NCBI RefSeq assembly: GCF_900142415.1
Contig: NZ_FRAU01000004.1
Span: 186,001-250,000 of the forward strand
DNA length: 64,000 nucleotides
Reading direction: 5' to 3'
Source of the DNA: Rhodothermus profundi
GTDB taxonomy: Bacteria > Bacteroidota > Rhodothermia > Rhodothermales > Rhodothermaceae
Shown here: positions 1-64,000 of the stretch, in pieces
Numbering within the stretch: position 1 is the stretch's first letter
How the letters are laid out: every line of letters starts with the position of its first letter
The notes under the pieces: generated by a model
Told to the model about the DNA's origin: nothing
Databases searched by the model: none
Seen by the model: the letters and a program-made list of their open reading frames with translations, nothing else
Position numbers and translations under genes: made by a program

Positions 1-266
1 CACCCATCACCTGGGTACACCAGATCCGTACGCCCCTGCTCATCCTGCACAGCGATCAGGATCTGCGGACTGGTGTTATTCAAAGTGAAATGCTCTACAA
101 AAGCCTGAAAATTCTGGGACGCCCCGTCGAGTACGTCCGCTACCCGAAAGAAGGGCACGAATTGTCTCGTTCAGGCGATCCAAAGCGGCGCATGGACCGT
201 ATTCTCCGCATCTACGAATTCTTCATGCGTTACCTGCCTGCCGAAACGCCTTCCGCTTCGGAATGA
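1..266 (+). CDS. S9 (prolyl oligopeptidase) family peptidase, C-terminal end (partial)
   Basis: Only the last ~87 residues lie in the window; the gene enters from the left edge. The reading frame (codons begin at base 3) contains the end of an alpha/beta-hydrolase catalytic domain. HSDQD at codons ~16-20 carries the probable catalytic Asp, and KEGHEL ~30 residues later carries the catalytic His. The spacing and the RxxRI...FFMRYL tail match dipeptidyl aminopeptidase/acylaminoacyl peptidases of family S9, which cleave short peptides. The nucleophile Ser and the beta-propeller lie outside the window. The stop codon overlaps the next start by 4 bp (ATGA), so the two genes are probably cotranscribed. 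Family assignment is good; substrate is unknown. Confidence 0.8.
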   Translation, partial: PITWVHQIRTPLLILHSDQDLRTGVIQSEMLYKSLKILGRPVEYVRYPKEGHELSRSGDPKRRMDRILRIYEFFMRYLPAETPSASE

Positions 267-1048
267 GCAACCGTCTGGCCGCTGAACTTCAGCGCTGGCG
301 TCAGGCCCTGCAGCGTCTTGACCGCCAGACAGTTCTTGTCCTGCTGGCTGCGCCCCTGCTGGCCTACCTGCACCTGCTGATTGGACGGCGCCGGTTCTAC
401 CTGGACACGCTGGTGCCTATACTGACGCTTCCAGAAACGCCTCTGGCCGCCTGGGCCTGGTGGACAGGCTTGCAGGCGCTGCTGGGCTTCGTAATTCCGG
501 TGTTGCTCCTTCGTTTCGGCTTTCGTCGTCGCCTCACCGAGATCGGTCTGGGTCCGGGCGACCTGCGCTTCGGCCTGACTGTGCTGGCGGTCTACGTACC
601 AATCGTCCTGCTGGGCACCTGGGTACTTTCGGCCGACCCGGCCTTTCAGGCCATCAACCCGCGTCTGCGTCCTGCCATCCATGACTGGCTCCTCTTTGTC
701 CTGTACGAATTGCTCTTTCTGATGTACTGGATCGGCTGGGAGTACCTCTGGCGTGGGTTCGTCCTGTTCGGGACAGCACCCACCCTGGGCCTCTATGCCA
801 TCTTTGTGCAGATGTTGCCCTTTGCCGCCCTGCACGTTAACAAGCCACCTGCTGAAGCACTCCTTTCCATTCCAGGTGGACTCCTGCTAGGAGCTCTGGT
901 GTGGCGCTGCCGCACTTTCTGGATTGCCGTCCCGATTCATTTCGTGCAGATGCTGGCCCTCGACTTCTGGTGCACGCTCCGCCTGCGCACCGGGCTGAAT
1001 GGTCTCGGCCTGCAAACGCTGTGGCAGATCCTCGCCCATGGCTGGTAA
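263..1048 (+). CDS. CPBP (Abi/Rce1-type) intramembrane protease homologue with altered first motif
   Basis: A 261-residue polytopic membrane protein with about 6-7 hydrophobic segments. The CPBP/Rce1 motifs can be traced in order: GWEYLWRG in place of EExxxR, then FAALH (FxxxH) about 30 residues later, then HFVQM near the last segments. In canonical CPBP glutamic-type proteases the first motif starts with two Glu. Here the first, which corresponds to the catalytic Glu in Rce1, is Trp and only the second remains. The protein may therefore be a non-peptidase membrane scaffold or use a different mechanism; WE(F/Y)xxRG variants occur elsewhere in the family. It overlaps the upstream S9 peptidase by 4 bp, suggesting an operon. 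Confidence 0.72.
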   Translation: MSNRLAAELQRWRQALQRLDRQTVLVLLAAPLLAYLHLLIGRRRFYLDTLVPILTLPETPLAAWAWWTGLQALLGFVIPVLLLRFGFRRRLTEIGLGPGDLRFGLTVLAVYVPIVLLGTWVLSADPAFQAINPRLRPAIHDWLLFVLYELLFLMYWIGWEYLWRGFVLFGTAPTLGLYAIFVQMLPFAALHVNKPPAEALLSIPGGLLLGALVWRCRTFWIAVPIHFVQMLALDFWCTLRLRTGLNGLGLQTLWQILAHGW

Positions 1049-1144
1049 CCCCTCCCTGTTGCGCTGGAGGCACCACACGCAGCTTTCTGGCCGCTCTGGC
1101 CTCGCCCATGCCCTGCGCAGAGCTACAACCGCTGGAGATATCCC

Positions 1145-2176
1145 CTACGGGGGAGAAGTGGCGAATACAAGTGCAAGCGTAAGCATGTGCAGGGGAGGCA
1201 ATCCCAGACGTTCAAGCTGTACAGTGTAGCCTGCGGTGAGCGGCAAATTGCCCAGATGGGTTGCCAGCATAAAGCCTGCGGCCGGCTGCCAGCCGCCCGC
1301 TTCGGGAAGACGTCCGATACGGTCCAGTCCGCCCAGCACGGCAAACGCCTTGCTTAACCGATAGGTAGCGCCTAACCGGAGTTGTCCCTTCCGCGCCCAG
1401 CGTCGCTCCGAAACCAGTCCTTCGCGAGGCGCATCGCCCACAAGCTGCACGCGGCGCCTGCGCACCTCGACAGAAGTGAACGCCACCTGGTACTCGCCCA
1501 GTAACCGCAGGCGTCCGGCCAGCACCTGCCACGATGCCCCCACGCGCACGCGGATAGGGAAACGATCCGAGGTAGTACTGCCCTGCTGCGGTCCGTAGAG
1601 ATCGGCAGTGTTCCAGGTATAGCGGGCCAGCACGTCATCAATTGCCAGCCCCAGATGTAACGATTCAGACGCCTGGTAAAGCAGCCCCAGATCAAGTCCT
1701 ATGCTCTGCACCGGGCGCAGCCCCTCAAACAGATCGGCGCGAAAGAATTGCAATCCCAGCCCCAGGGTAAGGCGATGGCTTACCTGGGTGCCAAAAGCCA
1801 CCAGCAACGCGTATTCATCGGTGCGGTAGGTCTGCGTGTGGTAGCCACTGGCGTCACGTCCGTCGATATTACGCACGCCGGCATGGCGGAGCACCACGGC
1901 AATACCAGCTCGCGGCGGCATGCGCGTTGCCAATTGGACACTCTGCAACTCCCGGTCCAGTGCCATCAACGCACTGCTGAGCGCCAGGACAGGTTGCGTG
2001 GTAAAGACGGCCAGAGCCGGATTGTAGTAGGCAGCCGCTCCTTCCACATCGGCCACCAGGGCCTGCCCGAGCGCCAGCGCCCGAGCATCCAGCCCCATCC
2101 GAGCGAAAATACCGGCTTCCTGCGCCTGAGCCAGCCCAGCCCAGCTCAACACAACCAGTAAGACAATCCGCTTCAT
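1145..2176 (-). CDS. PorV/PorQ-like outer-membrane beta-barrel protein
   Basis: 343 residues with a clear signal peptide (cleavage probably after AQA, residues ~17-19). The mature N-terminus has the hallmark of the PorV/PorQ/UPF0164 family: a G-D-A-R-A-L-A-L-G-Q-A stretch, then an EGAAAYYNPA motif at residues ~45-54. The rest alternates hydrophobic and polar residues as in amphipathic strands and ends in a Phe-containing strand (LTLALVFATSPP). Such FadL-like barrels sit in the outer membrane; PorV shuttles and PorQ anchors type IX secretion substrates. It is the last gene of a three-gene reverse operon and overlaps the BNR protein by 4 bp. That partner has a T9SS-like tail, so a secretion or anchoring role is plausible but inferred. 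Confidence 0.75.
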   Translation of the reverse strand: MKRIVLLVVLSWAGLAQAQEAGIFARMGLDARALALGQALVADVEGAAAYYNPALAVFTTQPVLALSSALMALDRELQSVQLATRMPPRAGIAVVLRHAGVRNIDGRDASGYHTQTYRTDEYALLVAFGTQVSHRLTLGLGLQFFRADLFEGLRPVQSIGLDLGLLYQASESLHLGLAIDDVLARYTWNTADLYGPQQGSTTSDRFPIRVRVGASWQVLAGRLRLLGEYQVAFTSVEVRRRRVQLVGDAPREGLVSERRWARKGQLRLGATYRLSKAFAVLGGLDRIGRLPEAGGWQPAAGFMLATHLGNLPLTAGYTVQLERLGLPPLHMLTLALVFATSPP

Positions 2177-3756
2177 TCGATTACTAGAATTTTGCCCCAG
2201 TAGGTGGCCGTTCCTATTTCTACCGCATAGAAATAGACGCCATTGGCCACACGCACGCCTCGAGCATCCAGTCCATCCCAGATCACTTCATGCGGCCCAG
2301 CGGCCTGCGTTCCGTCAAAAAGCGTACGCATGCGTTGCAGGCTGAAGTCAAACACATGCACCCGTACAGAAGCCGTTCGATCCAGTTCGTAGCGAATGCG
2401 CACAAACGCATCCAGGGCCGGAGAAAACGGGTTCGGATAGGCATACGTATCAACGCGCGGAATTGCCGGCGACGGCTGCTCAGGGCGCAGAGGGACTTCT
2501 GCCCGAAACAGCCGCCAGGTGCGGCCCCCGTCGTCGCTGCGCAGCAGTCCATCCGAGGTACCGATCCACAGATGCGACCGGGTTACGGCTACGGCCAGCA
2601 CCCGCACGTTAGGACGGAGCATGCGTCCCGAGGCTGCATCGTAAAAATCACGGATCGTTTGCCAGGTTTGACCTTGATCTGTCGAAATGAACAGGCCATT
2701 GTCCCCTGCAGCATAGACCGTGTCGCCCCGAAACGCGAAGTCGTTGATACGCTCCCCCCGCAGTACCTGTTGAAACGTGCGTCCTCCATCAGCGGTGCGG
2801 GTAATCCCGGAGGTCTCTCCAGGAATCTCTCCGGCCGGTCGTGTGGCGAACCAGAGCACCCGTTGCCCGTTGGGCCGCCGTTGCTCTCCGATCGCTACAA
2901 TCCAGTTGCCGGTAGGCGCGTTGGGACGGCCGTCATTGAAGAAACGATCCCAGCTTAACCCGCCATCTGGCGAACGGTTAATTCCACCGGCCGTGCCAGC
3001 CCAGACCGTTCCTTCCTCATCTACATGCACGGCAAAGGCGAAATAATTATTGTAGCGATCAAGGACACTGGTAGGTGGTGCCACCCGAAAGGAATACGGC
3101 TGATCGGGCCGTAAGCCGTCGAGCGTGTCGGGAGGCAGAACGGCCCGGTGCCAGGTGCGCCCAAAGTCGTCGGAGTAGCGCAATCCGCCGTACCAGCTCG
3201 CTGCCCAGAGACGTCCCCGTCGACGGTCGTAGGCCAGATCAAACGTTGTGGCCAACTGAGGAGCGACAACGGGCTCTGCGGGAAGCCGTGAGATGCCATA
3301 GACAATCACCGTATCTGCAGGAGCGTCGAGGGGAGGGAAGCGAAAGCGCCAGCTTTGCCCGCCATCCGTAGAGACAACCAGGCCAACCGCTTCAAACACA
3401 TCGTCCGCCACACCGTCGCCGTTCAGATCCGCCTGGTAGCGCGTGCCCAGGCTGGCCCAGATTGTGTCGCCCACCACCAGCAGCGCGTAGACGCGCCCGC
3501 GTCCCTGAGTGATCGAATCGACGCGGGCTCGATACCAGGTCCGTCCCCCGTCAAAGGTCAGGTCCAGCCGCGGTCCTACCCAGAGCGAATCTCCCCGCGC
3601 TGCCAGATTACTCACAAAGTTTTCAGCGATGCCTGCCACTGGCATCAGCTCGGCCACGCGTCGGCTCCAGTCCACTTTGGACTGGCTGCGCCCCTCTCCG
3701 AGCGACAGCCCCAGCAGCAGACCGATCCAGACCAACCGTTTACTCCACAACCACAT
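2173..3756 (-). CDS. Secreted BNR/sortilin-repeat protein with FlgD/T9SS-like C-terminal domain
   Basis: About 527 residues from the ATG at 3756, chosen because it gives a classic signal peptide (WLWSKRL then a hydrophobic stretch ending ...SLGEGRSQ) and has AGAGGTG just upstream; the frame is open for 27 more codons. The body contains repeated Asp-box/BNR-like motifs (SxDGGxxWxR: STDGGQSWRF, SPDGGLSWDR, TADGGRTFQQ, STDQGQTWQT, SDDGGRTWRL) typical of beta-propellers. The last ~95 residues begin YPNPF, run through VHVFD and WDGLD, and end GVYFYAVEIG...KILVIE, the FlgD Ig-like/T9SS sorting-tail pattern. It overlaps the upstream lipoprotein gene by 17 bp. Likely exported and surface-bound; ligand unknown. 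Confidence 0.8.
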   Translation of the reverse strand: MWLWSKRLVWIGLLLGLSLGEGRSQSKVDWSRRVAELMPVAGIAENFVSNLAARGDSLWVGPRLDLTFDGGRTWYRARVDSITQGRGRVYALLVVGDTIWASLGTRYQADLNGDGVADDVFEAVGLVVSTDGGQSWRFRFPPLDAPADTVIVYGISRLPAEPVVAPQLATTFDLAYDRRRGRLWAASWYGGLRYSDDFGRTWHRAVLPPDTLDGLRPDQPYSFRVAPPTSVLDRYNNYFAFAVHVDEEGTVWAGTAGGINRSPDGGLSWDRFFNDGRPNAPTGNWIVAIGEQRRPNGQRVLWFATRPAGEIPGETSGITRTADGGRTFQQVLRGERINDFAFRGDTVYAAGDNGLFISTDQGQTWQTIRDFYDAASGRMLRPNVRVLAVAVTRSHLWIGTSDGLLRSDDGGRTWRLFRAEVPLRPEQPSPAIPRVDTYAYPNPFSPALDAFVRIRYELDRTASVRVHVFDFSLQRMRTLFDGTQAAGPHEVIWDGLDARGVRVANGVYFYAVEIGTATYWGKILVIE

Positions 3757-4552
3757 GTCGGCGCACCTCTTCACTGGTGAGTCCTGTGCGATCAATAGCC
3801 TGAAAGGCAAACGTATAGGTACCGGGCACGTTGTCATGAGCCAACGAGAGCGTCATGGTAAACAGACTGTCGCCTGCTACAGCATCACCGCTGTTCGGAA
3901 TCCCTCCGCAGATGCCTTTGCTTCCGTCATCACACAGCAGAATGGGCGCTCCTTCGTTGACCCGCAGCTCTACCCGCAGAATGTTCTCCAGTCCGTCGGG
4001 ATCTGACACGCGGGCCACGACCTGAAAGACGACGGGTGGCTCGCCAGGCGCAGGTCGTCGGAGCGTATCGGGCACCTGGACCGCTTCGATAACGGGAGGT
4101 CCTCCAGTAGCCCAGAACCAGAGCGTACCGCGCACCTGATTGCTAAGCCGTTGTTCATTATCCACGGCATAGACCAGAACCGTGTAGGGCCCCACCTGGG
4201 CTCGATGAAGCCGCAGGATGGTCTGGCCTGCGTACCGATCTCCCCCGATTGCCTCCAGCGTACCGGTTGCCACCGGTTCCGGGGTACTTAGCGGAGCCTG
4301 CACCACAAAAGCCACCTGGACGACCTGACCGTCTGGATCATGCGCGCGTACGGCTATGGAGAGAGGAATAAACGCTGTATCTCCCTGGATCTGAGCAGGC
4401 GGCAGGGTATTAAAGTCGACCGAATCCGGCGTAAAGGACAGCTCCGATACCACTGGAGGACGTCCCTCCAGCGATGGTGCGCCTGGCAGGGCGTCGCACC
4501 CCCACAGCAATCCGCCCGCCAATCCCAGCAGCCAGAAAAAAAGATGACGCAT
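3740..4552 (-). CDS. Putative lipoprotein with Ig-like repeats
   Basis: 270 residues. The N-terminus (MRHLFFWLLGLAGGLLWGC) is a lipoprotein signal peptide with a lipobox ending at Cys19, so the protein should be lipidated and kept in the envelope. The mature part shows two or three repeated ~80-residue beta-rich units containing a D-P-D-G motif (AHDPDGQVVQV, VSDPDGLENI), typical of Ig-like/cadherin-like folds, plus a Cys pair near CDDGSKGIC. It is the first gene of the operon with the BNR protein and the PorV/PorQ-like barrel. I recognise no enzyme motif. A structural or adhesive role is inferred only from fold type and neighbours. Confidence 0.65.
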   Translation of the reverse strand: MRHLFFWLLGLAGGLLWGCDALPGAPSLEGRPPVVSELSFTPDSVDFNTLPPAQIQGDTAFIPLSIAVRAHDPDGQVVQVAFVVQAPLSTPEPVATGTLEAIGGDRYAGQTILRLHRAQVGPYTVLVYAVDNEQRLSNQVRGTLWFWATGGPPVIEAVQVPDTLRRPAPGEPPVVFQVVARVSDPDGLENILRVELRVNEGAPILLCDDGSKGICGGIPNSGDAVAGDSLFTMTLSLAHDNVPGTYTFAFQAIDRTGLTSEEVRRHVVVE

Positions 4553-4670
4553 GGGTAAGCTAAATGCTATCCGCTCAGCGGCTCACGTCGTACCGATGTT
4601 TCATAGGCGCGGGCGGGAGAAACGTTGCGCGTTTTCCGAAAGATACATTACGATCGCCTTGCCGTACGGA

Positions 4671-5897
4671 TCAAATCAGGTACAACGGGCGCATGCTGAA
4701 GCACAGCACAAAGATAACAATAGCGGTCCACCCCAGCACCCGTTGCCTGCGCGTAAGCGTCAACCGGTATCCTACGGGAGGGTGATCCACGCGAATAAGG
4801 TAAAGAATTATCAGACTCCAGAGAAACCAGCCGCTATGCCCGAGCCAGCCGACCCAGTCCGCCAGGCGAGGAGCTAACGCGGCCAGCACCATAAGCCCCA
4901 GCAGCGCCGGCGCCACGACGCGATGGTCTCCTTCAAAAAGTCGATGCAAATACAGGTATAGCACCAGCGCCAAGCCAAACCAGGCAGCCGGCTCCAGCCA
5001 CCAGATGCCTTCCTGCAACAGCGGCGGCAACGTTTCCAGGGCAAAGCCAATGGTAGCTGACACAAGCAGGGTGAGCACAAAGACGCGGGCTAGCCGTCGG
5101 TGCCATTTGCGTCCAAAAAGAGCATATAGTACGTGCCCACCATCAAGCTGCCCTACTGGCAGCAGGTTCAACGCCGTAAAGAACAACCCCAGCCAGGCCG
5201 CAAACAGGGTAGGATAGTGGTACAGCTCGTACATAGGGGGCACATTCGGAAAAAAGCGAGCCAGGGTATCAAACAGCAGGGTGGGGCCTAACACGAGCGT
5301 CACACTGTTCGGATCGGCGGCTGGAAGGGGAGCCGATGGGAAACGGCCGTGCGCCAGAATGTACGCCTTGAGGGCTTCGTGGCCGGGCACGTCCAGCAGA
5401 TACGTAGGCGGTGGTAGCGTCAGCAGGGCATAAAGCAGCACAATCAGCGCCACGACAAAGCCGGCCAGTGGGCCGGCTACTCCGATATCGAACAGCGCGC
5501 GCGTGTCGGGAATGGGCTCCCGAATGCGAATGACGGCTCCAAAAGTTCCAATCCCATTGAACGGAAAGGGAATGTAATAGGGCAGGCTGGTGTCGATGCG
5601 ATGAGCGCGAGCGGCCAGGTAGTGCCCGAATTCATGCACCGTCAGAATGAGTAGCAAGGGCAGGCTAAAACGTAATCCATCGGCCAACAGGGCGCTGTAC
5701 CCGACGCGTTCGTACAGTAGCCATCGACCGGCCCAGTCAGGCCAGGTCAGAGTTGTTGAAACCAGCGTCAGGGCGAACAGCAGCAAATGCAGCCATACCC
5801 GCTGCGGCCGCCGAGGCGTAACGTTGACCGCTTCCCGCAAGCGAAAGCCCGGGATTGGCTCCAAAGGTACCTCCGGCTTTGTTCTACATCGGCCCAC
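4671..5897 (-). CDS. Site-2 protease family (M50) membrane metalloprotease
   Basis: 408 residues from a GTG start. The zinc-binding HEFGH lies at residues 88-92 inside a hydrophobic segment, and the second motif NLLPVGQLDGGH at 244-255 supplies the third ligand Asp. Several further transmembrane segments follow and the C-terminus is basic. These are the S2P/M50 signatures; the long spacing and the LPVGQLDGGH form resemble the EGY1-like branch. Family members cut substrates within the membrane, often in stress signalling. No PDZ domain is visible. It follows the aminotransferase by 35 bp on the same strand and may be cotranscribed. The start is uncertain because no ATG lies near the expected N-terminus. 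Confidence 0.85.
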   Translation of the reverse strand: MGRCRTKPEVPLEPIPGFRLREAVNVTPRRPQRVWLHLLLFALTLVSTTLTWPDWAGRWLLYERVGYSALLADGLRFSLPLLLILTVHEFGHYLAARAHRIDTSLPYYIPFPFNGIGTFGAVIRIREPIPDTRALFDIGVAGPLAGFVVALIVLLYALLTLPPPTYLLDVPGHEALKAYILAHGRFPSAPLPAADPNSVTLVLGPTLLFDTLARFFPNVPPMYELYHYPTLFAAWLGLFFTALNLLPVGQLDGGHVLYALFGRKWHRRLARVFVLTLLVSATIGFALETLPPLLQEGIWWLEPAAWFGLALVLYLYLHRLFEGDHRVVAPALLGLMVLAALAPRLADWVGWLGHSGWFLWSLIILYLIRVDHPPVGYRLTLTRRQRVLGWTAIVIFVLCFSMRPLYLI

Positions 5898-5932
5898 TCA
5901 TACGATCTGGCCGCCCAAAAGCTTCCGCCGAT

Positions 5933-7141
5933 TCATTGCAGAGCGGCCAGCCCGGCTTCAATACGTTCCATGGCTTCCCGAAGGTCTTCCATCGAGGCTG
6001 CGTACGAAATGCGCAGACCATTCGGGTCTCCAAAAGCCTGCCCGGGCACGAGGGCTACATGGCACTGCTCCAACAGATACAAGCAAAGCGATTCACTGTC
6101 GGTAATGGTTTGCCCATCAGGGGTGCGACGTCCGTAGAAGGCAGACACCTGAGGAAACAGATAGAAGGCCCCCTCAGGCTTTGGACAGGTGATGCCTTCT
6201 ATAGCCTGCAGCCGCTCCAGCACGAAATCGCGGCGTTGCCGGAAAGCTGCGACCATCTCCTGGATAGGGGCCTTATCCATCTGGAGCGCAGCCAGCCCGG
6301 CTTTCTGGGAGATGCTGCAGGGCGCTGAAGTAAACTGGCTTTGCACCTTGGCCGCTGCCCGGACAATAGGTTGCTCCGCTGCCAGATACCCCAGTCGCCA
6401 CCCGGTCATAGCAAAGCCTTTTGAGAAGCCGTTCACCGTAATGGTCCGCGCTTTCATGCCGGGCAGGCGCGCAAACGAGAGATGCTCGGCATCAAATAGA
6501 ATGTACTCATAGATTTCATCCGAAAGCACGTAGACATGCTCATGCCGCCGCAGCACCTCAGCCAGGGCCTCCAGTTCTTCGGGCGTATAAACCGTTCCCG
6601 TCGGATTCGAAGGAGAACAGAGAATAAGCAGACGCGTGCGCTCCGTAATGGCCGCTTCCAGTTGCGCGGGCGTCAGGCGATAGCCGGTTTCGACCGAAGT
6701 GGGCAGAATGACCGGTGTAGCTCCGGCCAACCGAACCATCTCCGGATAGCTAACCCAGTAGGGCGCCGGAATCAGCACTTCGTCTTCAGGACGGCAGAGT
6801 ACTTCGATGGCCATCGCTACGGCCTGCTTGGCTCCGTTCGTGCAGAGAATCTGATCGGGCGTGTATTCGAGGCCATTTTCTTCAGCCAACTTGCGACAGA
6901 TGGCCTCCCGGAGCTCAAGCATGCCGGCGTTTTCCGTGTAGTGCGTAAATCCTTCACGAATAGCCTGAATAGCAGCTTCCGTAATGGGGGCCGGCGTATC
7001 AAAATCTGGCTCCCCTGCGCTCAGCCCGATAACCGGCTTGCCTTCGCGGCGCAATTGCCTGGCCCGAGCCGTCATGGCCAGCGTAGCCGACGGCTGCACG
7101 GCCATAACCCGGGGATTCAGCGCATCAAGCTGTACCGACAT
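5933..7141 (-). CDS. Class I pyridoxal-phosphate aminotransferase (aspartate aminotransferase-like)
   Basis: 402 residues, the normal length for fold-type I aspartate aminotransferases. Visible landmarks are SAGEPDFDTP near residue 41 (substrate-binding loop of class I-beta enzymes), SPSNPTG at ~176-182, SDEIYEY at ~207-213, and NGFSKGFAMTGWRLGY, in which Lys241 is the Schiff-base lysine for PLP. The reaction is transfer of an amino group between aspartate (or a related amino acid) and 2-oxoglutarate in the cytoplasm. The class I-beta group also includes prephenate/aspartate aminotransferases, so the substrate range is not settled. A 79-bp gap upstream holds a TTGACG/CGTCAA inverted repeat. 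Confidence 0.92.
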   Translation of the reverse strand: MSVQLDALNPRVMAVQPSATLAMTARARQLRREGKPVIGLSAGEPDFDTPAPITEAAIQAIREGFTHYTENAGMLELREAICRKLAEENGLEYTPDQILCTNGAKQAVAMAIEVLCRPEDEVLIPAPYWVSYPEMVRLAGATPVILPTSVETGYRLTPAQLEAAITERTRLLILCSPSNPTGTVYTPEELEALAEVLRRHEHVYVLSDEIYEYILFDAEHLSFARLPGMKARTITVNGFSKGFAMTGWRLGYLAAEQPIVRAAAKVQSQFTSAPCSISQKAGLAALQMDKAPIQEMVAAFRQRRDFVLERLQAIEGITCPKPEGAFYLFPQVSAFYGRRTPDGQTITDSESLCLYLLEQCHVALVPGQAFGDPNGLRISYAASMEDLREAMERIEAGLAALQ

Positions 7142-7155
7142 GGGCGACTCTGAAG

Positions 7156-7181
7156 TTGACGAACAAATCCCTTTGCGTCAA
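7156..7181. promoter_or_regulatory. Inverted repeat TTGACG-N14-CGTCAA upstream of the aminotransferase
   Basis: Two perfect 6-base arms (7156-7161 and 7176-7181) lie 15 bp upstream of the aminotransferase start at 7141. The reverse-strand arm also reads as a -35-like TTGACG, so an operator overlapping a promoter is possible. A 6-base inverted repeat can arise by chance and no good -10 is visible. Confidence 0.25.
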
Positions 7182-7220
7182 AAGATTTGCGCGGAAAGTT
7201 AATGGCAAAATGGCCGCGCT

Positions 7221-7715
7221 TCAACGGCCAGCACGTTTCTTCCGCAGCGCTTCAACAACAGGAGGGGGCACGAACAGACTCACGTCGCCTCCCCACCGAT
7301 GAATCTCCCGCACAATCGACGAGCTAATCATCGCGTATGCCTCCGAAGTCATCAGAAAAACTGTCTCCAACTCGGGGTAGAGGCGCCGATTCGCAAAGGC
7401 CATGCGAAACTCATACTCAAAATCGCTCACCTGCCGCAGTCCTCGGACCAACGCGGTAGCACCACGGGCCCGGGCATGGTCGACAAGTAATCCCTCAAAG
7501 GCCACTACTTCAACGCGGTCCAGGTGCGCAGTGCACTGTCGAATCAATTCGCACCGTTCCTCAATAGAAAAAAGTGGCTCCTTGCCAATGTTGACAGCTA
7601 CGGTCACCTCCACCCGATCAAAGATGCGCAGCGCTCGCTCCACAATATCGAGATGACCATAGGTAAACGGATCAAACGAGCCAGGATAAAGGGCCAGCCG
7701 TTCTCGCATAGGCAT
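7221..7715 (-). CDS. coaD: Pantetheine-phosphate adenylyltransferase
   Basis: 164 residues, the standard CoaD length. The N-terminus has YPGSFDPFTYGHLDI, the GSFDPxxxGH nucleotidyltransferase signature with the catalytic His. The C-terminal ATP-binding region has MISSSIVREI, equivalent to the ISSTxVR motif. The enzyme adenylylates 4'-phosphopantetheine to dephospho-CoA, the penultimate step of CoA synthesis. The gene overlaps the rsmD stop by one base, and rsmD-coaD adjacency is very common in bacteria, so they are cotranscribed. A second ATG at 7709 is an equally good start. Confidence 0.97.
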   Translation of the reverse strand: MPMRERLALYPGSFDPFTYGHLDIVERALRIFDRVEVTVAVNIGKEPLFSIEERCELIRQCTAHLDRVEVVAFEGLLVDHARARGATALVRGLRQVSDFEYEFRMAFANRRLYPELETVFLMTSEAYAMISSSIVREIHRWGGDVSLFVPPPVVEALRKKRAGR

Positions 7716-8263
7716 TAGCGCTTGACAGGTTGCGGGCGAAACACCGAGACGATTGTGCGGCCATAACGCCGACTGGTATCCAGATGGGGATGTCCCTCAA
7801 ACTTGTGACGCTTATCGTGTTCAAGCACAAACAGGCCATGTGGCTTCAGATGGGGAAATGCCATCTCGGGAAGCTGCGGCAGCTCAGGGAGATCGTAGGG
7901 AGGATCAGCCAGGATTAAATCGAACGGCGGGCCGCTGTAGCGGCGCAGATACGCAACGGCATCGCCCCGAATAAACACACAGGCCTCTTCTACCCCCAGC
8001 GCGCGTGCGTTTTCGCGGGCATAGGCCAGGACAGGCCCCTGGAGCTCAACAAACGTAACCGCCGCAGCACCCCGACTGATGGCCTCCAGCCCCAGCGCGC
8101 CGGTGCCTGCAAACAGATCCAGCACATCGGCGCCTTCCAGGTCCATGCGGCTTTCAACGAGATGAAACAGGGACTCTCGCGTGCGGTCCGTTGTTGGACG
8201 GGTTAGATGTCCTTGAGGCGCGCGCAGCGTTTTGCGACGAAATCGTCCGGCAATGATTCGCAT
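7715..8263 (-). CDS. rsmD: 16S rRNA (guanine966-N2)-methyltransferase
   Basis: 182 residues. The start MRIIAGRFRRKTL and the following RPTTDRTRESLF are diagnostic for RsmD. The SAM-binding motif I is DLFAGTGALGLEA and the catalytic motif IV is LADPPYDLP (N2-guanine DPPY type). It methylates G966 of 16S rRNA during 30S assembly. It sits between the DUF3822-like gene (19 bp away) and coaD (1-bp overlap) in a reverse-strand operon. Confidence 0.97.
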   Translation of the reverse strand: MRIIAGRFRRKTLRAPQGHLTRPTTDRTRESLFHLVESRMDLEGADVLDLFAGTGALGLEAISRGAAAVTFVELQGPVLAYARENARALGVEEACVFIRGDAVAYLRRYSGPPFDLILADPPYDLPELPQLPEMAFPHLKPHGLFVLEHDKRHKFEGHPHLDTSRRYGRTIVSVFRPQPVKR

Positions 8264-8282
8264 AGCGCAGCCTCCGCTCTGC

Positions 8283-9185
8283 TCAGGTTAACGCAACTCC
8301 AATGCAGGGCACGTACGCCACGGCCTCCGAAGGGTTCAGCGCTTCTGGATCTAGCGTGGTGAGCACCACAGGATTGAGCAAAGCGGGTTCTACAGCAAAC
8401 AGCGGTTGGAGCTGCTCCGAAAGCGTGGCAGGCACCTGCGTGCCGTAGAGCGTTACCTGCTCCACCATAGCCGCACTCAGTCCAAGCCGGTGGAGCAGCA
8501 CCATGCAGAAATAGGCTGCGTCTTCAGCACTGCGCGTATAGTAGCTCAGGTACCAGTGTCCGCGTCGGCAGAGGGTAAACTCCGTGTGGGTCTCGTAACA
8601 TCCTATGGCCAGCCCGACTTCAGGAGGTATGCCAGGTTCCGGGCCAGGCAGGCGCTGCAGTGCAGCAGCCGCTCCAGCCGTGCTGAGTCGAATGCGATAG
8701 CGCGTGCAGGGCGCCTGCCGCAGCACGCGCTCCAGATGCTGTTGCACATGACGTGGCAGTACAAGCACCTGATACCAGCGAGCGCGCTCCTCCTCTAACG
8801 CCTGGGCCCAGCCGGGTTCAGCATGCAGATGCAGCGCTTCCGCAGGCTGTCCGGTAATCCAGACAGCTTCGGCCAGCAGGCGCTGGCGCAGTTCATCCGC
8901 CTCAATGGGTTCAGGTTGCAGGCTGGCAAATGCTGCCATTCCATGAGACGGATGCAGCGCCACGTTCAGCTCATCCGCAACCAGTCCGGATAGCACATCG
9001 CGCAACGCCTCGCCGACCACGTCCAGGTAGCGCGGCGACGCAGCCTGCAACTCGCTCAGCACGTTAAAATCAAAGTCGCAGCTTCCCAGCCGCAGAAGCT
9101 GATAGCGATCGCCACGACGTTCCAGCTCGGCATAGCGCAGGACCACGTCGTGCAATTCAATCCCCGCCCGTGCCCTAGGCTCCAT
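8283..9185 (-). CDS. DUF3822-like protein of unknown function
   Basis: 300 residues, no signal peptide or membrane segment. In Bacteroidota a DUF3822 protein commonly sits directly upstream of rsmD and coaD, and both length and context fit. Sequence support is limited: a repeated alternation of beta-like segments (ELNVALHPSHGMAAF, YQVLVLPRHVQQHLE, VGLAIGCYETHTEFTLCRRGHWYLSYY) resembles the duplicated actin-like ATPase fold reported for related families, but I see no clear phosphate-binding loop. It is the second gene after the promoter at 9757-9785. Function unknown; the family name is an inference from synteny more than from motifs. Confidence 0.6.
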   Translation of the reverse strand: MEPRARAGIELHDVVLRYAELERRGDRYQLLRLGSCDFDFNVLSELQAASPRYLDVVGEALRDVLSGLVADELNVALHPSHGMAAFASLQPEPIEADELRQRLLAEAVWITGQPAEALHLHAEPGWAQALEEERARWYQVLVLPRHVQQHLERVLRQAPCTRYRIRLSTAGAAAALQRLPGPEPGIPPEVGLAIGCYETHTEFTLCRRGHWYLSYYTRSAEDAAYFCMVLLHRLGLSAAMVEQVTLYGTQVPATLSEQLQPLFAVEPALLNPVVLTTLDPEALNPSEAVAYVPCIGVALT

Positions 9186-9216
9186 AACCAGCGCTCCTGG
9201 CCGCCTGTTGACGACC

Positions 9217-9675
9217 CTATTCCCAACTGGCCGCGTTCAGCTTGGTAATATCCGGTTCCAGAGAGCCGATATAGTCGTCCGACGCCGGATCTTTCAGATA
9301 GTAAATCTCTACGCGTCCTGTGTCGTTAACCACGTACTCAAACTTCCCGTTACGTGGCGAATAGATCAGCGAGTCCAGATTAAAGCCTGGCCCAAAGATG
9401 CTGTCCGCCTTGGCCATCATAAACGAATCCTGGCGGATCCACGCCACCAGGGAGTCAAGGGTTGGCGGATAATGATCGTACAACAGTTCGTAGCGAATAA
9501 GCGCCGTGCGAATATCACTCATGCGGTCACGCGTCAGGCGCGTCAGCTCCTGCTCGCGGCGTACTGCCTCGTAGGGCTCGGTGATCGAAAGGTACAGATA
9601 GTAGGCCAGGACCACGATCACCACACCCAGCACGATCTGCAAAATAAGGCGCGTAATATGACCACGGGTAGCCAT
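9217..9675 (-). CDS. Small membrane-anchored protein, function unknown
   Basis: 152 residues from the ATG at 9675, preferred because AGAGGAG lies upstream and the product starts with a short basic stretch and one transmembrane segment (residues ~8-30: LILQIVLGVVIVVLAYYLYL). The rest is soluble, with an N-terminal helix (TEPYEAVRREQELTRLTRDRM) and a beta-rich region (YELLYDHYPPTLDSLVAW, then FEYVVNDTGRVEIYYLKDP). The layout of an N-terminal helix, a helical stalk and a YPPTLDSLV segment is reminiscent of pilin/pseudopilin-type proteins, but there is no prepilin peptidase site. First gene of the operon with DUF3822, rsmD and coaD; promoter at 9757-9785. Confidence 0.65.
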   Translation of the reverse strand: MATRGHITRLILQIVLGVVIVVLAYYLYLSITEPYEAVRREQELTRLTRDRMSDIRTALIRYELLYDHYPPTLDSLVAWIRQDSFMMAKADSIFGPGFNLDSLIYSPRNGKFEYVVNDTGRVEIYYLKDPASDDYIGSLEPDITKLNAASWE

Positions 9676-9723
9676 GCGTCGCGTGCTCCTCTGATGGCTA
9701 AATCGTTCAACAGTACGGTAAAG

Positions 9724-9750
9724 AAAAAAGCGACATGGATCTCCATGTCG
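9724..9750 (-). terminator. Hairpin plus T-tract at the 5' end of the 9675 operon transcript
   Basis: On the reverse strand CGACATGGA pairs with TCCATGTCG around a 2-base loop (9750-9731), followed by C and six T. This has the form of an intrinsic terminator, but it lies immediately after the predicted start of transcription and before the first gene, so it could attenuate or be a 5' stabilising hairpin. Confidence 0.5.
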
Positions 9751-9756
9751 GCTCGG

Positions 9757-9785
9757 AAAATACAGGACACGCCCGCCAAATGCAA
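9757..9785 (-). promoter_or_regulatory. Sigma70-type promoter for the coaD operon
   Basis: Reverse-strand TTGCAT (9785-9780), 17-bp spacer, TATTTT (9762-9757). Transcription would start near 9750, about 75 bases upstream of the ATG at 9675 and directly at the hairpin. Confidence 0.55.
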
Positions 9786-9888
9786 CCACTTTCTTTTCAC
9801 CCGGAAACGTTGTTTAGACGGCTTTGCAACTCCCGGCGCTCGCTCCGGTTAAAGGAGCCGGTTCATCTAACCGAAGCGAACGTTTGCG

Positions 9889-10614
9889 GTGACCCGCCTG
9901 CTTGTCAACATCGACCACGTAGCCACCCTGCGCAACGCCCGACAGGAGGCGTTTCCGGATCCGGTGCAGGCAGCCGTGCTGTGCGAGCTGGCTGGCGCCG
10001 ATGGCATCGTCTTTCACCTTCGGGAAGATCGCCGGCACATTACGGACCGAGACGTTTTCCGCCTAAAGGAGGTTGTGCAAGGCAAGCTGGACTTCGAGCT
10101 ATCGACCAACGAAGAAATTGTAGCCATCTGCTGTCAGGTGCGCCCCCACCTGGCTACGCTGGTGCCGGAACGGCGCGAAGAGATCACCACTGAAGGCGGA
10201 CTGGACGTAATCGCTAACCGAACGCGCCTCCAGGAGGTCATTCCGCGACTGTTCGAGGCCGGCATCGAGGAAGTAGCCCTGTTTGTCGATCCGGATTTAC
10301 GTCAGATCGAAGCAGCCCGCGAAGTAGGCGCCAACGCGATCGAACTGCACACCGGCAACTTTGCCAACGCCCGCACCGAAGCGGCGCGCCGCGCAGAAGC
10401 CGAAAAACTGGCAGCAGCCGCCCGCAAAGCGCATGCGCTGGGGTTGCAGGTCCATGCCGGGCACGGGCTTAACTACCACAACTATCCCCTCTTCCGAGAA
10501 ACCGTCCCCCACATTCACGAAGTGTCTATTGGCTTTGCCATCATTGCACGCGCCGTGTTGGTGGGACTGGAAACGGCCGTGCGCGAAATGCGTCGGCTCG
10601 TGAAGGGTTACTGA
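9889..10614 (+). CDS. pdxJ: Pyridoxine 5'-phosphate synthase
   Basis: 241 residues from a GTG start (TRLLVNIDHVATLRNAR), the canonical PdxJ N-terminus. Further family blocks are VFHLREDRRHI, FELSTNEEIV, LDVIANRTRL, EVALFVDPD, AIELHTG, and VHAGHGLNYHN near the C-terminus. PdxJ condenses 1-deoxyxylulose 5-phosphate with 3-amino-2-oxopropyl phosphate to give pyridoxine 5'-phosphate in the DXP-dependent vitamin B6 pathway. It is 8 bp upstream of era, so they form an operon. pdxB of the same pathway lies convergently just beyond era, showing that the genome uses this B6 route. Confidence 0.96.
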   Translation: MTRLLVNIDHVATLRNARQEAFPDPVQAAVLCELAGADGIVFHLREDRRHITDRDVFRLKEVVQGKLDFELSTNEEIVAICCQVRPHLATLVPERREEITTEGGLDVIANRTRLQEVIPRLFEAGIEEVALFVDPDLRQIEAAREVGANAIELHTGNFANARTEAARRAEAEKLAAAARKAHALGLQVHAGHGLNYHNYPLFRETVPHIHEVSIGFAIIARAVLVGLETAVREMRRLVKGY

Positions 10615-10622
10615 ACGCAGAC

Positions 10623-11558
10623 ATGATGGAACCAGAAAAAACGCAATCCACTCCTTCCCTGCTGATTGATCCAGCCCAACTGCCGCCCGATCATCGAAGC
10701 GGTTACGTGGCCATCGTGGGAAAACCCAACGTGGGCAAAAGCACCCTGATGAACGCGCTGCTGGGCCACAAGCTGTCGATCGTTACCCCTAAACCTCAAA
10801 CAACCCGCCATCGCATCCTGGGTATCCTTTCCGGCGATACCTTCCAGATTATCTTTCTGGACACGCCAGGCGTGCTCAAGAAAACCCGCTATAAACTCCA
10901 CGAACACATGCTGCGCACCGTAGATCGGGCAGTCGCTGACGCCGATCTCGTACTGTTTATGGCCGAGGCTACGCAACGCGCGCCGGACACAATCAGCCTG
11001 AACCACCTCGGAAATCGACCGGCAATTTTAGCCCTGAACAAAATGGACCTGGTGCGCCAGGAGCAGGTGCTTCCGCTCGTAGATGCCTACATGAAACTGT
11101 ATCCTTTTGAAGCCGTCGTGCCGATCTCGGCCCTGACTGGCTACAACCTAGACGTCTTACTCAAAGAAATTATCCATCGACTACCACCAGGCCCTCCCTT
11201 CTATCCTAAAGATCAGCTCAGCGAGCATCCCGAGCGTTTCTTCGTGGCCGAAATCATCCGGGAAAAAATCTTTGAGCAATTCCGCGAGGAAATCCCTTAT
11301 GCAGCCCAGGTCAACATTGTGGACTATAAAGAGCGCCCAGAAGGAAAGGACTTCATCGACGCAGAAATCGTGGTCGAACGCCCCACGCAAAAGGCAATTT
11401 TGATCGGAAAAGGGGGCCAGGCCCTCAAACGTCTGGGAACCGCAGCGCGCCAGGAGATCGAAGCGTTTCTAGGACGGCCGATCTATCTGCAACTGCACGT
11501 CAAGGTGCGCGAAGACTGGCGCAACCGTGATCGACTCTTGCGTTCCTATGGCTACTGA
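10623..11558 (+). CDS. era: Ribosome-assembly GTPase Era
   Basis: 311 residues. GTPase motifs appear in order: G1 GKPNVGKS (33-40), the switch I TT at 60-61, G3 DTPG (80-83) and G4 NKMD (139-142). The C-terminal KH domain has FVAEIIREK and AILIGKGGQALKRLG. Era binds the 3' end of 16S rRNA and acts in 30S maturation. The start could be the ATG at 10623 or 10626. The 3' end overlaps the convergent pdxB by 7 bp, leaving no room for a terminator between them. Confidence 0.97.
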   Translation: MMEPEKTQSTPSLLIDPAQLPPDHRSGYVAIVGKPNVGKSTLMNALLGHKLSIVTPKPQTTRHRILGILSGDTFQIIFLDTPGVLKKTRYKLHEHMLRTVDRAVADADLVLFMAEATQRAPDTISLNHLGNRPAILALNKMDLVRQEQVLPLVDAYMKLYPFEAVVPISALTGYNLDVLLKEIIHRLPPGPPFYPKDQLSEHPERFFVAEIIREKIFEQFREEIPYAAQVNIVDYKERPEGKDFIDAEIVVERPTQKAILIGKGGQALKRLGTAARQEIEAFLGRPIYLQLHVKVREDWRNRDRLLRSYGY

Positions 11559-12763
11559 GCCACGGTTTCCGCTTCGATAAGCTGTACGCCCAGTCCAACC
11601 GTAACCGCTTCTTGCAGCGCTGCTGGGACAAACGCGCGCTCCATCCGATGCAGGGAAAAGCTACGGCGACGCGGATAGGTGCGGCGCAGCTCTAAGAAGC
11701 GTTCGGCCCGCTGGGCGGGCGTACCCCCCTGCATCACAATCCGAAAACGGGCATCATCAGCAGCAATGTCGTACATCTGGCGCACCAGCTCGGCCAACCA
11801 CAACGTTTCAGGCAATCGGCTATCCGGCGGAATCAAATCTAACCGATCACCGGGTTGAGGCTGCAACAGCTCGCTATCGTCCGACTGAAGCGGTAGCTCA
11901 AGGTGCTGCGCCAGCGCGCTGGCCAGCATAAGCGTGGCCCGAACCTTACCATCATACGAATGCCCCGCAATGTGCGGTGTGGCAATGTCCACGCGCGCCA
12001 CCAGTTCGGGGTCGGGCGTGGGCTCATCTTCCCAGACGTCCAGCACCACGCCTCCCGGATACCCTCGATGCCGGGCCGCTAAGAGAGCCCGGCTGTCCAC
12101 CACAGCACCACGCGACGTGTTCAATAACCAGGCCGACGGACGCATGCGCGCCAGCGCTTTTGCATCGATCAGATGATAGGTAGCATGAGGCCCGGTGCGC
12201 GTCAGCGGCACGTGCAACGACACGATGTCAGCTTCTTCCAGGATTGTAGCGAGCGACACGAAGTCGGTGCGTCCCGTCTGCTCCGCCAACGGCGGATCGC
12301 AGCAAAGCACCTCTACCCCCAGCGCAGGCAGTCGCCGGGCCAGTCGTCCCCCAATATGGCCACAACCAACAATGCCAACCACTCGTCCTCGCAGCGAAAT
12401 ATGCTGCCGCACCGCCAGCTCTAGCAAAGCTGCCAGCACATACTCAACGACCGCATCCGCATTGGCGCCCGGGGCATAGGCAAAAGCAATCCCTCGCGCC
12501 TGCAAATAGGCCAGATCAACATGATCAACGCCGCTCGTGGCAGACCCCACAAACTGAACGCGGCTGCCGTCCAGCAACGTCGCATCGACTCGGGTAACGC
12601 TGCGCACCAGAAGCACGTCGCAATTACGCACCGTGGCCGGCGTAATCTGATCCGCAGGAAACGACCGCACTACCCCGAATCCCCGGAAAGCTTCGCGGGC
12701 AAGCGGAATATTTTCGTCTGCAACGATGCGCAGGGGACGCTGCAACCCGGGATGCAGCCACAT
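11552..12763 (-). CDS. pdxB: Erythronate-4-phosphate dehydrogenase
   Basis: 403 residues from the ATG at 12763; an in-frame GTG at 12775 would add four residues. It starts RPLRIVADENIP, typical of PdxB. The NAD-binding Rossmann motif is GIVGCGHIGGRL. The 2-hydroxyacid dehydrogenase catalytic segments are LNTSRGAVVD, DVWEDEP (Glu) and ATPHIAGHSYDGK (His). The extra C-terminal ~110 residues match the PdxB dimerisation domain. It oxidises 4-phosphoerythronate in DXP-dependent B6 synthesis. Convergent with pdxJ-era; upstream is a long AT-rich spacer shared with the divergent SleB-type hydrolase. Confidence 0.93.
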   Translation of the reverse strand: MWLHPGLQRPLRIVADENIPLAREAFRGFGVVRSFPADQITPATVRNCDVLLVRSVTRVDATLLDGSRVQFVGSATSGVDHVDLAYLQARGIAFAYAPGANADAVVEYVLAALLELAVRQHISLRGRVVGIVGCGHIGGRLARRLPALGVEVLCCDPPLAEQTGRTDFVSLATILEEADIVSLHVPLTRTGPHATYHLIDAKALARMRPSAWLLNTSRGAVVDSRALLAARHRGYPGGVVLDVWEDEPTPDPELVARVDIATPHIAGHSYDGKVRATLMLASALAQHLELPLQSDDSELLQPQPGDRLDLIPPDSRLPETLWLAELVRQMYDIAADDARFRIVMQGGTPAQRAERFLELRRTYPRRRSFSLHRMERAFVPAALQEAVTVGLGVQLIEAETVAQ

Positions 12764-12992
12764 GGGTCCGGCCACCGCTTAATTGCCCTAAAAGTACAAA
12801 GGGAATAGGCCTAAAGCCAGCACGAAATACCGATTTTTTTCTGCCAGATGCTCATAGCGTCATTTTGTCCGACGCACTTAATCATTTTATACATAAGTAA
12901 CTGTCTTACAATATTTTATAACCAACTTTATCATACTTTATTCAAAAAGGAAGCCCTTCTGACCAATTAAGGCACGGGTTTTGAGCGATGGT

Positions 12993-13048
12993 ACGGCAGA
13001 GCATTCACTGGATTTTCTCTATATGCTCACAGACACTTGGCATGCCGT
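12993..13048 (+). ncRNA. Candidate structured leader element (nested stems)
   Basis: ACGGCA (12993-12998) pairs with TGCCGT (13043-13048). Directly inside it, GAGCAT (12999-13004) pairs with ATGCTC (13023-13028), giving two adjacent stems. With the hairpin at 13090-13151 this forms a multi-stem RNA upstream of the hydrolase. It may be an untranslated leader; no known class is recognised. Confidence 0.3.
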
Positions 13049-13089
13049 GAAACTACCGGCGCCTCGTGTCATTAGTTCAAACAAAGGTT

Positions 13090-13151
13090 GCCGGGTCGTC
13101 AACAGGCAGGTTAATCGCAACCGCAGGCTGTCTGGCTGTTGACGACTCGGC
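13090..13151 (+). repeat. Long hairpin upstream of the SleB-type hydrolase
   Basis: Arms of 16 bases (13090-13105 and 13136-13151) match at 15 of 16 positions, the exception being a G-T wobble, around a 30-base loop. The right arm is followed by TTGTTTT. The shape resembles an attenuator or terminator ahead of the gene, or a long operator. Confidence 0.55.
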
Positions 13152-13179
13152 TTGTTTTATGAACCAACCCGGTACAACC

Positions 13180-13830
13180 ATGAGAAGCAAGCGAACAGCA
13201 GGTATCCTGCTGGCGCTGCTCCTTCTGGGCGGACTCCTGGTCTTTCATACAGACCGGTTGCTGGGGGACACAGCTCCCCAGACGGCAGTGGATACAACGC
13301 AGGTGTACATAGAGCTTGATTCCCTGAAGGACGTGCGGGCCCACCTGATTCGACTGGGGGCGCGTCGGCTGCCCCCGGTTCCCCCTGAAGCCATTGATAC
13401 AGAAACGCTCTGGCTGGCCCGCGTGATTTATTCAGAAACCAAGCGGCCTGAAGAGATGGAGCTGGTCGCGTGGGTCGTCCGCAACCGCGTCGAGACGCAG
13501 TACCGCGGCAAAGCGACCTACCGCGACGTCGTGCTCGATCCGTTTCAGTTCAGCGCCTTTATTCCGTACAATCCGCGTCGGCATTACTACCTGCGTCTGA
13601 CGCCGCACTCTAGAGCGCCTGGCTGGCAGCAGGCGCTCAGCATCGCGTATTACGTACGATTTGCCGACACCACGCACCGGCCGTTTTCTATCCGCACGCG
13701 CCATTTCTATAGTGAGCAATCCATGACAGGCCGCCTGCTGCCTGTCTGGGCCGAAGGCGTCCATCCTATCCGACCTATGCGCTATCAGGTAGACGAGCGG
13801 CGTTTCCGGTTTTATGAAGATATCTCCTGA
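13180..13830 (+). CDS. Cell wall hydrolase, SleB family
   Basis: 216 residues from the ATG at 13180, chosen because MRSKR followed by LLALLLLGGLLVF is a typical signal/anchor; the ATG at 13159 is an alternative. The catalytic domain starts LWLARVIYSETKRP, carrying the Glu in the SleB Hydrolase_2 pattern (A.xxYxEA-like). It continues ELVAWVVRNRVET and YRDVVLDPFQFSAF and ends with RHFYSEQSM, where related enzymes have HFFY. Such hydrolases or transglycosylases cut peptidoglycan in the envelope; non-spore-formers use them in wall turnover. A strong terminator at 13859-13890 follows. Confidence 0.82.
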   Translation: MRSKRTAGILLALLLLGGLLVFHTDRLLGDTAPQTAVDTTQVYIELDSLKDVRAHLIRLGARRLPPVPPEAIDTETLWLARVIYSETKRPEEMELVAWVVRNRVETQYRGKATYRDVVLDPFQFSAFIPYNPRRHYYLRLTPHSRAPGWQQALSIAYYVRFADTTHRPFSIRTRHFYSEQSMTGRLLPVWAEGVHPIRPMRYQVDERRFRFYEDIS

Positions 13831-13858
13831 CGCACAACAGGCAATTGTTGTAACTTAA

Positions 13859-13890
13859 AGGCCTGTACCCTGAAGGTACAGGCCTTTTTT
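13859..13890 (+). terminator. Intrinsic terminator of the SleB-type gene
   Basis: A perfect 11-bp stem (AGGCCTGTACC, 13859-13869, with its complement at 13875-13885) around CTGAA, followed by six T. It lies 28 bp after the stop codon. Confidence 0.93.
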
Positions 13891-13907
13891 CATCAAACCT
13901 TCCTGCC

Positions 13908-14927
13908 ATGATGACACGCCGCCTGGAGTCTCTCCTGCTGATTGTTTTCCTACTCCTGCCTGCCTGCCGACAGACCGAGCCGGAACCTGAAGTTGTTGAG
14001 TATCCTCGCACCGGGCTGTTTGTCCCCGAACCTCCCCCTCAATACCAGAGCGAAGGCATCCGAATCGCCACCCTCAACACATTCTTTCTCTTCGACGGGT
14101 ATGGCGACGAAGGCCAGGCAGACTTTCCCCACAAAGGAAACCCCGAAGCTGCCCGTCGTCACCGCGCACGCATTGCACAGGTGCTGCGCATGATCAACGC
14201 AGATCTAGTAGTTCTTCAAGAGGTAGAAAACGCAGCCGTGCTTCAGCGCATGGTCGCCGAAGACTTGCCCGATCTGAACTACAAGGTCTACTTTGTCCAG
14301 GGACACGACACGTTTACCGGTCAGGACGTCGCGGTACTCTCTCGACTCCCTGTTGAAAAAATCGGCCGCACCGAAGAGCGCGTGCCGGTGGCAGGCACCG
14401 ACGACACCTACGGCGTCAGCAAAAACATCTGGGTACGCCTCTACCTGGGCGATCTGCCGGCTACTATCATTGGCGTGCACTTCCTGTCGCGTCCCAACGA
14501 TCCCCACCGCAAACCCCGCCGCGAAGCGCAAGCAGAAGTCATCCGCCGACTGGTTGAACGCGAGCTGGCTGCCGGCCGCGCCGTAGCCGTAATTGGCGAC
14601 TTCAACGACTACGATGAAACTGTGCCCGACTTGAATGGCAACCGCCCCATTACGCGCGTCCTGGCTCTTGTCAAGGCAGCCGGCCCTTCCCCTGACGACG
14701 ATCTTTACAACGTAATGGCCGAAGTGCCCCAGCACGACCGTTTTACCGTCTTCTACGACGCCGACGAAGACGGACAGGTAGAATGGCCCGAACTATCAGC
14801 CATCGACCACATCTTACTCTCTCCTCGACTCCGCGCCCGCCTGCGCGAAGTGCACTACGTGCAGGCCTACGACCCCCGCACCATTACCGACCACTTTCCC
14901 GTCGTCATTACACTGGCTCCCCGTTAA
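13908..14927 (+). CDS. Endonuclease/exonuclease/phosphatase (EEP) family lipoprotein
   Basis: 339 residues. The signal peptide ends in LLLPAC (Cys at ~22), a lipobox, so the enzyme should be an envelope lipoprotein. EEP-fold motifs: IATLNTFFLFDG, VVLQEVEN (metal-binding Glu), IGVHFLSRP, VIGDFND (Asp-x-Asn), and the terminal AIDHILLS...ITDHFPV with the catalytic Asp-His pair. Family members hydrolyse phosphodiester bonds in nucleic acids or lipids; extracellular examples are usually nucleases. The gene has its own transcription unit: a terminator precedes it and another follows. Confidence 0.85.
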   Translation: MMTRRLESLLLIVFLLLPACRQTEPEPEVVEYPRTGLFVPEPPPQYQSEGIRIATLNTFFLFDGYGDEGQADFPHKGNPEAARRHRARIAQVLRMINADLVVLQEVENAAVLQRMVAEDLPDLNYKVYFVQGHDTFTGQDVAVLSRLPVEKIGRTEERVPVAGTDDTYGVSKNIWVRLYLGDLPATIIGVHFLSRPNDPHRKPRREAQAEVIRRLVERELAAGRAVAVIGDFNDYDETVPDLNGNRPITRVLALVKAAGPSPDDDLYNVMAEVPQHDRFTVFYDADEDGQVEWPELSAIDHILLSPRLRARLREVHYVQAYDPRTITDHFPVVITLAPR

Positions 14928-14934
14928 CTAAATT

Positions 14935-14962
14935 AAGGCCACCCGAAACTCCGGATGGCCTT
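14935..14962. terminator. Bidirectional terminator between convergent genes
   Basis: AAGGCCA (14935-14941) pairs with TGGCCTT (14956-14962), extended inside by a C-A mismatch and a CCG/CGG match around a short loop. T-rich flanks on both sides are modest. It can serve both the EEP lipoprotein (+) and the barrel gene (-). Confidence 0.6.
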
Positions 14963-14983
14963 CTGCAACGCCCACAGCCGAGC

Positions 14984-15619
14984 TTACAACGCAATTCCTA
15001 CCCGCAGCATCACCGCATTCAGATGCTGACGCGCATCCGGAACAAAGGCCACATCCCCCACACTGAACTCGTCGGCAAATGCCGTAATACCAAATGTGTA
15101 CTGCAACTCCGGGTAGAGCCGCAGCCCAAGCAAGTTGACCTCCACCCCTACTCCCAGGCTTCCTGCCAGACTGAACGCCTTCAAATTGTCTTCAATTTCT
15201 CTGTCTGCCTGCGACGGAAAACGCAACACCGGTCCAGCCATCACATAAGGCGTCAGAAATGGCAACGTCATCCGATAGCGCACGTCAATGGGAATCTCCA
15301 GAAGCGATACGTCGAACCCTTCAGGCACCGGCTGATCCGACAGGTCGTCCTGAAAACCCTGGTACAGCGCCCCTGCATCCATGTAACGCAGCCCCGGCCG
15401 AATGGCCACCGGTCCCAGCGGCAAATCAAACCAGATCGCCACATGCCATCCCTGGCTATTGTCGAACGTAGCCTGCGCGTCCCCCACTTTAATATCGCTG
15501 AGCCGGTTAAAGTTGAGTCCTACCGACATGCCCAATTGCGCCCGAGCTGCACCCGAGGGTAACACGAGCAGCGCAAGAACTACATACAGCATGTGCAGCG
15601 CAACTTTCTGCCTGGTCAT
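14984..15619 (-). CDS. Outer-membrane beta-barrel protein (OMP_b-brl-like)
   Basis: 211 residues from the ATG at 15619; the frame extends to a TTG at 15643. A signal peptide (VALHMLYVVLALLVLPSGAARA) is followed by Q-LGMSVGLNFNRLSD, the usual start of the porin-like OMP_b-brl_2 family of Bacteroidota. Alternating strands follow (IRPGLRYMDAGALY, IPIDVRYRMTLPFLTPYVMAGPVLRF, LYPELQYTFGI) and the last strand NAVMLRVGIAL ends in Leu. It should be an eight-stranded outer-membrane barrel; the ligand cannot be told. Divergent from bshA with an 86-bp promoter gap beyond the TTG. Confidence 0.78.
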   Translation of the reverse strand: MTRQKVALHMLYVVLALLVLPSGAARAQLGMSVGLNFNRLSDIKVGDAQATFDNSQGWHVAIWFDLPLGPVAIRPGLRYMDAGALYQGFQDDLSDQPVPEGFDVSLLEIPIDVRYRMTLPFLTPYVMAGPVLRFPSQADREIEDNLKAFSLAGSLGVGVEVNLLGLRLYPELQYTFGITAFADEFSVGDVAFVPDARQHLNAVMLRVGIAL

Positions 15620-15684
15620 CGTTTTCCGGGTTTGGTTGTTCAATCATTCAATGAGGCCTGTGCAACCTGAACTCCGGTGCCGGG

Positions 15685-15713
15685 TTCACTGCTGCACGCC
15701 GCCCCTGTAAAAA
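15685..15713 (+). promoter_or_regulatory. Possible promoter for bshA
   Basis: TTCACT (15685-15690), 17-bp spacer, TAAAAA (15708-15713). Transcription would start about 10 bases before the bshA ATG. Match quality is moderate (4/6 and 4/6). Confidence 0.35.
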
Positions 15714-15729
15714 TTCACCGGCTATCGCC

Positions 15730-16878
15730 ATGCGTATTGGAATCTCTTGCTATCCGGTATATGGCGGCAGTGGCGTGGTAGCCACCGAGCTGGGCAAGGC
15801 CCTGGCAGCTCGCGGCCATCAAATCCACTTTATTGCATACTCTATGCCGTTTCGACTCTCCCACATTACTGAACGAATCTACTTTCATGAAGTGAACGTC
15901 AACGCCTATCCCCTCTTCGAGTATCCTCCCTATGATCTGGCCCTGACCAGCAAAATGGTGGACGTGGTCAAGTATGAAAAACTGGATCTGCTGCATGTGC
16001 ATTACGCCATTCCGCATGCCACCAGCGCGGTGCTGGCCCGCCAGATTCTGGAAAAACAGGGCATCTACGTGCCGGTAATCACAACGCTACACGGCACCGA
16101 CATTACGATCGTAGGTCAGGACCCATCGTTCAGTCCGGTGGTCACGTATTCGATCAATGAATCGGACGGAGTTACGGCCGTCTCCGACTACCTGCGTTGC
16201 GAAACGCTCACGCACTTTGAAGTTACCCGTCCTATTGAAGTGATCCCCAACTTCGTAAACACGCAGCGTTTTCGTCGGCTGAATAAGCTGCACTTCAAGC
16301 AGGCGCTGTGCCCCCAGGGCGAAAAGGTGATCGTGCATGTGTCGAACTTCCGTCCTGTCAAGCGCGTGCCTGAAGTCGTACGCGTATTTCATCGGCTCCG
16401 CCAGGAAGGCGTCGCGGTCAAGCTGCTGCTGGTGGGCGACGGCCCCGACCGGGTGCCCACCGAACACCTGGCTCGCGAGCTGGGCGTCTATGAGGACGTG
16501 CGTTTCCTGGGCAAACAGGACCCGGTCGAAGAGATTCTCTCGATTGCGGATGTTTTCCTTATGCCCAGTGGCTCTGAAACATTTGGGCTGGCCGCACTTG
16601 AGGCAATGGCATGTGGCGTGCCCGTTGTAGCCAGCCATATCGGCGGCCTACCGGAACTGATCGTGGACGGTGAAACAGGCTTTCTGTGCCCACTCGGCGA
16701 CCTGGACGCCTTCACCGACCGAACCCGCCGCATTCTAACCGACAATGGGCTCTGGGAACGCATGAGTAAGGCAGCCCGCCAGCGGGCCGTGGAACATTTC
16801 GACACGGAACGCATCGTTCCCCGCTACGAAGCCTACTACGAGCAGGTATTAGCACAGACCGCACCCCGGATGGTCTGA
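15730..16878 (+). CDS. bshA: N-acetyl-alpha-D-glucosaminyl L-malate synthase
   Basis: 382 residues, the normal BshA length. The start MRIGISCYPVYGGSGVVATELG is family-specific, followed by HVHYAIPHATSA, THLGTDITIVG-like TLHGTDITIVGQD, NFVNTQRF, and the GT4 nucleotide-sugar site with ETFGLAALEAMACGVPV. BshA transfers GlcNAc from UDP-GlcNAc to L-malate, the first step of bacillithiol synthesis in the cytoplasm. BshB and BshC are not in the window. A kinase-fold gene follows after 5 bp, probably in the same transcript. Confidence 0.95.
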   Translation: MRIGISCYPVYGGSGVVATELGKALAARGHQIHFIAYSMPFRLSHITERIYFHEVNVNAYPLFEYPPYDLALTSKMVDVVKYEKLDLLHVHYAIPHATSAVLARQILEKQGIYVPVITTLHGTDITIVGQDPSFSPVVTYSINESDGVTAVSDYLRCETLTHFEVTRPIEVIPNFVNTQRFRRLNKLHFKQALCPQGEKVIVHVSNFRPVKRVPEVVRVFHRLRQEGVAVKLLLVGDGPDRVPTEHLARELGVYEDVRFLGKQDPVEEILSIADVFLMPSGSETFGLAALEAMACGVPVVASHIGGLPELIVDGETGFLCPLGDLDAFTDRTRRILTDNGLWERMSKAARQRAVEHFDTERIVPRYEAYYEQVLAQTAPRMV

Positions 16879-16883
16879 CGGCA

Positions 16884-17960
16884 ATGGCCCATCTAATCAG
16901 CCGCAAAAAACCAGCCTACCCTATCAGTGATTATCTGCGCTCCTACCTGGAGCGCTATGGACGCATCTACGATGGCGGCATCCGCTACGACGACCTGCTA
17001 CGCTACAACAACGCCATTCCGTTTTACGATGAGCAAGGGCGCGATACGCTCTGGTCAACGGTCTTCTACCCAGAACTTGAACAGAAAGAAATTCATGACC
17101 GCCTGCGGCTTACCTATGCGCTTCTGAAAGCAGACGGCGACTTCTCCATCGCCGATCACCTCTACATCGACCGGATTGACCTGTGCCTTTATGGCAACAC
17201 TTCGCCGTTCCGCGTGCGCATCGTCAATGCGCTCAATGACAACTTTGACTACTTCTACGTCAAACGCGTCGATGCCAACCGTATCTACGGCCTTGAACTG
17301 GAACACATCCTGTCTCCCAACCGCATCAACTATTTTATCTGGGGTGACACGATTATCGAAGAGCACATCATTGGAATCCCAGGCGATGACTTTATCAAGG
17401 ATCACATGCCAACAAACCGCTTCGACCAGGTCCGGCTGGCTAAGGAGTTTGTCAAGTTCAATGAACGCTGCTTCGTCCGCCTGCTGGGCGACATGCACGC
17501 AGGCAACTTCGTGATCGACGGAACGCCGGATCTGGAAAAGTGGCACTACCGCATCCGCCCGATCGACTTTGACCAGCAAAGCCATCACTGGCGCAAAGAA
17601 GTCTACCTCCCTGAGTGCTTCCACCAGAATATGCCCTTCGTCGAACTGGTTGCCGAATACCTGCCTGAAGAGACCATCATTCAGTACCAGAAAGAAGAAC
17701 GCGCCCTTATTGCCAACCGCATGCGCGTTTCGCGCGGCCGTTTCCAGGCGCTCATGGAAGTCATGCAGGAAGATCTGATTGCGCCCGAAGAAAACGTCCG
17801 GCGCCTGGGTGCGCAACTGGCCGAACACTATGGGGACGCTCGCTTTGAGCGTTGCCTGACCATGGGCGAGCTGGTGTGGTATTCAACGCAGATTGTCCTT
17901 GAGCGCAGCCGTCCGGCCTCCGTTGCCTTCTACTTACGCGCTGTTACGGGCTTACCCTGA
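16884..17960 (+). CDS. Predicted protein-kinase/APH-fold protein, function unknown
   Basis: 358 residues, soluble. No named family comes to mind, but kinase-fold landmarks appear in order. FYVKRVD holds a possible beta-3 Lys127, followed by LELEH (alpha-C Glu). The hinge-like IIEEHIIGIPGDDF is at ~157-170. The catalytic-loop-like LLGDMHAGNFVID is at 200-212, and PIDFDQ at 226-231 is a DFG/DxD-like metal site. The H-x-G/A-N then D-F-D order matches aminoglycoside-phosphotransferase-like kinases. Five bp after bshA and tail-to-tail (1 bp) with an MBL gene. The substrate is unknown; a link to thiol metabolism is only suggested by the pairing. Confidence 0.62.
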   Translation: MAHLISRKKPAYPISDYLRSYLERYGRIYDGGIRYDDLLRYNNAIPFYDEQGRDTLWSTVFYPELEQKEIHDRLRLTYALLKADGDFSIADHLYIDRIDLCLYGNTSPFRVRIVNALNDNFDYFYVKRVDANRIYGLELEHILSPNRINYFIWGDTIIEEHIIGIPGDDFIKDHMPTNRFDQVRLAKEFVKFNERCFVRLLGDMHAGNFVIDGTPDLEKWHYRIRPIDFDQQSHHWRKEVYLPECFHQNMPFVELVAEYLPEETIIQYQKEERALIANRMRVSRGRFQALMEVMQEDLIAPEENVRRLGAQLAEHYGDARFERCLTMGELVWYSTQIVLERSRPASVAFYLRAVTGLP

Positions 17961-17961
17961 G

Positions 17962-18609
17962 CTACCACGGAAAGGCACCGGTCAGGAATGGATTGTGCTG
18001 CCGCTCCTGACCGATGGTGGTTTCGGGGCCATGTCCTGGATAAACGCGCGTCTCGTCGCCCAGGGGAAGTAACTTTTGAAAGATCGACTGCATAAGCACA
18101 GGAAGGCTGCCCCCGGGCAGATCGGTCCGGCCAATTGATCCCTGAAAGAGTACGTCGCCTACAATAACCAGCCGATGCTGCTCATCATAAAAGCTAATAG
18201 ACCCCGGCGAATGCCCCGGCGTATGCAGTACTTTCCACGTAGTCTGGCCAAACGTAATCGTATCCCCCTCATCTAAGAAGCCCTCCGGAGCGGGAGGCGG
18301 GTCGATCGGTACGCCAAAGAACTGCCCCTGCACATCGGCCTGCTCAAGCAGGGGGACATCTGCCCGATGCATCCAGAACCCCTTACCGGCATACTCGCTA
18401 AAAAACCGACACCCGAAGATGTGGTCGAGATGGGCGTGCGTCAGGAGCAAATGACGCAAGCGCAACCCATGACGCTCCAGGTAATCAACTACGGCCTGCT
18501 GCTCGGCTGGCGTGTGGCAGGCAGGGTCAACCAGCACGGCCTCGTCTCCATCGTGGCAGATATAGCAGTTCGTCTGAAAGGAATTGAAGGTGAACCGATG
18601 AATCTTCAT
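17962..18609 (-). CDS. MBL-fold hydrolase (glyoxalase II-like)
   Basis: 215 residues from the ATG at 18609, with GGGAG upstream; the frame extends to 18636. The start MKIHRFTFNSFQTNCYI and VLVDPA are typical of the YcbL/glyoxalase II-like group. Metal ligands are in THAHLDH, the HTPGHSPGSIS His, the VGDVLF Asp and the YPGHGPET His. The C-terminal HNPF is also conserved in this group. Likely a cytoplasmic Zn/Fe thioester or persulfide hydrolase. Its position opposite bshA is suggestive, since bacillithiol users have BSH-linked MBL enzymes, but the substrate is not shown. No gap for a terminator with the convergent neighbour. Confidence 0.88.
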   Translation of the reverse strand: MKIHRFTFNSFQTNCYICHDGDEAVLVDPACHTPAEQQAVVDYLERHGLRLRHLLLTHAHLDHIFGCRFFSEYAGKGFWMHRADVPLLEQADVQGQFFGVPIDPPPAPEGFLDEGDTITFGQTTWKVLHTPGHSPGSISFYDEQHRLVIVGDVLFQGSIGRTDLPGGSLPVLMQSIFQKLLPLGDETRVYPGHGPETTIGQERQHNPFLTGAFPW

Positions 18610-18780
18610 GGCTAACAGCTCCCTCACGTTTCGCACAAACTTATCATGCCCGACGCGCTTTGAAAAGCACCTGACCGGTTTTTCACGGGCTGTCCTAACC
18701 TGAGCGGAACATCTCCAGAACGTTTCCGTGCTGCTTAGGCCATCGGCCGAACGGAAAGCTGAGAAGCTGTAGCAGTACGT

Positions 18781-20043
18781 ATGGGGCGGTTTGTGCTATT
18801 TTCGGTCGGGCTTGTACTGGTGACGCTGGCCATCGACGGCTACGTCTATCTGCACTGGCGTCGCTTTGCTCAGTCCCGACCGGCATTGCGCTGGACGCTT
18901 ACCCTCTACCGGCTGCTGCTATGGATCATGCCGCTGGCGCTACCGGGCTATTTTCTCCTGTTCCGCTGGTGGGAAGTCGAACCTAAGCTGGCCCGCGCGC
19001 TATTTTTCGGGAGCTGGGCTTTCTACTACGTGCCCAAGGTGCCCATCGCGCTGGTGTTGCTGGTCAAAGACGGCATGCAGCAGCTCGTGCGGTTGGCGAT
19101 GCGGCTGCGTTCACGTCCAGCCCCCCTGGAGTCTTCTACAACCCAGACCAATACAGCCCGCCGCATGAGTCGCGCCGAATTTCTGCAAAAACTGGGATGG
19201 TCAGCCGCTGCCTTACCGTTTCTGGCGGTCGGAAACGGCGTGCTGCGCACGCGCTATGACTTCACCGTACATCGCGTGTCCCTACCGGTCCCCGACCTGC
19301 CCCGGGCCCTTGAAGGCCTGACCATTGGCCAGATCTCGGACCTGCACGCCGGTTCTTTTTTTGACGACCGCCCTGCTCATGAGGCAGTCGACCTGCTGCT
19401 GGCGCTCAAACCCGACCTGATTGTCATTACAGGCGACTATGTCAACCACGAGGCGGACGAGCTTCCCCTGATCCTGCCGGCGCTTCAGAAGCTGAAGGCC
19501 GAACTAGGGGTCTGGGGATGTCTGGGCAACCACGATCATTACGCCCACACGCCTGACGTAGTACGCCGGCTTCATGAACAAACGCCCCTGCGGCTATTAA
19601 TCAATGCGCACCACACGTTCCGCATCGACGGCGCCCGTCTTCATCTGATCGGTACCGACAACACCGGCTTTCGCCAGCGCTTTGCCGACCTGCCTCGAGC
19701 GCTGGCCGGCCTTGAAGCCGACCCCAACGGCGAAGAATTCCGGTTGCTCCTGGCACATGACCCTTCCTTCTGGGACCTTGAAGTGCGTCCGGGGTATCCT
19801 GACATCGACCTGATGCTCTGTGGCCACACGCACGGAGGCCAGATCGGCATTGAACTGGGTCCGCTACGCTGGGGACTGGCGCGCCTGGTCTATGAACGCT
19901 GGGCCGGCCTCTACGTGGAACCGGCTCCTACCCCTCGAGGTCGTCAATACCTGTACGTCAACCGCGGTGTGGGAACCGTCGGCCCTCCGCTTCGACTGGG
20001 CATTCGTCCAGAAATCACGCTCCTTACGCTGCACCGCGCCTGA
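18781..20043 (+). CDS. Membrane-anchored metallophosphoesterase (YkuE/LpxG-like)
   Basis: 420 residues. The first ~110 hold about three or four transmembrane segments. An RRMSRAEFLQKLGW stretch near residue 127 resembles a degenerate Tat motif before another hydrophobic segment. The calcineurin-like domain follows: ISDLHAG, ITGDYVNHE, GNHDHY, LLAHDP and CGHTHGGQ supply the dinuclear metal ligands. This architecture matches YkuE-type phosphoesterases and LpxG, which hydrolyses UDP-2,3-diacylglucosamine in lipid A synthesis. The LptF/G permease gene 9 bp downstream supports a lipopolysaccharide-related role, but this is inference. Confidence 0.82.
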   Translation: MGRFVLFSVGLVLVTLAIDGYVYLHWRRFAQSRPALRWTLTLYRLLLWIMPLALPGYFLLFRWWEVEPKLARALFFGSWAFYYVPKVPIALVLLVKDGMQQLVRLAMRLRSRPAPLESSTTQTNTARRMSRAEFLQKLGWSAAALPFLAVGNGVLRTRYDFTVHRVSLPVPDLPRALEGLTIGQISDLHAGSFFDDRPAHEAVDLLLALKPDLIVITGDYVNHEADELPLILPALQKLKAELGVWGCLGNHDHYAHTPDVVRRLHEQTPLRLLINAHHTFRIDGARLHLIGTDNTGFRQRFADLPRALAGLEADPNGEEFRLLLAHDPSFWDLEVRPGYPDIDLMLCGHTHGGQIGIELGPLRWGLARLVYERWAGLYVEPAPTPRGRQYLYVNRGVGTVGPPLRLGIRPEITLLTLHRA

Positions 20044-20052
20044 GCGCCGATC

Positions 20053-21489
20053 ATGAAACACCTGCACCGCATGACGCTCAGCATGCTGCCCGGCCCCTTC
20101 CTGGGCTGGTTTGGCACGCTGATGTTTTTGCTCGTCATGCAGTTCCTCATCAAGTACCTGCCCGACCTGGTGGGCAAAGGACTGCCGCTGGGTATTATTC
20201 TGGAGCTCATCAGCTACAACCTGGCCTACATGGTCGTGCTTGCCGTCCCCATGGCCACGCTGATTGCCATGATCATGACGTTTGGACGGCTGGCCGAATC
20301 GAATGCCTATCAGGTTATCAAAAGCGCAGGGATCTCGCTGCTGCAACTGACCTGGCCTTTGCTAATCGTGGGTGCGTTGCTGACCGGCGCCATGATGTAC
20401 TTCAACAATCTGATTCTACCCGAAGCCAACCACCGCGCTCGCAACCTGTGGATCGACATCCAGCGCAAAAAACCGGGCTTTCAGTTACAACCCGGCGTAT
20501 TCTATGACGGAATCGAGGGCTACAGCATCCTTGTCCAGCACCGCGATCCTGAGACCGACTCGCTCCGTGATATCACCATTTATGACTATCGCTACAGCGG
20601 GGAACACGCTGTCCTGAAAGCCCGGCGCGGCCTGCTGCAACCTATCGCTGGCGGCCGTTTTATCGATCTCATTCTGGAAGATGGGGAGTTTCACCGGTTG
20701 CGCCGTCTTGAAGGACAGGAGCGCTACGAGCGTCTGGCGTTTGCGCGCTACCGGCTGCGCCTGGATCTGTCGGACTTTGTGTTTACGCGAAGCCAGGAAG
20801 AAGGATATCGCACCGACCGCACCACGCCCACACCACAAATGCTAGCGCTGGTCGACTCCATGGAAGCGGAAGTGCAACGCAACCGGCAGCGCATTCGCCA
20901 GCTTCTACTGGGCGTGCTGCATCCCACAGCGCAGCGCACTGCGGCAAAGACGCCCGCTTTCCAGGCAGCCGCAGATGACATGCTGCTTTCCCGCCCAGTC
21001 CTGCAAGGGCTTCCCGACACCCGGCGCAGTATGCTCTACGAACTGGCGCTCCAGCAGAGCCGCCGACTCCAGACGCAGATTGAAGAACTACAACGAACAG
21101 TTCAGTGGACAAAGCGACGGGCGGATCGCTACCGCGTCGAGATCCACAAGAAATTCTCCATCGCAGTTGCCTGCCTGATCTTCGTACTTATCGGCATGCC
21201 GCTCGGTCTGAGCGTGCGCCGCGGAGGACTGGGGCTGGCTGGCGGGCTGGCCCTGGGCATCTTTTTGTTTTACTGGATCACGCTGGTACAGGGCGAAAAA
21301 CTGGCTGATCGCGGCTACCTGGCTCCCTGGCTTGGCATGTGGCTTCCTAATCTGGTCATGGGGCTGATCGGGTTGGTGCTGGTCACCTATGTTTCGTTTG
21401 ACCTGCGCGTGACGCGCCCGCTGGTGTGGCTAACCCAAAAACTGCACGCATTGCGTGATGCTGTATCTCGTCCCTACGCCTATCGGTAA
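20053..21489 (+). CDS. LptF/LptG-family lipopolysaccharide export permease
   Basis: 478 residues, longer than E. coli LptF/G (~360). N-terminal transmembrane segments include FLGWFGTLMFLLVMQFLIKYLPDLVGKG and the coupling region around AMIMTFGRLAESNAYQVIKSAGIS, typical of YjgP/YjgQ. A large periplasmic jellyroll domain follows, with an extra charged helical stretch (~260-360). Three C-terminal segments begin KKFSIAVACLIFVLIGMPLGLSVRRGG, the family signature. With LptB and partner it extracts lipopolysaccharide from the inner membrane. Start is 9 bp after the phosphoesterase; the 3' end overlaps rsmI by 35 bp. Confidence 0.93.
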   Translation: MKHLHRMTLSMLPGPFLGWFGTLMFLLVMQFLIKYLPDLVGKGLPLGIILELISYNLAYMVVLAVPMATLIAMIMTFGRLAESNAYQVIKSAGISLLQLTWPLLIVGALLTGAMMYFNNLILPEANHRARNLWIDIQRKKPGFQLQPGVFYDGIEGYSILVQHRDPETDSLRDITIYDYRYSGEHAVLKARRGLLQPIAGGRFIDLILEDGEFHRLRRLEGQERYERLAFARYRLRLDLSDFVFTRSQEEGYRTDRTTPTPQMLALVDSMEAEVQRNRQRIRQLLLGVLHPTAQRTAAKTPAFQAAADDMLLSRPVLQGLPDTRRSMLYELALQQSRRLQTQIEELQRTVQWTKRRADRYRVEIHKKFSIAVACLIFVLIGMPLGLSVRRGGLGLAGGLALGIFLFYWITLVQGEKLADRGYLAPWLGMWLPNLVMGLIGLVLVTYVSFDLRVTRPLVWLTQKLHALRDAVSRPYAYR

Positions 21490-22198
21490 CCTGGAAGACC
21501 TTACGCTGCGCGCCTTGCGGATCCTGCGTGAAGTAGATCTGATAGCCTGTGAGGACACGCGCACCTCGGCTAAGCTGCTCCGCCACTACGGTATCACCAC
21601 CCCCACCACCAGCTATCATGCCCACAATGAAGCCCGCAAAGCCGCACAACTGGTGGCCCGCATGGAAGCGGGCGCACGCGTCGCTCTGATTACCGATGCC
21701 GGCACACCTGGCATCAGTGATCCTGGCTTCCGTTTAGTACGCGCTTGCCTGCAGCGACGTATTCCCGTGATAGCCCTTCCAGGTCCCACTGCGTTCGTGC
21801 CGGCGCTGGCTGCCAGTGGCCTTCCCACCGATCGATTTGTATTCGAAGGCTTCCTCCCCACCAAAAAAGGTCGCCAAAAACGCCTGGCCGAACTGGCAAC
21901 CGAACCCCGCACGATGGTGCTGTACGAAGCGCCGCATCGGCTGGTCCGTACGCTTGGCGATCTGGCGCAGGCGCTGGGCGACGAACGACCGGCTGTCGTC
22001 GCCCGAGAGCTGACCAAAACATTTGAAGCGTTTGCCCGGGGCACACTGCGCACGCTCCATGCATACTATGCAGCCCAGCCGCGCGTGCGCGGTGAGATCG
22101 TACTCATTGTGGCTGGTACCACCTACCGTCCCGATCCTGACTGGCCACGTGAACAGGCTCTCATTATGTCATCATACGTTTCAGAAACACGCTCATGA
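21455..22198 (+). CDS. rsmI: 16S rRNA (cytidine1402-2'-O)-methyltransferase
   Basis: 247 residues; starts at GTG 21455 or ATG 21458. MLYLVPTPIGNLEDLTLRAL, IACEDTRTSAKLL, ITDAGTPGISDPG, ALPGPTAFVPALAASGLP and the FEGFLP block are RsmI signatures of the tetrapyrrole-methylase fold. It 2'-O-methylates C1402 of 16S rRNA. It overlaps the permease gene by 35 bp and the rtcA start by 4 bp, so translation is probably coupled along the operon. Confidence 0.96.
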   Translation: MMLYLVPTPIGNLEDLTLRALRILREVDLIACEDTRTSAKLLRHYGITTPTTSYHAHNEARKAAQLVARMEAGARVALITDAGTPGISDPGFRLVRACLQRRIPVIALPGPTAFVPALAASGLPTDRFVFEGFLPTKKGRQKRLAELATEPRTMVLYEAPHRLVRTLGDLAQALGDERPAVVARELTKTFEAFARGTLRTLHAYYAAQPRVRGEIVLIVAGTTYRPDPDWPREQALIMSSYVSETRS

Positions 22199-23277
22199 GC
22201 ACGCCTGCCCCTCTATCCCTGGATGGTAGCCAGCATTCTGGGAGCGGGACGCTGGTGCGCCAGGCAGTAGCCCTGGCAGCCCTGCTGGGCCGTCCCCTGC
22301 ACCTCTACAACATACGAGCACGACGCCAACCACCGGGGCTGCGCCCCCAGCACCTGAAGGCCGTTGAAGCCGTGGCAGAGTTAGTTAATGCCCGGTTGGA
22401 AGGTGCCAGAGTCGGCAGCCAACGCCTGACGTTTGCTCCTCGCAGCCGACCGCGTGGGGGCGTCTACCGATGGGACATTGGGACAGCAGGCTCCGCAACG
22501 CTCCTGGTGCAGACTGTTCTACCCGTACTGGCCTTTGCAGACAGTCCTACCCGGGCTATCATTCGAGGCGGATTGTTCCAGGATTTTGCCCCGACGTTTT
22601 TCCACCTGCACCATGCGTTACTTCCGCTTCTCAGCCGCATGGGGCTGGAAGCTCGCCTGACCATGCAACGGCCAGGGTACGTGCCCCGCGGTGGCGGCGA
22701 GCTGCTTCTGGAAGTCACTCCTTTACGCGCACCCCTCCAGCCGCTTCGACTGGAACAGCAGGGGCACCCCATCCGCGTCTTCGGCATCGCGCTGGCTTCC
22801 CACCTGAAGCAACGACGAGTAGCCGAACGCATGGCGCTCCGTTGTCGCCAACGGCTGGTGGAAGCCGGACTGCCCGACCCTCATATCGAAATCATGAACG
22901 ACACGAGAGCTTACCAGCCAGGCGCTGCCCTGGCCCTCTTTGTTGAAACCGACACGGGGGCTCTGCTGGGCGCAGATCAGGCTGGTGCCCCGGGCCGCCC
23001 TTCTGAAGTCATCGCCGACAACGTGGCCCATATGCTCGTGGAAGATCTGCGGTGTGGTGCCACTGTCGACCGCCACCTGGCCGACCAGCTTCTTCCCTAC
23101 GTGGCCCTGGCCCAAGGAACCTCCACATACTACCTGCCAATGGTTACTGATCACGTGATCTCAAGCTGCTGGCTGGTAGAACAATTGCTGGGCGTCTCGG
23201 TGCAGCGACAGGGACAAAAGCTCTCCGTCGCAGGGATTGCGCAGCAACCGGCGGCCGCTCCGCCTGCGACACGCTGA
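22195..23277 (+). CDS. rtcA: RNA 3'-terminal phosphate cyclase
   Basis: 360 residues. The N-terminal LDGSQHSGSGTLVR corresponds to the family DGSxGEGGGQxxR block, with GEG changed to HSG. RPGLRPQHLKAV-like PPGLRPQHLKA, DIGTAGSATLLVQTVLPVL, RPGYVPRGGGE and DRHLADQLLPYVALAQG follow; His294 in the last block is the expected nucleotidylated residue. RtcA uses ATP to convert RNA 3'-phosphates to 2',3'-cyclic phosphates. No rtcB or rtcR is nearby. It is joined to rsmI by a 4-bp ATGA overlap, an uncommon setting. Confidence 0.93.
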   Translation: MSTPAPLSLDGSQHSGSGTLVRQAVALAALLGRPLHLYNIRARRQPPGLRPQHLKAVEAVAELVNARLEGARVGSQRLTFAPRSRPRGGVYRWDIGTAGSATLLVQTVLPVLAFADSPTRAIIRGGLFQDFAPTFFHLHHALLPLLSRMGLEARLTMQRPGYVPRGGGELLLEVTPLRAPLQPLRLEQQGHPIRVFGIALASHLKQRRVAERMALRCRQRLVEAGLPDPHIEIMNDTRAYQPGAALALFVETDTGALLGADQAGAPGRPSEVIADNVAHMLVEDLRCGATVDRHLADQLLPYVALAQGTSTYYLPMVTDHVISSCWLVEQLLGVSVQRQGQKLSVAGIAQQPAAAPPATR

Positions 23278-23399
23278 GCGCAAGTCCTGCACGCACTTTT
23301 GGCCTCTGTTTGACCTCTACCGCACTGCTTTCGGGGCAACCCGCCCGTTGGCCCGGCGTTAGAAAGGCGTTTTTTCGGGAAATCCTAACCCCTGCCCCG

Positions 23400-26252
23400 A
23401 TGCGACGCACCCTGATTGAGCGGCTGGTTGCCACCGCTGTTTTTCTATATGCGCTGGTTCTCTACGGCCTGACCATCGCGCCTACGGTCTCATTCTGGGA
23501 CTCGGGCGAGTTTATCGCCAGCGTCTTTGGCCTGGAGGTCATGCATCCACCAGGCGCCCCCTTCTACATGTTGGTAGCGCGGCTCTTTTCAATGCTGGCC
23601 CCGTCGCGCGAGCTGGTGGCCCTGACCGTCAACTGGGTTTCCGCGCTTTCGAGTGCCGTTACGGTTCTGTTGACGCACCTGATCATTGTGCGCCTGATCC
23701 GTCACTGGCAACCGCCCGCCGACAAACGGTCGTGGACAGACGACTTTATCGCACTGGCAGGCGGGGTGGTGGGCGCCTGCACGTTCGCGGTAACCGACTC
23801 GTTCTGGTTCAACGCCGTTGAAGCCGAAGTATACGCGCTGTCCATGCTCTTTACGGCCCTGGTCGTATGGCTGGGCCTGCGGTGGAGCGAACAGGCAACG
23901 CTAGAAGTCGCTACGTTGCGGCGGGGCGGCACCCTTTCCGGGCTGGCAGCCAATCGCTATCTGGTCCTGATCGCTTATCTGTTTGGGCTGGCCATTGGCG
24001 TACATCTGCTCAGTCTCCTGGCCCTGTTTTTCGTAGCCCTGCTGGTCTTCTTTACAGAATTTGAGCGACCGGAATGGACCCCCACGCAACGAGGGCTTCG
24101 CATCCTGGGCGCCCTGGTAGTTTCTGCCCTCATCTTTCTGGCCATTTATCCGGGCATCATTCAGGAACTACCGAACTGGGCGGGCAAGAGCGGCGACCCA
24201 CTGCTGTTTGGGCTGACCGTGCTGGCCCTGGTAGTAGCGGGCGTATACTACACCCACCGGCAACGTAAGCCCGCTGCTAATCTGGCCATGCTCTGCCTGG
24301 CCATGATCTTGCTGGGGTACTCAAGCTATGCGCTTATCATCATTCGAAGCAGCGTCGATCCGCCCATTGACCTAAATGACCCGGAAACGCCCCAGGCTTT
24401 CGTCTCTTACCTGAAACGTGAGCAGTACGGCGAAACCCCACTGCTGCGCGGCGCCACCTACAATAATCAGACGGGACAGATTGATCCCTCCCGCACGGTA
24501 CTCTTCCCTCGCCGATGGTCACCAGATCCCAATCACCTGCGCGTTTACGCTCAGTACAGCTCCGACCTCGACTTTTTCCTGCGCTACCAGCTCGGCCACA
24601 TGTACGTGCGCTACTTCTTGTGGAATTTTGTCGGCAAGGCTAGCGACGTGCAGGATGCTCCGGCCATCACCGGATTTCTGCCAGGCGAAAAGGATCTGTA
24701 CTTCTTCCAGACACCCAGCGAGCGTGCTGCACGTAACGTCTACTACGCCCTACCCTTGCTGCTGGGTCTGCTGGGCATGGCATTTCACTTCAACCGTGAC
24801 TGGCGGCGCGCTTTCAGCGTACTCATTCTGTTTCTCGTAACGGGCGTAGGCATCATTCTTTACTTGAACCAGACGCCCCTGCAACCCCGCGAGCGGGATT
24901 ACTCCTACGTTGGCAGCTTCTTCGCCTTCAGCCTGTGGGTAGGCATCGGAGCAGCTGGTCTGTTGGAGCTTGTCCGTGACCGGCTAAAAAATCAATCGTC
25001 TGCGCTTCAACGCTTTCTGCTCGGGGGCACGGCTACCGTAATCTTTGCAGCCGTCCCTCTGCACATGTTGCTGCAAAACTACGACGACCACGACCGCTCC
25101 GGCCGCTACGTAGCCCGCGACTACGCGTGGAATCTGCTCATGAGCCTCGATGAAAATGCGATTGTCTTTACCAACGGAGACAACGACACCTATCCGCTCT
25201 GGTATCTGCAGGAAGTGGAAGGCGTGCGCCAGGACGTGCGCGTGGCCAACCTGTCACTGCTGAATACCTCGTGGTACATCAAACAGCTCAAACATCAATG
25301 GGCCCGCAAGTCAGCCCCCCTGCCCATTTCACTGAGCGATGCGCAGATCGACCGTCTCAGCGTGGTGCCCTGGAATCCACGCGAAATCGAACTCCCCGTC
25401 CGCCTGAATCCTGCCACCGAGTATGAACGCCTGGGCATTGCGCCCGAAGACAGCAGTCGCGTCATGCGGCCCATGCGCTGGCGTCTGGAAGGACGGCCCT
25501 ACGCGCGTGACCTGCGTCTGCTTTATGCGGCGGACATTGCCGTGCTCGACATGCTCCGCTCCAACGCAGAAAACAACTGGGAGCGCCCTATTTACTTTGC
25601 CGTTACGGTCAGTCCGGACGGCCAGCTTAACCTGCAAAACTTCTTCCAGCTTGAAGGGCAGGCGTACCGCGTCGTGCCTATCCGGCATAACGTGACGCTT
25701 GGTCGCGTTGTCCCCTCAATTACCCTGGAGCGGCTCCAACGCTTCCGGTTCACCAATCTGGACAATCCGAACGTGTACTTTGATGAAAACATCCGCCGCA
25801 TGGTGGATAATTACCGAAGCATCTTTGCCCACATTGCCGTGCAACTGGCCGAACAGGGACTGGCTGCCAAAGGAGAGGCGCTGCTCGACACCCTCATGGT
25901 ACGCGTACCACTGGAGACCATTCCGGCTGATTTGCGCTCATACTACTTCTTAACGCAGGCATATCAGCAGGTCGGTGCTACAGAAAAAGCTGTAGCTATC
26001 TGGAAAAAAGCAGAACCCCTGGTGCTGTTCACGCTGCGCACGGCGCGCTCGCAACGTGAGGCTGATCTGGCGGCTCAGTTTGTGCAGATTATCCGCTTTA
26101 CCTATATGATGGCCGGCGACTATGAAGCCGCTGCCGCCTTCAGCAATCGCTTAGCGGAAGTGCTGGGGGACGACAGCTTCCGCAAAACGCCTGAAGAGCT
26201 ACGCCGGGAAATGGAAGAGTCGCTGTCAGCCCCCTCCCGCAACGATTCGTAG
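23400..26252 (+). CDS. DUF2723 (glycosyltransferase 117/TMEM260-like) membrane protein
   Basis: 950 residues from the ATG at 23400 (MRRTLIERL then a hydrophobic segment); the frame is open from 23310. The DUF2723 start is clear: PTVSFWDSGEFIASVFGLEVMHPPGAPFY, with the Asp-Ser-Gly-Glu and HPPG features of GT-C-type transferases. About 10-12 transmembrane segments follow, then RERDYSYVGSFFAFSLWVG. A soluble C-terminal region of ~400 residues includes TNGDNDTYPLWYLQEVEGVRQDVRV and TPR-like helices. The family is common in Bacteroidota and is related to protein O-mannosyltransferases, including vertebrate TMEM260. Probable glycan or protein glycosylation role. 5 bp from convergent ybeY. Confidence 0.88.
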   Translation: MRRTLIERLVATAVFLYALVLYGLTIAPTVSFWDSGEFIASVFGLEVMHPPGAPFYMLVARLFSMLAPSRELVALTVNWVSALSSAVTVLLTHLIIVRLIRHWQPPADKRSWTDDFIALAGGVVGACTFAVTDSFWFNAVEAEVYALSMLFTALVVWLGLRWSEQATLEVATLRRGGTLSGLAANRYLVLIAYLFGLAIGVHLLSLLALFFVALLVFFTEFERPEWTPTQRGLRILGALVVSALIFLAIYPGIIQELPNWAGKSGDPLLFGLTVLALVVAGVYYTHRQRKPAANLAMLCLAMILLGYSSYALIIIRSSVDPPIDLNDPETPQAFVSYLKREQYGETPLLRGATYNNQTGQIDPSRTVLFPRRWSPDPNHLRVYAQYSSDLDFFLRYQLGHMYVRYFLWNFVGKASDVQDAPAITGFLPGEKDLYFFQTPSERAARNVYYALPLLLGLLGMAFHFNRDWRRAFSVLILFLVTGVGIILYLNQTPLQPRERDYSYVGSFFAFSLWVGIGAAGLLELVRDRLKNQSSALQRFLLGGTATVIFAAVPLHMLLQNYDDHDRSGRYVARDYAWNLLMSLDENAIVFTNGDNDTYPLWYLQEVEGVRQDVRVANLSLLNTSWYIKQLKHQWARKSAPLPISLSDAQIDRLSVVPWNPREIELPVRLNPATEYERLGIAPEDSSRVMRPMRWRLEGRPYARDLRLLYAADIAVLDMLRSNAENNWERPIYFAVTVSPDGQLNLQNFFQLEGQAYRVVPIRHNVTLGRVVPSITLERLQRFRFTNLDNPNVYFDENIRRMVDNYRSIFAHIAVQLAEQGLAAKGEALLDTLMVRVPLETIPADLRSYYFLTQAYQQVGATEKAVAIWKKAEPLVLFTLRTARSQREADLAAQFVQIIRFTYMMAGDYEAAAAFSNRLAEVLGDDSFRKTPEELRREMEESLSAPSRNDS

Positions 26253-26257
26253 CATAC

Positions 26258-26683
26258 CTACAGCAACCCCACAGCCTGCAAGTAGCGATCTTCCAACTGG
26301 TGCATGCGCTTTCGGTCTTCAGGGGCGGCATCGTTGTAGCCCACAAGATGCAGCAGCCCATGCACCACGTAGCGACACGCCTCCTGCGTAAAGGTAGCGC
26401 CAAATTCAGCGTGGCGCTCCGCTGCCGTATCCAGATCCACGTAGATTTCGCCTTCTACGACGCCCGGGGTCTCGGTAAGCGGAAAAGAGAGCACGTCCGT
26501 GTTATAGTCATGCCCCAGGTACGTGCGGTTAAGTTCACGCACGACCGCATGATCGGCCAGCACCAGGCTCAAATAGCGCAAACGCACCCGTTCGCCCTCC
26601 AGCACAGCCTGCACCAGGCGTCGGATTAGCCTGCGGGGCAGTCGCCGGGAAGGATGGGCGTAAACAATTTCCAGTTCTTCCAT
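26258..26683 (-). CDS. ybeY: Endoribonuclease / rRNA maturation factor YbeY
   Basis: 141 residues, the usual size. LNRTYLGHDYNTDVLSFPL and GEIYVD lead to the zinc motif HGLLHLVGYND (HxxxHxxGxxH-type, the last position here in NDAAPEDRKRMHQLE). The Zn-dependent RNase acts in 16S rRNA 3'-end processing and 70S quality control. It lies 18 bp after the unknown 153-residue gene, in a reverse-strand group led by the cold-shock gene. Confidence 0.95.
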   Translation of the reverse strand: MEELEIVYAHPSRRLPRRLIRRLVQAVLEGERVRLRYLSLVLADHAVVRELNRTYLGHDYNTDVLSFPLTETPGVVEGEIYVDLDTAAERHAEFGATFTQEACRYVVHGLLHLVGYNDAAPEDRKRMHQLEDRYLQAVGLL

Positions 26684-26701
26684 TTCCGGCCAGCGCCTTC
26701 C

Positions 26702-27163
26702 TCACGACTCATCCAGGTCATTGAAAAGGGTCTCGCTCATTGAGAGCGCCACACTACTCATGATCATTTCAGGAGGGAGCTGCATGAAGTCGGCCGAGAG
26801 CAACCGTTCGTGCACGTTTGCATAAAGCGAGCAGCCTACTTCGCGTTCGACGACCAGACCGCTGACAAAGCCCTGCTGTCGCCCAAAAAAGATCACCTCA
26901 CCCAATTCCTGACTGGCCAGATAGCCAGTACATCCTTGAAGTTGCAGAAATGAACTGGGCGTGTAGACAGAAATCAGATTGGGAGGCATTACATTTTGCA
27001 AGGCGGAAGGGAGCGCTAAGGCGCGCTGAATCTCAAGCGTTAACCGCCGTCCACTTTCTGGATCAGCCAGCGAAAACCGAACACTGGAGCCCTCAATTTG
27101 CGGTGTTGCTGCCAGCGCAGCAGCAATCCGCTGAATATCTTCGTCCGAAAATGTGAACGCCAT
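26702..27163 (-). CDS. Conserved-looking cytoplasmic protein of unknown function
   Basis: 153 residues from the ATG at 27163; the frame extends upstream into a hairpin and is not credible there. Acidic, no membrane segments. It starts AFTFSDEDIQRIAAALAATP (helix), then FSLADPESGRRLTLEIQRA and LPSALQNVMPPNLISVYTP. It ends in an acidic tail, SMSETLFNDLDES. The spread of beta and alpha segments suggests one compact domain, but I recognise no family. It sits between the cold-shock gene and ybeY. A perfect 12-bp hairpin lies 11 bp upstream of its start codon. Confidence 0.6.
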   Translation of the reverse strand: MAFTFSDEDIQRIAAALAATPQIEGSSVRFSLADPESGRRLTLEIQRALALPSALQNVMPPNLISVYTPSSFLQLQGCTGYLASQELGEVIFFGRQQGFVSGLVVEREVGCSLYANVHERLLSADFMQLPPEMIMSSVALSMSETLFNDLDES

Positions 27164-27173
27164 GACCTTATCC

Positions 27174-27205
27174 CTATCTTGCAGCCCCTGACTGCTGCAA
27201 GATAG
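27174..27205 (-). repeat. Perfect 12-bp hairpin before the 153-residue gene
   Basis: CTATCTTGCAGC (27174-27185 on the plus strand) and its exact complement at 27194-27205 flank an 8-base loop. In the reverse-strand mRNA it stands between the cold-shock stop and the next ribosome-binding region, with no T-tract, so it is more likely a processing or translation-control structure than a terminator. Confidence 0.6.
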
Positions 27206-27241
27206 CCGCACGCCAGGCGAAAAACAATGCCTGCTTAATTT

Positions 27242-27535
27242 TCAGGAACGACTGACGGAATGAGAACGGGAGGACGACGTTTCAGATGCATGCGCGCTTG
27301 AAGCTGCTTTGCGCTGCACTTCATCAAGCGGGACAACATTGCGCGCATGGAGCCCTTTGGGACCTTCGTGCAGCTCGAACTCGACCACCTGGCCGGTGCG
27401 CAGTGTCTTAAACCGCCGCTCGCTAATGATCTGCGAGTAGTGGACAAAAATGTCGGCGCCTCCGTCCGGGTGTACAATGAAGCCATATCCTTTCTTTGCG
27501 TCAAACCACTTGACAACGCCACGACGTGGTGCCAT
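27242..27535 (-). CDS. Cold-shock domain RNA-binding protein
   Basis: 97 residues. The first ~68 form a CspA-type OB fold: GVVKWFDAKKGYGFI includes RNP1 and DIFVHYS is RNP2, followed by VVEFELHEGPKGLHARNVV. The last ~25 residues are a Ser/His/Arg-rich tail not found in minimal Csps. The protein should bind single-stranded RNA or DNA and act as an RNA chaperone. A strong sigma70-type promoter lies at 27649-27677, giving a ~107-base leader that can fold over the Shine-Dalgarno. Confidence 0.95.
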   Translation of the reverse strand: MAPRRGVVKWFDAKKGYGFIVHPDGGADIFVHYSQIISERRFKTLRTGQVVEFELHEGPKGLHARNVVPLDEVQRKAASSAHASETSSSRSHSVSRS

Positions 27536-27592
27536 GGGAGGCCTCCCTCAGTCTACGCTGAACATATTTCCCATCAAAAGCTTGGCCTCCCC
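27536..27592 (-). promoter_or_regulatory. Cold-shock gene leader with alternative pairing at the ribosome-binding site
   Basis: Directly before the ATG the mRNA reads GGGAGGCCTCCC (27547-27536), a palindrome containing the Shine-Dalgarno. A second copy, GGGGAGGCC (27592-27584), lies ~37 bases upstream and can pair with the same GGCCTCCC. Two mutually exclusive structures are possible. Confidence 0.45.
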
Positions 27593-27648
27593 GTCTCTCG
27601 ATGGCCGAGATGCCCGGGGACTACAGGCACAAGTCGCTGGCTACCAGT

Positions 27649-27677
27649 AAGATAGCCGCCGATTTTACCCTTGTCAA
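27649..27677 (-). promoter_or_regulatory. Strong sigma70-type promoter of the cold-shock gene
   Basis: Reverse-strand TTGACA (27677-27672, 6/6 consensus), exactly 17-bp spacer, TATCTT (27654-27649). Transcription should start near 27642. Confidence 0.75.
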
Positions 27678-27775
27678 TCTTTGCTTATTCTACACAGACG
27701 CGCCATTCTAATCAACCGATCATATAAAATTGCGCGAAAAGCGCAGGGAATGCCGACCTTTTGGCGTTAGCTTCG

Positions 27776-28732
27776 CTACGCCATTTTGCGCAGGTAGGCC
27801 ACCACCTGGCGCACATAGTCGGCCCGTAGCATGATGTAGAAGTGAATGCAGGGGACACCTGCTTCCAGCAACTCTTCGGCCTGCCGTCGTGCCCAGGCAA
27901 TACCAATCTCGGGGACATGCTCTGGCCGCGCTGCCTCCACTTCGGATGCCAATGCTTCTGGAATTTCGACGTGAAAGCGGCTGGGTAAAAGCTGCAAATG
28001 CCGTTTGCTGGTCAGGATCTTCAGCCCGGGAATAATGGGCACCTCAATACCTACCTCCCGGCATCGCTCTACAAACCGAAAGTAATGCCGGTTGTCGAAG
28101 AACATCTGGGTTGTGATATAGTGAGCGCCCGCTTCGACCTTACGTTTCAGGTGCATAATATCCCACGTCAGATTGGGCGCCTCACAGTGCTTTTCCGGAT
28201 AACCGGCTACGCCAATGCAAAAGTCAGTGGGGACAGCATCCTCCAGGGGCTCCAGATAAATACCCCGATTCATATTGGTGATCTGCCGCACCAGATCCAC
28301 GGCGTACTCGTTAACCGTTCGGTCGGGCGGGATAGGCTTCCGATAGTTGGGCGCATCCCCCCGCAGGGCCATGACGTTCTGAATGCCGAGATAGTGCAGT
28401 TCGATGAGCGCATCTTCGGTCTCTTCGCGCGTAAAGCCCCGGCAGAGCAGGTGCGGCACGGTCTCAATGCCAAAACGGCTTTTGATGGCAGCGCAGATCC
28501 CGATTGTTCCCGGACGTTTGCGCTTGACCCGGGGTTTCAGGGTGCCGTCTGGCAACTGCTCGTACTCCAGTTCAGCGGCATGGCTGGTAACATCGATAAA
28601 GGGCGGGTCAAACGGCATCAACTCTTCGACCACCGCCAGCACTTCATCCAGCGAACCGCCACGCCGCGGTGGAATGATTTCATAAGAAATCAGGGGACCC
28701 GTAGCTTGATCCAGAATCTCAATGACTTTCAT
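27776..28732 (-). CDS. metF: Methylenetetrahydrofolate reductase
   Basis: 318 residues with the MetF TIM-barrel pattern. YEIIPPRRG holds the N-terminal catalytic Glu. Further blocks are FIDVTSHA, ALRGDAPN (Asp near the folate), IGVAGYPEKH, LKRKVEAGAHYITTQMFFD and IPIIPGLKIL. It reduces 5,10-methylene-THF to 5-methyl-THF with FAD and NADH, feeding methionine synthesis. The 87-bp upstream gap contains a CAGGTT/AACCTG hairpin but no SAM-riboswitch consensus that I recognise. Confidence 0.95.
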   Translation of the reverse strand: MKVIEILDQATGPLISYEIIPPRRGGSLDEVLAVVEELMPFDPPFIDVTSHAAELEYEQLPDGTLKPRVKRKRPGTIGICAAIKSRFGIETVPHLLCRGFTREETEDALIELHYLGIQNVMALRGDAPNYRKPIPPDRTVNEYAVDLVRQITNMNRGIYLEPLEDAVPTDFCIGVAGYPEKHCEAPNLTWDIMHLKRKVEAGAHYITTQMFFDNRHYFRFVERCREVGIEVPIIPGLKILTSKRHLQLLPSRFHVEIPEALASEVEAARPEHVPEIGIAWARRQAEELLEAGVPCIHFYIMLRADYVRQVVAYLRKMA

Positions 28733-28819
28733 GGCAGAGCGACTGGACCTTACAAACGCCGCCTTCTACCGCGTTCGATCGGTCAGGTTCACCCCCAACC
28801 TGCATGGCAGCCTTATCTT

Positions 28820-29110
28820 TCAATTGCGTCGAAGCCAGAGATCTTCCACCCAGGCTTCGGGCAAGCCATCAGAGTGCCCTTCTTCAAAATGATACGCTGC
28901 TTGCGCGACCTGTTGAAGGACTGTTGCCCGAGGGGCTGCTACATGAACGGGTGCCCGATAGCGAGGACGCACCGTCCAGCCTCGAAGCGAAAAGTCTCGA
29001 TCAAAGGGGAGGGGACGCTCCGGAAAGAGAATGCGCCCGGCCGTTACCACAGCCCAGACCAGCATGAAAAACAGTATGGGCACAAAAACCAGCGCCGGCA
29101 GCAAGTACAT
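28820..29110 (-). CDS. Small membrane protein, function unknown
   Basis: 96 residues. One N-terminal transmembrane helix (MYLLPALVFVPILFFMLVWAVV) is followed by a soluble ~70-residue tail with FPERPLPFDRDFSLRGWTV and a helical LQQVAQAAYHFEEG. It starts 50 bp beyond the terminator of the respiratory operon, so it needs its own promoter or read-through. Codon use matches its neighbours. I cannot name a family. A remote link to the oxidase operon is possible but unsupported. Confidence 0.55.
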   Translation of the reverse strand: MYLLPALVFVPILFFMLVWAVVTAGRILFPERPLPFDRDFSLRGWTVRPRYRAPVHVAAPRATVLQQVAQAAYHFEEGHSDGLPEAWVEDLWLRRN

Positions 29111-29160
29111 GGCTCTGCCTGTTTTCTGTAAACACGCCTGGAGATCCCCTCAGGATCCAC

Positions 29161-29192
29161 AAAAAAGGGCGTCGTCCGATTGTCGACGCCCT
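29161..29192 (-). terminator. Terminator of the ACIII-caa3 operon
   Basis: Reverse-strand AGGGCGTCG (29192-29184) pairs with CGACGCCCT (29174-29166) around a 9-base loop, followed by a T6 tract (29166-29161, the first T closing the stem). It lies 25 bp after the coxD stop. Confidence 0.92.
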
Positions 29193-29216
29193 GCGTAATC
29201 CACAGGCATGTTCTGT

Positions 29217-29588
29217 TCAGGACCCAACCGCAGACGTTTCTACCTGCTCCATCTGCGGCCCTCGAATGGGTTCTCGGTCCAGGTTGCCGATATCGCCCCG
29301 ATACAGCATATCAAGGAGCGTAAACGCCAGAAAGACGCCCACCATCAGCAGGCCGATAATAAAGGCCAGCGCATTAACCGGACGGTCATACTTAAGCCCC
29401 ATGAAAAACAGCACGACAAGCGAGGCCTTGATCACGGCTATGCCGATGGCCAGCGGTACGTGCAGAAAATTGAAGACCCCGAGGTCTGCCTGGCCGGTCA
29501 GCGCCGTAATGACGGTCAGCGCTACCAGCGCGAGAAACACTTTGAGCAGCAGCGGTCGGGGAATAATGTGGTGTGTTGCGTGCGCCAT
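29217..29588 (-). CDS. coxD: caa3-type cytochrome c oxidase subunit IV
   Basis: 123 residues with three hydrophobic helices (VFLALVALTVITALTG; GIAVIKASLVVLFFMGLKYD; ALAFIIGLLMVGVFLAFTLLDML) and a His-rich start MAHATHHIIP. This is the small subunit IV of bacterial caa3/aa3 oxidases (COX4_pro family), which stabilises subunits I-III. It is the last gene of the respiratory operon, 19 bp after coxC and just before the terminator. Confidence 0.9.
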   Translation of the reverse strand: MAHATHHIIPRPLLLKVFLALVALTVITALTGQADLGVFNFLHVPLAIGIAVIKASLVVLFFMGLKYDRPVNALAFIIGLLMVGVFLAFTLLDMLYRGDIGNLDREPIRGPQMEQVETSAVGS

Positions 29589-29607
29589 GATGTCGTCTCT
29601 ATCCGCG

Positions 29608-30288
29608 TCAGTGAATCAGGTACAGTAGCGGAAACAGGAAAATCCAGATGATATCCACCAGGTGCCAGTACAGCGCCGATATTTCGACGGGCGTGTAGTA
29701 TTCGCTGCTAAAATCTCCGCGCTGCGCCCGGAGCGCAATCCAGGCCAACACGCCCATTCCTACCAGCACGTGCAATCCGTGAATGCCCGTCATCACGAAG
29801 TAAATGCTGAAGAACTGTCCGATATACGGAATTTGCAGTCCTTCGTAAGCATAGTTGCCTCCGGGGAAAATGTGGTGGTGGAATTTTTCGGAGTACTCGA
29901 AGTACTTCACCACCATGAACACCCCTGCCAGGGCAACCGTCAGCCAGAGGTTCTTCACCAGCCGTTTTTTATCGCCCAACTGCGCATAATGCACAGCCAG
30001 CGCGACGGTGTAGGACGAGGCCAGCAGCACAAGCGTGTTCAATCCACCCAATCGCCAGTCGAGCAACTTGCTGGCTGCCTGAAATACTTCGGGATGCCAG
30101 ACTCGGTAGATCGCATAGGCCACAAACATCCCGCTGAAGAGCAGGATTTCAGTGGCCAGAAAGATCCACATGCCGAGCTTGGCCGCATCGAACTGCTGCT
30201 CGGCCGAAACAAAGTGATGTTGCAGATACGGCGGATGGTGCACGTGCGCCTCCGCCTGGCCAGTTACGGCTTCCGAAGCTCCTGCCAT
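29608..30288 (-). CDS. coxC: Cytochrome c oxidase subunit III
   Basis: 226 residues with five or so transmembrane helices. Subunit III blocks: KLGMWIFLATEILLFSGMFVAY (with the membrane Glu), GGLNTLVLLASSYTVALA, YFEYSEKFHHH, FFSIYFVMTGIHGLHVLVGM, and YTPVEISALYWHLVDIIWIFLFPLLYL. It packs beside subunit I and supports turnover and proton uptake. Gene order coxB-coxA-coxC-coxD is the usual caa3 order. Confidence 0.95.
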   Translation of the reverse strand: MAGASEAVTGQAEAHVHHPPYLQHHFVSAEQQFDAAKLGMWIFLATEILLFSGMFVAYAIYRVWHPEVFQAASKLLDWRLGGLNTLVLLASSYTVALAVHYAQLGDKKRLVKNLWLTVALAGVFMVVKYFEYSEKFHHHIFPGGNYAYEGLQIPYIGQFFSIYFVMTGIHGLHVLVGMGVLAWIALRAQRGDFSSEYYTPVEISALYWHLVDIIWIFLFPLLYLIH

Positions 30289-30319
30289 CGTAACCTCCTG
30301 CGTTGGTCGTACACTCAGT

Positions 30320-32026
<1,707 letters not shown>

Positions 32027-32042
32027 GGCACCCTCCTTAGCA

Positions 32043-32993
32043 TTACTGCTGCTGCTTGATAAATTCGATTAGGGCGGCCACCTCACGCTCGCTCAGGGAA
32101 GCGTAGCTGGCCGGCATAACATTGGGATACCCCTGCACTACCCGAGCTCCGGGCTGCAGGATCGCTTCTCGAAGATAATTCTCATCAGCAACTGCTGTCG
32201 AACCATCCTCAAACGTCCGCGTGGACCCGAAAAGCCCTTTAAAAGTGGGCCCCACGAGACGCGACCCATCAATGCTGTGGCAGCTAAAACAGGCCTTTTC
32301 CCGATAAAGCCGTGCCCCTAACTCGGCCAGCGGCATATCTTCCGGAATGCCTGCGCTTTCGAGCCACTGCTCAAACTCCTCGCGCGGGTGCACAATCACT
32401 TTAGCCAGCATACCCGAATGCTGCGTGCCGCAGTACTCCGCGCAGAAAACGGTATACTCCCCGGGCTTGGTCGCCTCAAACCAGAGGGACGAGTAACGAT
32501 CAGGCAGTACATCCTGCTTAACGCGGAAGGCCGGCACGTAGAAGCTGTGAATCACGTCCACACTGGTCATGCGGAGCTTTACTGGCTGCCCCGCCGGCAC
32601 GTGCAACTCGTTGGTTGTTTTAACCCCGTTTGGATATTCAAATTCCCAGTACCACTGGTAACCGTACACCACAATCTCATAGGCATCCGGCGGAGCTGTG
32701 TACATTTTGATGAACACCCGGAATCCCCACGTAAAAACGATCAGCACCAGAATCGTGGGCACCACAATCCAGGCCAGTTCAACCACCTTCTTTTCCTTAA
32801 CGGGCTCTGGCACTTCATCGCGCCGGCGTCGCCGGTAACGCACGACAAAAAACGTCATAGCGCCAACGACGCCAATAAAAATCACCGTACTCACCAGCGC
32901 CCAGAACTGAAACAGACTGTCGACTTCCGGCGCTACGGAAGAAGCGGCTTCCGGTAACCAGGCTGTACTCTGCAACAGAATCATTGCTTGCAT
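32043..32993 (-). CDS. coxB: caa3 oxidase subunit II with fused cytochrome c domain
   Basis: 316 residues. Two transmembrane helices (residues ~30-52 and 72-96) precede the CuA cupredoxin. CuA ligands are His149, Cys184, Glu186 (backbone), Cys188, His192 and Met195. A C-terminal class I cytochrome c domain carries CFSCH at 235-239 and a likely distal Met in NVMPAS. The fused cytochrome defines caa3 and lets the oxidase take electrons directly from ACIII or a small carrier. 17 bp upstream of coxA. Confidence 0.97.
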
Positions 32994-33014
32994 CTTTCCG
33001 AGGTTCGCTTCTGG

Positions 33015-33851
33015 TTAGCCGGCTGGATGGAGCGTCTCCTGCTGGCGCCGACGTTCTCGTCGCCAGAACAAAAACAGGGTGATGCCCAGCACCACCATCG
33101 TTACAACTCCTCCCAGCCGCATGATGTTAAAGGCATTTGCCACGTAAGAATTCTCGTTAGGATCATACTGGAAGCAGTAAAGCAACACCTGATCGATGAC
33201 TGTTCCCACCCTGCCTTCCGACGCTTCTACCAACGCCTTCCGCACGTCGCCCGGATCATGCTCCAGGCCGTACAGATAGCGCGAAATCTTTCCCTCACCA
33301 CTTAGAAAAATCAACGCGGCAGGGTGCGCAAACTGCTGTTTTTCGGGCACCCATCGAAAGTAAAACCCCACTGCGTCGGTCAGCGCCCGGATCGTTGTCG
33401 AGTCGCCTGTCAGAAAGTGCCATCCCGCACCTGCGGCTGGCTTACCGAGCATTTCCAGGTAATGGATCTTTTGCCGGCGGGCCTGCTCGGGCGTCTCCCG
33501 GTGGTTAAAGCTGACGGCCAGCACTTCAAACTGATCACCGGGCGTCCACGACATCTGCTGGAGCGTTCTGGTCAGCCCGTCCAGCACCAGATTACAGAGC
33601 ATCGGGCAGTCGTGGTACACCAGCGCCAGCAACACCGGACGCCGACCATCAAAGAACTCCCGGAGCGCTACCGGTTGCCCTTCTTCGTCAAAAAACGTCA
33701 GGTCCAGCGGAATGCGCGCGCCCAATTGCTCTTCAATGCCGACCCCCTCAAAAACAGCCAACTGCTGGCCACTTCGCTGGGCCCACGCCGAAAGCGCCCC
33801 CAACGCACTCAGACTCCACACCAACCACCACGCTTTACCCCACCACCGCAT
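33015..33851 (-). CDS. SCO1/SenC-family CuA assembly protein
   Basis: 278 residues. A signal peptide (ALGALSAWA), then a thioredoxin-like domain with the copper-binding CPMLC (82-86) and distal His176 (FAHPAA), the three SCO ligands. A C-terminal membrane helix (~243-265, GGVVTMVVLGITLFLFW) anchors it. SCO proteins deliver copper to, or reduce, the CuA site of subunit II, fitting its position directly upstream of coxB. An N-terminal extension (FEGVGIEEQLGARIPLDL) is typical of this SCO subgroup. Confidence 0.9.
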   Translation of the reverse strand: MRWWGKAWWLVWSLSALGALSAWAQRSGQQLAVFEGVGIEEQLGARIPLDLTFFDEEGQPVALREFFDGRRPVLLALVYHDCPMLCNLVLDGLTRTLQQMSWTPGDQFEVLAVSFNHRETPEQARRQKIHYLEMLGKPAAGAGWHFLTGDSTTIRALTDAVGFYFRWVPEKQQFAHPAALIFLSGEGKISRYLYGLEHDPGDVRKALVEASEGRVGTVIDQVLLYCFQYDPNENSYVANAFNIMRLGGVVTMVVLGITLFLFWRRERRRQQETLHPAG

Positions 33852-33872
33852 ATTTTGCTGCTCTGTCTGCTA

Positions 33873-34283
33873 CTACATACGGGTTGAGACACCGGAAGGC
33901 CTGGGAAGCGTCCAGGCCGAATCTCCACCATAGGCCTTCACCACTTCTTCCATGGCCCGATCAATGGGAATGCGATAGATGCCCTCTTCGGCATCTACAA
34001 CCCCATAGCCTTCCAGTAACTGGCGCGCATGCGCCTCCGTTTCCTCCCGCAAAGGATATCGAAGCGAAGCGGCTGCGGCTTCCGCACGCTTCTGCATCTG
34101 CCATTGCGCCGCTACCACTAACATCCACACAATAATCACAATAAGCGCCACCGTCCCCCACACGAGCCGGAAGAGGTACGACGCCTGCAGGTTAGCCTCG
34201 TCCGGCTGCACCTCTGGCAGCGTCGCCTCTCCAGACGCTGCCTCCGCGGCGGCAACCTGCGTCTGTTTTTCCTGTTCGGCCAT
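33873..34283 (-). CDS. Membrane-anchored protein of the ACIII-caa3 operon, function unknown
   Basis: 136 residues: an acidic, Ala/Glu-rich N-terminal ~40, one transmembrane helix (~43-65, LVWGTVALIVIIVWMLVVAA), then a ~70-residue periplasmic part with HARQLLEGYGVVDAEEGIYRIPIDRAMEEVVKAY. The IPIDRAMEEVV pattern occurs in small proteins linked to SCO and cytochrome c oxidase clusters in Bacteroidota. It has no heme or copper motif. Sitting between actF and SCO1, it could be an accessory subunit or an assembly factor; nothing in the sequence decides. Confidence 0.7.
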   Translation of the reverse strand: MAEQEKQTQVAAAEAASGEATLPEVQPDEANLQASYLFRLVWGTVALIVIIVWMLVVAAQWQMQKRAEAAAASLRYPLREETEAHARQLLEGYGVVDAEEGIYRIPIDRAMEEVVKAYGGDSAWTLPRPSGVSTRM

Positions 34284-34355
34284 AGCTTCCGCAGATTACG
34301 AGAGATTCGAACGCACGATAATGTATCGGGTTGTCTGCTTCTATCAAAAATTCAC

Positions 34356-35609
34356 TCAGTGCAGAGCCAGCGAACGCGCCAGGTAAGGATCGTTCTGGGG
34401 CACCAGACTATGCCGGCTGAGGCGGTAAAAGAGCAATCCGACAACGATCCCGAAAAGTCCCAGCCAGCAGGTGACATCCAACCAGTGGAACGTCAGATGC
34501 TCAGCGTGCAACACGGGCATGGCGACCCAGAACAGGTCAACCCAGTGAATGATCGCGAACCAGACGCCCATAGTCCCCACAAGTAGTGGAGTTCGCTTGG
34601 CGGCCCAGGGCAACAGAATCAGGAAAGGCAGCGCAAAGTGCCCCCAGATCAACACCTGGCTTAGCACCTCCCATCCATGCTCCAGCCGATGCCGGTACCA
34701 GAGCGTCTCTTCTGGCAGATTTCCATACCAGATCAGCATGTACTGGCTAAAAGCGATATAGGCCCAGAACGCCGTAAAGCCAAACATGAGCTTGCCCAGG
34801 TCCTGGAAGTGCGGTGCTCGCACGATGCCTGTAAGCGGCCCCCGGCGCGCCAGAATAGCGTAGCAGGTTGTGATAAAGCCGAGCGCCACAAAGAACGCTC
34901 CGGCGAAGAAGTAAACCCCGAAAATCGTTGAGTACCAGTGCGGATCAAGAGACATCAGGAAATCATAGCTGGCGAACGCCACGGTCACCCCATAGAGCGG
35001 CATGCCCCAGGCGCTCACCTTGCGTTGCTGCGCTGGAATCGACGGATCAGGATCAACGTCCTGACGCACCGACAGGGTATATAGCTTGTAAGCCAGCAGC
35101 GTCCAGATGAAGAAGTAGAAGGCAATTCGTCCCAGGAAGAAGGGTACGTTCAAATAAGCCCGTTTACCTGCCAGGATGGGGTCATATTCCGGGCTGGCCG
35201 GGTCATAGACCTCGGGATGGGTCCAGTGATACAGGTCGTGCAGGCCAAAAAGAACAGGAATAAACAGCACAATTAGTGCCGGGAACGTCCACAACAGGGC
35301 TTCCGGCAGACGACGCACGGCTACCACCCATTGCGCCCGCGTCAGGTGTTGAATCATCACAAAAAACAGCGCGCCCAGCGCCAGCGTCAGACAGAACGTC
35401 CACCCCACCAGGTAAGAGAAATAGAACTGATGTGCATCGATAACCCACCCTACCAGACTCACAATCAGCAGTCCTACCCCGATAGCCAGCGGCACCGCCC
35501 ATATGCGTACGTCTTCCGGGAGACGATAACGGGGTTCTGCCTGCTCCCGCGTGGACTGCAATGGGTCCAGCAACCAGCCCAGGAAACCGTTTGCTTTCAC
35601 TTCCGCCAT
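34356..35609 (-). CDS. actF: Alternative complex III subunit ActF (quinone-binding subunit 2)
   Basis: 417 residues from the ATG at 35609; the frame reaches a TTG at 35627. About ten transmembrane helices with ActF landmarks such as GWVIDAHQFYFSYLVGW, WTHPEVYDP, KRAYLNVPFFLGRIAFYF, MSLDPHWYSTIFGVYFFAGAF and FSQYMLIWYGNLPEET. ActF is an integral-membrane, NrfD-related subunit that packs against ActC in ACIII and may form part of a proton path. It follows actE by 31 bp. Confidence 0.95.
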   Translation of the reverse strand: MAEVKANGFLGWLLDPLQSTREQAEPRYRLPEDVRIWAVPLAIGVGLLIVSLVGWVIDAHQFYFSYLVGWTFCLTLALGALFFVMIQHLTRAQWVVAVRRLPEALLWTFPALIVLFIPVLFGLHDLYHWTHPEVYDPASPEYDPILAGKRAYLNVPFFLGRIAFYFFIWTLLAYKLYTLSVRQDVDPDPSIPAQQRKVSAWGMPLYGVTVAFASYDFLMSLDPHWYSTIFGVYFFAGAFFVALGFITTCYAILARRGPLTGIVRAPHFQDLGKLMFGFTAFWAYIAFSQYMLIWYGNLPEETLWYRHRLEHGWEVLSQVLIWGHFALPFLILLPWAAKRTPLLVGTMGVWFAIIHWVDLFWVAMPVLHAEHLTFHWLDVTCWLGLFGIVVGLLFYRLSRHSLVPQNDPYLARSLALH

Positions 35610-35640
35610 AATGTATCTCAAACCCAATGGTTAAGGTCAC

Positions 35641-36270
35641 TTATTCACCTTGAAGCTGTGCCCGCACTTCTTCAGGCACATCGGTTGCCGTGGCATACTG
35701 GCTGCGCTGCAATGCCCGCACATAGGCTACAATAGCCCAGCGGTCGGCTACCGGAATCTGATGGCCATACGCCGGCATATTGCGCACGCCATTGCTGATC
35801 ACTTCAAAGAGGTAGCCATCCTCCACGTTACGCAGCCGGTCATCGTGGAAAGTTGGAGCGGGGGTGTACCCATAGTTGCCGCGCATAATGATTCCCTGTC
35901 CATCACCCGCCTTACCATGGCAGACGGCGCAGTAGATGTTGTAACGTTCCTGGCCACGCGCTACCAGCTCAGGCGTGACGGCTACCGGAATACGTTCCAC
36001 ATAAGCGCCATCCGCCGTCTTTCCGAAATAGAAGGGGGTGTCCTCCTTGAGCAGTCCGCGAGGCACTGTTCCCGGCACAGGCGGTCGCATTGCCCGACGA
36101 TCCGCAAAGAAGGGGTTTAGCTCCTGCGCTTCAAATTTTTCCTGGAAATCCATGTTCAGGTTGGGATGAACTGGCGGCTTGCTGGAAATCATGCCCCGGC
36201 AGCCCGCCAGCAACAGGCCAAGTAGCAGTCCCGTCCAGATCGTGCGCGGCATAGCTGTTTTAGCTTGCAT
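35641..36270 (-). CDS. actE: Alternative complex III subunit ActE (monoheme cytochrome c lipoprotein)
   Basis: 209 residues. The lipobox LLLAGC puts the lipidated Cys at 24. One heme c motif, CAVCH at 114-118, and a distal ligand likely in the NMPAYGHQIP segment. ActE is the peripheral monoheme cytochrome of ACIII, positioned to pass electrons out of the complex to caa3 or a soluble cytochrome. It lies 6 bp after actD. Confidence 0.95.
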   Translation of the reverse strand: MQAKTAMPRTIWTGLLLGLLLAGCRGMISSKPPVHPNLNMDFQEKFEAQELNPFFADRRAMRPPVPGTVPRGLLKEDTPFYFGKTADGAYVERIPVAVTPELVARGQERYNIYCAVCHGKAGDGQGIIMRGNYGYTPAPTFHDDRLRNVEDGYLFEVISNGVRNMPAYGHQIPVADRWAIVAYVRALQRSQYATATDVPEEVRAQLQGE

Positions 36271-36276
36271 TATGGC

Positions 36277-36930
36277 TTAGCTTGCAGTTACGGCAGCTTC
36301 GGCGGCCGGCGCAGGCGTGGGCGTACCCTCCTCTTCCCCCCGATCCTCAATCACCTCAATATTGTAGCCACCCAGTTGCTCCAGCAACTGACGCGTGGCC
36401 GCTTGGTCAAACTTGGGATCACTGGCCGCCACGAACAGGAAAAAACCATCGTCGGTTGCACGCGCGAAGTTCTTCGAGTAAAACAAAGGGTTATACGGAC
36501 GCGGCAACCCATTGAGCGCCAGCATGGCAGCCACCCCGGCCAGCGCTGAAAACAGAATCGTCAATTCAAAAATGATAGGCACCGATGGCGGCAGTGCAAA
36601 AAACGGCTTGCCGCTGATGTTCAGGGGATAATCAACAGCCCCCATCCACCACTGCATCCACCAGGCCAGGGCAAAGCCGGCAATAGTGCCTGTAAAGAAG
36701 GTAATCACCCCCACCTTCGAATTGCCCAGCCCCATTGCTTCATCCATCCCGTGGATGGGAAAAGGGCTGTGCGCGTCAAAATGCCGATAGCCGGCTTTGC
36801 GCACCTGCCGGGCGGCATGCAATAGCGCTGCTGGATCCGAAAACTCCGCCAGCAGGCCGTAGACCGACCCGTCGCGGGCCTCATAAATGCCCATCGAAGC
36901 CTTCAGCGAGCGAAGCAATTCCTTCAACAT
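36277..36930 (-). CDS. actD: Alternative complex III subunit ActD
   Basis: 217 residues. A soluble N-terminal region (YGLLAEFSDPAALLHAARQVRKAGYRHFDAHSPFPIHG, with the His-Ser-Pro-Phe-Pro block typical of ActD) is followed by two transmembrane helices (KVGVITFFTGTIAGFALAWWMQWW; VPIIFELTILFSALAGVAAML) and an acidic tail. DUF3341 family. It is a membrane subunit without cofactors, at the ActC-ActF periphery. Confidence 0.94.
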   Translation of the reverse strand: MLKELLRSLKASMGIYEARDGSVYGLLAEFSDPAALLHAARQVRKAGYRHFDAHSPFPIHGMDEAMGLGNSKVGVITFFTGTIAGFALAWWMQWWMGAVDYPLNISGKPFFALPPSVPIIFELTILFSALAGVAAMLALNGLPRPYNPLFYSKNFARATDDGFFLFVAASDPKFDQAATRQLLEQLGGYNIEVIEDRGEEEGTPTPAPAAEAAVTAS

Positions 36931-36946
36931 GGCGTCTCTCCGTTGC

Positions 36947-38410
36947 TCAGGACGAGCGTCCCCGGTTTACCTGGACTTCGGCCGAACGGCTGTGGCCGTC
37001 GCCGTGCGTTTCATAATAGTGCGGATCGGCTTCGGGCAGCACCCCTTTTACTTCGGCCATGGCCACCATGGGCACGAACCGCAGGAACAGCAGAAATAGC
37101 GTGAAAAACAGCCCGAACGAACCGATCAGCGTAAGCACGTCCACCCAGGTTGGTACAAAATAGTCCCAGCTCGACGGCAGATAATCCCGGTGCAGCGAAG
37201 TAATGGTGATCACAAAGCGCTCGAACCACATGCCAATGTTGACCACAATCGACGCTACAAACATGAAGGGAATATTCCGCCGCAGCTTTTTAATCCAGAA
37301 GAACTGCGGGAAGATCAGGTTGCAGGACATCATGATCCAGTAGGCCCAGGCGTACGGCCCCGTCGCCCGGTTAATAAAAGCATATTGCTCGTAAGGCACG
37401 CCGGAGTACCAGGCAATGAAGAACTCCGTAATGTAGGCAAAGCCCACCATCGTGCCGGTTACGAGCATGATGATATTCATCTTCTCCAGGTGATCCACGG
37501 TGATTACGTTCTCCAGGCCATAGGCCTTACGGGCAATCACCATGAGCGTCACCACCATGGCAAACCCAGAGAAGATTGCGCCGGCCACGAAGTAGGGAGG
37601 GAAGATGGTCGTGTGCCAGCCTGGAATGATCGAGACAGCAAAGTCAAACGACACGACCGAGTGCACTGAAAGCACCAGCGGCGTGGCCAGTCCGGCCAGC
37701 AACATGTAGACCTTTTCGTAATTCCGCCAATGACGATTAGCCCCGCACCAGCCCAGCGCAAAAAAGCCCAGAATCTTGGCGCGCAGGCGACGCCCCATCA
37801 GCGCTGCCCGATCCCGCAACGTGGCCAGATCCGGAATGAGCCCAACGTACCAGAATACCAATGAGACGATGAAGTAGCTGGACACTGCGAACACGTCCCA
37901 GAGCAGCGGGCTCTTAAACTGGGGCCACATCTCCATTTGATTCGGGATGGGCAGCGTCCAGTAGATAGCCCAGACACGTCCCACGTGGAATGTTGGAAAG
38001 ATGAGAGCGCAGATCACCGCGAAGATGGTCATCGCCTCCGCCGCCCGGTTGATTGAGGTGCGCCACCGCTGGCGGAAAAGAAACAGAATAGCGGAGATCA
38101 ACGTCCCGGCATGACCAATACCAACCCAGAAGACGAAGTTCACAATGGGCCAGCCCCATCCTACCGGAATATTGTTGCCCCAGACTCCCACACCGTTCCA
38201 GACCTGGTAGGCCAGCATGGCCACCAGCGTAAGCATGCCTAGAAATGCCACTGAAAAAGCAGCCCACCAGGCCTTTGGCGTTTTCTTCTCGGTGTGCTGC
38301 GCAACCAGCTCGGTAATGTCATGGAAGCTTAGCCCACCTTGCACCAGCGGTGGTTCCACCTCATGATCGGTGCGGGCCAGCGCTGACAGATCTTTCGTTG
38401 CGTGCGCCAT
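36947..38410 (-). CDS. actC: Alternative complex III subunit ActC (NrfD-like quinone-binding subunit 1)
   Basis: 487 residues, about ten transmembrane helices. NrfD-family landmarks: [94 protein letters not shown] (the conserved His/Trp region), and [20 protein letters not shown]. ActC carries the menaquinol site next to the 3Fe-4S cluster of ActB. It begins 28 bp after actB. Confidence 0.96.
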
Positions 38411-38438
38411 CGCGTTTTCCGTCCTGCTTGCAGATCGC

Positions 38439-41400
38439 TCAGGCTACCGATTCCTGCGCCAGTAGCCGGGGATTCGGATTCGTAATGCGGGCCAGGTACG
38501 AGGTGCGCGGCTTGACGCCAAGCGCTGCCAGCATCTCGTACCGCCGCACATTTTGCCGCTGTCGGACAACAGCACTGTTCGGATCGTTCAGGTCTCCGAA
38601 CGTGATCGCTTCGGCCGGACAGGCCTGCTGGCAGGCCGTTTTGACTTCCCCGTCTCGCAACGATCGCCGCTCAATGTTAGCCTGCCGCTGCGCTTCCCGA
38701 ATGCGCTGCACGCAGTAGGTGCACTTCTCCATCACCCCGCGGAAGCGCACGGTCACGTCCGGATTCTGGGCCATCTGCACCTGGATAGGCAGCGTCTTCA
38801 CCCAGTTGAACCAGTTAAACCGCCGCACTTTATAGGGACAGTTATTCGAGCAATAGCGCGTCCCGATGCAGCGGTTGTAAACCATTTCATTGAGCCCATC
38901 GGGCGAATGCACCGTAGCTGCTACCGGGCAAACCGACTCGCAGGGTGCATTTTCGCATTGCATGCAGGGCACCGGCTGCACGACCAGTTGCGGATCGTCC
39001 GCATGGGCCTCATCGCTCACGAAATAGCGATCAATGCGCAGCCAGTGCATTTCCCGCCCACGACCCACCTCGTTTTTGCCCACCATCGGGACGTTATTTT
39101 CACTATCGCACGCCACAATACAGGCATTGCAACCAGTACAGGCATTCAGATCAATCACCATGGCCCACTGGTTGCGATAGTAATCGCTGTCCTGAAAAGC
39201 GGGCTGCTTGCTCGGGTGGGCCTCCTCCCACAGTGTGGGATACTGCTCCCATGGCTCCAATCCTTTAAGCGGGGGCTCCGCCTCTTGGGCAAAATTCGGT
39301 TTCTTCCGAAACTCTTCCAGCGTAGCCATCCGCACCAGGGGCCGCCCGACCATAGCCCCGTGATCCTGGGTGGTCACAATTTTATAGGTGCGCCCCGTTT
39401 TGCGAACCTGAGCCCCCTGAGCTACCCAGGGCATCTCTGCGCGCCGGAGCGGCGCCACGTTGACGCCGACGCCCGTAGCAATGGCCCCCTGTCCGTAAAT
39501 GTCCGTGTAATCATCTAAATCAAAAAACGGCGTCTTGCGCTCCGGACGCGTCGAACTGATCTCACGCCCATAGCCCAGATAAACCGTAATTGAATCGTCC
39601 GGATGGCCCGGCAGCACCCATACCGGCAAGGTTACGGCCTGGCCATCCAGCGACAGTTCAATCACATCGACGATATAGACACCCTTGCGATATTCGGCCC
39701 TGACGCCCAGCGCCTCCGCCGTCTTCGGACTCAGAAGGGCAACATTATCCCAGACAATCTTGGTGATGGGATCCGGCAGCTCCTGCGCCCAGGCATTGTT
39801 GGCAAAGCTACCATCCAGCACCGTGGGATCCAATCGGAAGACTACTTCCAGACCACCTTCCGGAGCCTTTGGCCAGTCACGCAGCACCTGACGGCGAGGC
39901 CGCAACGTAACCGTAGGATAGGCCGAATCCGGCAGAAAACCATCATGCAGCACGCGCTGCCAGGCCTGCTCGAAGGCTCCCCGCCCCGCCAGCAACTGCC
40001 GCCACGTCGCCCGGACCAGGTCATAGCCGCTCTGCTCCTGACCGGTAGCCAGCAAAGCAAGCACCTCCAGCGGCGAATGAGCGGCCTCATAAAGCGGTGC
40101 AATCAAAGGCTGAATTACCGAAAGCGTGCCATCATAGGCCCGCCCATCTCCCCACGCCTCCAGATAGTGCGTAGCAGGCAGATGCCAGGTGCTGCGACGG
40201 GCGGTCTCGTCTACATGTAGCCCCAGATGAATGACCTCGGGCACCTGCGCCAGCGCCTCCGCAAAGCCCAGGGCAGCAGGAGCGTCGTAGACCGGATTGA
40301 CATTCAGGAGCAACAGCACATCCACCTCCCCGGCCTGCATAGCTCGCACCAGATCAGCCAGCGCCTCGTGCTGCGGCACCACCTCTTCCTCCAGGGCATG
40401 CAGGATAACCGTGCGTCCCAGGCTGCCCAGCAGATCATTGATTACAGCGCAGAGGGCATGCACGGCTGGCGGCTGCGTCTCTCCGGCCAGCACCACCCCC
40501 CGCTGACCGGCCTCCCGAAGATCACGGGCAATCTCCACAACATAGGGATGACCTGCAAACCGAGCCCCTGCCTCACGCAGCTCATCCAACCCCAGTTCAG
40601 CTGCCAGTGCCGCCGCAAACGCTGGAATATCGCTGGCGCGAAGGCGCAGGCGATGGTCGGCCATGCCGCCCGTCACGGTATAGGTGCTCTCAATCACGTA
40701 CAGACGGCTCAGCTCATCCTCCGGCCGCTCCAAGCGCCGGCTGGCGGCAAATTCACGGGTATTTTCTACAAAATTGCGATCTGTTGGCCCCAGAAAATCC
40801 GCGTCCAAACTGACGATCACGCGCGCTTCCGCAAAACGATAGCGCGCCCGAACCGGGCGGCCGAAAGCCTGCTGCAACCCCAGCGCTTCGTTGTCATTGC
40901 CTTCCGGCGCATAGGTAACCCATCGAACCTGCGCATAGCGCCGGCCCAGCTCCCGCCGCAGCGCAGCTAAGGTAGGCGAACTACTCGGTTCACAGAGCAC
41001 CGCCAACCGCTTCGTGGCCGCCTCAGCGGCCAGCGCCTGCGCAAACTGCACAAAGTTCTCCCACGCAACAGGCTCTCCCTTTCGAAGCACCTGCTGCGAG
41101 CGATCCGGATCATACAGATTCAGCAGCGAAGCCTGCTCAAAGACACCGGTTGCGCCGCGGCTGAGCGGATGATCCGGGTTCCCCTCAATCTTGGTCGGAC
41201 GCCCCTCATGACTCTCCACCAGGAGCGGCCGCACGCTACCCCGAAACGGCATAGCCGTGGCATAGTAAAGGGGAATGCCCGGAATGATCTCTTCCGGCTG
41301 ACGCACATAGGGCAGGATCTTCTCTACCGGGCGCCGGCAGGCTGTCAGTCCGGCCAGCGCCATCGACGCCCCCATGATCTGCAAAAACTGGCGCCGCGAC

Positions 41401-41558
41401 GTGCCACTCGGAGGCTCCGCGACGCCTGGCATGAATTCATCCTGCGCCAGCTTCGTCCATTCCGGATCCCGCTGCAGGTCAGCCATGCTGCGCCAGAGCC
41501 GCTTGCCCGGCGCAGACGCTTCAACACCGTCAGGATTGACCACAGGCAGTTCAATCAT
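38439..41558 (-). CDS. actB: Alternative complex III subunit ActB (Fe-S protein with molybdopterin-enzyme-like domain)
   Basis: 1039 residues. A Tat-like signal lies unusually inside at 54-60 (SRRQFLQ), followed by LTAC with Cys74 as a potential lipid site. The large middle part has the fold of molybdopterin oxidoreductases but no motif for cofactor binding. The C-terminal ferredoxin-like part holds four cluster motifs: [37 protein letters not shown] and [14 protein letters not shown]. In ACIII these form three 4Fe-4S and one 3Fe-4S clusters that carry electrons from ActC-bound quinol to the ActA hemes. Confidence 0.96.
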
Positions 41559-41615
41559 AGGACGCTCTTAACCAACAAACGCAGAGTTTTCTCACCTCAA
41601 ATAGCCACGCCCGAC

Positions 41616-42263
41616 TCAGTAATGGCAAGCCGAGCAGTTTGTAGGCGGACGAATCCCCTCTTTCCGAATACGCTCCAGGTTACGCTCAATGTAATCAGCC
41701 GGCGGCTGATACCCCATCGTGGTAATCTCATGCTGCGGTCGCAAATACAGCTCCGGCTGCCGATGACACTCCAGGCACCACCCCATCGAAAGCGGCTTGA
41801 CCACACGCACCACGTCCATCTGATCAATGCGACCGTGGCACGTCTCACAGCCCACCCCGTTGTTTACATGCGATGCATGACTGAAATGCGCGTAGTCAGG
41901 CAGGTGGTGCACCTTCACCCATTCAATAGACCGGTCCGTCGCCCAACTATCCCGCACCGCCTGCAGCCGGGGCGAATCTGTCAAAATCTGACTATGACAG
42001 TTGATGCAGGTCTGCGTAGAAGGAATGCTCGCCTTATCTGCGATCTCCACCCCTCCATGACAGTAGCGACAGTCCAGCCCTAACTTGCCCACGTGAATGC
42101 GATGGCTGTAGGGCACCGGCTGCTCTGGCGCATAGCCCACTTCATAAAATTCCGGCGAAAAGTAATACCAGACCAGAAAAACAGCCAGCACCCCCCCAAA
42201 CACGGAGCCTGCCAGCGAAAGCGCCGGCAACCGATTAGTCTTTCTGGAAAAAATCTGCGGCAT
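41616..42263 (-). CDS. actA: Alternative complex III subunit ActA (pentaheme cytochrome c)
   Basis: 215 residues with an uncleaved N-terminal membrane helix (~15-36). Exactly five heme c motifs: CRYCH 65-69, CINCH 86-90, CETCH 139-143, CLECH 163-167 and CSACH 210-214, the last at the C-terminus. Several extra His (HRIH, HH, HFSHASH) can serve as axial ligands. ActA conducts electrons through the periplasmic part of ACIII. First gene of the ~13-kb respiratory operon; promoter at 42387-42415. Confidence 0.97.
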   Translation of the reverse strand: MPQIFSRKTNRLPALSLAGSVFGGVLAVFLVWYYFSPEFYEVGYAPEQPVPYSHRIHVGKLGLDCRYCHGGVEIADKASIPSTQTCINCHSQILTDSPRLQAVRDSWATDRSIEWVKVHHLPDYAHFSHASHVNNGVGCETCHGRIDQMDVVRVVKPLSMGWCLECHRQPELYLRPQHEITTMGYQPPADYIERNLERIRKEGIRPPTNCSACHY

Positions 42264-42610
42264 AACGTTCCAAACCTGAAGCTACCCTGTTTTATAAGGC
42301 AGAAATCTAAAGCTTCCCGCAAAATGCGGGCGCCCCTTCATGCGAAATTCGGATAAAAAGCCTTTCTTTAGCAAAAAACAGCTTTAACACTACAGGACTT
42401 AGCTCGAAAAGTCAACGCCCCCAAAATTTCCTTGCAGGATTTTCGGGAATCGTTGACAGAGCTTCCGTATTCGAGGCCCTAATGCCCGTTGTCTCCGGCG
42501 AGGCACAAAGTATGCCGACCCTCTGTTTTTTGCAAACCTTCGCGCCAGCAACGCCACCCTTTCGTTTTATCTTTGAACTGGCCATACCGGCAGCAGCGAC
42601 CTGAGGGTCT
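42264..42610. other. Divergent promoter region between actA and the glycosyltransferase
   Basis: 347 bp with no gene. On the actA side are a CCCGCA/TGCGGG hairpin (42316-42330) and the promoter listed next. On the other side are a perfect TTGACA at 42453-42458 without a good -10 and a TATCTTTG at 42568-42575 resembling the Bacteroidota -7 box TAnnTTTG, 36 bp before the glycosyltransferase ATG. The two TTGAC elements point away from each other, about 38 bp apart. Confidence 0.55.
42387..42415 (-). promoter_or_regulatory. Predicted promoter of the ACIII-caa3 operon
   Basis: Reverse-strand TTGACT (42415-42410), 17-bp spacer, TAGTGT (42392-42387). The -35 is good and the -10 weak (3/6). It would leave a leader of ~117 bases before actA containing the CCCGCA hairpin. 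Confidence 0.45.
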
Positions 42611-44731
42611 ATGCCCCGCGTCGATCCATCCCTTTCTATTCCGAATCATCCGGCCGCACTGGTCCCCTGTGACCTATCGGTCATTATTGTTAACTATAAC
42701 GTGCGCGACCTGCTGGAACAGGCGCTGCATTCTATCTTTCGAGCAGCCGAAGGGCTTTCGCTAGAAGTTTTTGTCGTGGACAACAACTCGGTAGACGGCT
42801 CGGCCGAAATGGTCCGTAGCCGATTTCCACAGGTGCAGCTCATTACCAACACGGAAAACGTGGGCTTCAGCCGGGCCAACAATCAGGCTATTCGGCGCGC
42901 GCGTGGCCGCTATCTGCTGCTGCTCAACCCCGACACCATTGTGCAGGAAGACACGCTGCGCACCATGGTGGATTTCCTGGATGCCCACCCCGACGTAGGC
43001 GCGGCGGGCTGCAAGATTCTGAACCCTGACGGATCTTTCGCTCCCGAAAGCCGTCGCTCATTTCCTACTCCCGCTGTTGCCTTCTATCGGATGGTGGGGT
43101 TGAGTCACCTGTTTCCACGCAGCCGTCGATTCGGCCGCTATAACCTGACCTACCTGCCGCCGGATATCGAAACCGAAGTCGATGCCCTTAGCGGCTCCTG
43201 CATGTTTGTTCGACACGCTGCGCTTTACTTTTCCCGCACGGCCTACGCGCGCCTGTGCCGCAAAGGGATGGGCACGGTCGCCCACCTGCTCCCTGAGGGT
43301 CTGCAACCAGACGGCGGCGCCGGTCTGCTCGACGAGACGTTCTTTATGTACGGCGAAGACCTAGACTGGTGCTATCGCATCCAGCAAGCTGGCTGGAAAA
43401 TTGTCTACACCCCCCGTACGCAAATCATTCACTATAAGGGAGAAAGCACGAAAAAAGGAGAGCTGCGCTACGTGCGTCTGTTCTACGGCGCCATGCTCCG
43501 GTTTGTCGAAAAACACTTCCGCCATCGCTATCCTCCAGTGTTTCTGACGCTGCTCCGGGCGGGCATTGCCCTGCGCGCCGGTCTGTCGGCGCTGCATCGC
43601 AGCACCCGTCAACTGCTGCCAGTGCTCATGGACGGGACCCTGGCTGCCCTGATCGTGATGCTGGGGGGATGGCTGCGGTCTCTGGCAGCCGGACGCGCGC
43701 TGGCACCGCTGTTCTTACTTTCCGTCGTTCCAGCCTATGCCCTGAGTACAGTGGCAGGCATCGCCCTCATGGGGGGATACCGCCGCGGCCGCACCTGGCA
43801 TCTGCGTCCGGTCTTTTACGGCACCCTGATCAGCCTGCTGTTCATGGGGACGCTGTCGTTCATGGTGCCCGACATAGCCTTTTCGCGCATGGTTGTGCTG
43901 CTCAGCGCTCCTTTCATGCTGATTGCTCTAGCAAGCTGGCGCCTTGTAGGACGGCGCCGTCGCGCGGCTCGGTTGCAGCGCACGCTGCTTGTAGGACCTG
44001 CTGCCGAAGCCCGGCGCCTGCATCGTTTACTGGAAGCAGCGCCCTGGCCTTCCTTCCAGCTAATCGGCTATGTCTCAACCGAACTGGATGAAAATGCGCA
44101 GGCAGTCCCTCCCCGTCTGGGTGCGCTGCATCATCTGCGCGACCTGGTACGTCTCCAGCAAATAGACACGGTGATCTTTGCAACCGCCGGCCTGTCGCAC
44201 ACGATGGTCCTGCAACTTATCCAGCAGCTACGCGACCTGCCAGTGCAGTTCAAGATCCTGCCGGAAGGGCGGCCGCACGTAATTGGCAAAGCGCACATTG
44301 AAACGCTGGAGCCTCCCGCGCTTGTTGATGCCGAAGCTGCGCTTCCGACGCTTCGGAGCCTGCCCGGACGCCGTGCGTTGGAGTTCAGTCTGGCGTTGCT
44401 GGGGCTGGCGCTGTGGCCCGTCCTGAAAGGACTGGCCTGCCTGACGGGCCAACCAGGATTAACGCGCCTGGCTCAGCGCCTGAAATTCCTGCCCGAAGTG
44501 CTGCGTGGACGCCGCGCGCTGGTTGGATGTCAACCGGCCGAAGAGCCCCTTTTACCTCCAGCCTGGGGCATCCGGCCGGGGTTGTTCGCCGTTAGCGAAG
44601 CGCGTCCTATTCCTCCCCGCACGCCAGAAGACATTCGCCAGCTTTATGCTTATTATATGCAACAGCGGACGGCCTGGCTGGATCTTGTGCTCCTTTTCCG
44701 GGCCATCCGCCAGATACTTCATCCATCTTGA
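42611..44731 (+). CDS. GT2 glycosyltransferase fused to a degenerate polyprenyl-phosphate glycosyl-1-phosphate transferase
   Basis: 706 residues in two parts. Residues ~21-310 are a rhamnosyltransferase-like GT2 domain: [36 protein letters not shown] and MYGEDLDW, with a ~30-residue insertion at 208-238. Residues ~335-445 hold about four membrane helices. A CoA-binding-like Rossmann segment of WbaP/WcaJ type follows ([28 protein letters not shown]). The tail keeps only the ends of a bacterial sugar transferase: [13 protein letters not shown], then [21 protein letters not shown] and [23 protein letters not shown]. The central catalytic block (KFRSM and the Asp-Glu pair) is missing. Probably surface polysaccharide assembly. 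Confidence 0.8.
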
Positions 44732-44733
44732 AC

Positions 44734-45771
44734 ATGCCTATGGCACGAAAATCATCACGATACTTGCTTGATTTTGAAAAACCTATCGCCGAGCTTGAGG
44801 AAAAGCTCGACGAAATGCGCGCCCTGATGGCCGAAAACGCTGAGGTGGATCTTTCTGCCGAAATATCCGCCCTAGAAGCGCGCGTTGCCGCCCTGCGCGA
44901 ATCGGTCTATCGCAACCTGACACGCTGGCAACGGGTGCAAATCGCCCGCCATCCGGAGCGTCCCTATACGCTCGACTACATCGGAGCCCTCTCCGAAGGC
45001 TTCGTCGAGCTGCATGGCGACCGCTGCGTCGGTGACGACCCGGCTATCGTAGGGGGATTTGCGACGTTTCAGGGAAGCCGCTTCGGCTACCGCGACCGTA
45101 CCGTGCTTTTTGTTGGCCATCAAAAAGGACGTGATACGAAAAGCCGTAAATTTCGCCGTTTTGGCATGCCCAATCCGGAGGGCTATCGAAAGGCCCTCCG
45201 GCTGATGAAGTTGGCGGCCAAGTTTGGCAAACCCATCATCACGCTGCTTGACACGCCAGGCGCCTATCCCGGCATTGAGGCCGAAGAGCGGGGCCAGGCG
45301 GAAGCTATTGCGCGAAATCTCTTTGAAATGGCGCGCCTGCCGGTTCCTATTGTGGTGGTCGTCATCGGCGAAGGCGCTTCAGGCGGCGCCCTGGGCATTG
45401 GGGTGGGCGACCGTATCTTGATGCTGGAAAATGCCTGGTACTCGGTAATCGCGCCAGAAAGCTGCTCTCAGATTCTCTGGCGCTCCTGGGACTACAAAGA
45501 GGAAGCTGCCCGTGCGCTGAAGCTTACCGCAGCCGATTTGCTCAAGCTGGGCGTCATTGATGAAATCATTCCCGAACCTATCGGCGGTGCGCACCGCGAT
45601 CCGGAAGCCACCTTTCAGGCCGTGGGCGCTGCCATTGCTCGGGCCCTGCAAACGCTGGAAGGCATTGCCCCCCGAGCGTTGGTCGACAGCCGCATTGAAA
45701 AATTTGCGCGCATGGGCGTCTATCGAGAAGTTCCAGAAACCACCCCTTCGACAGAAACGGGAAGCGCATGA
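44734..45771 (+). CDS. accA: Acetyl-CoA carboxylase carboxyltransferase subunit alpha
   Basis: 345 residues from the ATG at 44734 (another ATG at 44740; the frame reaches a TTG at 44728). It starts with the AccA helical hairpin [19 protein letters not shown]. Then [80 protein letters not shown] and [16 protein letters not shown] follow. With AccD it moves the carboxyl group from biotin to acetyl-CoA, making malonyl-CoA. No zinc-finger AccD domain is fused. Overlaps the thioesterase gene by 4 bp. Confidence 0.97.
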
Positions 45772-46205
45772 TACGGCACGTCTATCAGCACCGGGTACGC
45801 TACCGAGAATGCGATCCGATGGGCATGGTGTATCATGCGCATTATGTGGATTATCTAGAAGCAGCCCGCACCGAAGCCCTGAGAGCGCTGGGCTTGCCAT
45901 ACCGCGAACTGGAGGACGCGGGCATCATTATGCCGGTGGTAGATCTACGCCTGCGCTTTCATCAACCCGCCTACTACGACGAGCTGCTGGACATTATTAC
46001 GATTATCCGCGAGCTACCCCGAGCTCGGCTGCATCTCGACTATGAAGTGCGCCGCCATGAAACCCAGGAGCTATTGGCCACAGGACAGGTAACGCTTTGC
46101 TTTGTTGACCGCGCGCGCAACCGTCCTGTTCGGGCCCCCAGGGCCCTGCTGGATGTGCTGCAGAAAGCGTTAACGTCTCCTTTATCGACCGATGGCCAGC
46201 CTTGA
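45768..46205 (+). CDS. Acyl-CoA thioesterase, YbgC/4HBT hotdog family
   Basis: 145 residues. The hotdog-fold active site is [21 protein letters not shown], with the catalytic Asp and downstream His/Tyr as in YbgC-type thioesterases, and [20 protein letters not shown] as the central strand region. Such enzymes hydrolyse acyl-CoA or acyl-ACP thioesters. It is translationally coupled to accA (ATGA overlap) and overlaps nadC by 14 bp; the accA link suggests a fatty-acid role, but the exact substrate is open. Confidence 0.92.
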
Positions 46206-47124
46206 GCCTATGCCTGCCGAAGCAACCTCCCCCGCCACATGGCCTCCCTATCTAGATGAAAGCACGCTGGACACGCTAATCCAGCAATGGCTAGCCGAAG
46301 ACATCGGCTCCGGTGATGTGACCACTGAGGCCACCGTTCCGCCTGAACGCCAGGCCCGTGGCCTTTTCCTCGCCAAAGCCGGAGGCATCATTGCTGGACT
46401 CCAGGTGGCCACACGCATCTTCCAGCAGGTTGACCCGAACGTGCGCGTTTACTGGCACCAGGCAGATGGCTCGCCGGTTACGGCAGGCACCATTTTTGGC
46501 ACTGTAGAAGGCGCTGCCCAAAGCCTCCTCATGGCCGAACGCCTCGCGCTCAACCTCTTGCAACGCATGAGCGGCATCGCGACAGCCACCCATCGGCTGG
46601 TCGAACGCGTGCGTCCTTACGGCACCAAAGTGCTCGACACACGCAAGACGGCTCCCGGGTTGCGATTGCTGGACAAATGGGCGGTGCGCCTGGGTGGCGG
46701 CGTCAACCATCGCCTGGGACTCTACGACATGATTCTAATCAAAGACAACCATATTGCGGCCGCGGGCGGCATCCGCGAAGCTATTGAAGCTGCCCACCGC
46801 TACCGCGCCCAACGCCCACACCCTATTCCTATAGAAATCGAAGCCCATTCCCTGGAAGATGTCGACGCCATTCTTGCTATCGGCGGCGTCGACTGGATCT
46901 TACTGGACAATTTTGCCCAGCGCCTTCCCGATGGCACGCTCAACGTAGCACCGCTTCGGGAAGCTGTCCAGCGCATCAATGGCCGCTTCTATACAGAAGC
47001 TTCTGGCAACATCTCACTTGAAACGGCCGAAGCTATTGCGGCAACTGGCGTAGATGCCATTTCCTGTGGCGCGCTCACGCACTCGGTCCAGGCCCTTGAC
47101 CTGTCACTGGAACTCACGCTGTAG
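46192..47124 (+). CDS. nadC: Nicotinate-nucleotide pyrophosphorylase (carboxylating)
   Basis: 310 residues; a second ATG at 46210 could be the true start. QPRTase landmarks: WLAEDIGSGDVTTEAT, ERLALNLLQRMSGIAT, VLDTRKTAPGLRLLDKWAVRLGGGVNHRLGLYDMILIKDNHI, EIEAHSLED, WILLDNF and ASGNISLE. It converts quinolinate and PRPP to nicotinate mononucleotide, the step that joins de novo synthesis to NAD. nadA and nadB are not in the window. Confidence 0.97.
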   Translation: MASLEPMPAEATSPATWPPYLDESTLDTLIQQWLAEDIGSGDVTTEATVPPERQARGLFLAKAGGIIAGLQVATRIFQQVDPNVRVYWHQADGSPVTAGTIFGTVEGAAQSLLMAERLALNLLQRMSGIATATHRLVERVRPYGTKVLDTRKTAPGLRLLDKWAVRLGGGVNHRLGLYDMILIKDNHIAAAGGIREAIEAAHRYRAQRPHPIPIEIEAHSLEDVDAILAIGGVDWILLDNFAQRLPDGTLNVAPLREAVQRINGRFYTEASGNISLETAEAIAATGVDAISCGALTHSVQALDLSLELTL

Positions 47125-47173
47125 GCAGTTTTATAAGGCGCGAACCCCTCCACGAATTGGCCTCCATTACGTC

Positions 47174-48352
47174 ATGACCGAATTTGTGCGGCTGTTGCAC
47201 CGGCAACTACAGGCGTCTTTCCCACCTACGCGCGCTTACTCGATCCGGGAGCTTCGCCAGCTAAACCTGCCCGATGCGCTTGCGCACTACATGCAGCATC
47301 AAGCCATTGCCCGGGCAGAAACCATGCTGCCGGCGCTTAATGAGACCTGGTTCGAAACGGAGGCACCGCCCGTTCGTGAAGCCTATCAACAGCTCTGCAC
47401 CCATCTTCGCTCGCATGTGCGCGTGCCTGCCCAGGCGTGGTCTGAGCTGCTTCGGGAAAGCGTGCAGGCCCTGGTTCATTATCTGGTGCAGCCTATCCGC
47501 ACCCTCACAGCCCACGTCTTTACTGAAACGGATACCCTGTCGGCCGATCAGGTGCTGGCGCGCATGCACTGGTTTCTGCCCTACGCTTACTTCCGGGAAG
47601 CCGTCGCGCTTTACCTCAAAGAAAAGCAGATGACCCACTTGAACCAGGACCGTTTCGCTACGCTGCTCACACGCATCGACCGCGAACTGACCGCCGACTT
47701 TGACGCAGAAGCCTGGGTGCGGCTGCTCCGTCCACTTTATGAACTGGCCGCGCTGCTGCCGCAGCGCCCTGTTACCCTGCCTACCTCGCTGCTCATTGCC
47801 TTTTTTGCGGAAAAACAGCAATCCCTCCTGGTGCAACGCCTCCAGACCAGAGGCACTGCTCTGCTAACCACTGAAGCGCTGCGTGAACTTATCGCGGACG
47901 CGTCAGCCGCCGAATTCGATTCTTCCATTGCCGAAAGCGAGGAGCCTCTCCCTCTATGGAAACGTTTCCAGCTACAACAAGCCGCTCCCGAAGACGTACC
48001 GACCGTTACCGAAACTGCTGCCCTCCCTCGCTGGATGCAGTTCTATCAGCAACCGCCCATAGCTCCCTCCTCTGAACCTTCCATAGCAGACCTGGAACGC
48101 GAAGTGCTCGGAGAAACTGGCCTGCGCAACCGAGAGCTGTTTATCACGCACCTGTTCAACGGAGACCAGGCCGCTTACGTCCGCGTGCTCCACCTGTTGC
48201 GCGACACTCCTACCTGGGCCGAAGCTTCTCGGCTCATTGCCCAGGAGGTGTTCCGCCGCTATCACGTGAATATTTATAGTGAACCCGCTGTCGCCTTTAC
48301 CGACGCAGTGGAACGCCGATACCAGAAAAAACAGGCGTCCCCCTTGCAATAA
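47174..48352 (+). CDS. Unknown protein, predominantly helical
   Basis: 392 residues from the ATG at 47174, 49 bp after nadC; the longer open frame (from 47054) lies inside nadC and is discarded. No signal peptide or membrane helix. The first ~230 residues are helical (MQHQAIARAETMLPALNETW, SELLRESVQALVHYLVQPIR). A charged low-complexity linker follows, with two LPxWxxFQQ-like units (LPLWKRFQLQQAAPED and LPRWMQFYQQPPI). A C-terminal helical unit (NRELFITHLFNGDQAAYVRVLHLL) completes it. The two similar units may be docking motifs. No family recognised; codon use matches the neighbourhood. Confidence 0.65.
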   Translation: MTEFVRLLHRQLQASFPPTRAYSIRELRQLNLPDALAHYMQHQAIARAETMLPALNETWFETEAPPVREAYQQLCTHLRSHVRVPAQAWSELLRESVQALVHYLVQPIRTLTAHVFTETDTLSADQVLARMHWFLPYAYFREAVALYLKEKQMTHLNQDRFATLLTRIDRELTADFDAEAWVRLLRPLYELAALLPQRPVTLPTSLLIAFFAEKQQSLLVQRLQTRGTALLTTEALRELIADASAAEFDSSIAESEEPLPLWKRFQLQQAAPEDVPTVTETAALPRWMQFYQQPPIAPSSEPSIADLEREVLGETGLRNRELFITHLFNGDQAAYVRVLHLLRDTPTWAEASRLIAQEVFRRYHVNIYSEPAVAFTDAVERRYQKKQASPLQ

Positions 48353-48418
48353 ACGTGGCCCGTGCGTATTGTTACACACAGTTGAAGTATTACGTGAACT
48401 TGCATAACCGAGACGTCC

Positions 48419-50614
48419 GTGTTACGAGGGCTGTTATTTTTGCTGGTGGCAGGAAGCTGGGCCGGCGTCCTTCAAGCTCAGGATACGGCTTTGGTCGTTC
48501 GGCAGCTTACGCTGGAGCGCTTACCGGCCTTCCCTTCGGAGGAAATCCCATTTGACCGACGCGTGCGCCTGCTGGGCGCTGGCATTTTCGGTTTGCTTCC
48601 GCCTTCCGACAGTCTGAGCGAGGCAGAACGTCTCGAATATCTGGCCCGGCTCTATAATCAACAGGCCCGCATTCTCCAGGCCGAAGCATCTGGCGATCTG
48701 GAGCAAGCTGCCCGTTTGCTTGATGAGGCAATGGAAGCCCTGGCTGCGTTGAGTCGGCAGCCTGGCATGGCCTCGGACGCGCGTTTTCGAGAGCTGTACC
48801 GATCCCTTCTGACTGAATACGAGCACCTCTATGGAGCGACGCCGGACACGTTGACGCTGAGCTACGGCGACATTTTCGCCTTTCGGGAGGCCATGTTTGC
48901 TGCGATGGATGCCGTGCGCGAGCCACTTTTAGAAGATGTGATTCCCGCCAATCTCTCTGTTCCAGCCAGTACGGTGCCCCTCACCATGAACCGGCTGGTC
49001 AAAGCCAGCATGGAATACCTGCTACGCGAACCCGAAAGGCATCTGCTGCGCTGGTTGAGCCGGGCCGAGACCTACTTTCCTATGATTGAGCAGATCTTTA
49101 AAGAAGAGGGCGTGCCGGATGAGCTGAAGTATCTGGCCATGATTGAAAGTGGCCTTAACCCTTACGCTCGAAGTCGAGCGGGTGCTGTAGGCATGTGGCA
49201 GTTCATGGCCGGCACGGCCCGGTTGTATGGCCTGAAAATTACACCGTGGGTAGACGAACGTCGGGATCCGGAAAAATCCACACGCGCAGCAGCTCGGCAT
49301 CTGAAAGATCTGTATGCCCTATTTGGCGACTGGCATCTGGCACTGGCTGCCTACAATGCCGGAACTGCCCGCGTCAAGAGAGCCTTGCGTCGGGCAGCCG
49401 CTCATCGGGGTACCCGCCAACTTACGTTCTGGGATATCTATCCCTATTTGCCTCGCGAGACGCGCAACTATGTCCCCATGTTCATTGCAGCAGCTCTGGT
49501 TGCTTCCAATCCGGCGGCGCTCAAGCTGGCCGTTGAGCCGGGTCCCCGCTACGAGTACGATTACGTGCCCGTGCAGGGCATGCTCTCCCTGGAAGAAATT
49601 GCCCGCATGGCTGGCACAACGGTAGCAGTGCTGCGCGCCCTGAATCCTGAGCTGCGTCGCAACACACTGCCTCCCAGTCGAGGCCCCTACTTTATTCGCC
49701 TGCCGCTCGGAAGCTACGAGCGTTTTGCCGAAGCGTATGCTCGGCTACCGGCCGACCGAAAGCGTCCGGTTACCACCTATACGGTGCGCCGAGGCGACGC
49801 GCTCAGCATTATCGCTCGCCGCTTTGGCGTGAGCGTTTCGGCCCTCATGAGGGCCAACGGACTGCGCAGCACGCTCATCCGGCCCGGGCAGCGATTGATC
49901 ATCCCCGTGCCCCGCTATGAGAGCAACAACGCGCTGCAACTGGCCGAAGCCAAACCGGTCAGCGTGCAGTATGGCAGCCGGGCAATCCGGCCGCTCCGGA
50001 TCACCCAGCCCATCCAGGTAGCTACGGCCGTGGCGACGCCTCAGGCGACTGCTCTGCCCTCATCCTCAGAGCCGGCCCATACTTCGACAGACGCCCCTCC
50101 CAAAAAAGCTAAAGCCAATACGACCCGAACGCCTGCTGCCCCTACGCGTGTCGTGTATACCGTGCGACGGGGCGACGCCCTGAGCAAAATTGCCCAGAAG
50201 TACGGGGTCTCTGTGCGCGATCTCAAGCGATGGAACAATCTCTCCAGCAACACCATCCGCGTCGGCCAGCAACTGGTGCTCTATCTTTCGGAGCCAGTCA
50301 CGCCCGAACGGATCGTGTACCGCGTGCGCCGGGGCGATACGCTCAGCGAAATCGCCCAGCGCTTCGGCGTCTCTGTGCGCGACCTCAAACGATGGAACAA
50401 TCTCTCCAGCAACACCATCCGCGTCGGCCAACGGCTAACGATCTATCCGGAGGCGGGCAACACGCAAGGCTACACGATCTACCACGTGCGGCCGGGCGAT
50501 ACGCTCAGCGAAATCGCCCAGCGCTTTGGCGTCTCCGTACGCGACCTCAAACGATGGAATGGCCTGCGCTCCAGCCGCATCTATCCGGGCCAGCGGCTGA
50601 AAATCTTCTCTTGA
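48419..50614 (+). CDS. MltD-like lytic transglycosylase with four LysM domains
   Basis: 731 residues from a GTG. Signal peptide 1-20 (ends VLQAQ). The SLT catalytic domain spans ~215-330: [13 protein letters not shown] holds the catalytic Glu243, followed by [18 protein letters not shown] and ALAAYNAG. After a linker come four LysM peptidoglycan-binding modules at 453-496, 579-622, 633-676 and 687-730; the second is preceded by a Pro/Thr/Ala-rich spacer (535-575). The enzyme cleaves between MurNAc and GlcNAc with 1,6-anhydro formation in wall remodelling. The last three LysM modules are nearly identical even at the DNA level. Confidence 0.94.
50153..50608 (+). repeat. Tandem near-identical LysM-coding repeats
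   Basis: Three units of 132 bp at 50153-50284, 50315-50446 and 50477-50608 code for LysM 2-4. A core of about 60 bases is identical between units 2 and 3 except at a few synonymous sites, and unit 4 shares half of it. This points to recent duplication or gene conversion. Confidence 0.85.
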
Positions 50615-50760
50615 ATTCCAGGGTTTACTTTGCCTATAGATCGGAAAGCTTTTCCTGAGCGGGCTGAAACCCCCGTTGCAGGCTATCGTTCGTTACTTGG
50701 GCACACTGCTTGTAGGTAGCATCTGGCAACCGAATCTCCCATCCATCTGGAGAGCGCACC

Positions 50761-51249
50761 ATGTACGACGAGCAGATTCGTAAGTTGATCGAACAGTTTC
50801 GGGCAAAATTTCTGGAACTTTCGAGTGAAGAAATTCAGCGCTTGATCGAAGAGACAAAGGCTGAAGCGCTGGCCGAAGCGCGTGCCATTATTAAGGAGCA
50901 GATGCTGGAGGCCATCCTGGAACAGTCAGCGCGTATGCAACTCCGGCAGGCTCCCCAGCCGACGCAAACGACCCAGCCAACGCCTCCGCCCCGGAAACCT
51001 GAACCAACGCAACGCCCCCCTTTTGAGACGCCCCGGGTGACGCTGGTCAGTCGCCCGGAGACACCTTCCAAGCCTCCTTCCTCTAAGCCAGAACCGGCTG
51101 CTGTCGAGGCGGCAGAGCAAAATGGTACCGAAGTGGACGGAGCTCGCAAGATCCTGCGTGAGATTGAAAACCTTCGTCAACAGCTCAGTGCCAATGAGGA
51201 GTGGCTAACTCGGGGTGGTTCCGTTGCAGACGAACATGCCGGTGAATAA
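50761..51249 (+). CDS. Pro-rich coiled-coil protein sharing an N-terminal module with the next gene
   Basis: 162 residues, no signal or membrane helix. Residues ~1-57 are a charged helix. A Pro/Gln/Thr-rich unstructured linker spans ~62-115 and a short C-terminal coiled coil lies at ~127-147 (ARKILREIENLRQQL). Residues 23-55 align without gaps to residues 18-50 of the downstream GvpF/L-family protein, 18 of 33 identical; shared blocks include EALAxAR and LEAIL. No known family is recognised. It overlaps that gene by 14 bp, so the two are coexpressed and probably interact or share a docking partner. The linker-plus-coil design suggests a scaffold or tether; this is inference. Confidence 0.72.
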   Translation: MYDEQIRKLIEQFRAKFLELSSEEIQRLIEETKAEALAEARAIIKEQMLEAILEQSARMQLRQAPQPTQTTQPTPPPRKPEPTQRPPFETPRVTLVSRPETPSKPPSSKPEPAAVEAAEQNGTEVDGARKILREIENLRQQLSANEEWLTRGGSVADEHAGE

Positions 51250-52144
51250 TCCTGATAAGCCTGCTCGGCGCTGGTTTTTTTCCGAAGAGGAAATATACCA
51301 GTTGACCGAGGCCTCCCGACAGGAGGCGCTGGCCCAGGCCCGAACCCTGCTCAAACAGTGGTGGCTGGAAGCCATCCTCCAACAGGTTACCCGGCATCTG
51401 GCCCCTCCTGCTACCCAATCAGAACAGGAAGTTTATTACGTCTATGGTATCACATGGGCGGGCTTATCCGTGAAGGGACCTGAACCGCTGGAGACCATCT
51501 CGTTTCGTAACCTGCAGGCCCTGGTCCGGCGCGTCCCCGCCTCAGAGTATAGCCTGGACGTCATTCGTCAGCGATTGCACGATGCTGCATGGCTACGCGC
51601 ACAACTACGCGCACATCATCGCCTGCTGGCTTCGCTCCAACTGGAAGGGCCCCTGTTGCCCTTGCGTTTTGGTACGATTTGCCCCGAAAGGCAACATGTA
51701 CAGGCGCTCCTGAGCGTCAACTACGAAGATTTCTGTGCTACGCTGGCTTTGCTGCACGGCCGCCAGGAATGGGTGCTCTGGCTCGACGCTGACCGTCCCC
51801 GCTTGCAAGAAGCCATTGCGCTGGTCCACCACCTTGCAACCGACGACCCATCGCTGGAAACCGAGACGGACCGGCTACTTCAGATGGCAGCCGAACACTG
51901 CCACCAGACGCTGGCGGCGCTGGCCGATCGAAGTGCCGTCCAGCACCTTGATGTTCACCGCCATCCCGTTCTGCGGGCGGCCTACCTGGTGGCTACTGAA
52001 CGCTCGGACGCCTTTCGGAATCAAGTGGCTTCCTTGAAACGGGCCTATCAAACGCTGGGCATCCGATTGCAACTCGATGGTCCTACACCGCCGTTTAACT
52101 TTGCCCGCCTGCACCTGGAAGAAGCGTCTGCAACTGTGGGATGA
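51236..52144 (+). CDS. GvpF/GvpL-family protein with extra N-terminal module
   Basis: 302 residues from the ATG at 51236; the frame reaches a GTG at 51215. Residues ~16-50 are the helical module shared with the upstream gene. From ~67 the GvpF/L family pattern is clear: VYYVYGI, the Leu-rich LQALVRRVPASEY, AHHRLL, LLPLRFGTICP, and the C-terminal PTPPFNFARL, equivalent to the conserved GPWPPYxF. In gas-vesicle formation GvpF/L proteins bind the shell protein GvpA as chaperone or minor component. No gvpA, gvpG, gvpK or gvpN is in the window, so this copy may work elsewhere or serve a distant cluster. Confidence 0.82.
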   Translation: MPVNNPDKPARRWFFSEEEIYQLTEASRQEALAQARTLLKQWWLEAILQQVTRHLAPPATQSEQEVYYVYGITWAGLSVKGPEPLETISFRNLQALVRRVPASEYSLDVIRQRLHDAAWLRAQLRAHHRLLASLQLEGPLLPLRFGTICPERQHVQALLSVNYEDFCATLALLHGRQEWVLWLDADRPRLQEAIALVHHLATDDPSLETETDRLLQMAAEHCHQTLAALADRSAVQHLDVHRHPVLRAAYLVATERSDAFRNQVASLKRAYQTLGIRLQLDGPTPPFNFARLHLEEASATVG

Positions 52145-52572
52145 ACCGCTGCTGGCATACCCCGGTCTGCTTACCCGCTACCCTTTTATTCGTTTACGGC
52201 ACGCTTCGTGGACAGGTGCATCGTTTTCACCCTACAACGCTGCGTGAGGCGGTACGCTTGCTGGGACAGGCTACTTATCGCGGCCGTCTCTATAACCTCG
52301 GTACGTACCCGGGCGTGGTACCCGACCCTGCCCATACCGTTCACGGCGAGCTGTATGCCCTGCGGCGCCCTGAAGCCGCCCGTATTTTTGCCTATCTGGA
52401 TGCTTATGAGGGATGCAATCCTGCTCGGCCGGAAGCAGGCGAATACCGGCGTGTTCAGGATACCGTATACCTGCCCTCTGGCCACTCCCTGAAGGCCTGG
52501 ATCTATCTATATAACGGGGATCTATCCCGGGCGCGCCTGATCCCCTCGGGCGATTACCTGTGCTGTCGCTAA
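52141..52572 (+). CDS. Gamma-glutamylcyclotransferase-fold protein
   Basis: 143 residues. The GGCT/AIG2 fold signature FVYGTLRGQ is at 17-25, GxLYNLGTYPGVV at 49-60, and Glu90 in LDAYEG is the expected general acid/base. WIYLYNGD follows near the C-terminus. Relatives open or cyclise gamma-glutamyl amines, for example in glutathione or gamma-glutamyl-peptide turnover. It overlaps the GvpF/L gene by 4 bp (ATGA) and closes the three-gene operon, tail to tail with sdhB after 2 bp. GvpF/L plus GGCT is not a combination I know. Confidence 0.85.
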   Translation: MNRCWHTPVCLPATLLFVYGTLRGQVHRFHPTTLREAVRLLGQATYRGRLYNLGTYPGVVPDPAHTVHGELYALRRPEAARIFAYLDAYEGCNPARPEAGEYRRVQDTVYLPSGHSLKAWIYLYNGDLSRARLIPSGDYLCCR

Positions 52573-52574
52573 AA

Positions 52575-53291
52575 CTAGCGGGCTGCCACTTCCATCACAG
52601 CGCGCCGCTTCAATGCCGAAAGCCAACGAGAAATGTCAATTTCTTTGGGGCAGGCTTCGTTGCAATTGAAAATTGTGTAGCACTTCCACAGTCCCTCACG
52701 CGAATCAACTACCGGCAATCGCTCCTCCGCTCCTTCATCGCGCGAATCAAACGTATAGCGGTAGGCTTTAAGCAGCGCAGCTGGTCCCAGGTATTCTGGA
52801 TCTGCCCAGGTGCTGGGACAGGCATGCGTGCAGGCTCCGCACATGATGCACTTCGTCGCTTCCTCAATGAGCGCAAAATCTTCCGGGCTCTGCAGCCGCT
52901 CTCGCTCTGGCGGCGGCGTTCGCGTAATCAGCCAGGGCTTAACCGCCCGATATTTCTCAAAAAAGCGGCTCTGATCAATGACGAGATCCTTGATAACCGG
53001 GGCAGTAGGCAGTGGCTCAAACGTAATGGTATCTCCTTCGCCTTTCACCAGATCTTTGACCAACACCGAGCAGGCCAGTCGGTTTTCGCCATTGATTTTC
53101 ATGGCGTCGGAGCCGCAGATGCCGTGACCGCAGCTCTTGCGGAAAGTCAGGGAGCCGTCAATGTGCCACTTGATATGCAGGAGCAGCGACAGCGCGCTGT
53201 CCATGGGATCCGCATCGACCTCATACGTCTCCCAATGCGGCTCAGTGTCGGTCTCCGGGTTGAACCGTTTGATCTTAACCGTGACTTTCAT
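52575..53291 (-). CDS. sdhB: Succinate dehydrogenase iron-sulfur subunit
   Basis: 238 residues. The N-terminal plant-type ferredoxin domain has SCGHGICGSDAM for the 2Fe-2S cluster, a further Cys in LACSVLV, the 4Fe-4S motif CIMCGACTHACP, and CNEACPKEI for the 3Fe-4S. SdhB relays electrons from FAD in SdhA to quinone at the membrane anchor. It lies 50 bp after sdhA, last in the operon. Confidence 0.96.
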   Translation of the reverse strand: MKVTVKIKRFNPETDTEPHWETYEVDADPMDSALSLLLHIKWHIDGSLTFRKSCGHGICGSDAMKINGENRLACSVLVKDLVKGEGDTITFEPLPTAPVIKDLVIDQSRFFEKYRAVKPWLITRTPPPERERLQSPEDFALIEEATKCIMCGACTHACPSTWADPEYLGPAALLKAYRYTFDSRDEGAEERLPVVDSREGLWKCYTIFNCNEACPKEIDISRWLSALKRRAVMEVAAR

Positions 53292-53341
53292 GGTTGTTGT
53301 CCTGTCGGTTAGCGACCCTGTGTGACCACCGGGCAGGGTGC

Positions 53342-55081
53342 TCAGTACTTCCGTTCTTTTGGCTGGAATCGGGTAATTGTTACCGCTTTGTAGCCAAAGC
53401 GGTAGGTGCCTTCGTCTTCGCGATAAATCAGGGTGTGTTTGAGCCAGTGCTCGTCGTCGCGTTTAGGATAGTCTTCGCGGGAGTGAGCGCCGCGGCTTTC
53501 CGTCCGGTTCAGGGCTGAGCGCGTAATCACTTCGGCCAGATCAACCAGGAAGCCCAGCTCGACAGCATCCATCAACTCCGTATTGAAGCGCTTGCTCTTA
53601 TCGCGGATGACCACGCGCTTGGCCCGTTCCCGGATTTGCTTGAGATCTTCTAGCGCCGTGGTCAGGGTCTCCTCATTGCGGAAGACCGAGACATTATCCA
53701 TCATGGTCTGCTGGAGGGCTGCCCGCACCACGGCCACCGGTTCCCCCTGCGTTCGGCTCAGGATATCCTCCAGCATTTCCCGGGTGCGCTGGTCTGGGCT
53801 GTCCGGCAGCGGTTCTTTTCTGCGCCCTTCCTTACGGAGCGTCTCGGCCATATGCATGCCCGCCCGACGCCCAAAGACCACCAGGTCAACGAGCGAGTTG
53901 GTGCCCAGCCGGTTGGCGCCGTGCACCGAGACGCAGGCGCATTCGCCTACGGCGTAGAGCCCGGGGACAATGCTCCCTCGCTCTGCCCGCTCTACCTGGC
54001 CATCGTAGTTGGTGGGGATCCCGCCCATGGCATAGTGGCAGGTAGGCGCCACCGGTATCGGCTCTTTTACCGGATCAATTCCCAGATACGTGCGGCAGAA
54101 CGTAGCGATTTCAGGGAGTTTCTTTTCGATCACTTCCCGCCCGACGTGGCGCAAGTCTAGGTAGACATAGTCTTTGCCATTGATGCCGCGCCCTTCACGA
54201 ATTTCTTTATAGATGCACTGCGAGACCAGATCACGGGGGGCCAGGTCCTTCACCGTAGGCGCGTAGCGCTCCATGAAGCGTTCGCCCTTATCATTCAGCA
54301 GAATACCGCCTTCACCACGCGCCCCCTCCGTCACCAGGATGCCCAGCCGGTACAGCCCCGTAGGATGAAACTGGACGAACTCCATGTCTTCAAGCGGCAG
54401 GCCGCTGCGGAGCACGATGGCCATACCGTCGCCCGTGCTGGCATGGGCGTTGGAGGTGGTTTTGTAAACGCGTCCGTAGCCGCCTGTAGCCAGGCAGACC
54501 ATCTTGGCATGGAAGATATGGATCTCGCCGGTCAACAGTTCATAGGCCACCACGCCGCAGCAAACCCCGTCGGGCGTCATAATCAGGTCAAGCGCCTGAA
54601 ACTCATCATAGAAGCGAACCTGATTTTTGACGCACTGGTCGTAGAGCGTATGCAGGATGGCATGGCCGGTTCGGTCGGCAGCATGGCAGGCGCGCCGCAC
54701 CGGGGCTTCTCCAAAGTTGCGCGTATGTCCCCCAAATCGCCGCTGCGCAATCTTCCCTTCTTTATTACGGCTGAATGGCACGCCGTAGTGCTCCAGCTCA
54801 ATGATCGTTCGGGGAGCATCCTGACACATGATTTCGATAGCATCCTGGTCGCCTAGATAGTCGCTCCCCTTTACCGTATCGAAGGCATGCCAGAGCCAGT
54901 GGTCCTCCTCTTCATTCCCCAGGGCAGCCCCGATTCCTCCCTGGGCCGCTCCAGTGTGCGAACGAAGCGGATGAAGCTTAGAAATAACCGCAACGTCCGC
55001 CCCTCCTTCCTTGGCGTAAAGCGCCGCCATCAGGCCCGAACCACCAGCCCCAACGATGACGACGTCATGTGAGAAAATCAT
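53342..55081 (-). CDS. sdhA: Succinate dehydrogenase flavoprotein subunit
   Basis: 579 residues. [11 protein letters not shown] is the FAD Rossmann motif and His42 in [10 protein letters not shown] is the covalent FAD attachment site. [36 protein letters not shown] and [17 protein letters not shown] complete the fumarate-reductase/succinate-dehydrogenase pattern; the catalytic Arg lies in the C-terminal [16 protein letters not shown] block. Oxidises succinate to fumarate. The downstream sdhB gap is 50 bp. Confidence 0.97.
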
Positions 55082-55116
55082 GGCAGTATTCGGTTTTCCG
55101 TCCGTCCACGTAACCC

Positions 55117-55620
55117 TCAGAATTCAGGGGCATATCCCCATCCAGCTACAATAATGGAGTACAGCCCCACGATGAGCAGCACCAGCGCCAACGTCCAGGA
55201 AAGCGTCTGCGCCAGCACACGTCCAAAGGGATGTCGAATATAATCGGTCAGGATGTTGTTCAGTCCGTAAAACCCGTGATGCAGCGCAAAAATCAAAAAC
55301 AGAATGTTAAAACCCTTCCAGAGCACCGCGTACACGGGATCGGCCAGCCGCAGCATAACCACGTCATACGGCGTAACCTGCGCGTCGGGACCATAGCGGG
55401 CCCGCACCGCCTCTTTAGCAGCTTCTGGATAATCAGGCAGCGCGCCCGCCTCAATCTGCTCGCTGGAGAGCACCTGGGCTGCCACACTGGCCGTCTGCGC
55501 ATCGTAGTGCTGCACCCAGAAATGCGTAATCAGCAAAAATATGAGAAACGTCCCCGTAATGCGATGGAGAAACCAGTTGAGTGCATGCGAGCGGGACGTC
55601 TTGCCATACTGGGTTGCCAT
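55117..55620 (-). CDS. sdhD: Succinate dehydrogenase membrane anchor subunit D
   Basis: 167 residues with three transmembrane helices. [28 protein letters not shown] carries the HRxTG and His features of heme-binding anchors. [26 protein letters not shown] and a last helix follow. A hydrophilic loop of ~45 residues separates helices 1 and 2. It lies 18 bp after sdhC; two separate anchor genes indicate a type A (two-heme) enzyme, consistent with reports for R. marinus. Confidence 0.9.
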
Positions 55621-55638
55621 GATAATCCCCGCAACGTT

Positions 55639-56049
55639 TTATGAACCGGCCAGATACGTAACGACGGCATAGAGCGAAGGATATCCGCCTACGCCAATAA
55701 TGAATAAACAGACAATAGCCAGCGTCCAGAATAACTTTTTAGAATGCGGATGCCAGCCAAGAAAATCAATCAGGACGATCCGGAGCCCGTTCAGCGCATG
55801 GTAGGCTACTGCTGCCAGCAGCAGAAACTCCCCGATCTTGAAAATTGGCGCATGATAAGTAGCGATCAGCTCGTTAAACGCCTCGCGATCGGTAAGCGCC
55901 CGCAGCCCCCAGACATGCAAGATGAGATATACGACCAGCCCGATACCCGTCAGGCGATGGAGCAACCACGCCAGCATGCCCGTATGGACGCGGTAGCGCT
56001 GCAGACGCCGAACGCGCCGGACCTCCGGCTCAATGGTTTCAACGGCCAT
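55639..56049 (-). CDS. sdhC: Succinate dehydrogenase cytochrome b subunit C
   Basis: 136 residues with three transmembrane helices. MLAWLLHRLTGIGLVVYLILHVWGLRAL has the HRxTG motif and a second His, and FLLLAAVAYHALNGLRIVLID supplies the other heme/quinone-site His; both match SdhC. First gene of sdhCDAB, with a GGAGAGG site upstream of the ATG. Confidence 0.93.
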   Translation of the reverse strand: MAVETIEPEVRRVRRLQRYRVHTGMLAWLLHRLTGIGLVVYLILHVWGLRALTDREAFNELIATYHAPIFKIGEFLLLAAVAYHALNGLRIVLIDFLGWHPHSKKLFWTLAIVCLFIIGVGGYPSLYAVVTYLAGS

Positions 56050-56610
56050 AACCTCTCCAAACGTTTGGCGATCTAAAGGATGGATCAGCTCCCTCCCTGT
56101 CTGATGTAATTCTAAGAAAGCAGAAAGAATATAGGCAGCTCTTGGCCCTGCTTCGTGCGAATTTACGTTAAAGCTCTACCCAAAGGGAAGGGATCATTTT
56201 ATCCAGAAGGGCGATTTACTTTCCCATGGGATAACAACCTTTTCCGGACGTTGTGGGCAACCCGCTTTTTCCTGGAGACGGCCCCGCTTTACAAACCGCT
56301 CGGTCGGTGCAAAAAGCGTGGCCCCAGGAAGTCTTTCTGAAAGGTACCGCTAGATGCTTTTGTGCTTTTTGCAAATAGCATGCAATCTTTTGTTGCACCG
56401 TCTATCGGTGCTGGCTTCGGTTTTTGCTACCGCCCTGAACCGTAACCATCATAACCGCCTCGAACCGGCGAGTGCTCGGGAAACCGCGCGCACGCTTAAC
56501 GTTTTGTTTCCTGCCGCTGCTCTCTTTTTCATTGCCTGCCGGCGGACTCGCCTTTCTTGGTGCTCGTTTCCGGCCCCGACCGGTTCGAGGCCTATGGAAC
56601 CAGGAGTTGT
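56050..56610. other. Intergenic region between sdhC and the RNase E/G gene
   Basis: 561 bp separating divergent operons. Short open frames here (for example 56155-56340, plus strand) have no ribosome-binding site and no protein-like composition. A small hairpin, GCACCG/CGGTGC, is at 56395-56411. Otherwise I see T-rich stretches near 56355-56395 and no recognisable RNA gene. It is long for this genome, so leaders or a small RNA are possible. Confidence 0.5.
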
Positions 56611-58434
56611 ATGGCCAAGGAAATTATTATTAACGCTGAGAAGGATCAGACGCGCATTGCTATCGTCGAGAATGGGACCCTGGGCGAGTTTTACATTGAG
56701 GATGCCGAACATGAACGCACCATTGGCAACATCTATCTGGCCCGGGTCTGCCGCGTAATGCCCAGCATTCAGGCCGCCTTTGTGGACATCGGCCAGCAGC
56801 AGGACGCTTTCCTGCATTTTTCGGACATTGCTCCCAGCCTGCCGCTGCAGCTAAAGTTTCTGGCTGATCCGCAGCCCAGCGTCCGCAAACTGGCGGCCGA
56901 AATCGAGCAGCATCATCAGAGCCTGGCACGTCGCCGCCATCCCCGACCCCACCGGACGGACCCATCCGAAACGTCTGCGGATAAGTCATCCGGAGGGGCG
57001 GAATCAACGCACCGGCGGCGGCTAGATGCACGCCTGCGCGGACGCCGGCGCTCAGCGCAACGGCGTCTGCAACGCAAGCTCTCGCCTCAGACGCCTTCCG
57101 CCGAAGCAGAAACGGCCACGGCGTCTTCTGCGCGCCTCGACTTTTCACCCGAGGCGCTGCTCAAACGCGACCAGCCCCTTCTGGTCAAGATCATCAAAGA
57201 GCCTATTTCTTCCAAGGGCAGCCGGGTCTCTACAGATATCTCGCTGGCGGGGCGTTTCCTGGTGCTGGTGCCCTTTGCCAACTACGTGGCCGTCTCTAAG
57301 AAGATTACTTCCTATAAGGAGCGGCGACGGCTTCGGGCACTGGCCCAAAGTCTCGTACCGGAAGGCTTCGGTGTCATCGTGCGTACCGTAGCCGAGGGCC
57401 AGAACGCCAAAGCCCTTGACACCGATCTGCGGTTGCTCCTGGAGAAGTGGGAACGGATCGAAAAGAAACTGGCCGAACATCCTGCCCCCCCGCTGCTGTT
57501 GCATGAGGACGTAAACATGGTCTCGTCTGTCATTCGCGATCTCTTCTCTGAAGACTGCACCCGAATCCTGGTGGACAATCCTCGCCTGCACCGCAACATT
57601 CGGAGCTATGTGCAAGCGGTAGCGCCCCATAAAGTGGATGCGGTGCAGCTTTATCAGGGGAAAGCGCATATCTTCGCAGCCACCGGCATTGCCCAACAGG
57701 TCGCCCAGGCCTTTGAAAGCCGCGTGGATCTCCCCTCCGGCGGCTACCTCTACATTGAGCACACCGAAGCCATGCACGTCATCGACGTGAACTCGGGGCG
57801 GGCCGGACGCGGCCTGAGCCAGGAAGAAAACTCTCTGCGCGTCAACCTGGAGGCTGCCCGCGTTATTGCCCAGCAAGTGCGCGTGCGCGACCTGGGTGGC
57901 ATTATTGTCATCGACTTTATTGATCTGAAGGACGAGAAAAACAAAAAGAAGGTCTATGACGAGCTGAAAAAAGAATTCAAGAAGGACCGGGCCGTTACCA
58001 AGATTCTTCCGATGAGTGACTTTGGCCTGGTTCAGATTACCCGGCAGCGCCTGCGGCCCAGTTTGACCACTACCTTCGATAAAATGGCCGAACGGCTGGT
58101 GCGCGAAAAGGCTGTGCCGCCGGCTTCTGCCCAACCTACGCCTGAAGCCCTGTTAAAGGCTATGGAGCGCTGGCTTCAAACGTACCGTCGGGAGAGCGGT
58201 CGCCGCCACGTAACGCTCCGGGTGCACCCGTTCACGGCCGCTTATCTGACCCGACGCGTGCCGGCCTACCCAACGCGCTGGCTGCTCAAACATCTGGTGC
58301 GCGTGCGGCTTGAATCCGATCCCCATTTGCCGCCTCTAAGCTTTCGGTTCGAAGATCCTGCAACGGGCGAAGACCTGACTGACCGGTTCATGATACCTCA
58401 GAATGGACAGCTCTCGGAGAACGTACCTTCTTAA
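56611..58434 (+). CDS. rng: Ribonuclease E/G family endoribonuclease with basic insertion
   Basis: 607 residues from the ATG at 56611 (CAGGAG upstream); the frame opens at 56557. The S1 domain has GNIYLARVCRVMPSIQAAFVDIG and DAFLHFSDI. It is interrupted at ~84-176 by a disordered Arg/His/Ser-rich stretch. The RNase domain follows from ~180: SLAGRFLVLVP, then the catalytic Asp392 in VIDVNSGRA and Asp435 in VIDFIDLKD. The zinc-link CPxCxG motif of E. coli RNase E is absent after ITRQR. Closer to RNase G, with no degradosome tail. It should process rRNA and mRNA. The insertion is the notable feature. Confidence 0.93.
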   Translation: MAKEIIINAEKDQTRIAIVENGTLGEFYIEDAEHERTIGNIYLARVCRVMPSIQAAFVDIGQQQDAFLHFSDIAPSLPLQLKFLADPQPSVRKLAAEIEQHHQSLARRRHPRPHRTDPSETSADKSSGGAESTHRRRLDARLRGRRRSAQRRLQRKLSPQTPSAEAETATASSARLDFSPEALLKRDQPLLVKIIKEPISSKGSRVSTDISLAGRFLVLVPFANYVAVSKKITSYKERRRLRALAQSLVPEGFGVIVRTVAEGQNAKALDTDLRLLLEKWERIEKKLAEHPAPPLLLHEDVNMVSSVIRDLFSEDCTRILVDNPRLHRNIRSYVQAVAPHKVDAVQLYQGKAHIFAATGIAQQVAQAFESRVDLPSGGYLYIEHTEAMHVIDVNSGRAGRGLSQEENSLRVNLEAARVIAQQVRVRDLGGIIVIDFIDLKDEKNKKKVYDELKKEFKKDRAVTKILPMSDFGLVQITRQRLRPSLTTTFDKMAERLVREKAVPPASAQPTPEALLKAMERWLQTYRRESGRRHVTLRVHPFTAAYLTRRVPAYPTRWLLKHLVRVRLESDPHLPPLSFRFEDPATGEDLTDRFMIPQNGQLSENVPS

Positions 58435-58440
58435 CCCATC

Positions 58441-58767
58441 ATGGCCAGATCCCGGGACAGCAGGCAGGCCACAACGCGTCGGCTGGTGGATGAGCTGATC
58501 GCCGCAGCCCGCCAGCTTGGCCTGGAAGTCCGTCTGGAAACAGGCCCTTTTCGAGGCGGCCACTGCATCAAGCAGGGGGATGAACTGATCATGCTTAACC
58601 GAAGACATCCCCCGGAAGTCCATCTGGCCCTGCTGGCCGAAGCGCTGCGCACCCGGCCGCTCGACACGCTCTACCTGAAACCGGCCGTTCGGCGCGCCCT
58701 TGAAGAAGCCTGGGCACGTTCCTCGTCATCTACGGACGCTGCTGTGCTGGATGTCGCGTTCGACTGA
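58441..58767 (+). CDS. Small protein of unknown function
   Basis: 108 residues, 6 bp after the RNase gene and overlapping the MBL gene by 17 bp. It has a basic N-terminal helix (RDSRQATTRRLVDELIAAARQLG), then EVRLETGPFRGGHCIKQGDELIMLNRRHPPEVHLALLAEAL, which has the shape of an alpha/beta unit ending in a helix. The GGxCxxxGxxxIxLN pattern recalls small cytoplasmic proteins seen beside MBL enzymes in Bacteroidota. No function can be assigned. Confidence 0.65.
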   Translation: MARSRDSRQATTRRLVDELIAAARQLGLEVRLETGPFRGGHCIKQGDELIMLNRRHPPEVHLALLAEALRTRPLDTLYLKPAVRRALEEAWARSSSSTDAAVLDVAFD

Positions 58768-59569
58768 CACAGCCACGCTACGTGTAACGCTGCTGGGCAC
58801 CGGTACCTCCACAGGCGTGCCGGTTATCGGATGCTCTTGCCGCGTCTGCCGCTCCAGCGACCCCCGCGACCGGCGCACGCGCTGCGCCTGTTACATTGAA
58901 GCCAATGGACTGGGCATTCTCATCGATACCGGCCCCGACTTTCGGCAGCAGGCGCTGCGCGAAGGCATTCGCCGCCTGGACGCTGTGCTCTACACGCACC
59001 ACCACTTTGACCATGTAGCCGGCATCGACGACCTACGCCCCTTTTTTTTCGAAAACAGCCGCCCAATCCCTTGCTACGCCCCGCCCAACACCGCCCGCGT
59101 GCTCTACCGAATGTTCTCGTACATCTTTGCCGATGGCACCTATCCCGGCGTTCCCCGGCTCCACCTGCACGCCGTTGAAGGACCCTTTGAGATAACCAGC
59201 CGCTATGGCGACGCTGCTCGCCTGCGCGTGGAACCCATTGAAGTGCTGCACGGCCAGTTGCCTATGTACGGCTACCGCATCGGTCATTTTGCCTATCTGA
59301 CCGATGCAAGCCAACTGCCGGAATCCAGCTACGAACGTCTCCAGGATCTGGATGTGCTTGTGCTTGACGCCCTGCGCGAACGCCCTCACCCTACCCACTT
59401 TTCAATTGACGAGGCCATCCAGGTAGCCCGCCGCATCGGCGCCCGCCAGACCTATTTTATCCACATGACGCACGACGTGCTGCATGCTGAAGTCGATGCC
59501 CGGCTACCCGAAGGCATTAACCTGGCCTACGACGGCCTGCAGTTTACCTGCCGTCTCACCACTTCTTAA
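58751..59569 (+). CDS. MBL-fold phosphodiesterase (PhnP-like)
   Basis: 272 residues from the ATG at 58751 (17-bp overlap with the preceding gene). LLGTGTSTGVPVIGCSCRVC, followed by SSDPRDRRTRC, is the N-terminal Gly-rich plus Cys-rich zinc-binding pattern of PhnP-like enzymes. The metal site is THHHFDHVAG, with LTDASQLP and FIHMTHDVLH providing the Asp and later His. PhnP hydrolyses 5-phosphoribosyl 1,2-cyclic phosphate; related proteins act on cyclic nucleotides. No other phn genes are near, so the physiological substrate is unclear. Confidence 0.85.
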   Translation: MSRSTDTATLRVTLLGTGTSTGVPVIGCSCRVCRSSDPRDRRTRCACYIEANGLGILIDTGPDFRQQALREGIRRLDAVLYTHHHFDHVAGIDDLRPFFFENSRPIPCYAPPNTARVLYRMFSYIFADGTYPGVPRLHLHAVEGPFEITSRYGDAARLRVEPIEVLHGQLPMYGYRIGHFAYLTDASQLPESSYERLQDLDVLVLDALRERPHPTHFSIDEAIQVARRIGARQTYFIHMTHDVLHAEVDARLPEGINLAYDGLQFTCRLTTS

Positions 59570-59642
59570 CATCGCACTCTGCAGGGTGTTGTATCTTCCG
59601 GCGAACCTGCATTCCTTTGACGCCAAACAGAATGATTCTGCC

Positions 59643-60086
59643 ATGAAAATCCTTGTGCTCAATGGGCCCAACCTGAACCTGCTGGGCAAACGCGAGCCCG
59701 CTATCTACGGACGGATCACGCTGCAGCAACTTGAGAAAATGCTTCGGGAAGCGTTTCCGGACATAACCCTGGAATTTGTGCAGAGCAACCACGAAGGCGA
59801 ACTGATCGACCAGCTCCACCGCGCCGAAACGGAACACTTCGACGGCGTGGTTTTCAATCCCGGAGGCTATACCCATACGTCGGTAGCCATCCGCGATGCC
59901 GTAGCAGCCATCTCGGTGCCCGTCGTGGAAGTGCATCTGTCAAACCTGCATGCCCGGGAATCTTTTCGGCAACACTCGCTCACGGCAGCCGTATCTGAAG
60001 GTCAGATCGTCGGCCTGGGCGCTATGGGCTACCGGCTGGCGATTCTGTATCTTGTAGAACGCGCGCGCCAGAAGCAAAAACGCTAA
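59643..60086 (+). CDS. aroQ: 3-dehydroquinate dehydratase, type II
   Basis: 147 residues from the ATG at 59643; longer frames run into the MBL gene. LNGPNLNLLGKREPAIYG carries the N-terminal active-site Asn/Arg/Tyr. Then FVQSNHEGELIDQLH, FNPGGYTHTSVAIRDA, VEVHLSNLHARESFR and GLGAMGY follow. It dehydrates 3-dehydroquinate to 3-dehydroshikimate as a dodecamer. The next gene starts 2 bp after its stop. Confidence 0.97.
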   Translation: MKILVLNGPNLNLLGKREPAIYGRITLQQLEKMLREAFPDITLEFVQSNHEGELIDQLHRAETEHFDGVVFNPGGYTHTSVAIRDAVAAISVPVVEVHLSNLHARESFRQHSLTAAVSEGQIVGLGAMGYRLAILYLVERARQKQKR

Positions 60087-60088
60087 CC

Positions 60089-60598
60089 GTGGCAAACTAT
60101 CGAGGACATCTGGCCGGGGCCACGGCCTTCTTTGCCGTGTACCTGGCCGGATTGTTCTATGTCTTTTCGGTTGACGCGGCGTACACCCGCTTTACCCTGC
60201 TCGAGCTGGTGGCTTATCCACTGGCGCTTTTCGGTCTCTGCCTGATGTTTGCCCTCTGGCCCGACGTCGACACCAACTCGCTGGGCCAGACGCTTTTTTA
60301 CTGGATTTTCTTTCTGGTCGATGTCGTGCTTATCGCTACCCGCCACTTCGAGGAAGCAGCCTACCTCGGTCTTTTTGCCATTCTGCCCATCCTGGGCAAA
60401 CACCGCGGCTGGACCCATACCTGGTGGGCCATGCTCCTCATCCCTTCTCCGCTGCTCCTGCTGCCCTATTTGTTCTTTCCGGAGCGTCCTTTCTCCGGGT
60501 TACCTTTCTACGGAGCGGCTGTCGTAGGATACCTGAGCCATTTGGTACTGGACGGCGTACTGTTTCGCCTGCGCCGGCGTCGTCGCGCTTACCGGTAG
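60089..60598 (+). CDS. YdjM/DUF457-like membrane-bound hydrolase
   Basis: 169 residues from a GTG, with four or five transmembrane helices. The family's presumed metal motifs are present: YRGHLAGA at the start, ALWPDVDTNS in the middle, HRGWTHTWWA, and GYLSHLVLDG near the end. These His/Asp-rich segments characterise the LexA-regulated YdjM group of predicted metal-dependent inner-membrane hydrolases. Substrate unknown. It sits between aroQ and a flippase with 2- and 6-bp gaps, likely in one transcript. Confidence 0.85.
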   Translation: MANYRGHLAGATAFFAVYLAGLFYVFSVDAAYTRFTLLELVAYPLALFGLCLMFALWPDVDTNSLGQTLFYWIFFLVDVVLIATRHFEEAAYLGLFAILPILGKHRGWTHTWWAMLLIPSPLLLLPYLFFPERPFSGLPFYGAAVVGYLSHLVLDGVLFRLRRRRRAYR

Positions 60599-60604
60599 CC
60601 CGCT

Positions 60605-62221
60605 ATGCCTGCAGGACGTTTGCGCCAACTTGTTTCCGAAACCGCCATCTACGGGCTGTCTTCCATTCTGGCCCGGCTGTTCAACTTTTTACTTTTCCCG
60701 TTTTACTCCCATGTCTTCTCGCCCGATGCTTACGGTGTCATTTCCATTGTCTATACAGCTTTTCTCTTTTTCAACATTGTCTATCAGTACGGCATGGAGT
60801 CGGCCTACCTGCGTTTTGCCGTACATGCCAGCAAAGATAGACGACGTCGCGTCTTCAGCACGGCCGTCGGCTCCCTTCTGGGCTCTTCGCTTCTGCTCTC
60901 TCTGCTGATCGTGCTATTTCCCACTCCTATAGCCACGCTGATTGACCTGGAGGCCCGCTACCGCTGGCTGCTCTACTACATGGCGGTCATTCTGCTGCTC
61001 GACACGCTGGCCATTATACCCTTTGCCGAACTCCGCCTCAGCAACCGCGCCTGGCGCTTTGCTTTGATCCGACTGGCCAGCGTGTGCGTTAATCTTGGCC
61101 TCAATATCTGGCTGCTGGTCGGCCTGCACTGGGGCGTGGCCGGAGTCTTCATGGCTAATGCCGTGGCGTCGGCCACTACGCTGGCATTGTTAAGCCCGGA
61201 GTTCATCCGGTTATGGCGGCCATGGTTCGACAGGCAACTCTGGCGGGATCTGCTGCGCTTTGGATTACCGTTCCTGCCTGGTGGGTTAGGCTACGCTATT
61301 ACAGATCGCATTAACCTGCTATTTCTGAAACGCATGACGCCGGATCAGGTACGCCAGCTCTACCATGAGCGGCTTGACCTTGCCGCACTCGCTCGTGAAG
61401 CCGAACGTGCCGCCCAGGCCGTTCTGGAGCGCGCCGGAGGCATGCTGACGCCCGAAGTGCAGCAGCGCATGACGGAGGCCGCCCAGGCCGTTTATGGCAA
61501 CCATGTCGTAGGCGTTTACAATGGCGTGCTCAAGTTGGCCATTTTTCTGATGCTGGTCATCCAGATGTTCCGCTTTGCCTGGCAACCTTTTTTCTTGCAG
61601 CATGCCCGCGATCCGGATGCCCCCCAGCTTTTCGCACGCGTCTTTTTGCTGCTGACAGCCGCCAGTTTGCTGGTACTGCTGAGCGTCTCGTTCTTTGCGC
61701 AGGAAATCGTTCAGCTACCGCTGCCCGGCGGCTATGCCCTCATTAACCCGCGTTACTGGACCGGCTTGTTTATCGTGCCCGTAGCCTTACTAGGCTACCT
61801 GTTTCAAGGCTGGTACTATGTGTTTTCAGCAGGCGCCTATTTACGCCATCGCACCTCGCTTTTTATTCCTGCCACCCTGGCCGGGGCCCTTGTTTCGCTG
61901 CTCCTCAACGCACTGCTGGTACCCCGGATGGGTATGCTGGGCGCCGCCTGGGCTACTACCCTGGCTTATGCAACCATGGCCCTGACGCTCTGGGGGCTCA
62001 TCCGAACACATTATGCCGTACCCTATCCCTGGCGCCAGGTGTTCGCCCTGGGAGCCTGGACCCTCCTGATCTTCGGAGCCTGGCAAACGTGGCCTGCGCT
62101 TCAACAGCCAGTCGTTGAACTGCTGTTGCTGATGGGCTGGGCTGCCGCCCTTCCCACACTCCGCGTCGTCACGCCAGGCGAACTTCGCGCTCTGTTTGTG
62201 CGTTTCCCCCCCTCAGCGTAA
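60605..62221 (+). CDS. Polysaccharide flippase (MVF/PST family) with internal insertion
   Basis: 538 residues, about 14 transmembrane helices. The start ETAIYGLSSILARLFNFLLFPFYSHVFSPDAYGV is a typical oligosaccharide-flippase N-terminus, and the second half begins FGLPFLPGGLGYAITDRINLLFL. The loop after that normally leads quickly to a G-V-Y-x segment. Here about 55 extra charged residues (~243-300, with ARAEAERAAQAVLERAGG-like helices) separate it from VVGVYNGVLKLAIF. The protein should move lipid-linked glycans across the inner membrane. It overlaps the convergent lipoprotein gene by 9 bp. Confidence 0.88.
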   Translation: MPAGRLRQLVSETAIYGLSSILARLFNFLLFPFYSHVFSPDAYGVISIVYTAFLFFNIVYQYGMESAYLRFAVHASKDRRRRVFSTAVGSLLGSSLLLSLLIVLFPTPIATLIDLEARYRWLLYYMAVILLLDTLAIIPFAELRLSNRAWRFALIRLASVCVNLGLNIWLLVGLHWGVAGVFMANAVASATTLALLSPEFIRLWRPWFDRQLWRDLLRFGLPFLPGGLGYAITDRINLLFLKRMTPDQVRQLYHERLDLAALAREAERAAQAVLERAGGMLTPEVQQRMTEAAQAVYGNHVVGVYNGVLKLAIFLMLVIQMFRFAWQPFFLQHARDPDAPQLFARVFLLLTAASLLVLLSVSFFAQEIVQLPLPGGYALINPRYWTGLFIVPVALLGYLFQGWYYVFSAGAYLRHRTSLFIPATLAGALVSLLLNALLVPRMGMLGAAWATTLAYATMALTLWGLIRTHYAVPYPWRQVFALGAWTLLIFGAWQTWPALQQPVVELLLLMGWAAALPTLRVVTPGELRALFVRFPPSA

Positions 62222-62524
62222 TCGTTCCCATCGATGCACCCGAAGATGCGTGTACGGAAGTCCCTGCCAGCGATCCAGGTATGGCGTGCCTTCCACTCGC
62301 AACCAGAGGGGAGCTTCGGCCGCCACCGCCTGCCGGTCGGCCTCGCGTTCAAAGACCAGCAGATAGTAGTTGCGGGCAGCGGTCTCCAGCACCAGTTCAG
62401 CAAATGGAGCCTGTCCCCGTGCCACCACTTCGCCTTCTACGACGATTGGCGGCTGGGCCGGCGGAGACTGGGTCGCACATCCTGCTAGGACAAGCATACC
62501 TAGTCCAAAAATGCAATAACGCAT
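62213..62524 (-). CDS. Small lipoprotein
   Basis: 103 residues from the ATG at 62524; an upstream in-frame start at 62539 is less likely. The signal peptide MRYCIFGLGMLVLAGC ends in a lipobox with Cys16. The mature part is ~87 residues with two or three beta strands (VVEGEVVARGQAPFAELVLET, YYLLVFEREAD, LWLRVEGTPYLD) resembling a small OB- or Ig-like fold. No family recognised. Convergent with the flippase and divergent from the secreted protease. Confidence 0.7.
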   Translation of the reverse strand: MRYCIFGLGMLVLAGCATQSPPAQPPIVVEGEVVARGQAPFAELVLETAARNYYLLVFEREADRQAVAAEAPLWLRVEGTPYLDRWQGLPYTHLRVHRWERLR

Positions 62525-62618
62525 GGCAACATGCTCCAAGAATAGATTGTCAGGAACGCTCTGTGATCTTTTCGTAAAAATAAAGTCTTACGTCTCACTC
62601 AGACCAGAGGGTTGCCTT

Positions 62619-64000
62619 ATGTACCGACTACTCATTGCATTTGTTTTGTCTTTCAGCGTGGCTGCCTCTGCTCAGCCCCTTCAGCCACTATCTTCTGAAA
62701 CATCCGCTGACCAGCCTGAAAGTTATATTCTACATGTCACCGACTGGCTTAACCGCCAGCCCGCAGCCCAACGGGCGCTGGCAGACTTTCATCGCCGTAA
62801 GGCTTTAGGGCTCTTATCCAGAACACCAACTGTGCTGGCACCTCCCCAGGTAGGCGATCGTCAATCTTTTAAGGTCTACAACTTTGAGACCCAAACGACC
62901 GAGCTGCGTGAATTTGAACTGCGCGTTATTGAAGAACGGTTCTATCTGTGGGTCGAGGTTGCTTCGCTTGACAGTGGCTGGGTGACCGATGCCAAACTAG
63001 AAGCGCTACGGTCCGCTCTGGCCGATGCCACCCCCACCGGCTCGATTAACCCCAATCAGGGTATTATTGCCAACGTCGAAGATGTTTTTGGCAACCCGCC
63101 CAACGTGGATGGCGACGGCAAAACCGATGTGCTGCTGGTCGACATACGGGACGGCTGGGACCCGCAAAGCGGCGGCGGATTTGTTGCTGGTTTTGTCTAC
63201 AGTGGCGATCTGAGCCCCAGTGGAAATAATCGCGACATTCTGTATCTGGACACCAACCCCTCGCTTTCTACTAACCGGCCTATTCAATCGCTGCTTTCGA
63301 CGGCCGCGCACGAATACCAACATCTCATTCACTTCAACTATGACATCGACGAAATCTCCTTTGTAAATGAAGGCCTTTCGGAATGGGCCGAAGTGATTAA
63401 CGGCTATGAGCGTCGCGCCATGCGATATCTGAGCGATGTGGCGCGGTACAACGTTCCGATCTTCCGCTGGTCTCAGGACAACGTAAACGTGCTGGACGAC
63501 TACGAACGCGCGGGCCTGTTTACCACCTATCTGGAAGACCGCATTGGCTGGCAGGCCGTCGGTGCCATCACGCGCGACGCACAAAGCGGCCTCTCCTCCT
63601 ATCAAAATGCCCTCGCGCCCCATGGTCTTTCGTTCTACCAGGTCCTGCTGGACTTTCATACAGCCAACTTCCTGAACAACCGAAACGTCAACGCAGCCTA
63701 CGGCTACAGCCGCACGGACTTTCAGAACGTAGGCGCTATCCCCTCTGTCGTCTACAACGGCCGCATCACTACCCAGACGCCAGACACTACGATCTTGCTG
63801 TGGGGAGGCGGCGTGCTTTATCTGGTGTGGCAGTATGTCAAGGACTTACAGGTTACGCTCTCTGGAGCCTCGCTGGCGCTTCGCGCGCTGCGCTACCCTG
63901 AAGGGGGCGGCGTTATTGTCGAAGACCTGAATCCTGCTGCCTCTCCGTTCACGTTCTCCGGCTCGCATAACCAGGTCGTGCTCATCGTAACACGCACGTC
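62619..64000 (+). CDS. Secreted HExxH metalloprotease (M30-like), 3' end outside the window
   Basis: At least 460 residues, open at the right edge. The signal peptide is MYRLLIAFVLSFSVAASA. A pro- or Ig-like region follows, then the catalytic domain: AHEYQHLIHF contains the HEYQH zinc motif at 231-235, and SFVNEGLSEWAE about 16 residues later provides the third ligand Glu, probably 251. This resembles peptidase family M30 and similar secreted gluzincins of Bacteroidota, which often end in a T9SS tail, here not visible. It should be exported to degrade extracellular proteins. Confidence 0.8.
   Translation, partial: MYRLLIAFVLSFSVAASAQPLQPLSSETSADQPESYILHVTDWLNRQPAAQRALADFHRRKALGLLSRTPTVLAPPQVGDRQSFKVYNFETQTTELREFELRVIEERFYLWVEVASLDSGWVTDAKLEALRSALADATPTGSINPNQGIIANVEDVFGNPPNVDGDGKTDVLLVDIRDGWDPQSGGGFVAGFVYSGDLSPSGNNRDILYLDTNPSLSTNRPIQSLLSTAAHEYQHLIHFNYDIDEISFVNEGLSEWAEVINGYERRAMRYLSDVARYNVPIFRWSQDNVNVLDDYERAGLFTTYLEDRIGWQAVGAITRDAQSGLSSYQNALAPHGLSFYQVLLDFHTANFLNNRNVNAAYGYSRTDFQNVGAIPSVVYNGRITTQTPDTTILLWGGGVLYLVWQYVKDLQVTLSGASLALRALRYPEGGGVIVEDLNPAASPFTFSGSHNQVVLIVTRT

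Follow-up and report, generated by a model that had tools for sequence, protein, structure and literature searches.

Proteins of the GvpF/GvpL family (PF06386; crystal structures 4QSG and 6L5D) have been annotated and studied solely as gas-vesicle assembly factors. They are known to bind the N-terminal helix of a client protein, GvpA: GvpF binds GvpA residues 1-22 (helix 1), giving a split-GFP signal higher than that of whole GvpA (PMC7688916), and a chaperone or chaperone-like role has been proposed (PMC7688916, PMC11445434). Here we describe a locus of Rhodothermus profundi, within a stretch of 64,000 nucleotides that was analysed as a whole (the window), in which a protein resembling GvpF/GvpL in the fold and Pfam family of its C-terminal domain (B) is encoded next to a second protein (A) that carries the same N-terminal helix. 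Compared with GvpF/GvpL, B has an extra N-terminal helical module, belongs to a separate clade, scores below the NCBIfam cut-offs, and comes from a genome without GvpA. We estimate at roughly 0.5 the probability that A and B together constitute a GvpF/L-based scaffold or chaperone, in the form it takes in Rhodothermus and unrelated to gas vesicles. A preliminary description of the locus knew of no described system with this composition, and we likewise found no published account of one in the open-access literature.

The locus and its GvpF/L-fold protein

Three overlapping genes are encoded on the forward strand. Gene A (50761..51249, +) is an ORF of 162 aa in which a module helix and a C-terminal helix are joined by a Pro-rich linker that contains a conserved motif. 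Gene B (51236..52144, +) encodes 302 aa from its ATG, with a GTG 21 bases upstream as a possible alternative start, and combines a module helix with a GvpF/L-fold domain. Gene C (52141..52572, +) encodes a 143-aa protein discussed separately below. When the ORFs were re-read, the coordinates given in the preliminary description, along with its overlaps of 14 bp between A and B and 4 bp between B and C, proved right. An orthologue of A was found in all seven Rhodothermus genomes, as was the A–B pair, and dN/dS, at the distances where it could be computed, was ~0.11 for A, 0.11-0.13 for B, and 0.08-0.09 for C. Judged by these ratios, the A–B cassette is under purifying selection. A role as a known anti-phage defence system found no support: PADLOC gave no defence-protein model match for A, B, or C.

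The GvpF/L domain of B spans residues 67-290 (51434..52105, +) and matches PF06386 with E = 3e-36 and 126 bits, for a cut-off of 23.6. The protein lies well below the NCBIfam equivalog cut-offs, scoring 30.3 bits against 350 for GvpF and 21.1 against 200 for GvpL. A profile built from B and its relatives (A5) nonetheless matched both GvpF crystal structures (6L5D, E = 7e-33; 4QSG, E = 2e-29), and the AlphaFold2 model of B, with a mean pLDDT of 89, consists of a helix over residues 17-55, a looser linker, and then the domain. The best PDB matches to this model in Foldseek were three GvpF chains, including 6L5D (E = 1e-11, probability 1.00). On the predicted structure, the domain of B therefore has the GvpF fold, and the reading of B as GvpF/L-like in the preliminary description is upheld by both the Pfam score and the model.

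Other gas-vesicle genes were looked for across genomes. GvpA (PF00741) had no match in the R. profundi genome (99.7% complete) or in any of the seven Rhodothermus genomes, one of which is a single contig at 100% completeness; the same search yielded matches in 5 of the 245 genomes of the class, which served as its positive control. GvpK was also not found in the R. profundi genome, in a search that had no positive control. The lack of shell genes first noticed in the vicinity of the locus thus extends, for GvpA, to the entire genome, and because GvpA is missing, a distant split gas-vesicle cluster lacking its own GvpF/L, which would have made B an ordinary member of such a cluster, is excluded here. 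Across the class, GvpF/L was detected in 44 of 245 genomes and GvpA accompanied it in only four of these, so that 40 of the 245 encode GvpF/L without GvpA, including single-contig genomes of 99-100% completeness (G003, G156, G172).

The helical module and the remainder of protein A

The module occupies residues 21-60 of A (50821..50940, +) and residues 16-55 of B (51281..51400, +), and both copies are recovered by a 40-column module profile (A2) with E = 6e-18 and E = 1e-20, respectively; the copy in B is predicted to form a single helix. Counted on the translations, A 23-55 and B 18-50 are identical at 18 of 33 positions without gaps, as originally reported, and BLASTP extended this to 25 of 53 (E = 2e-9). 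The local alignment of A and B scored 94, while the best of 5000 shuffles of B that kept its hydrophobic/polar pattern scored 55, and the likeness is therefore not generic coiled-coil similarity; the two copies are read as homologous. The preliminary description had also proposed a profile search for further proteins with the module: run over the 3.14-Mb genome, A2 found A and B alone, the next-best match having E = 0.43, and the module is thus not a common coiled coil. In A, 62% of module columns are invariant across the seven genomes. Equally supported was the view that the module is conserved, restricted to this pair, and unconnected with gas vesicles.

Homology between the module and GvpA was considered but not detected, as profile comparison gave no similarity, and any analogy with the GvpA helix is therefore functional only. 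Nor did profile comparison reveal homology with the N-terminal part of orphan GvpF/L proteins from other Bacteroidota.

An N-terminal helix leading into a Pro-rich linker is reminiscent of encapsulation peptides, which are carried by BMC and encapsulin cargo. Such peptides share with the module a short terminal helix, a flexible Pro-rich stretch, and an occurrence on several proteins, and the placing of one module on several otherwise different proteins would suit an encapsulation or docking tag, with A and B as cargo of a protein-compartment shell. The known candidate shells are all absent, however: no BMC shell (PF00936) or encapsulin shell (PF04454) gene was found in the genome, in searches whose controls matched in E. 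coli and Synechococcus and in three genomes, respectively, and GvpA is missing as noted above. Moreover, the module reaches ~40 residues and probably also forms long arrays in relatives, unlike a tag. Known shells thus lend no support to the idea of an encapsulation tag, which would need a shell of unknown type, and we regard this explanation as improbable.

A belongs to no Pfam family, and its low-confidence Pfam and NCBIfam matches (E >= 0.045) were dismissed as low-complexity. Its linker had been viewed as a mere tether but holds more than that, namely a near-invariant linear motif of 17 residues (85-101; 51013..51063, +) with the consensus PF[EV]TPRVTLVSRPETP. Across the seven genomes, 82% of the motif columns are invariant, compared with 4% and 22% for the linker on its two sides, and the motif occurs once in the genome. 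The C-terminal helix of A (residues 125-150, core ILREIENLRQQLSANEEWL; 51133..51210, +) is similarly conserved, with 65% invariant columns, and in both of the related families f8 and f10 one of the small module proteins terminates in the corresponding element (ILxEIExxRxQ..NE..L). Separately, synonymous divergence within the motif (51013-51063) was 0.27-0.53, against mostly 0.6-0.9 elsewhere, over only 15 sites, and this lower divergence may mean that the DNA or RNA is itself under additional constraint.

Module cassettes and repeat arrays in related genomes

Relatives were sought within the phylum, in a set that includes many draft genomes. The A–B pair of Rhodothermus is bordered by a gene for a LysM lytic transglycosylase on one side and by sdhB-sdhA, in convergent orientation, on the other, and comparable cassettes (type I) occupy the matching chromosomal site in two other families. 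In f10 (G172), the GvpF/L gene follows two small module genes of 83 and 251 aa, while three small module genes (76-77, 83-93, and 138-142 aa) precede GvpF/L in f8 (G166, G168); a further f8 genome, G167, has its module genes and GvpF/L gene on separate contigs. Each cassette encodes proteins that share one helix but have different tails, and module matches across the class occurred only in type I cassettes, plus weak ones in the fused arrays described next. Among the tails, the first small protein of f8 ends in [AS][VI]LIVDE and the second in GGTWFQPQPS[LM] (L070, L072, L137), and both endings are candidate docking motifs. The window also encodes a 432-aa protein (47054-48352, +) with no Pfam match; in another family, a similar-looking 506-aa protein (L137, 1045-2565), also without a Pfam match, is encoded in the corresponding place, close to the lytic transglycosylase gene.

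In a second architecture (type II), seen in families f4-f6, f13, and part of f12, the GvpF/L domain forms the C-terminal end of a single protein of 560-1917 aa in which repeats are followed by a linker and then by GvpF/L. All seven N-terminal parts tested displayed a 44-residue period, with a best offset of 44 (45 in one protein) accompanied by 88 and 132 or 135. A profile of the 44-aa repeat identified 2-12 copies in 18 of 21 type II proteins, and reversed sequences gave no match. The first unit and the last one appear the most similar to the type I module, with weak profile matches in G163, G155, G156, and G161. In a profile-profile comparison, module and repeat matched with E = 4e-4 over 19 columns, and none of 100 pattern-keeping column shuffles did as well; with ~20 aligned residues and an hhalign probability of 35%, homology of the 44-aa repeat with the type I module is probable rather than proven. 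AlphaFold2 gave low-confidence predictions for a type II array (pLDDT ~45), too uncertain to interpret. Type II proteins, for which we found no name, thus resemble B in their GvpF/L clade, their independence from gas vesicles, and their probably homologous N-terminal helices, but differ in being a single chain, in which as many as 12 repeats were found, encoded at another chromosomal site. From inspection of the sequences by eye, one flank of that site was read as a P5CDH-like gene and the opposite flank as FtsX-like, peroxiredoxin, MoaD, MoaE, and PurC genes. Type II linkers (L064-L069, L077-L091) are acidic and contain apparently conserved Trp motifs with the consensus WxxLSDxxD.

In types I and II, the GvpF/L domain always comes with helices, whether in cis or in trans. 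The idea of co-assembly raised in the preliminary description is strengthened by these relatives, since the class encodes one, two, or three module proteins in trans or a repeat array in cis on GvpF/L, and, as the simplest account of these sequence patterns, we infer that the module helices of A and B co-assemble. Within the proposed scaffold or chaperone, these helices would bundle together as the in-trans equivalent of a fused array, or alternatively the GvpF/L domain would hold them much as GvpF does with the N-terminal GvpA helix. The motif and tail helix of A could then recruit a client to the complex. As what are probably the same modules occur both in small proteins and in a fused array, this arrangement predicts contacts that can be tested.

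The module could also have been copied between neighbours by tandem duplication, with A and B now acting separately on their own partners or on a common one. Copies that lie side by side and vary in number (1, 2, or 3) between families are what such duplication gives. Joint assembly is favoured instead by the distinct version of the module that is conserved at each position across the genera of a family, and by the cis arrays, in which modules are fused to GvpF/L; separate action therefore seems to us rather unlikely. Another explanation would be a membrane or lipid-surface coat, in which the modules are amphipathic, apolipoprotein-like lipid-binding helices kept soluble by GvpF/L. The single long predicted helices, the array period of 44 aa (twice 22), and the arrays' weak hits on apolipoprotein E in the PDB (E = 0.002) point in this direction, but the lipid-binding discriminant was low in every module tested (D <= 0.34), net charge was mostly negative, and designed helix bundles matched at least as well. 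On these sequence properties, lipid binding is less likely, and we give a coat of this kind little chance.

The relationship of these proteins to gas-vesicle GvpF/L was assessed in a tree of 60 GvpF/L domains, built by a quick method with SH-aLRT support and no bootstrap. A branch with SH-aLRT 97 places types I and II and four orphans of other Bacteroidota on one side, and 24 GvpF/L from gas-vesicle clusters and two others on the opposite side; type I alone forms one side of a branch with SH-aLRT 91. B did not group with GvpF/L of gas-vesicle clusters, including those from the same class. This bears on whether the locus could be a vestige of a lost gas-vesicle cluster, with B as a leftover GvpF/L and A as a decaying neighbour, both now functionless. 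The known role of GvpF/L is otherwise that of a gas-vesicle accessory, and the four genomes of the class with both GvpA and GvpF/L would fit such a loss. Against this, dN/dS in A and B is ~0.11-0.13, the genes have persisted in all seven Rhodothermus genomes and across many other families, the domain of B falls outside of the gas-vesicle clade, and a relic would not retain conserved elaborations such as modules, arrays, and the motif. We consider a vestige very improbable.

Those GvpF/L-containing genomes without GvpA that were examined fall almost wholly in the clade of B and have conserved helical partners, which points to an undescribed use of the GvpF/L family. Because the clade is separate and the shell gene absent, annotation of such proteins as "gas vesicle synthesis protein" is misleading, and these genomes amount to a natural experiment in how the GvpF/L domain works on its own. 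It is possible, if still doubtful, that GvpF/L is not specific to gas vesicles and that a separate clade in this phylum organises an undescribed assembly of helical modules, supplied either by small proteins whose docking peptides differ or by repeats linked covalently into an array. If this were true, GvpF/L would be a general holder of amphipathic helices, with the gas-vesicle role as one case.

Gene C and the upstream region

Gene C encodes a GGACT/YtfP-like protein with a gamma-glutamylcyclotransferase fold, matching PF06094 (E = 2.5e-24, 86.6 bits, cut-off 22.8) and, in the PDB, YtfP (1XHS). By sequence, it is a member of the GGACT/AIG2-like gamma-glutamylcyclotransferase family and a putative enzyme, and an LDAYEG stretch spotted by eye presumably holds the family glutamate. 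It was detected in six of the seven Rhodothermus genomes (absent from G001) and is not kept with A–B outside of the genus, being absent from the cassettes of f8 and f10; it is therefore accessory rather than core, and probably a passenger or late recruit. The "three-gene operon" of the preliminary description accordingly stands as three overlapping genes but not as a conserved unit, and the inclusion of C as an integral member of the system found no support.

No classical sigma-70 promoters were identified, and terminator matches were at chance level. The element GAAAC-N16-CGTTC (50666..50691, +), ending ~70 bp upstream of A, is a candidate promoter: it is invariant, with exact spacing, in all seven Rhodothermus genomes, and is the sole match in the window, where 0.10 would be expected. 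We take its form to resemble that of ECF-sigma promoters, and an ECF-sigma-type promoter of A is offered as a lead only. The element is absent upstream of the cassettes of other families, the one match in L070 lying away from the cassette start. An inverted repeat, GGAAAGCTTTTCC (50643..50655), located 3' of the upstream lytic transglycosylase gene, was seen in the 5'-region alignment of the seven genomes and is present in all of them with a few base changes.

Elsewhere, in the Bacteroidota family f30 (L130, L131, and L133, from G255, G433, and G286, respectively), divergent orphan GvpF/L-domain genes are arranged head-to-head with an ECF sigma gene, and their products have an N-terminal helical region of a different kind. 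In L133, the sigma gene is followed by a gene for a zf-HC2 protein, a possible anti-sigma factor. Another Bacteroidota family (L135, from G293) has a compact gas-vesicle-like cluster encoding a GvpA-like protein and a short GvpF/L-like protein.
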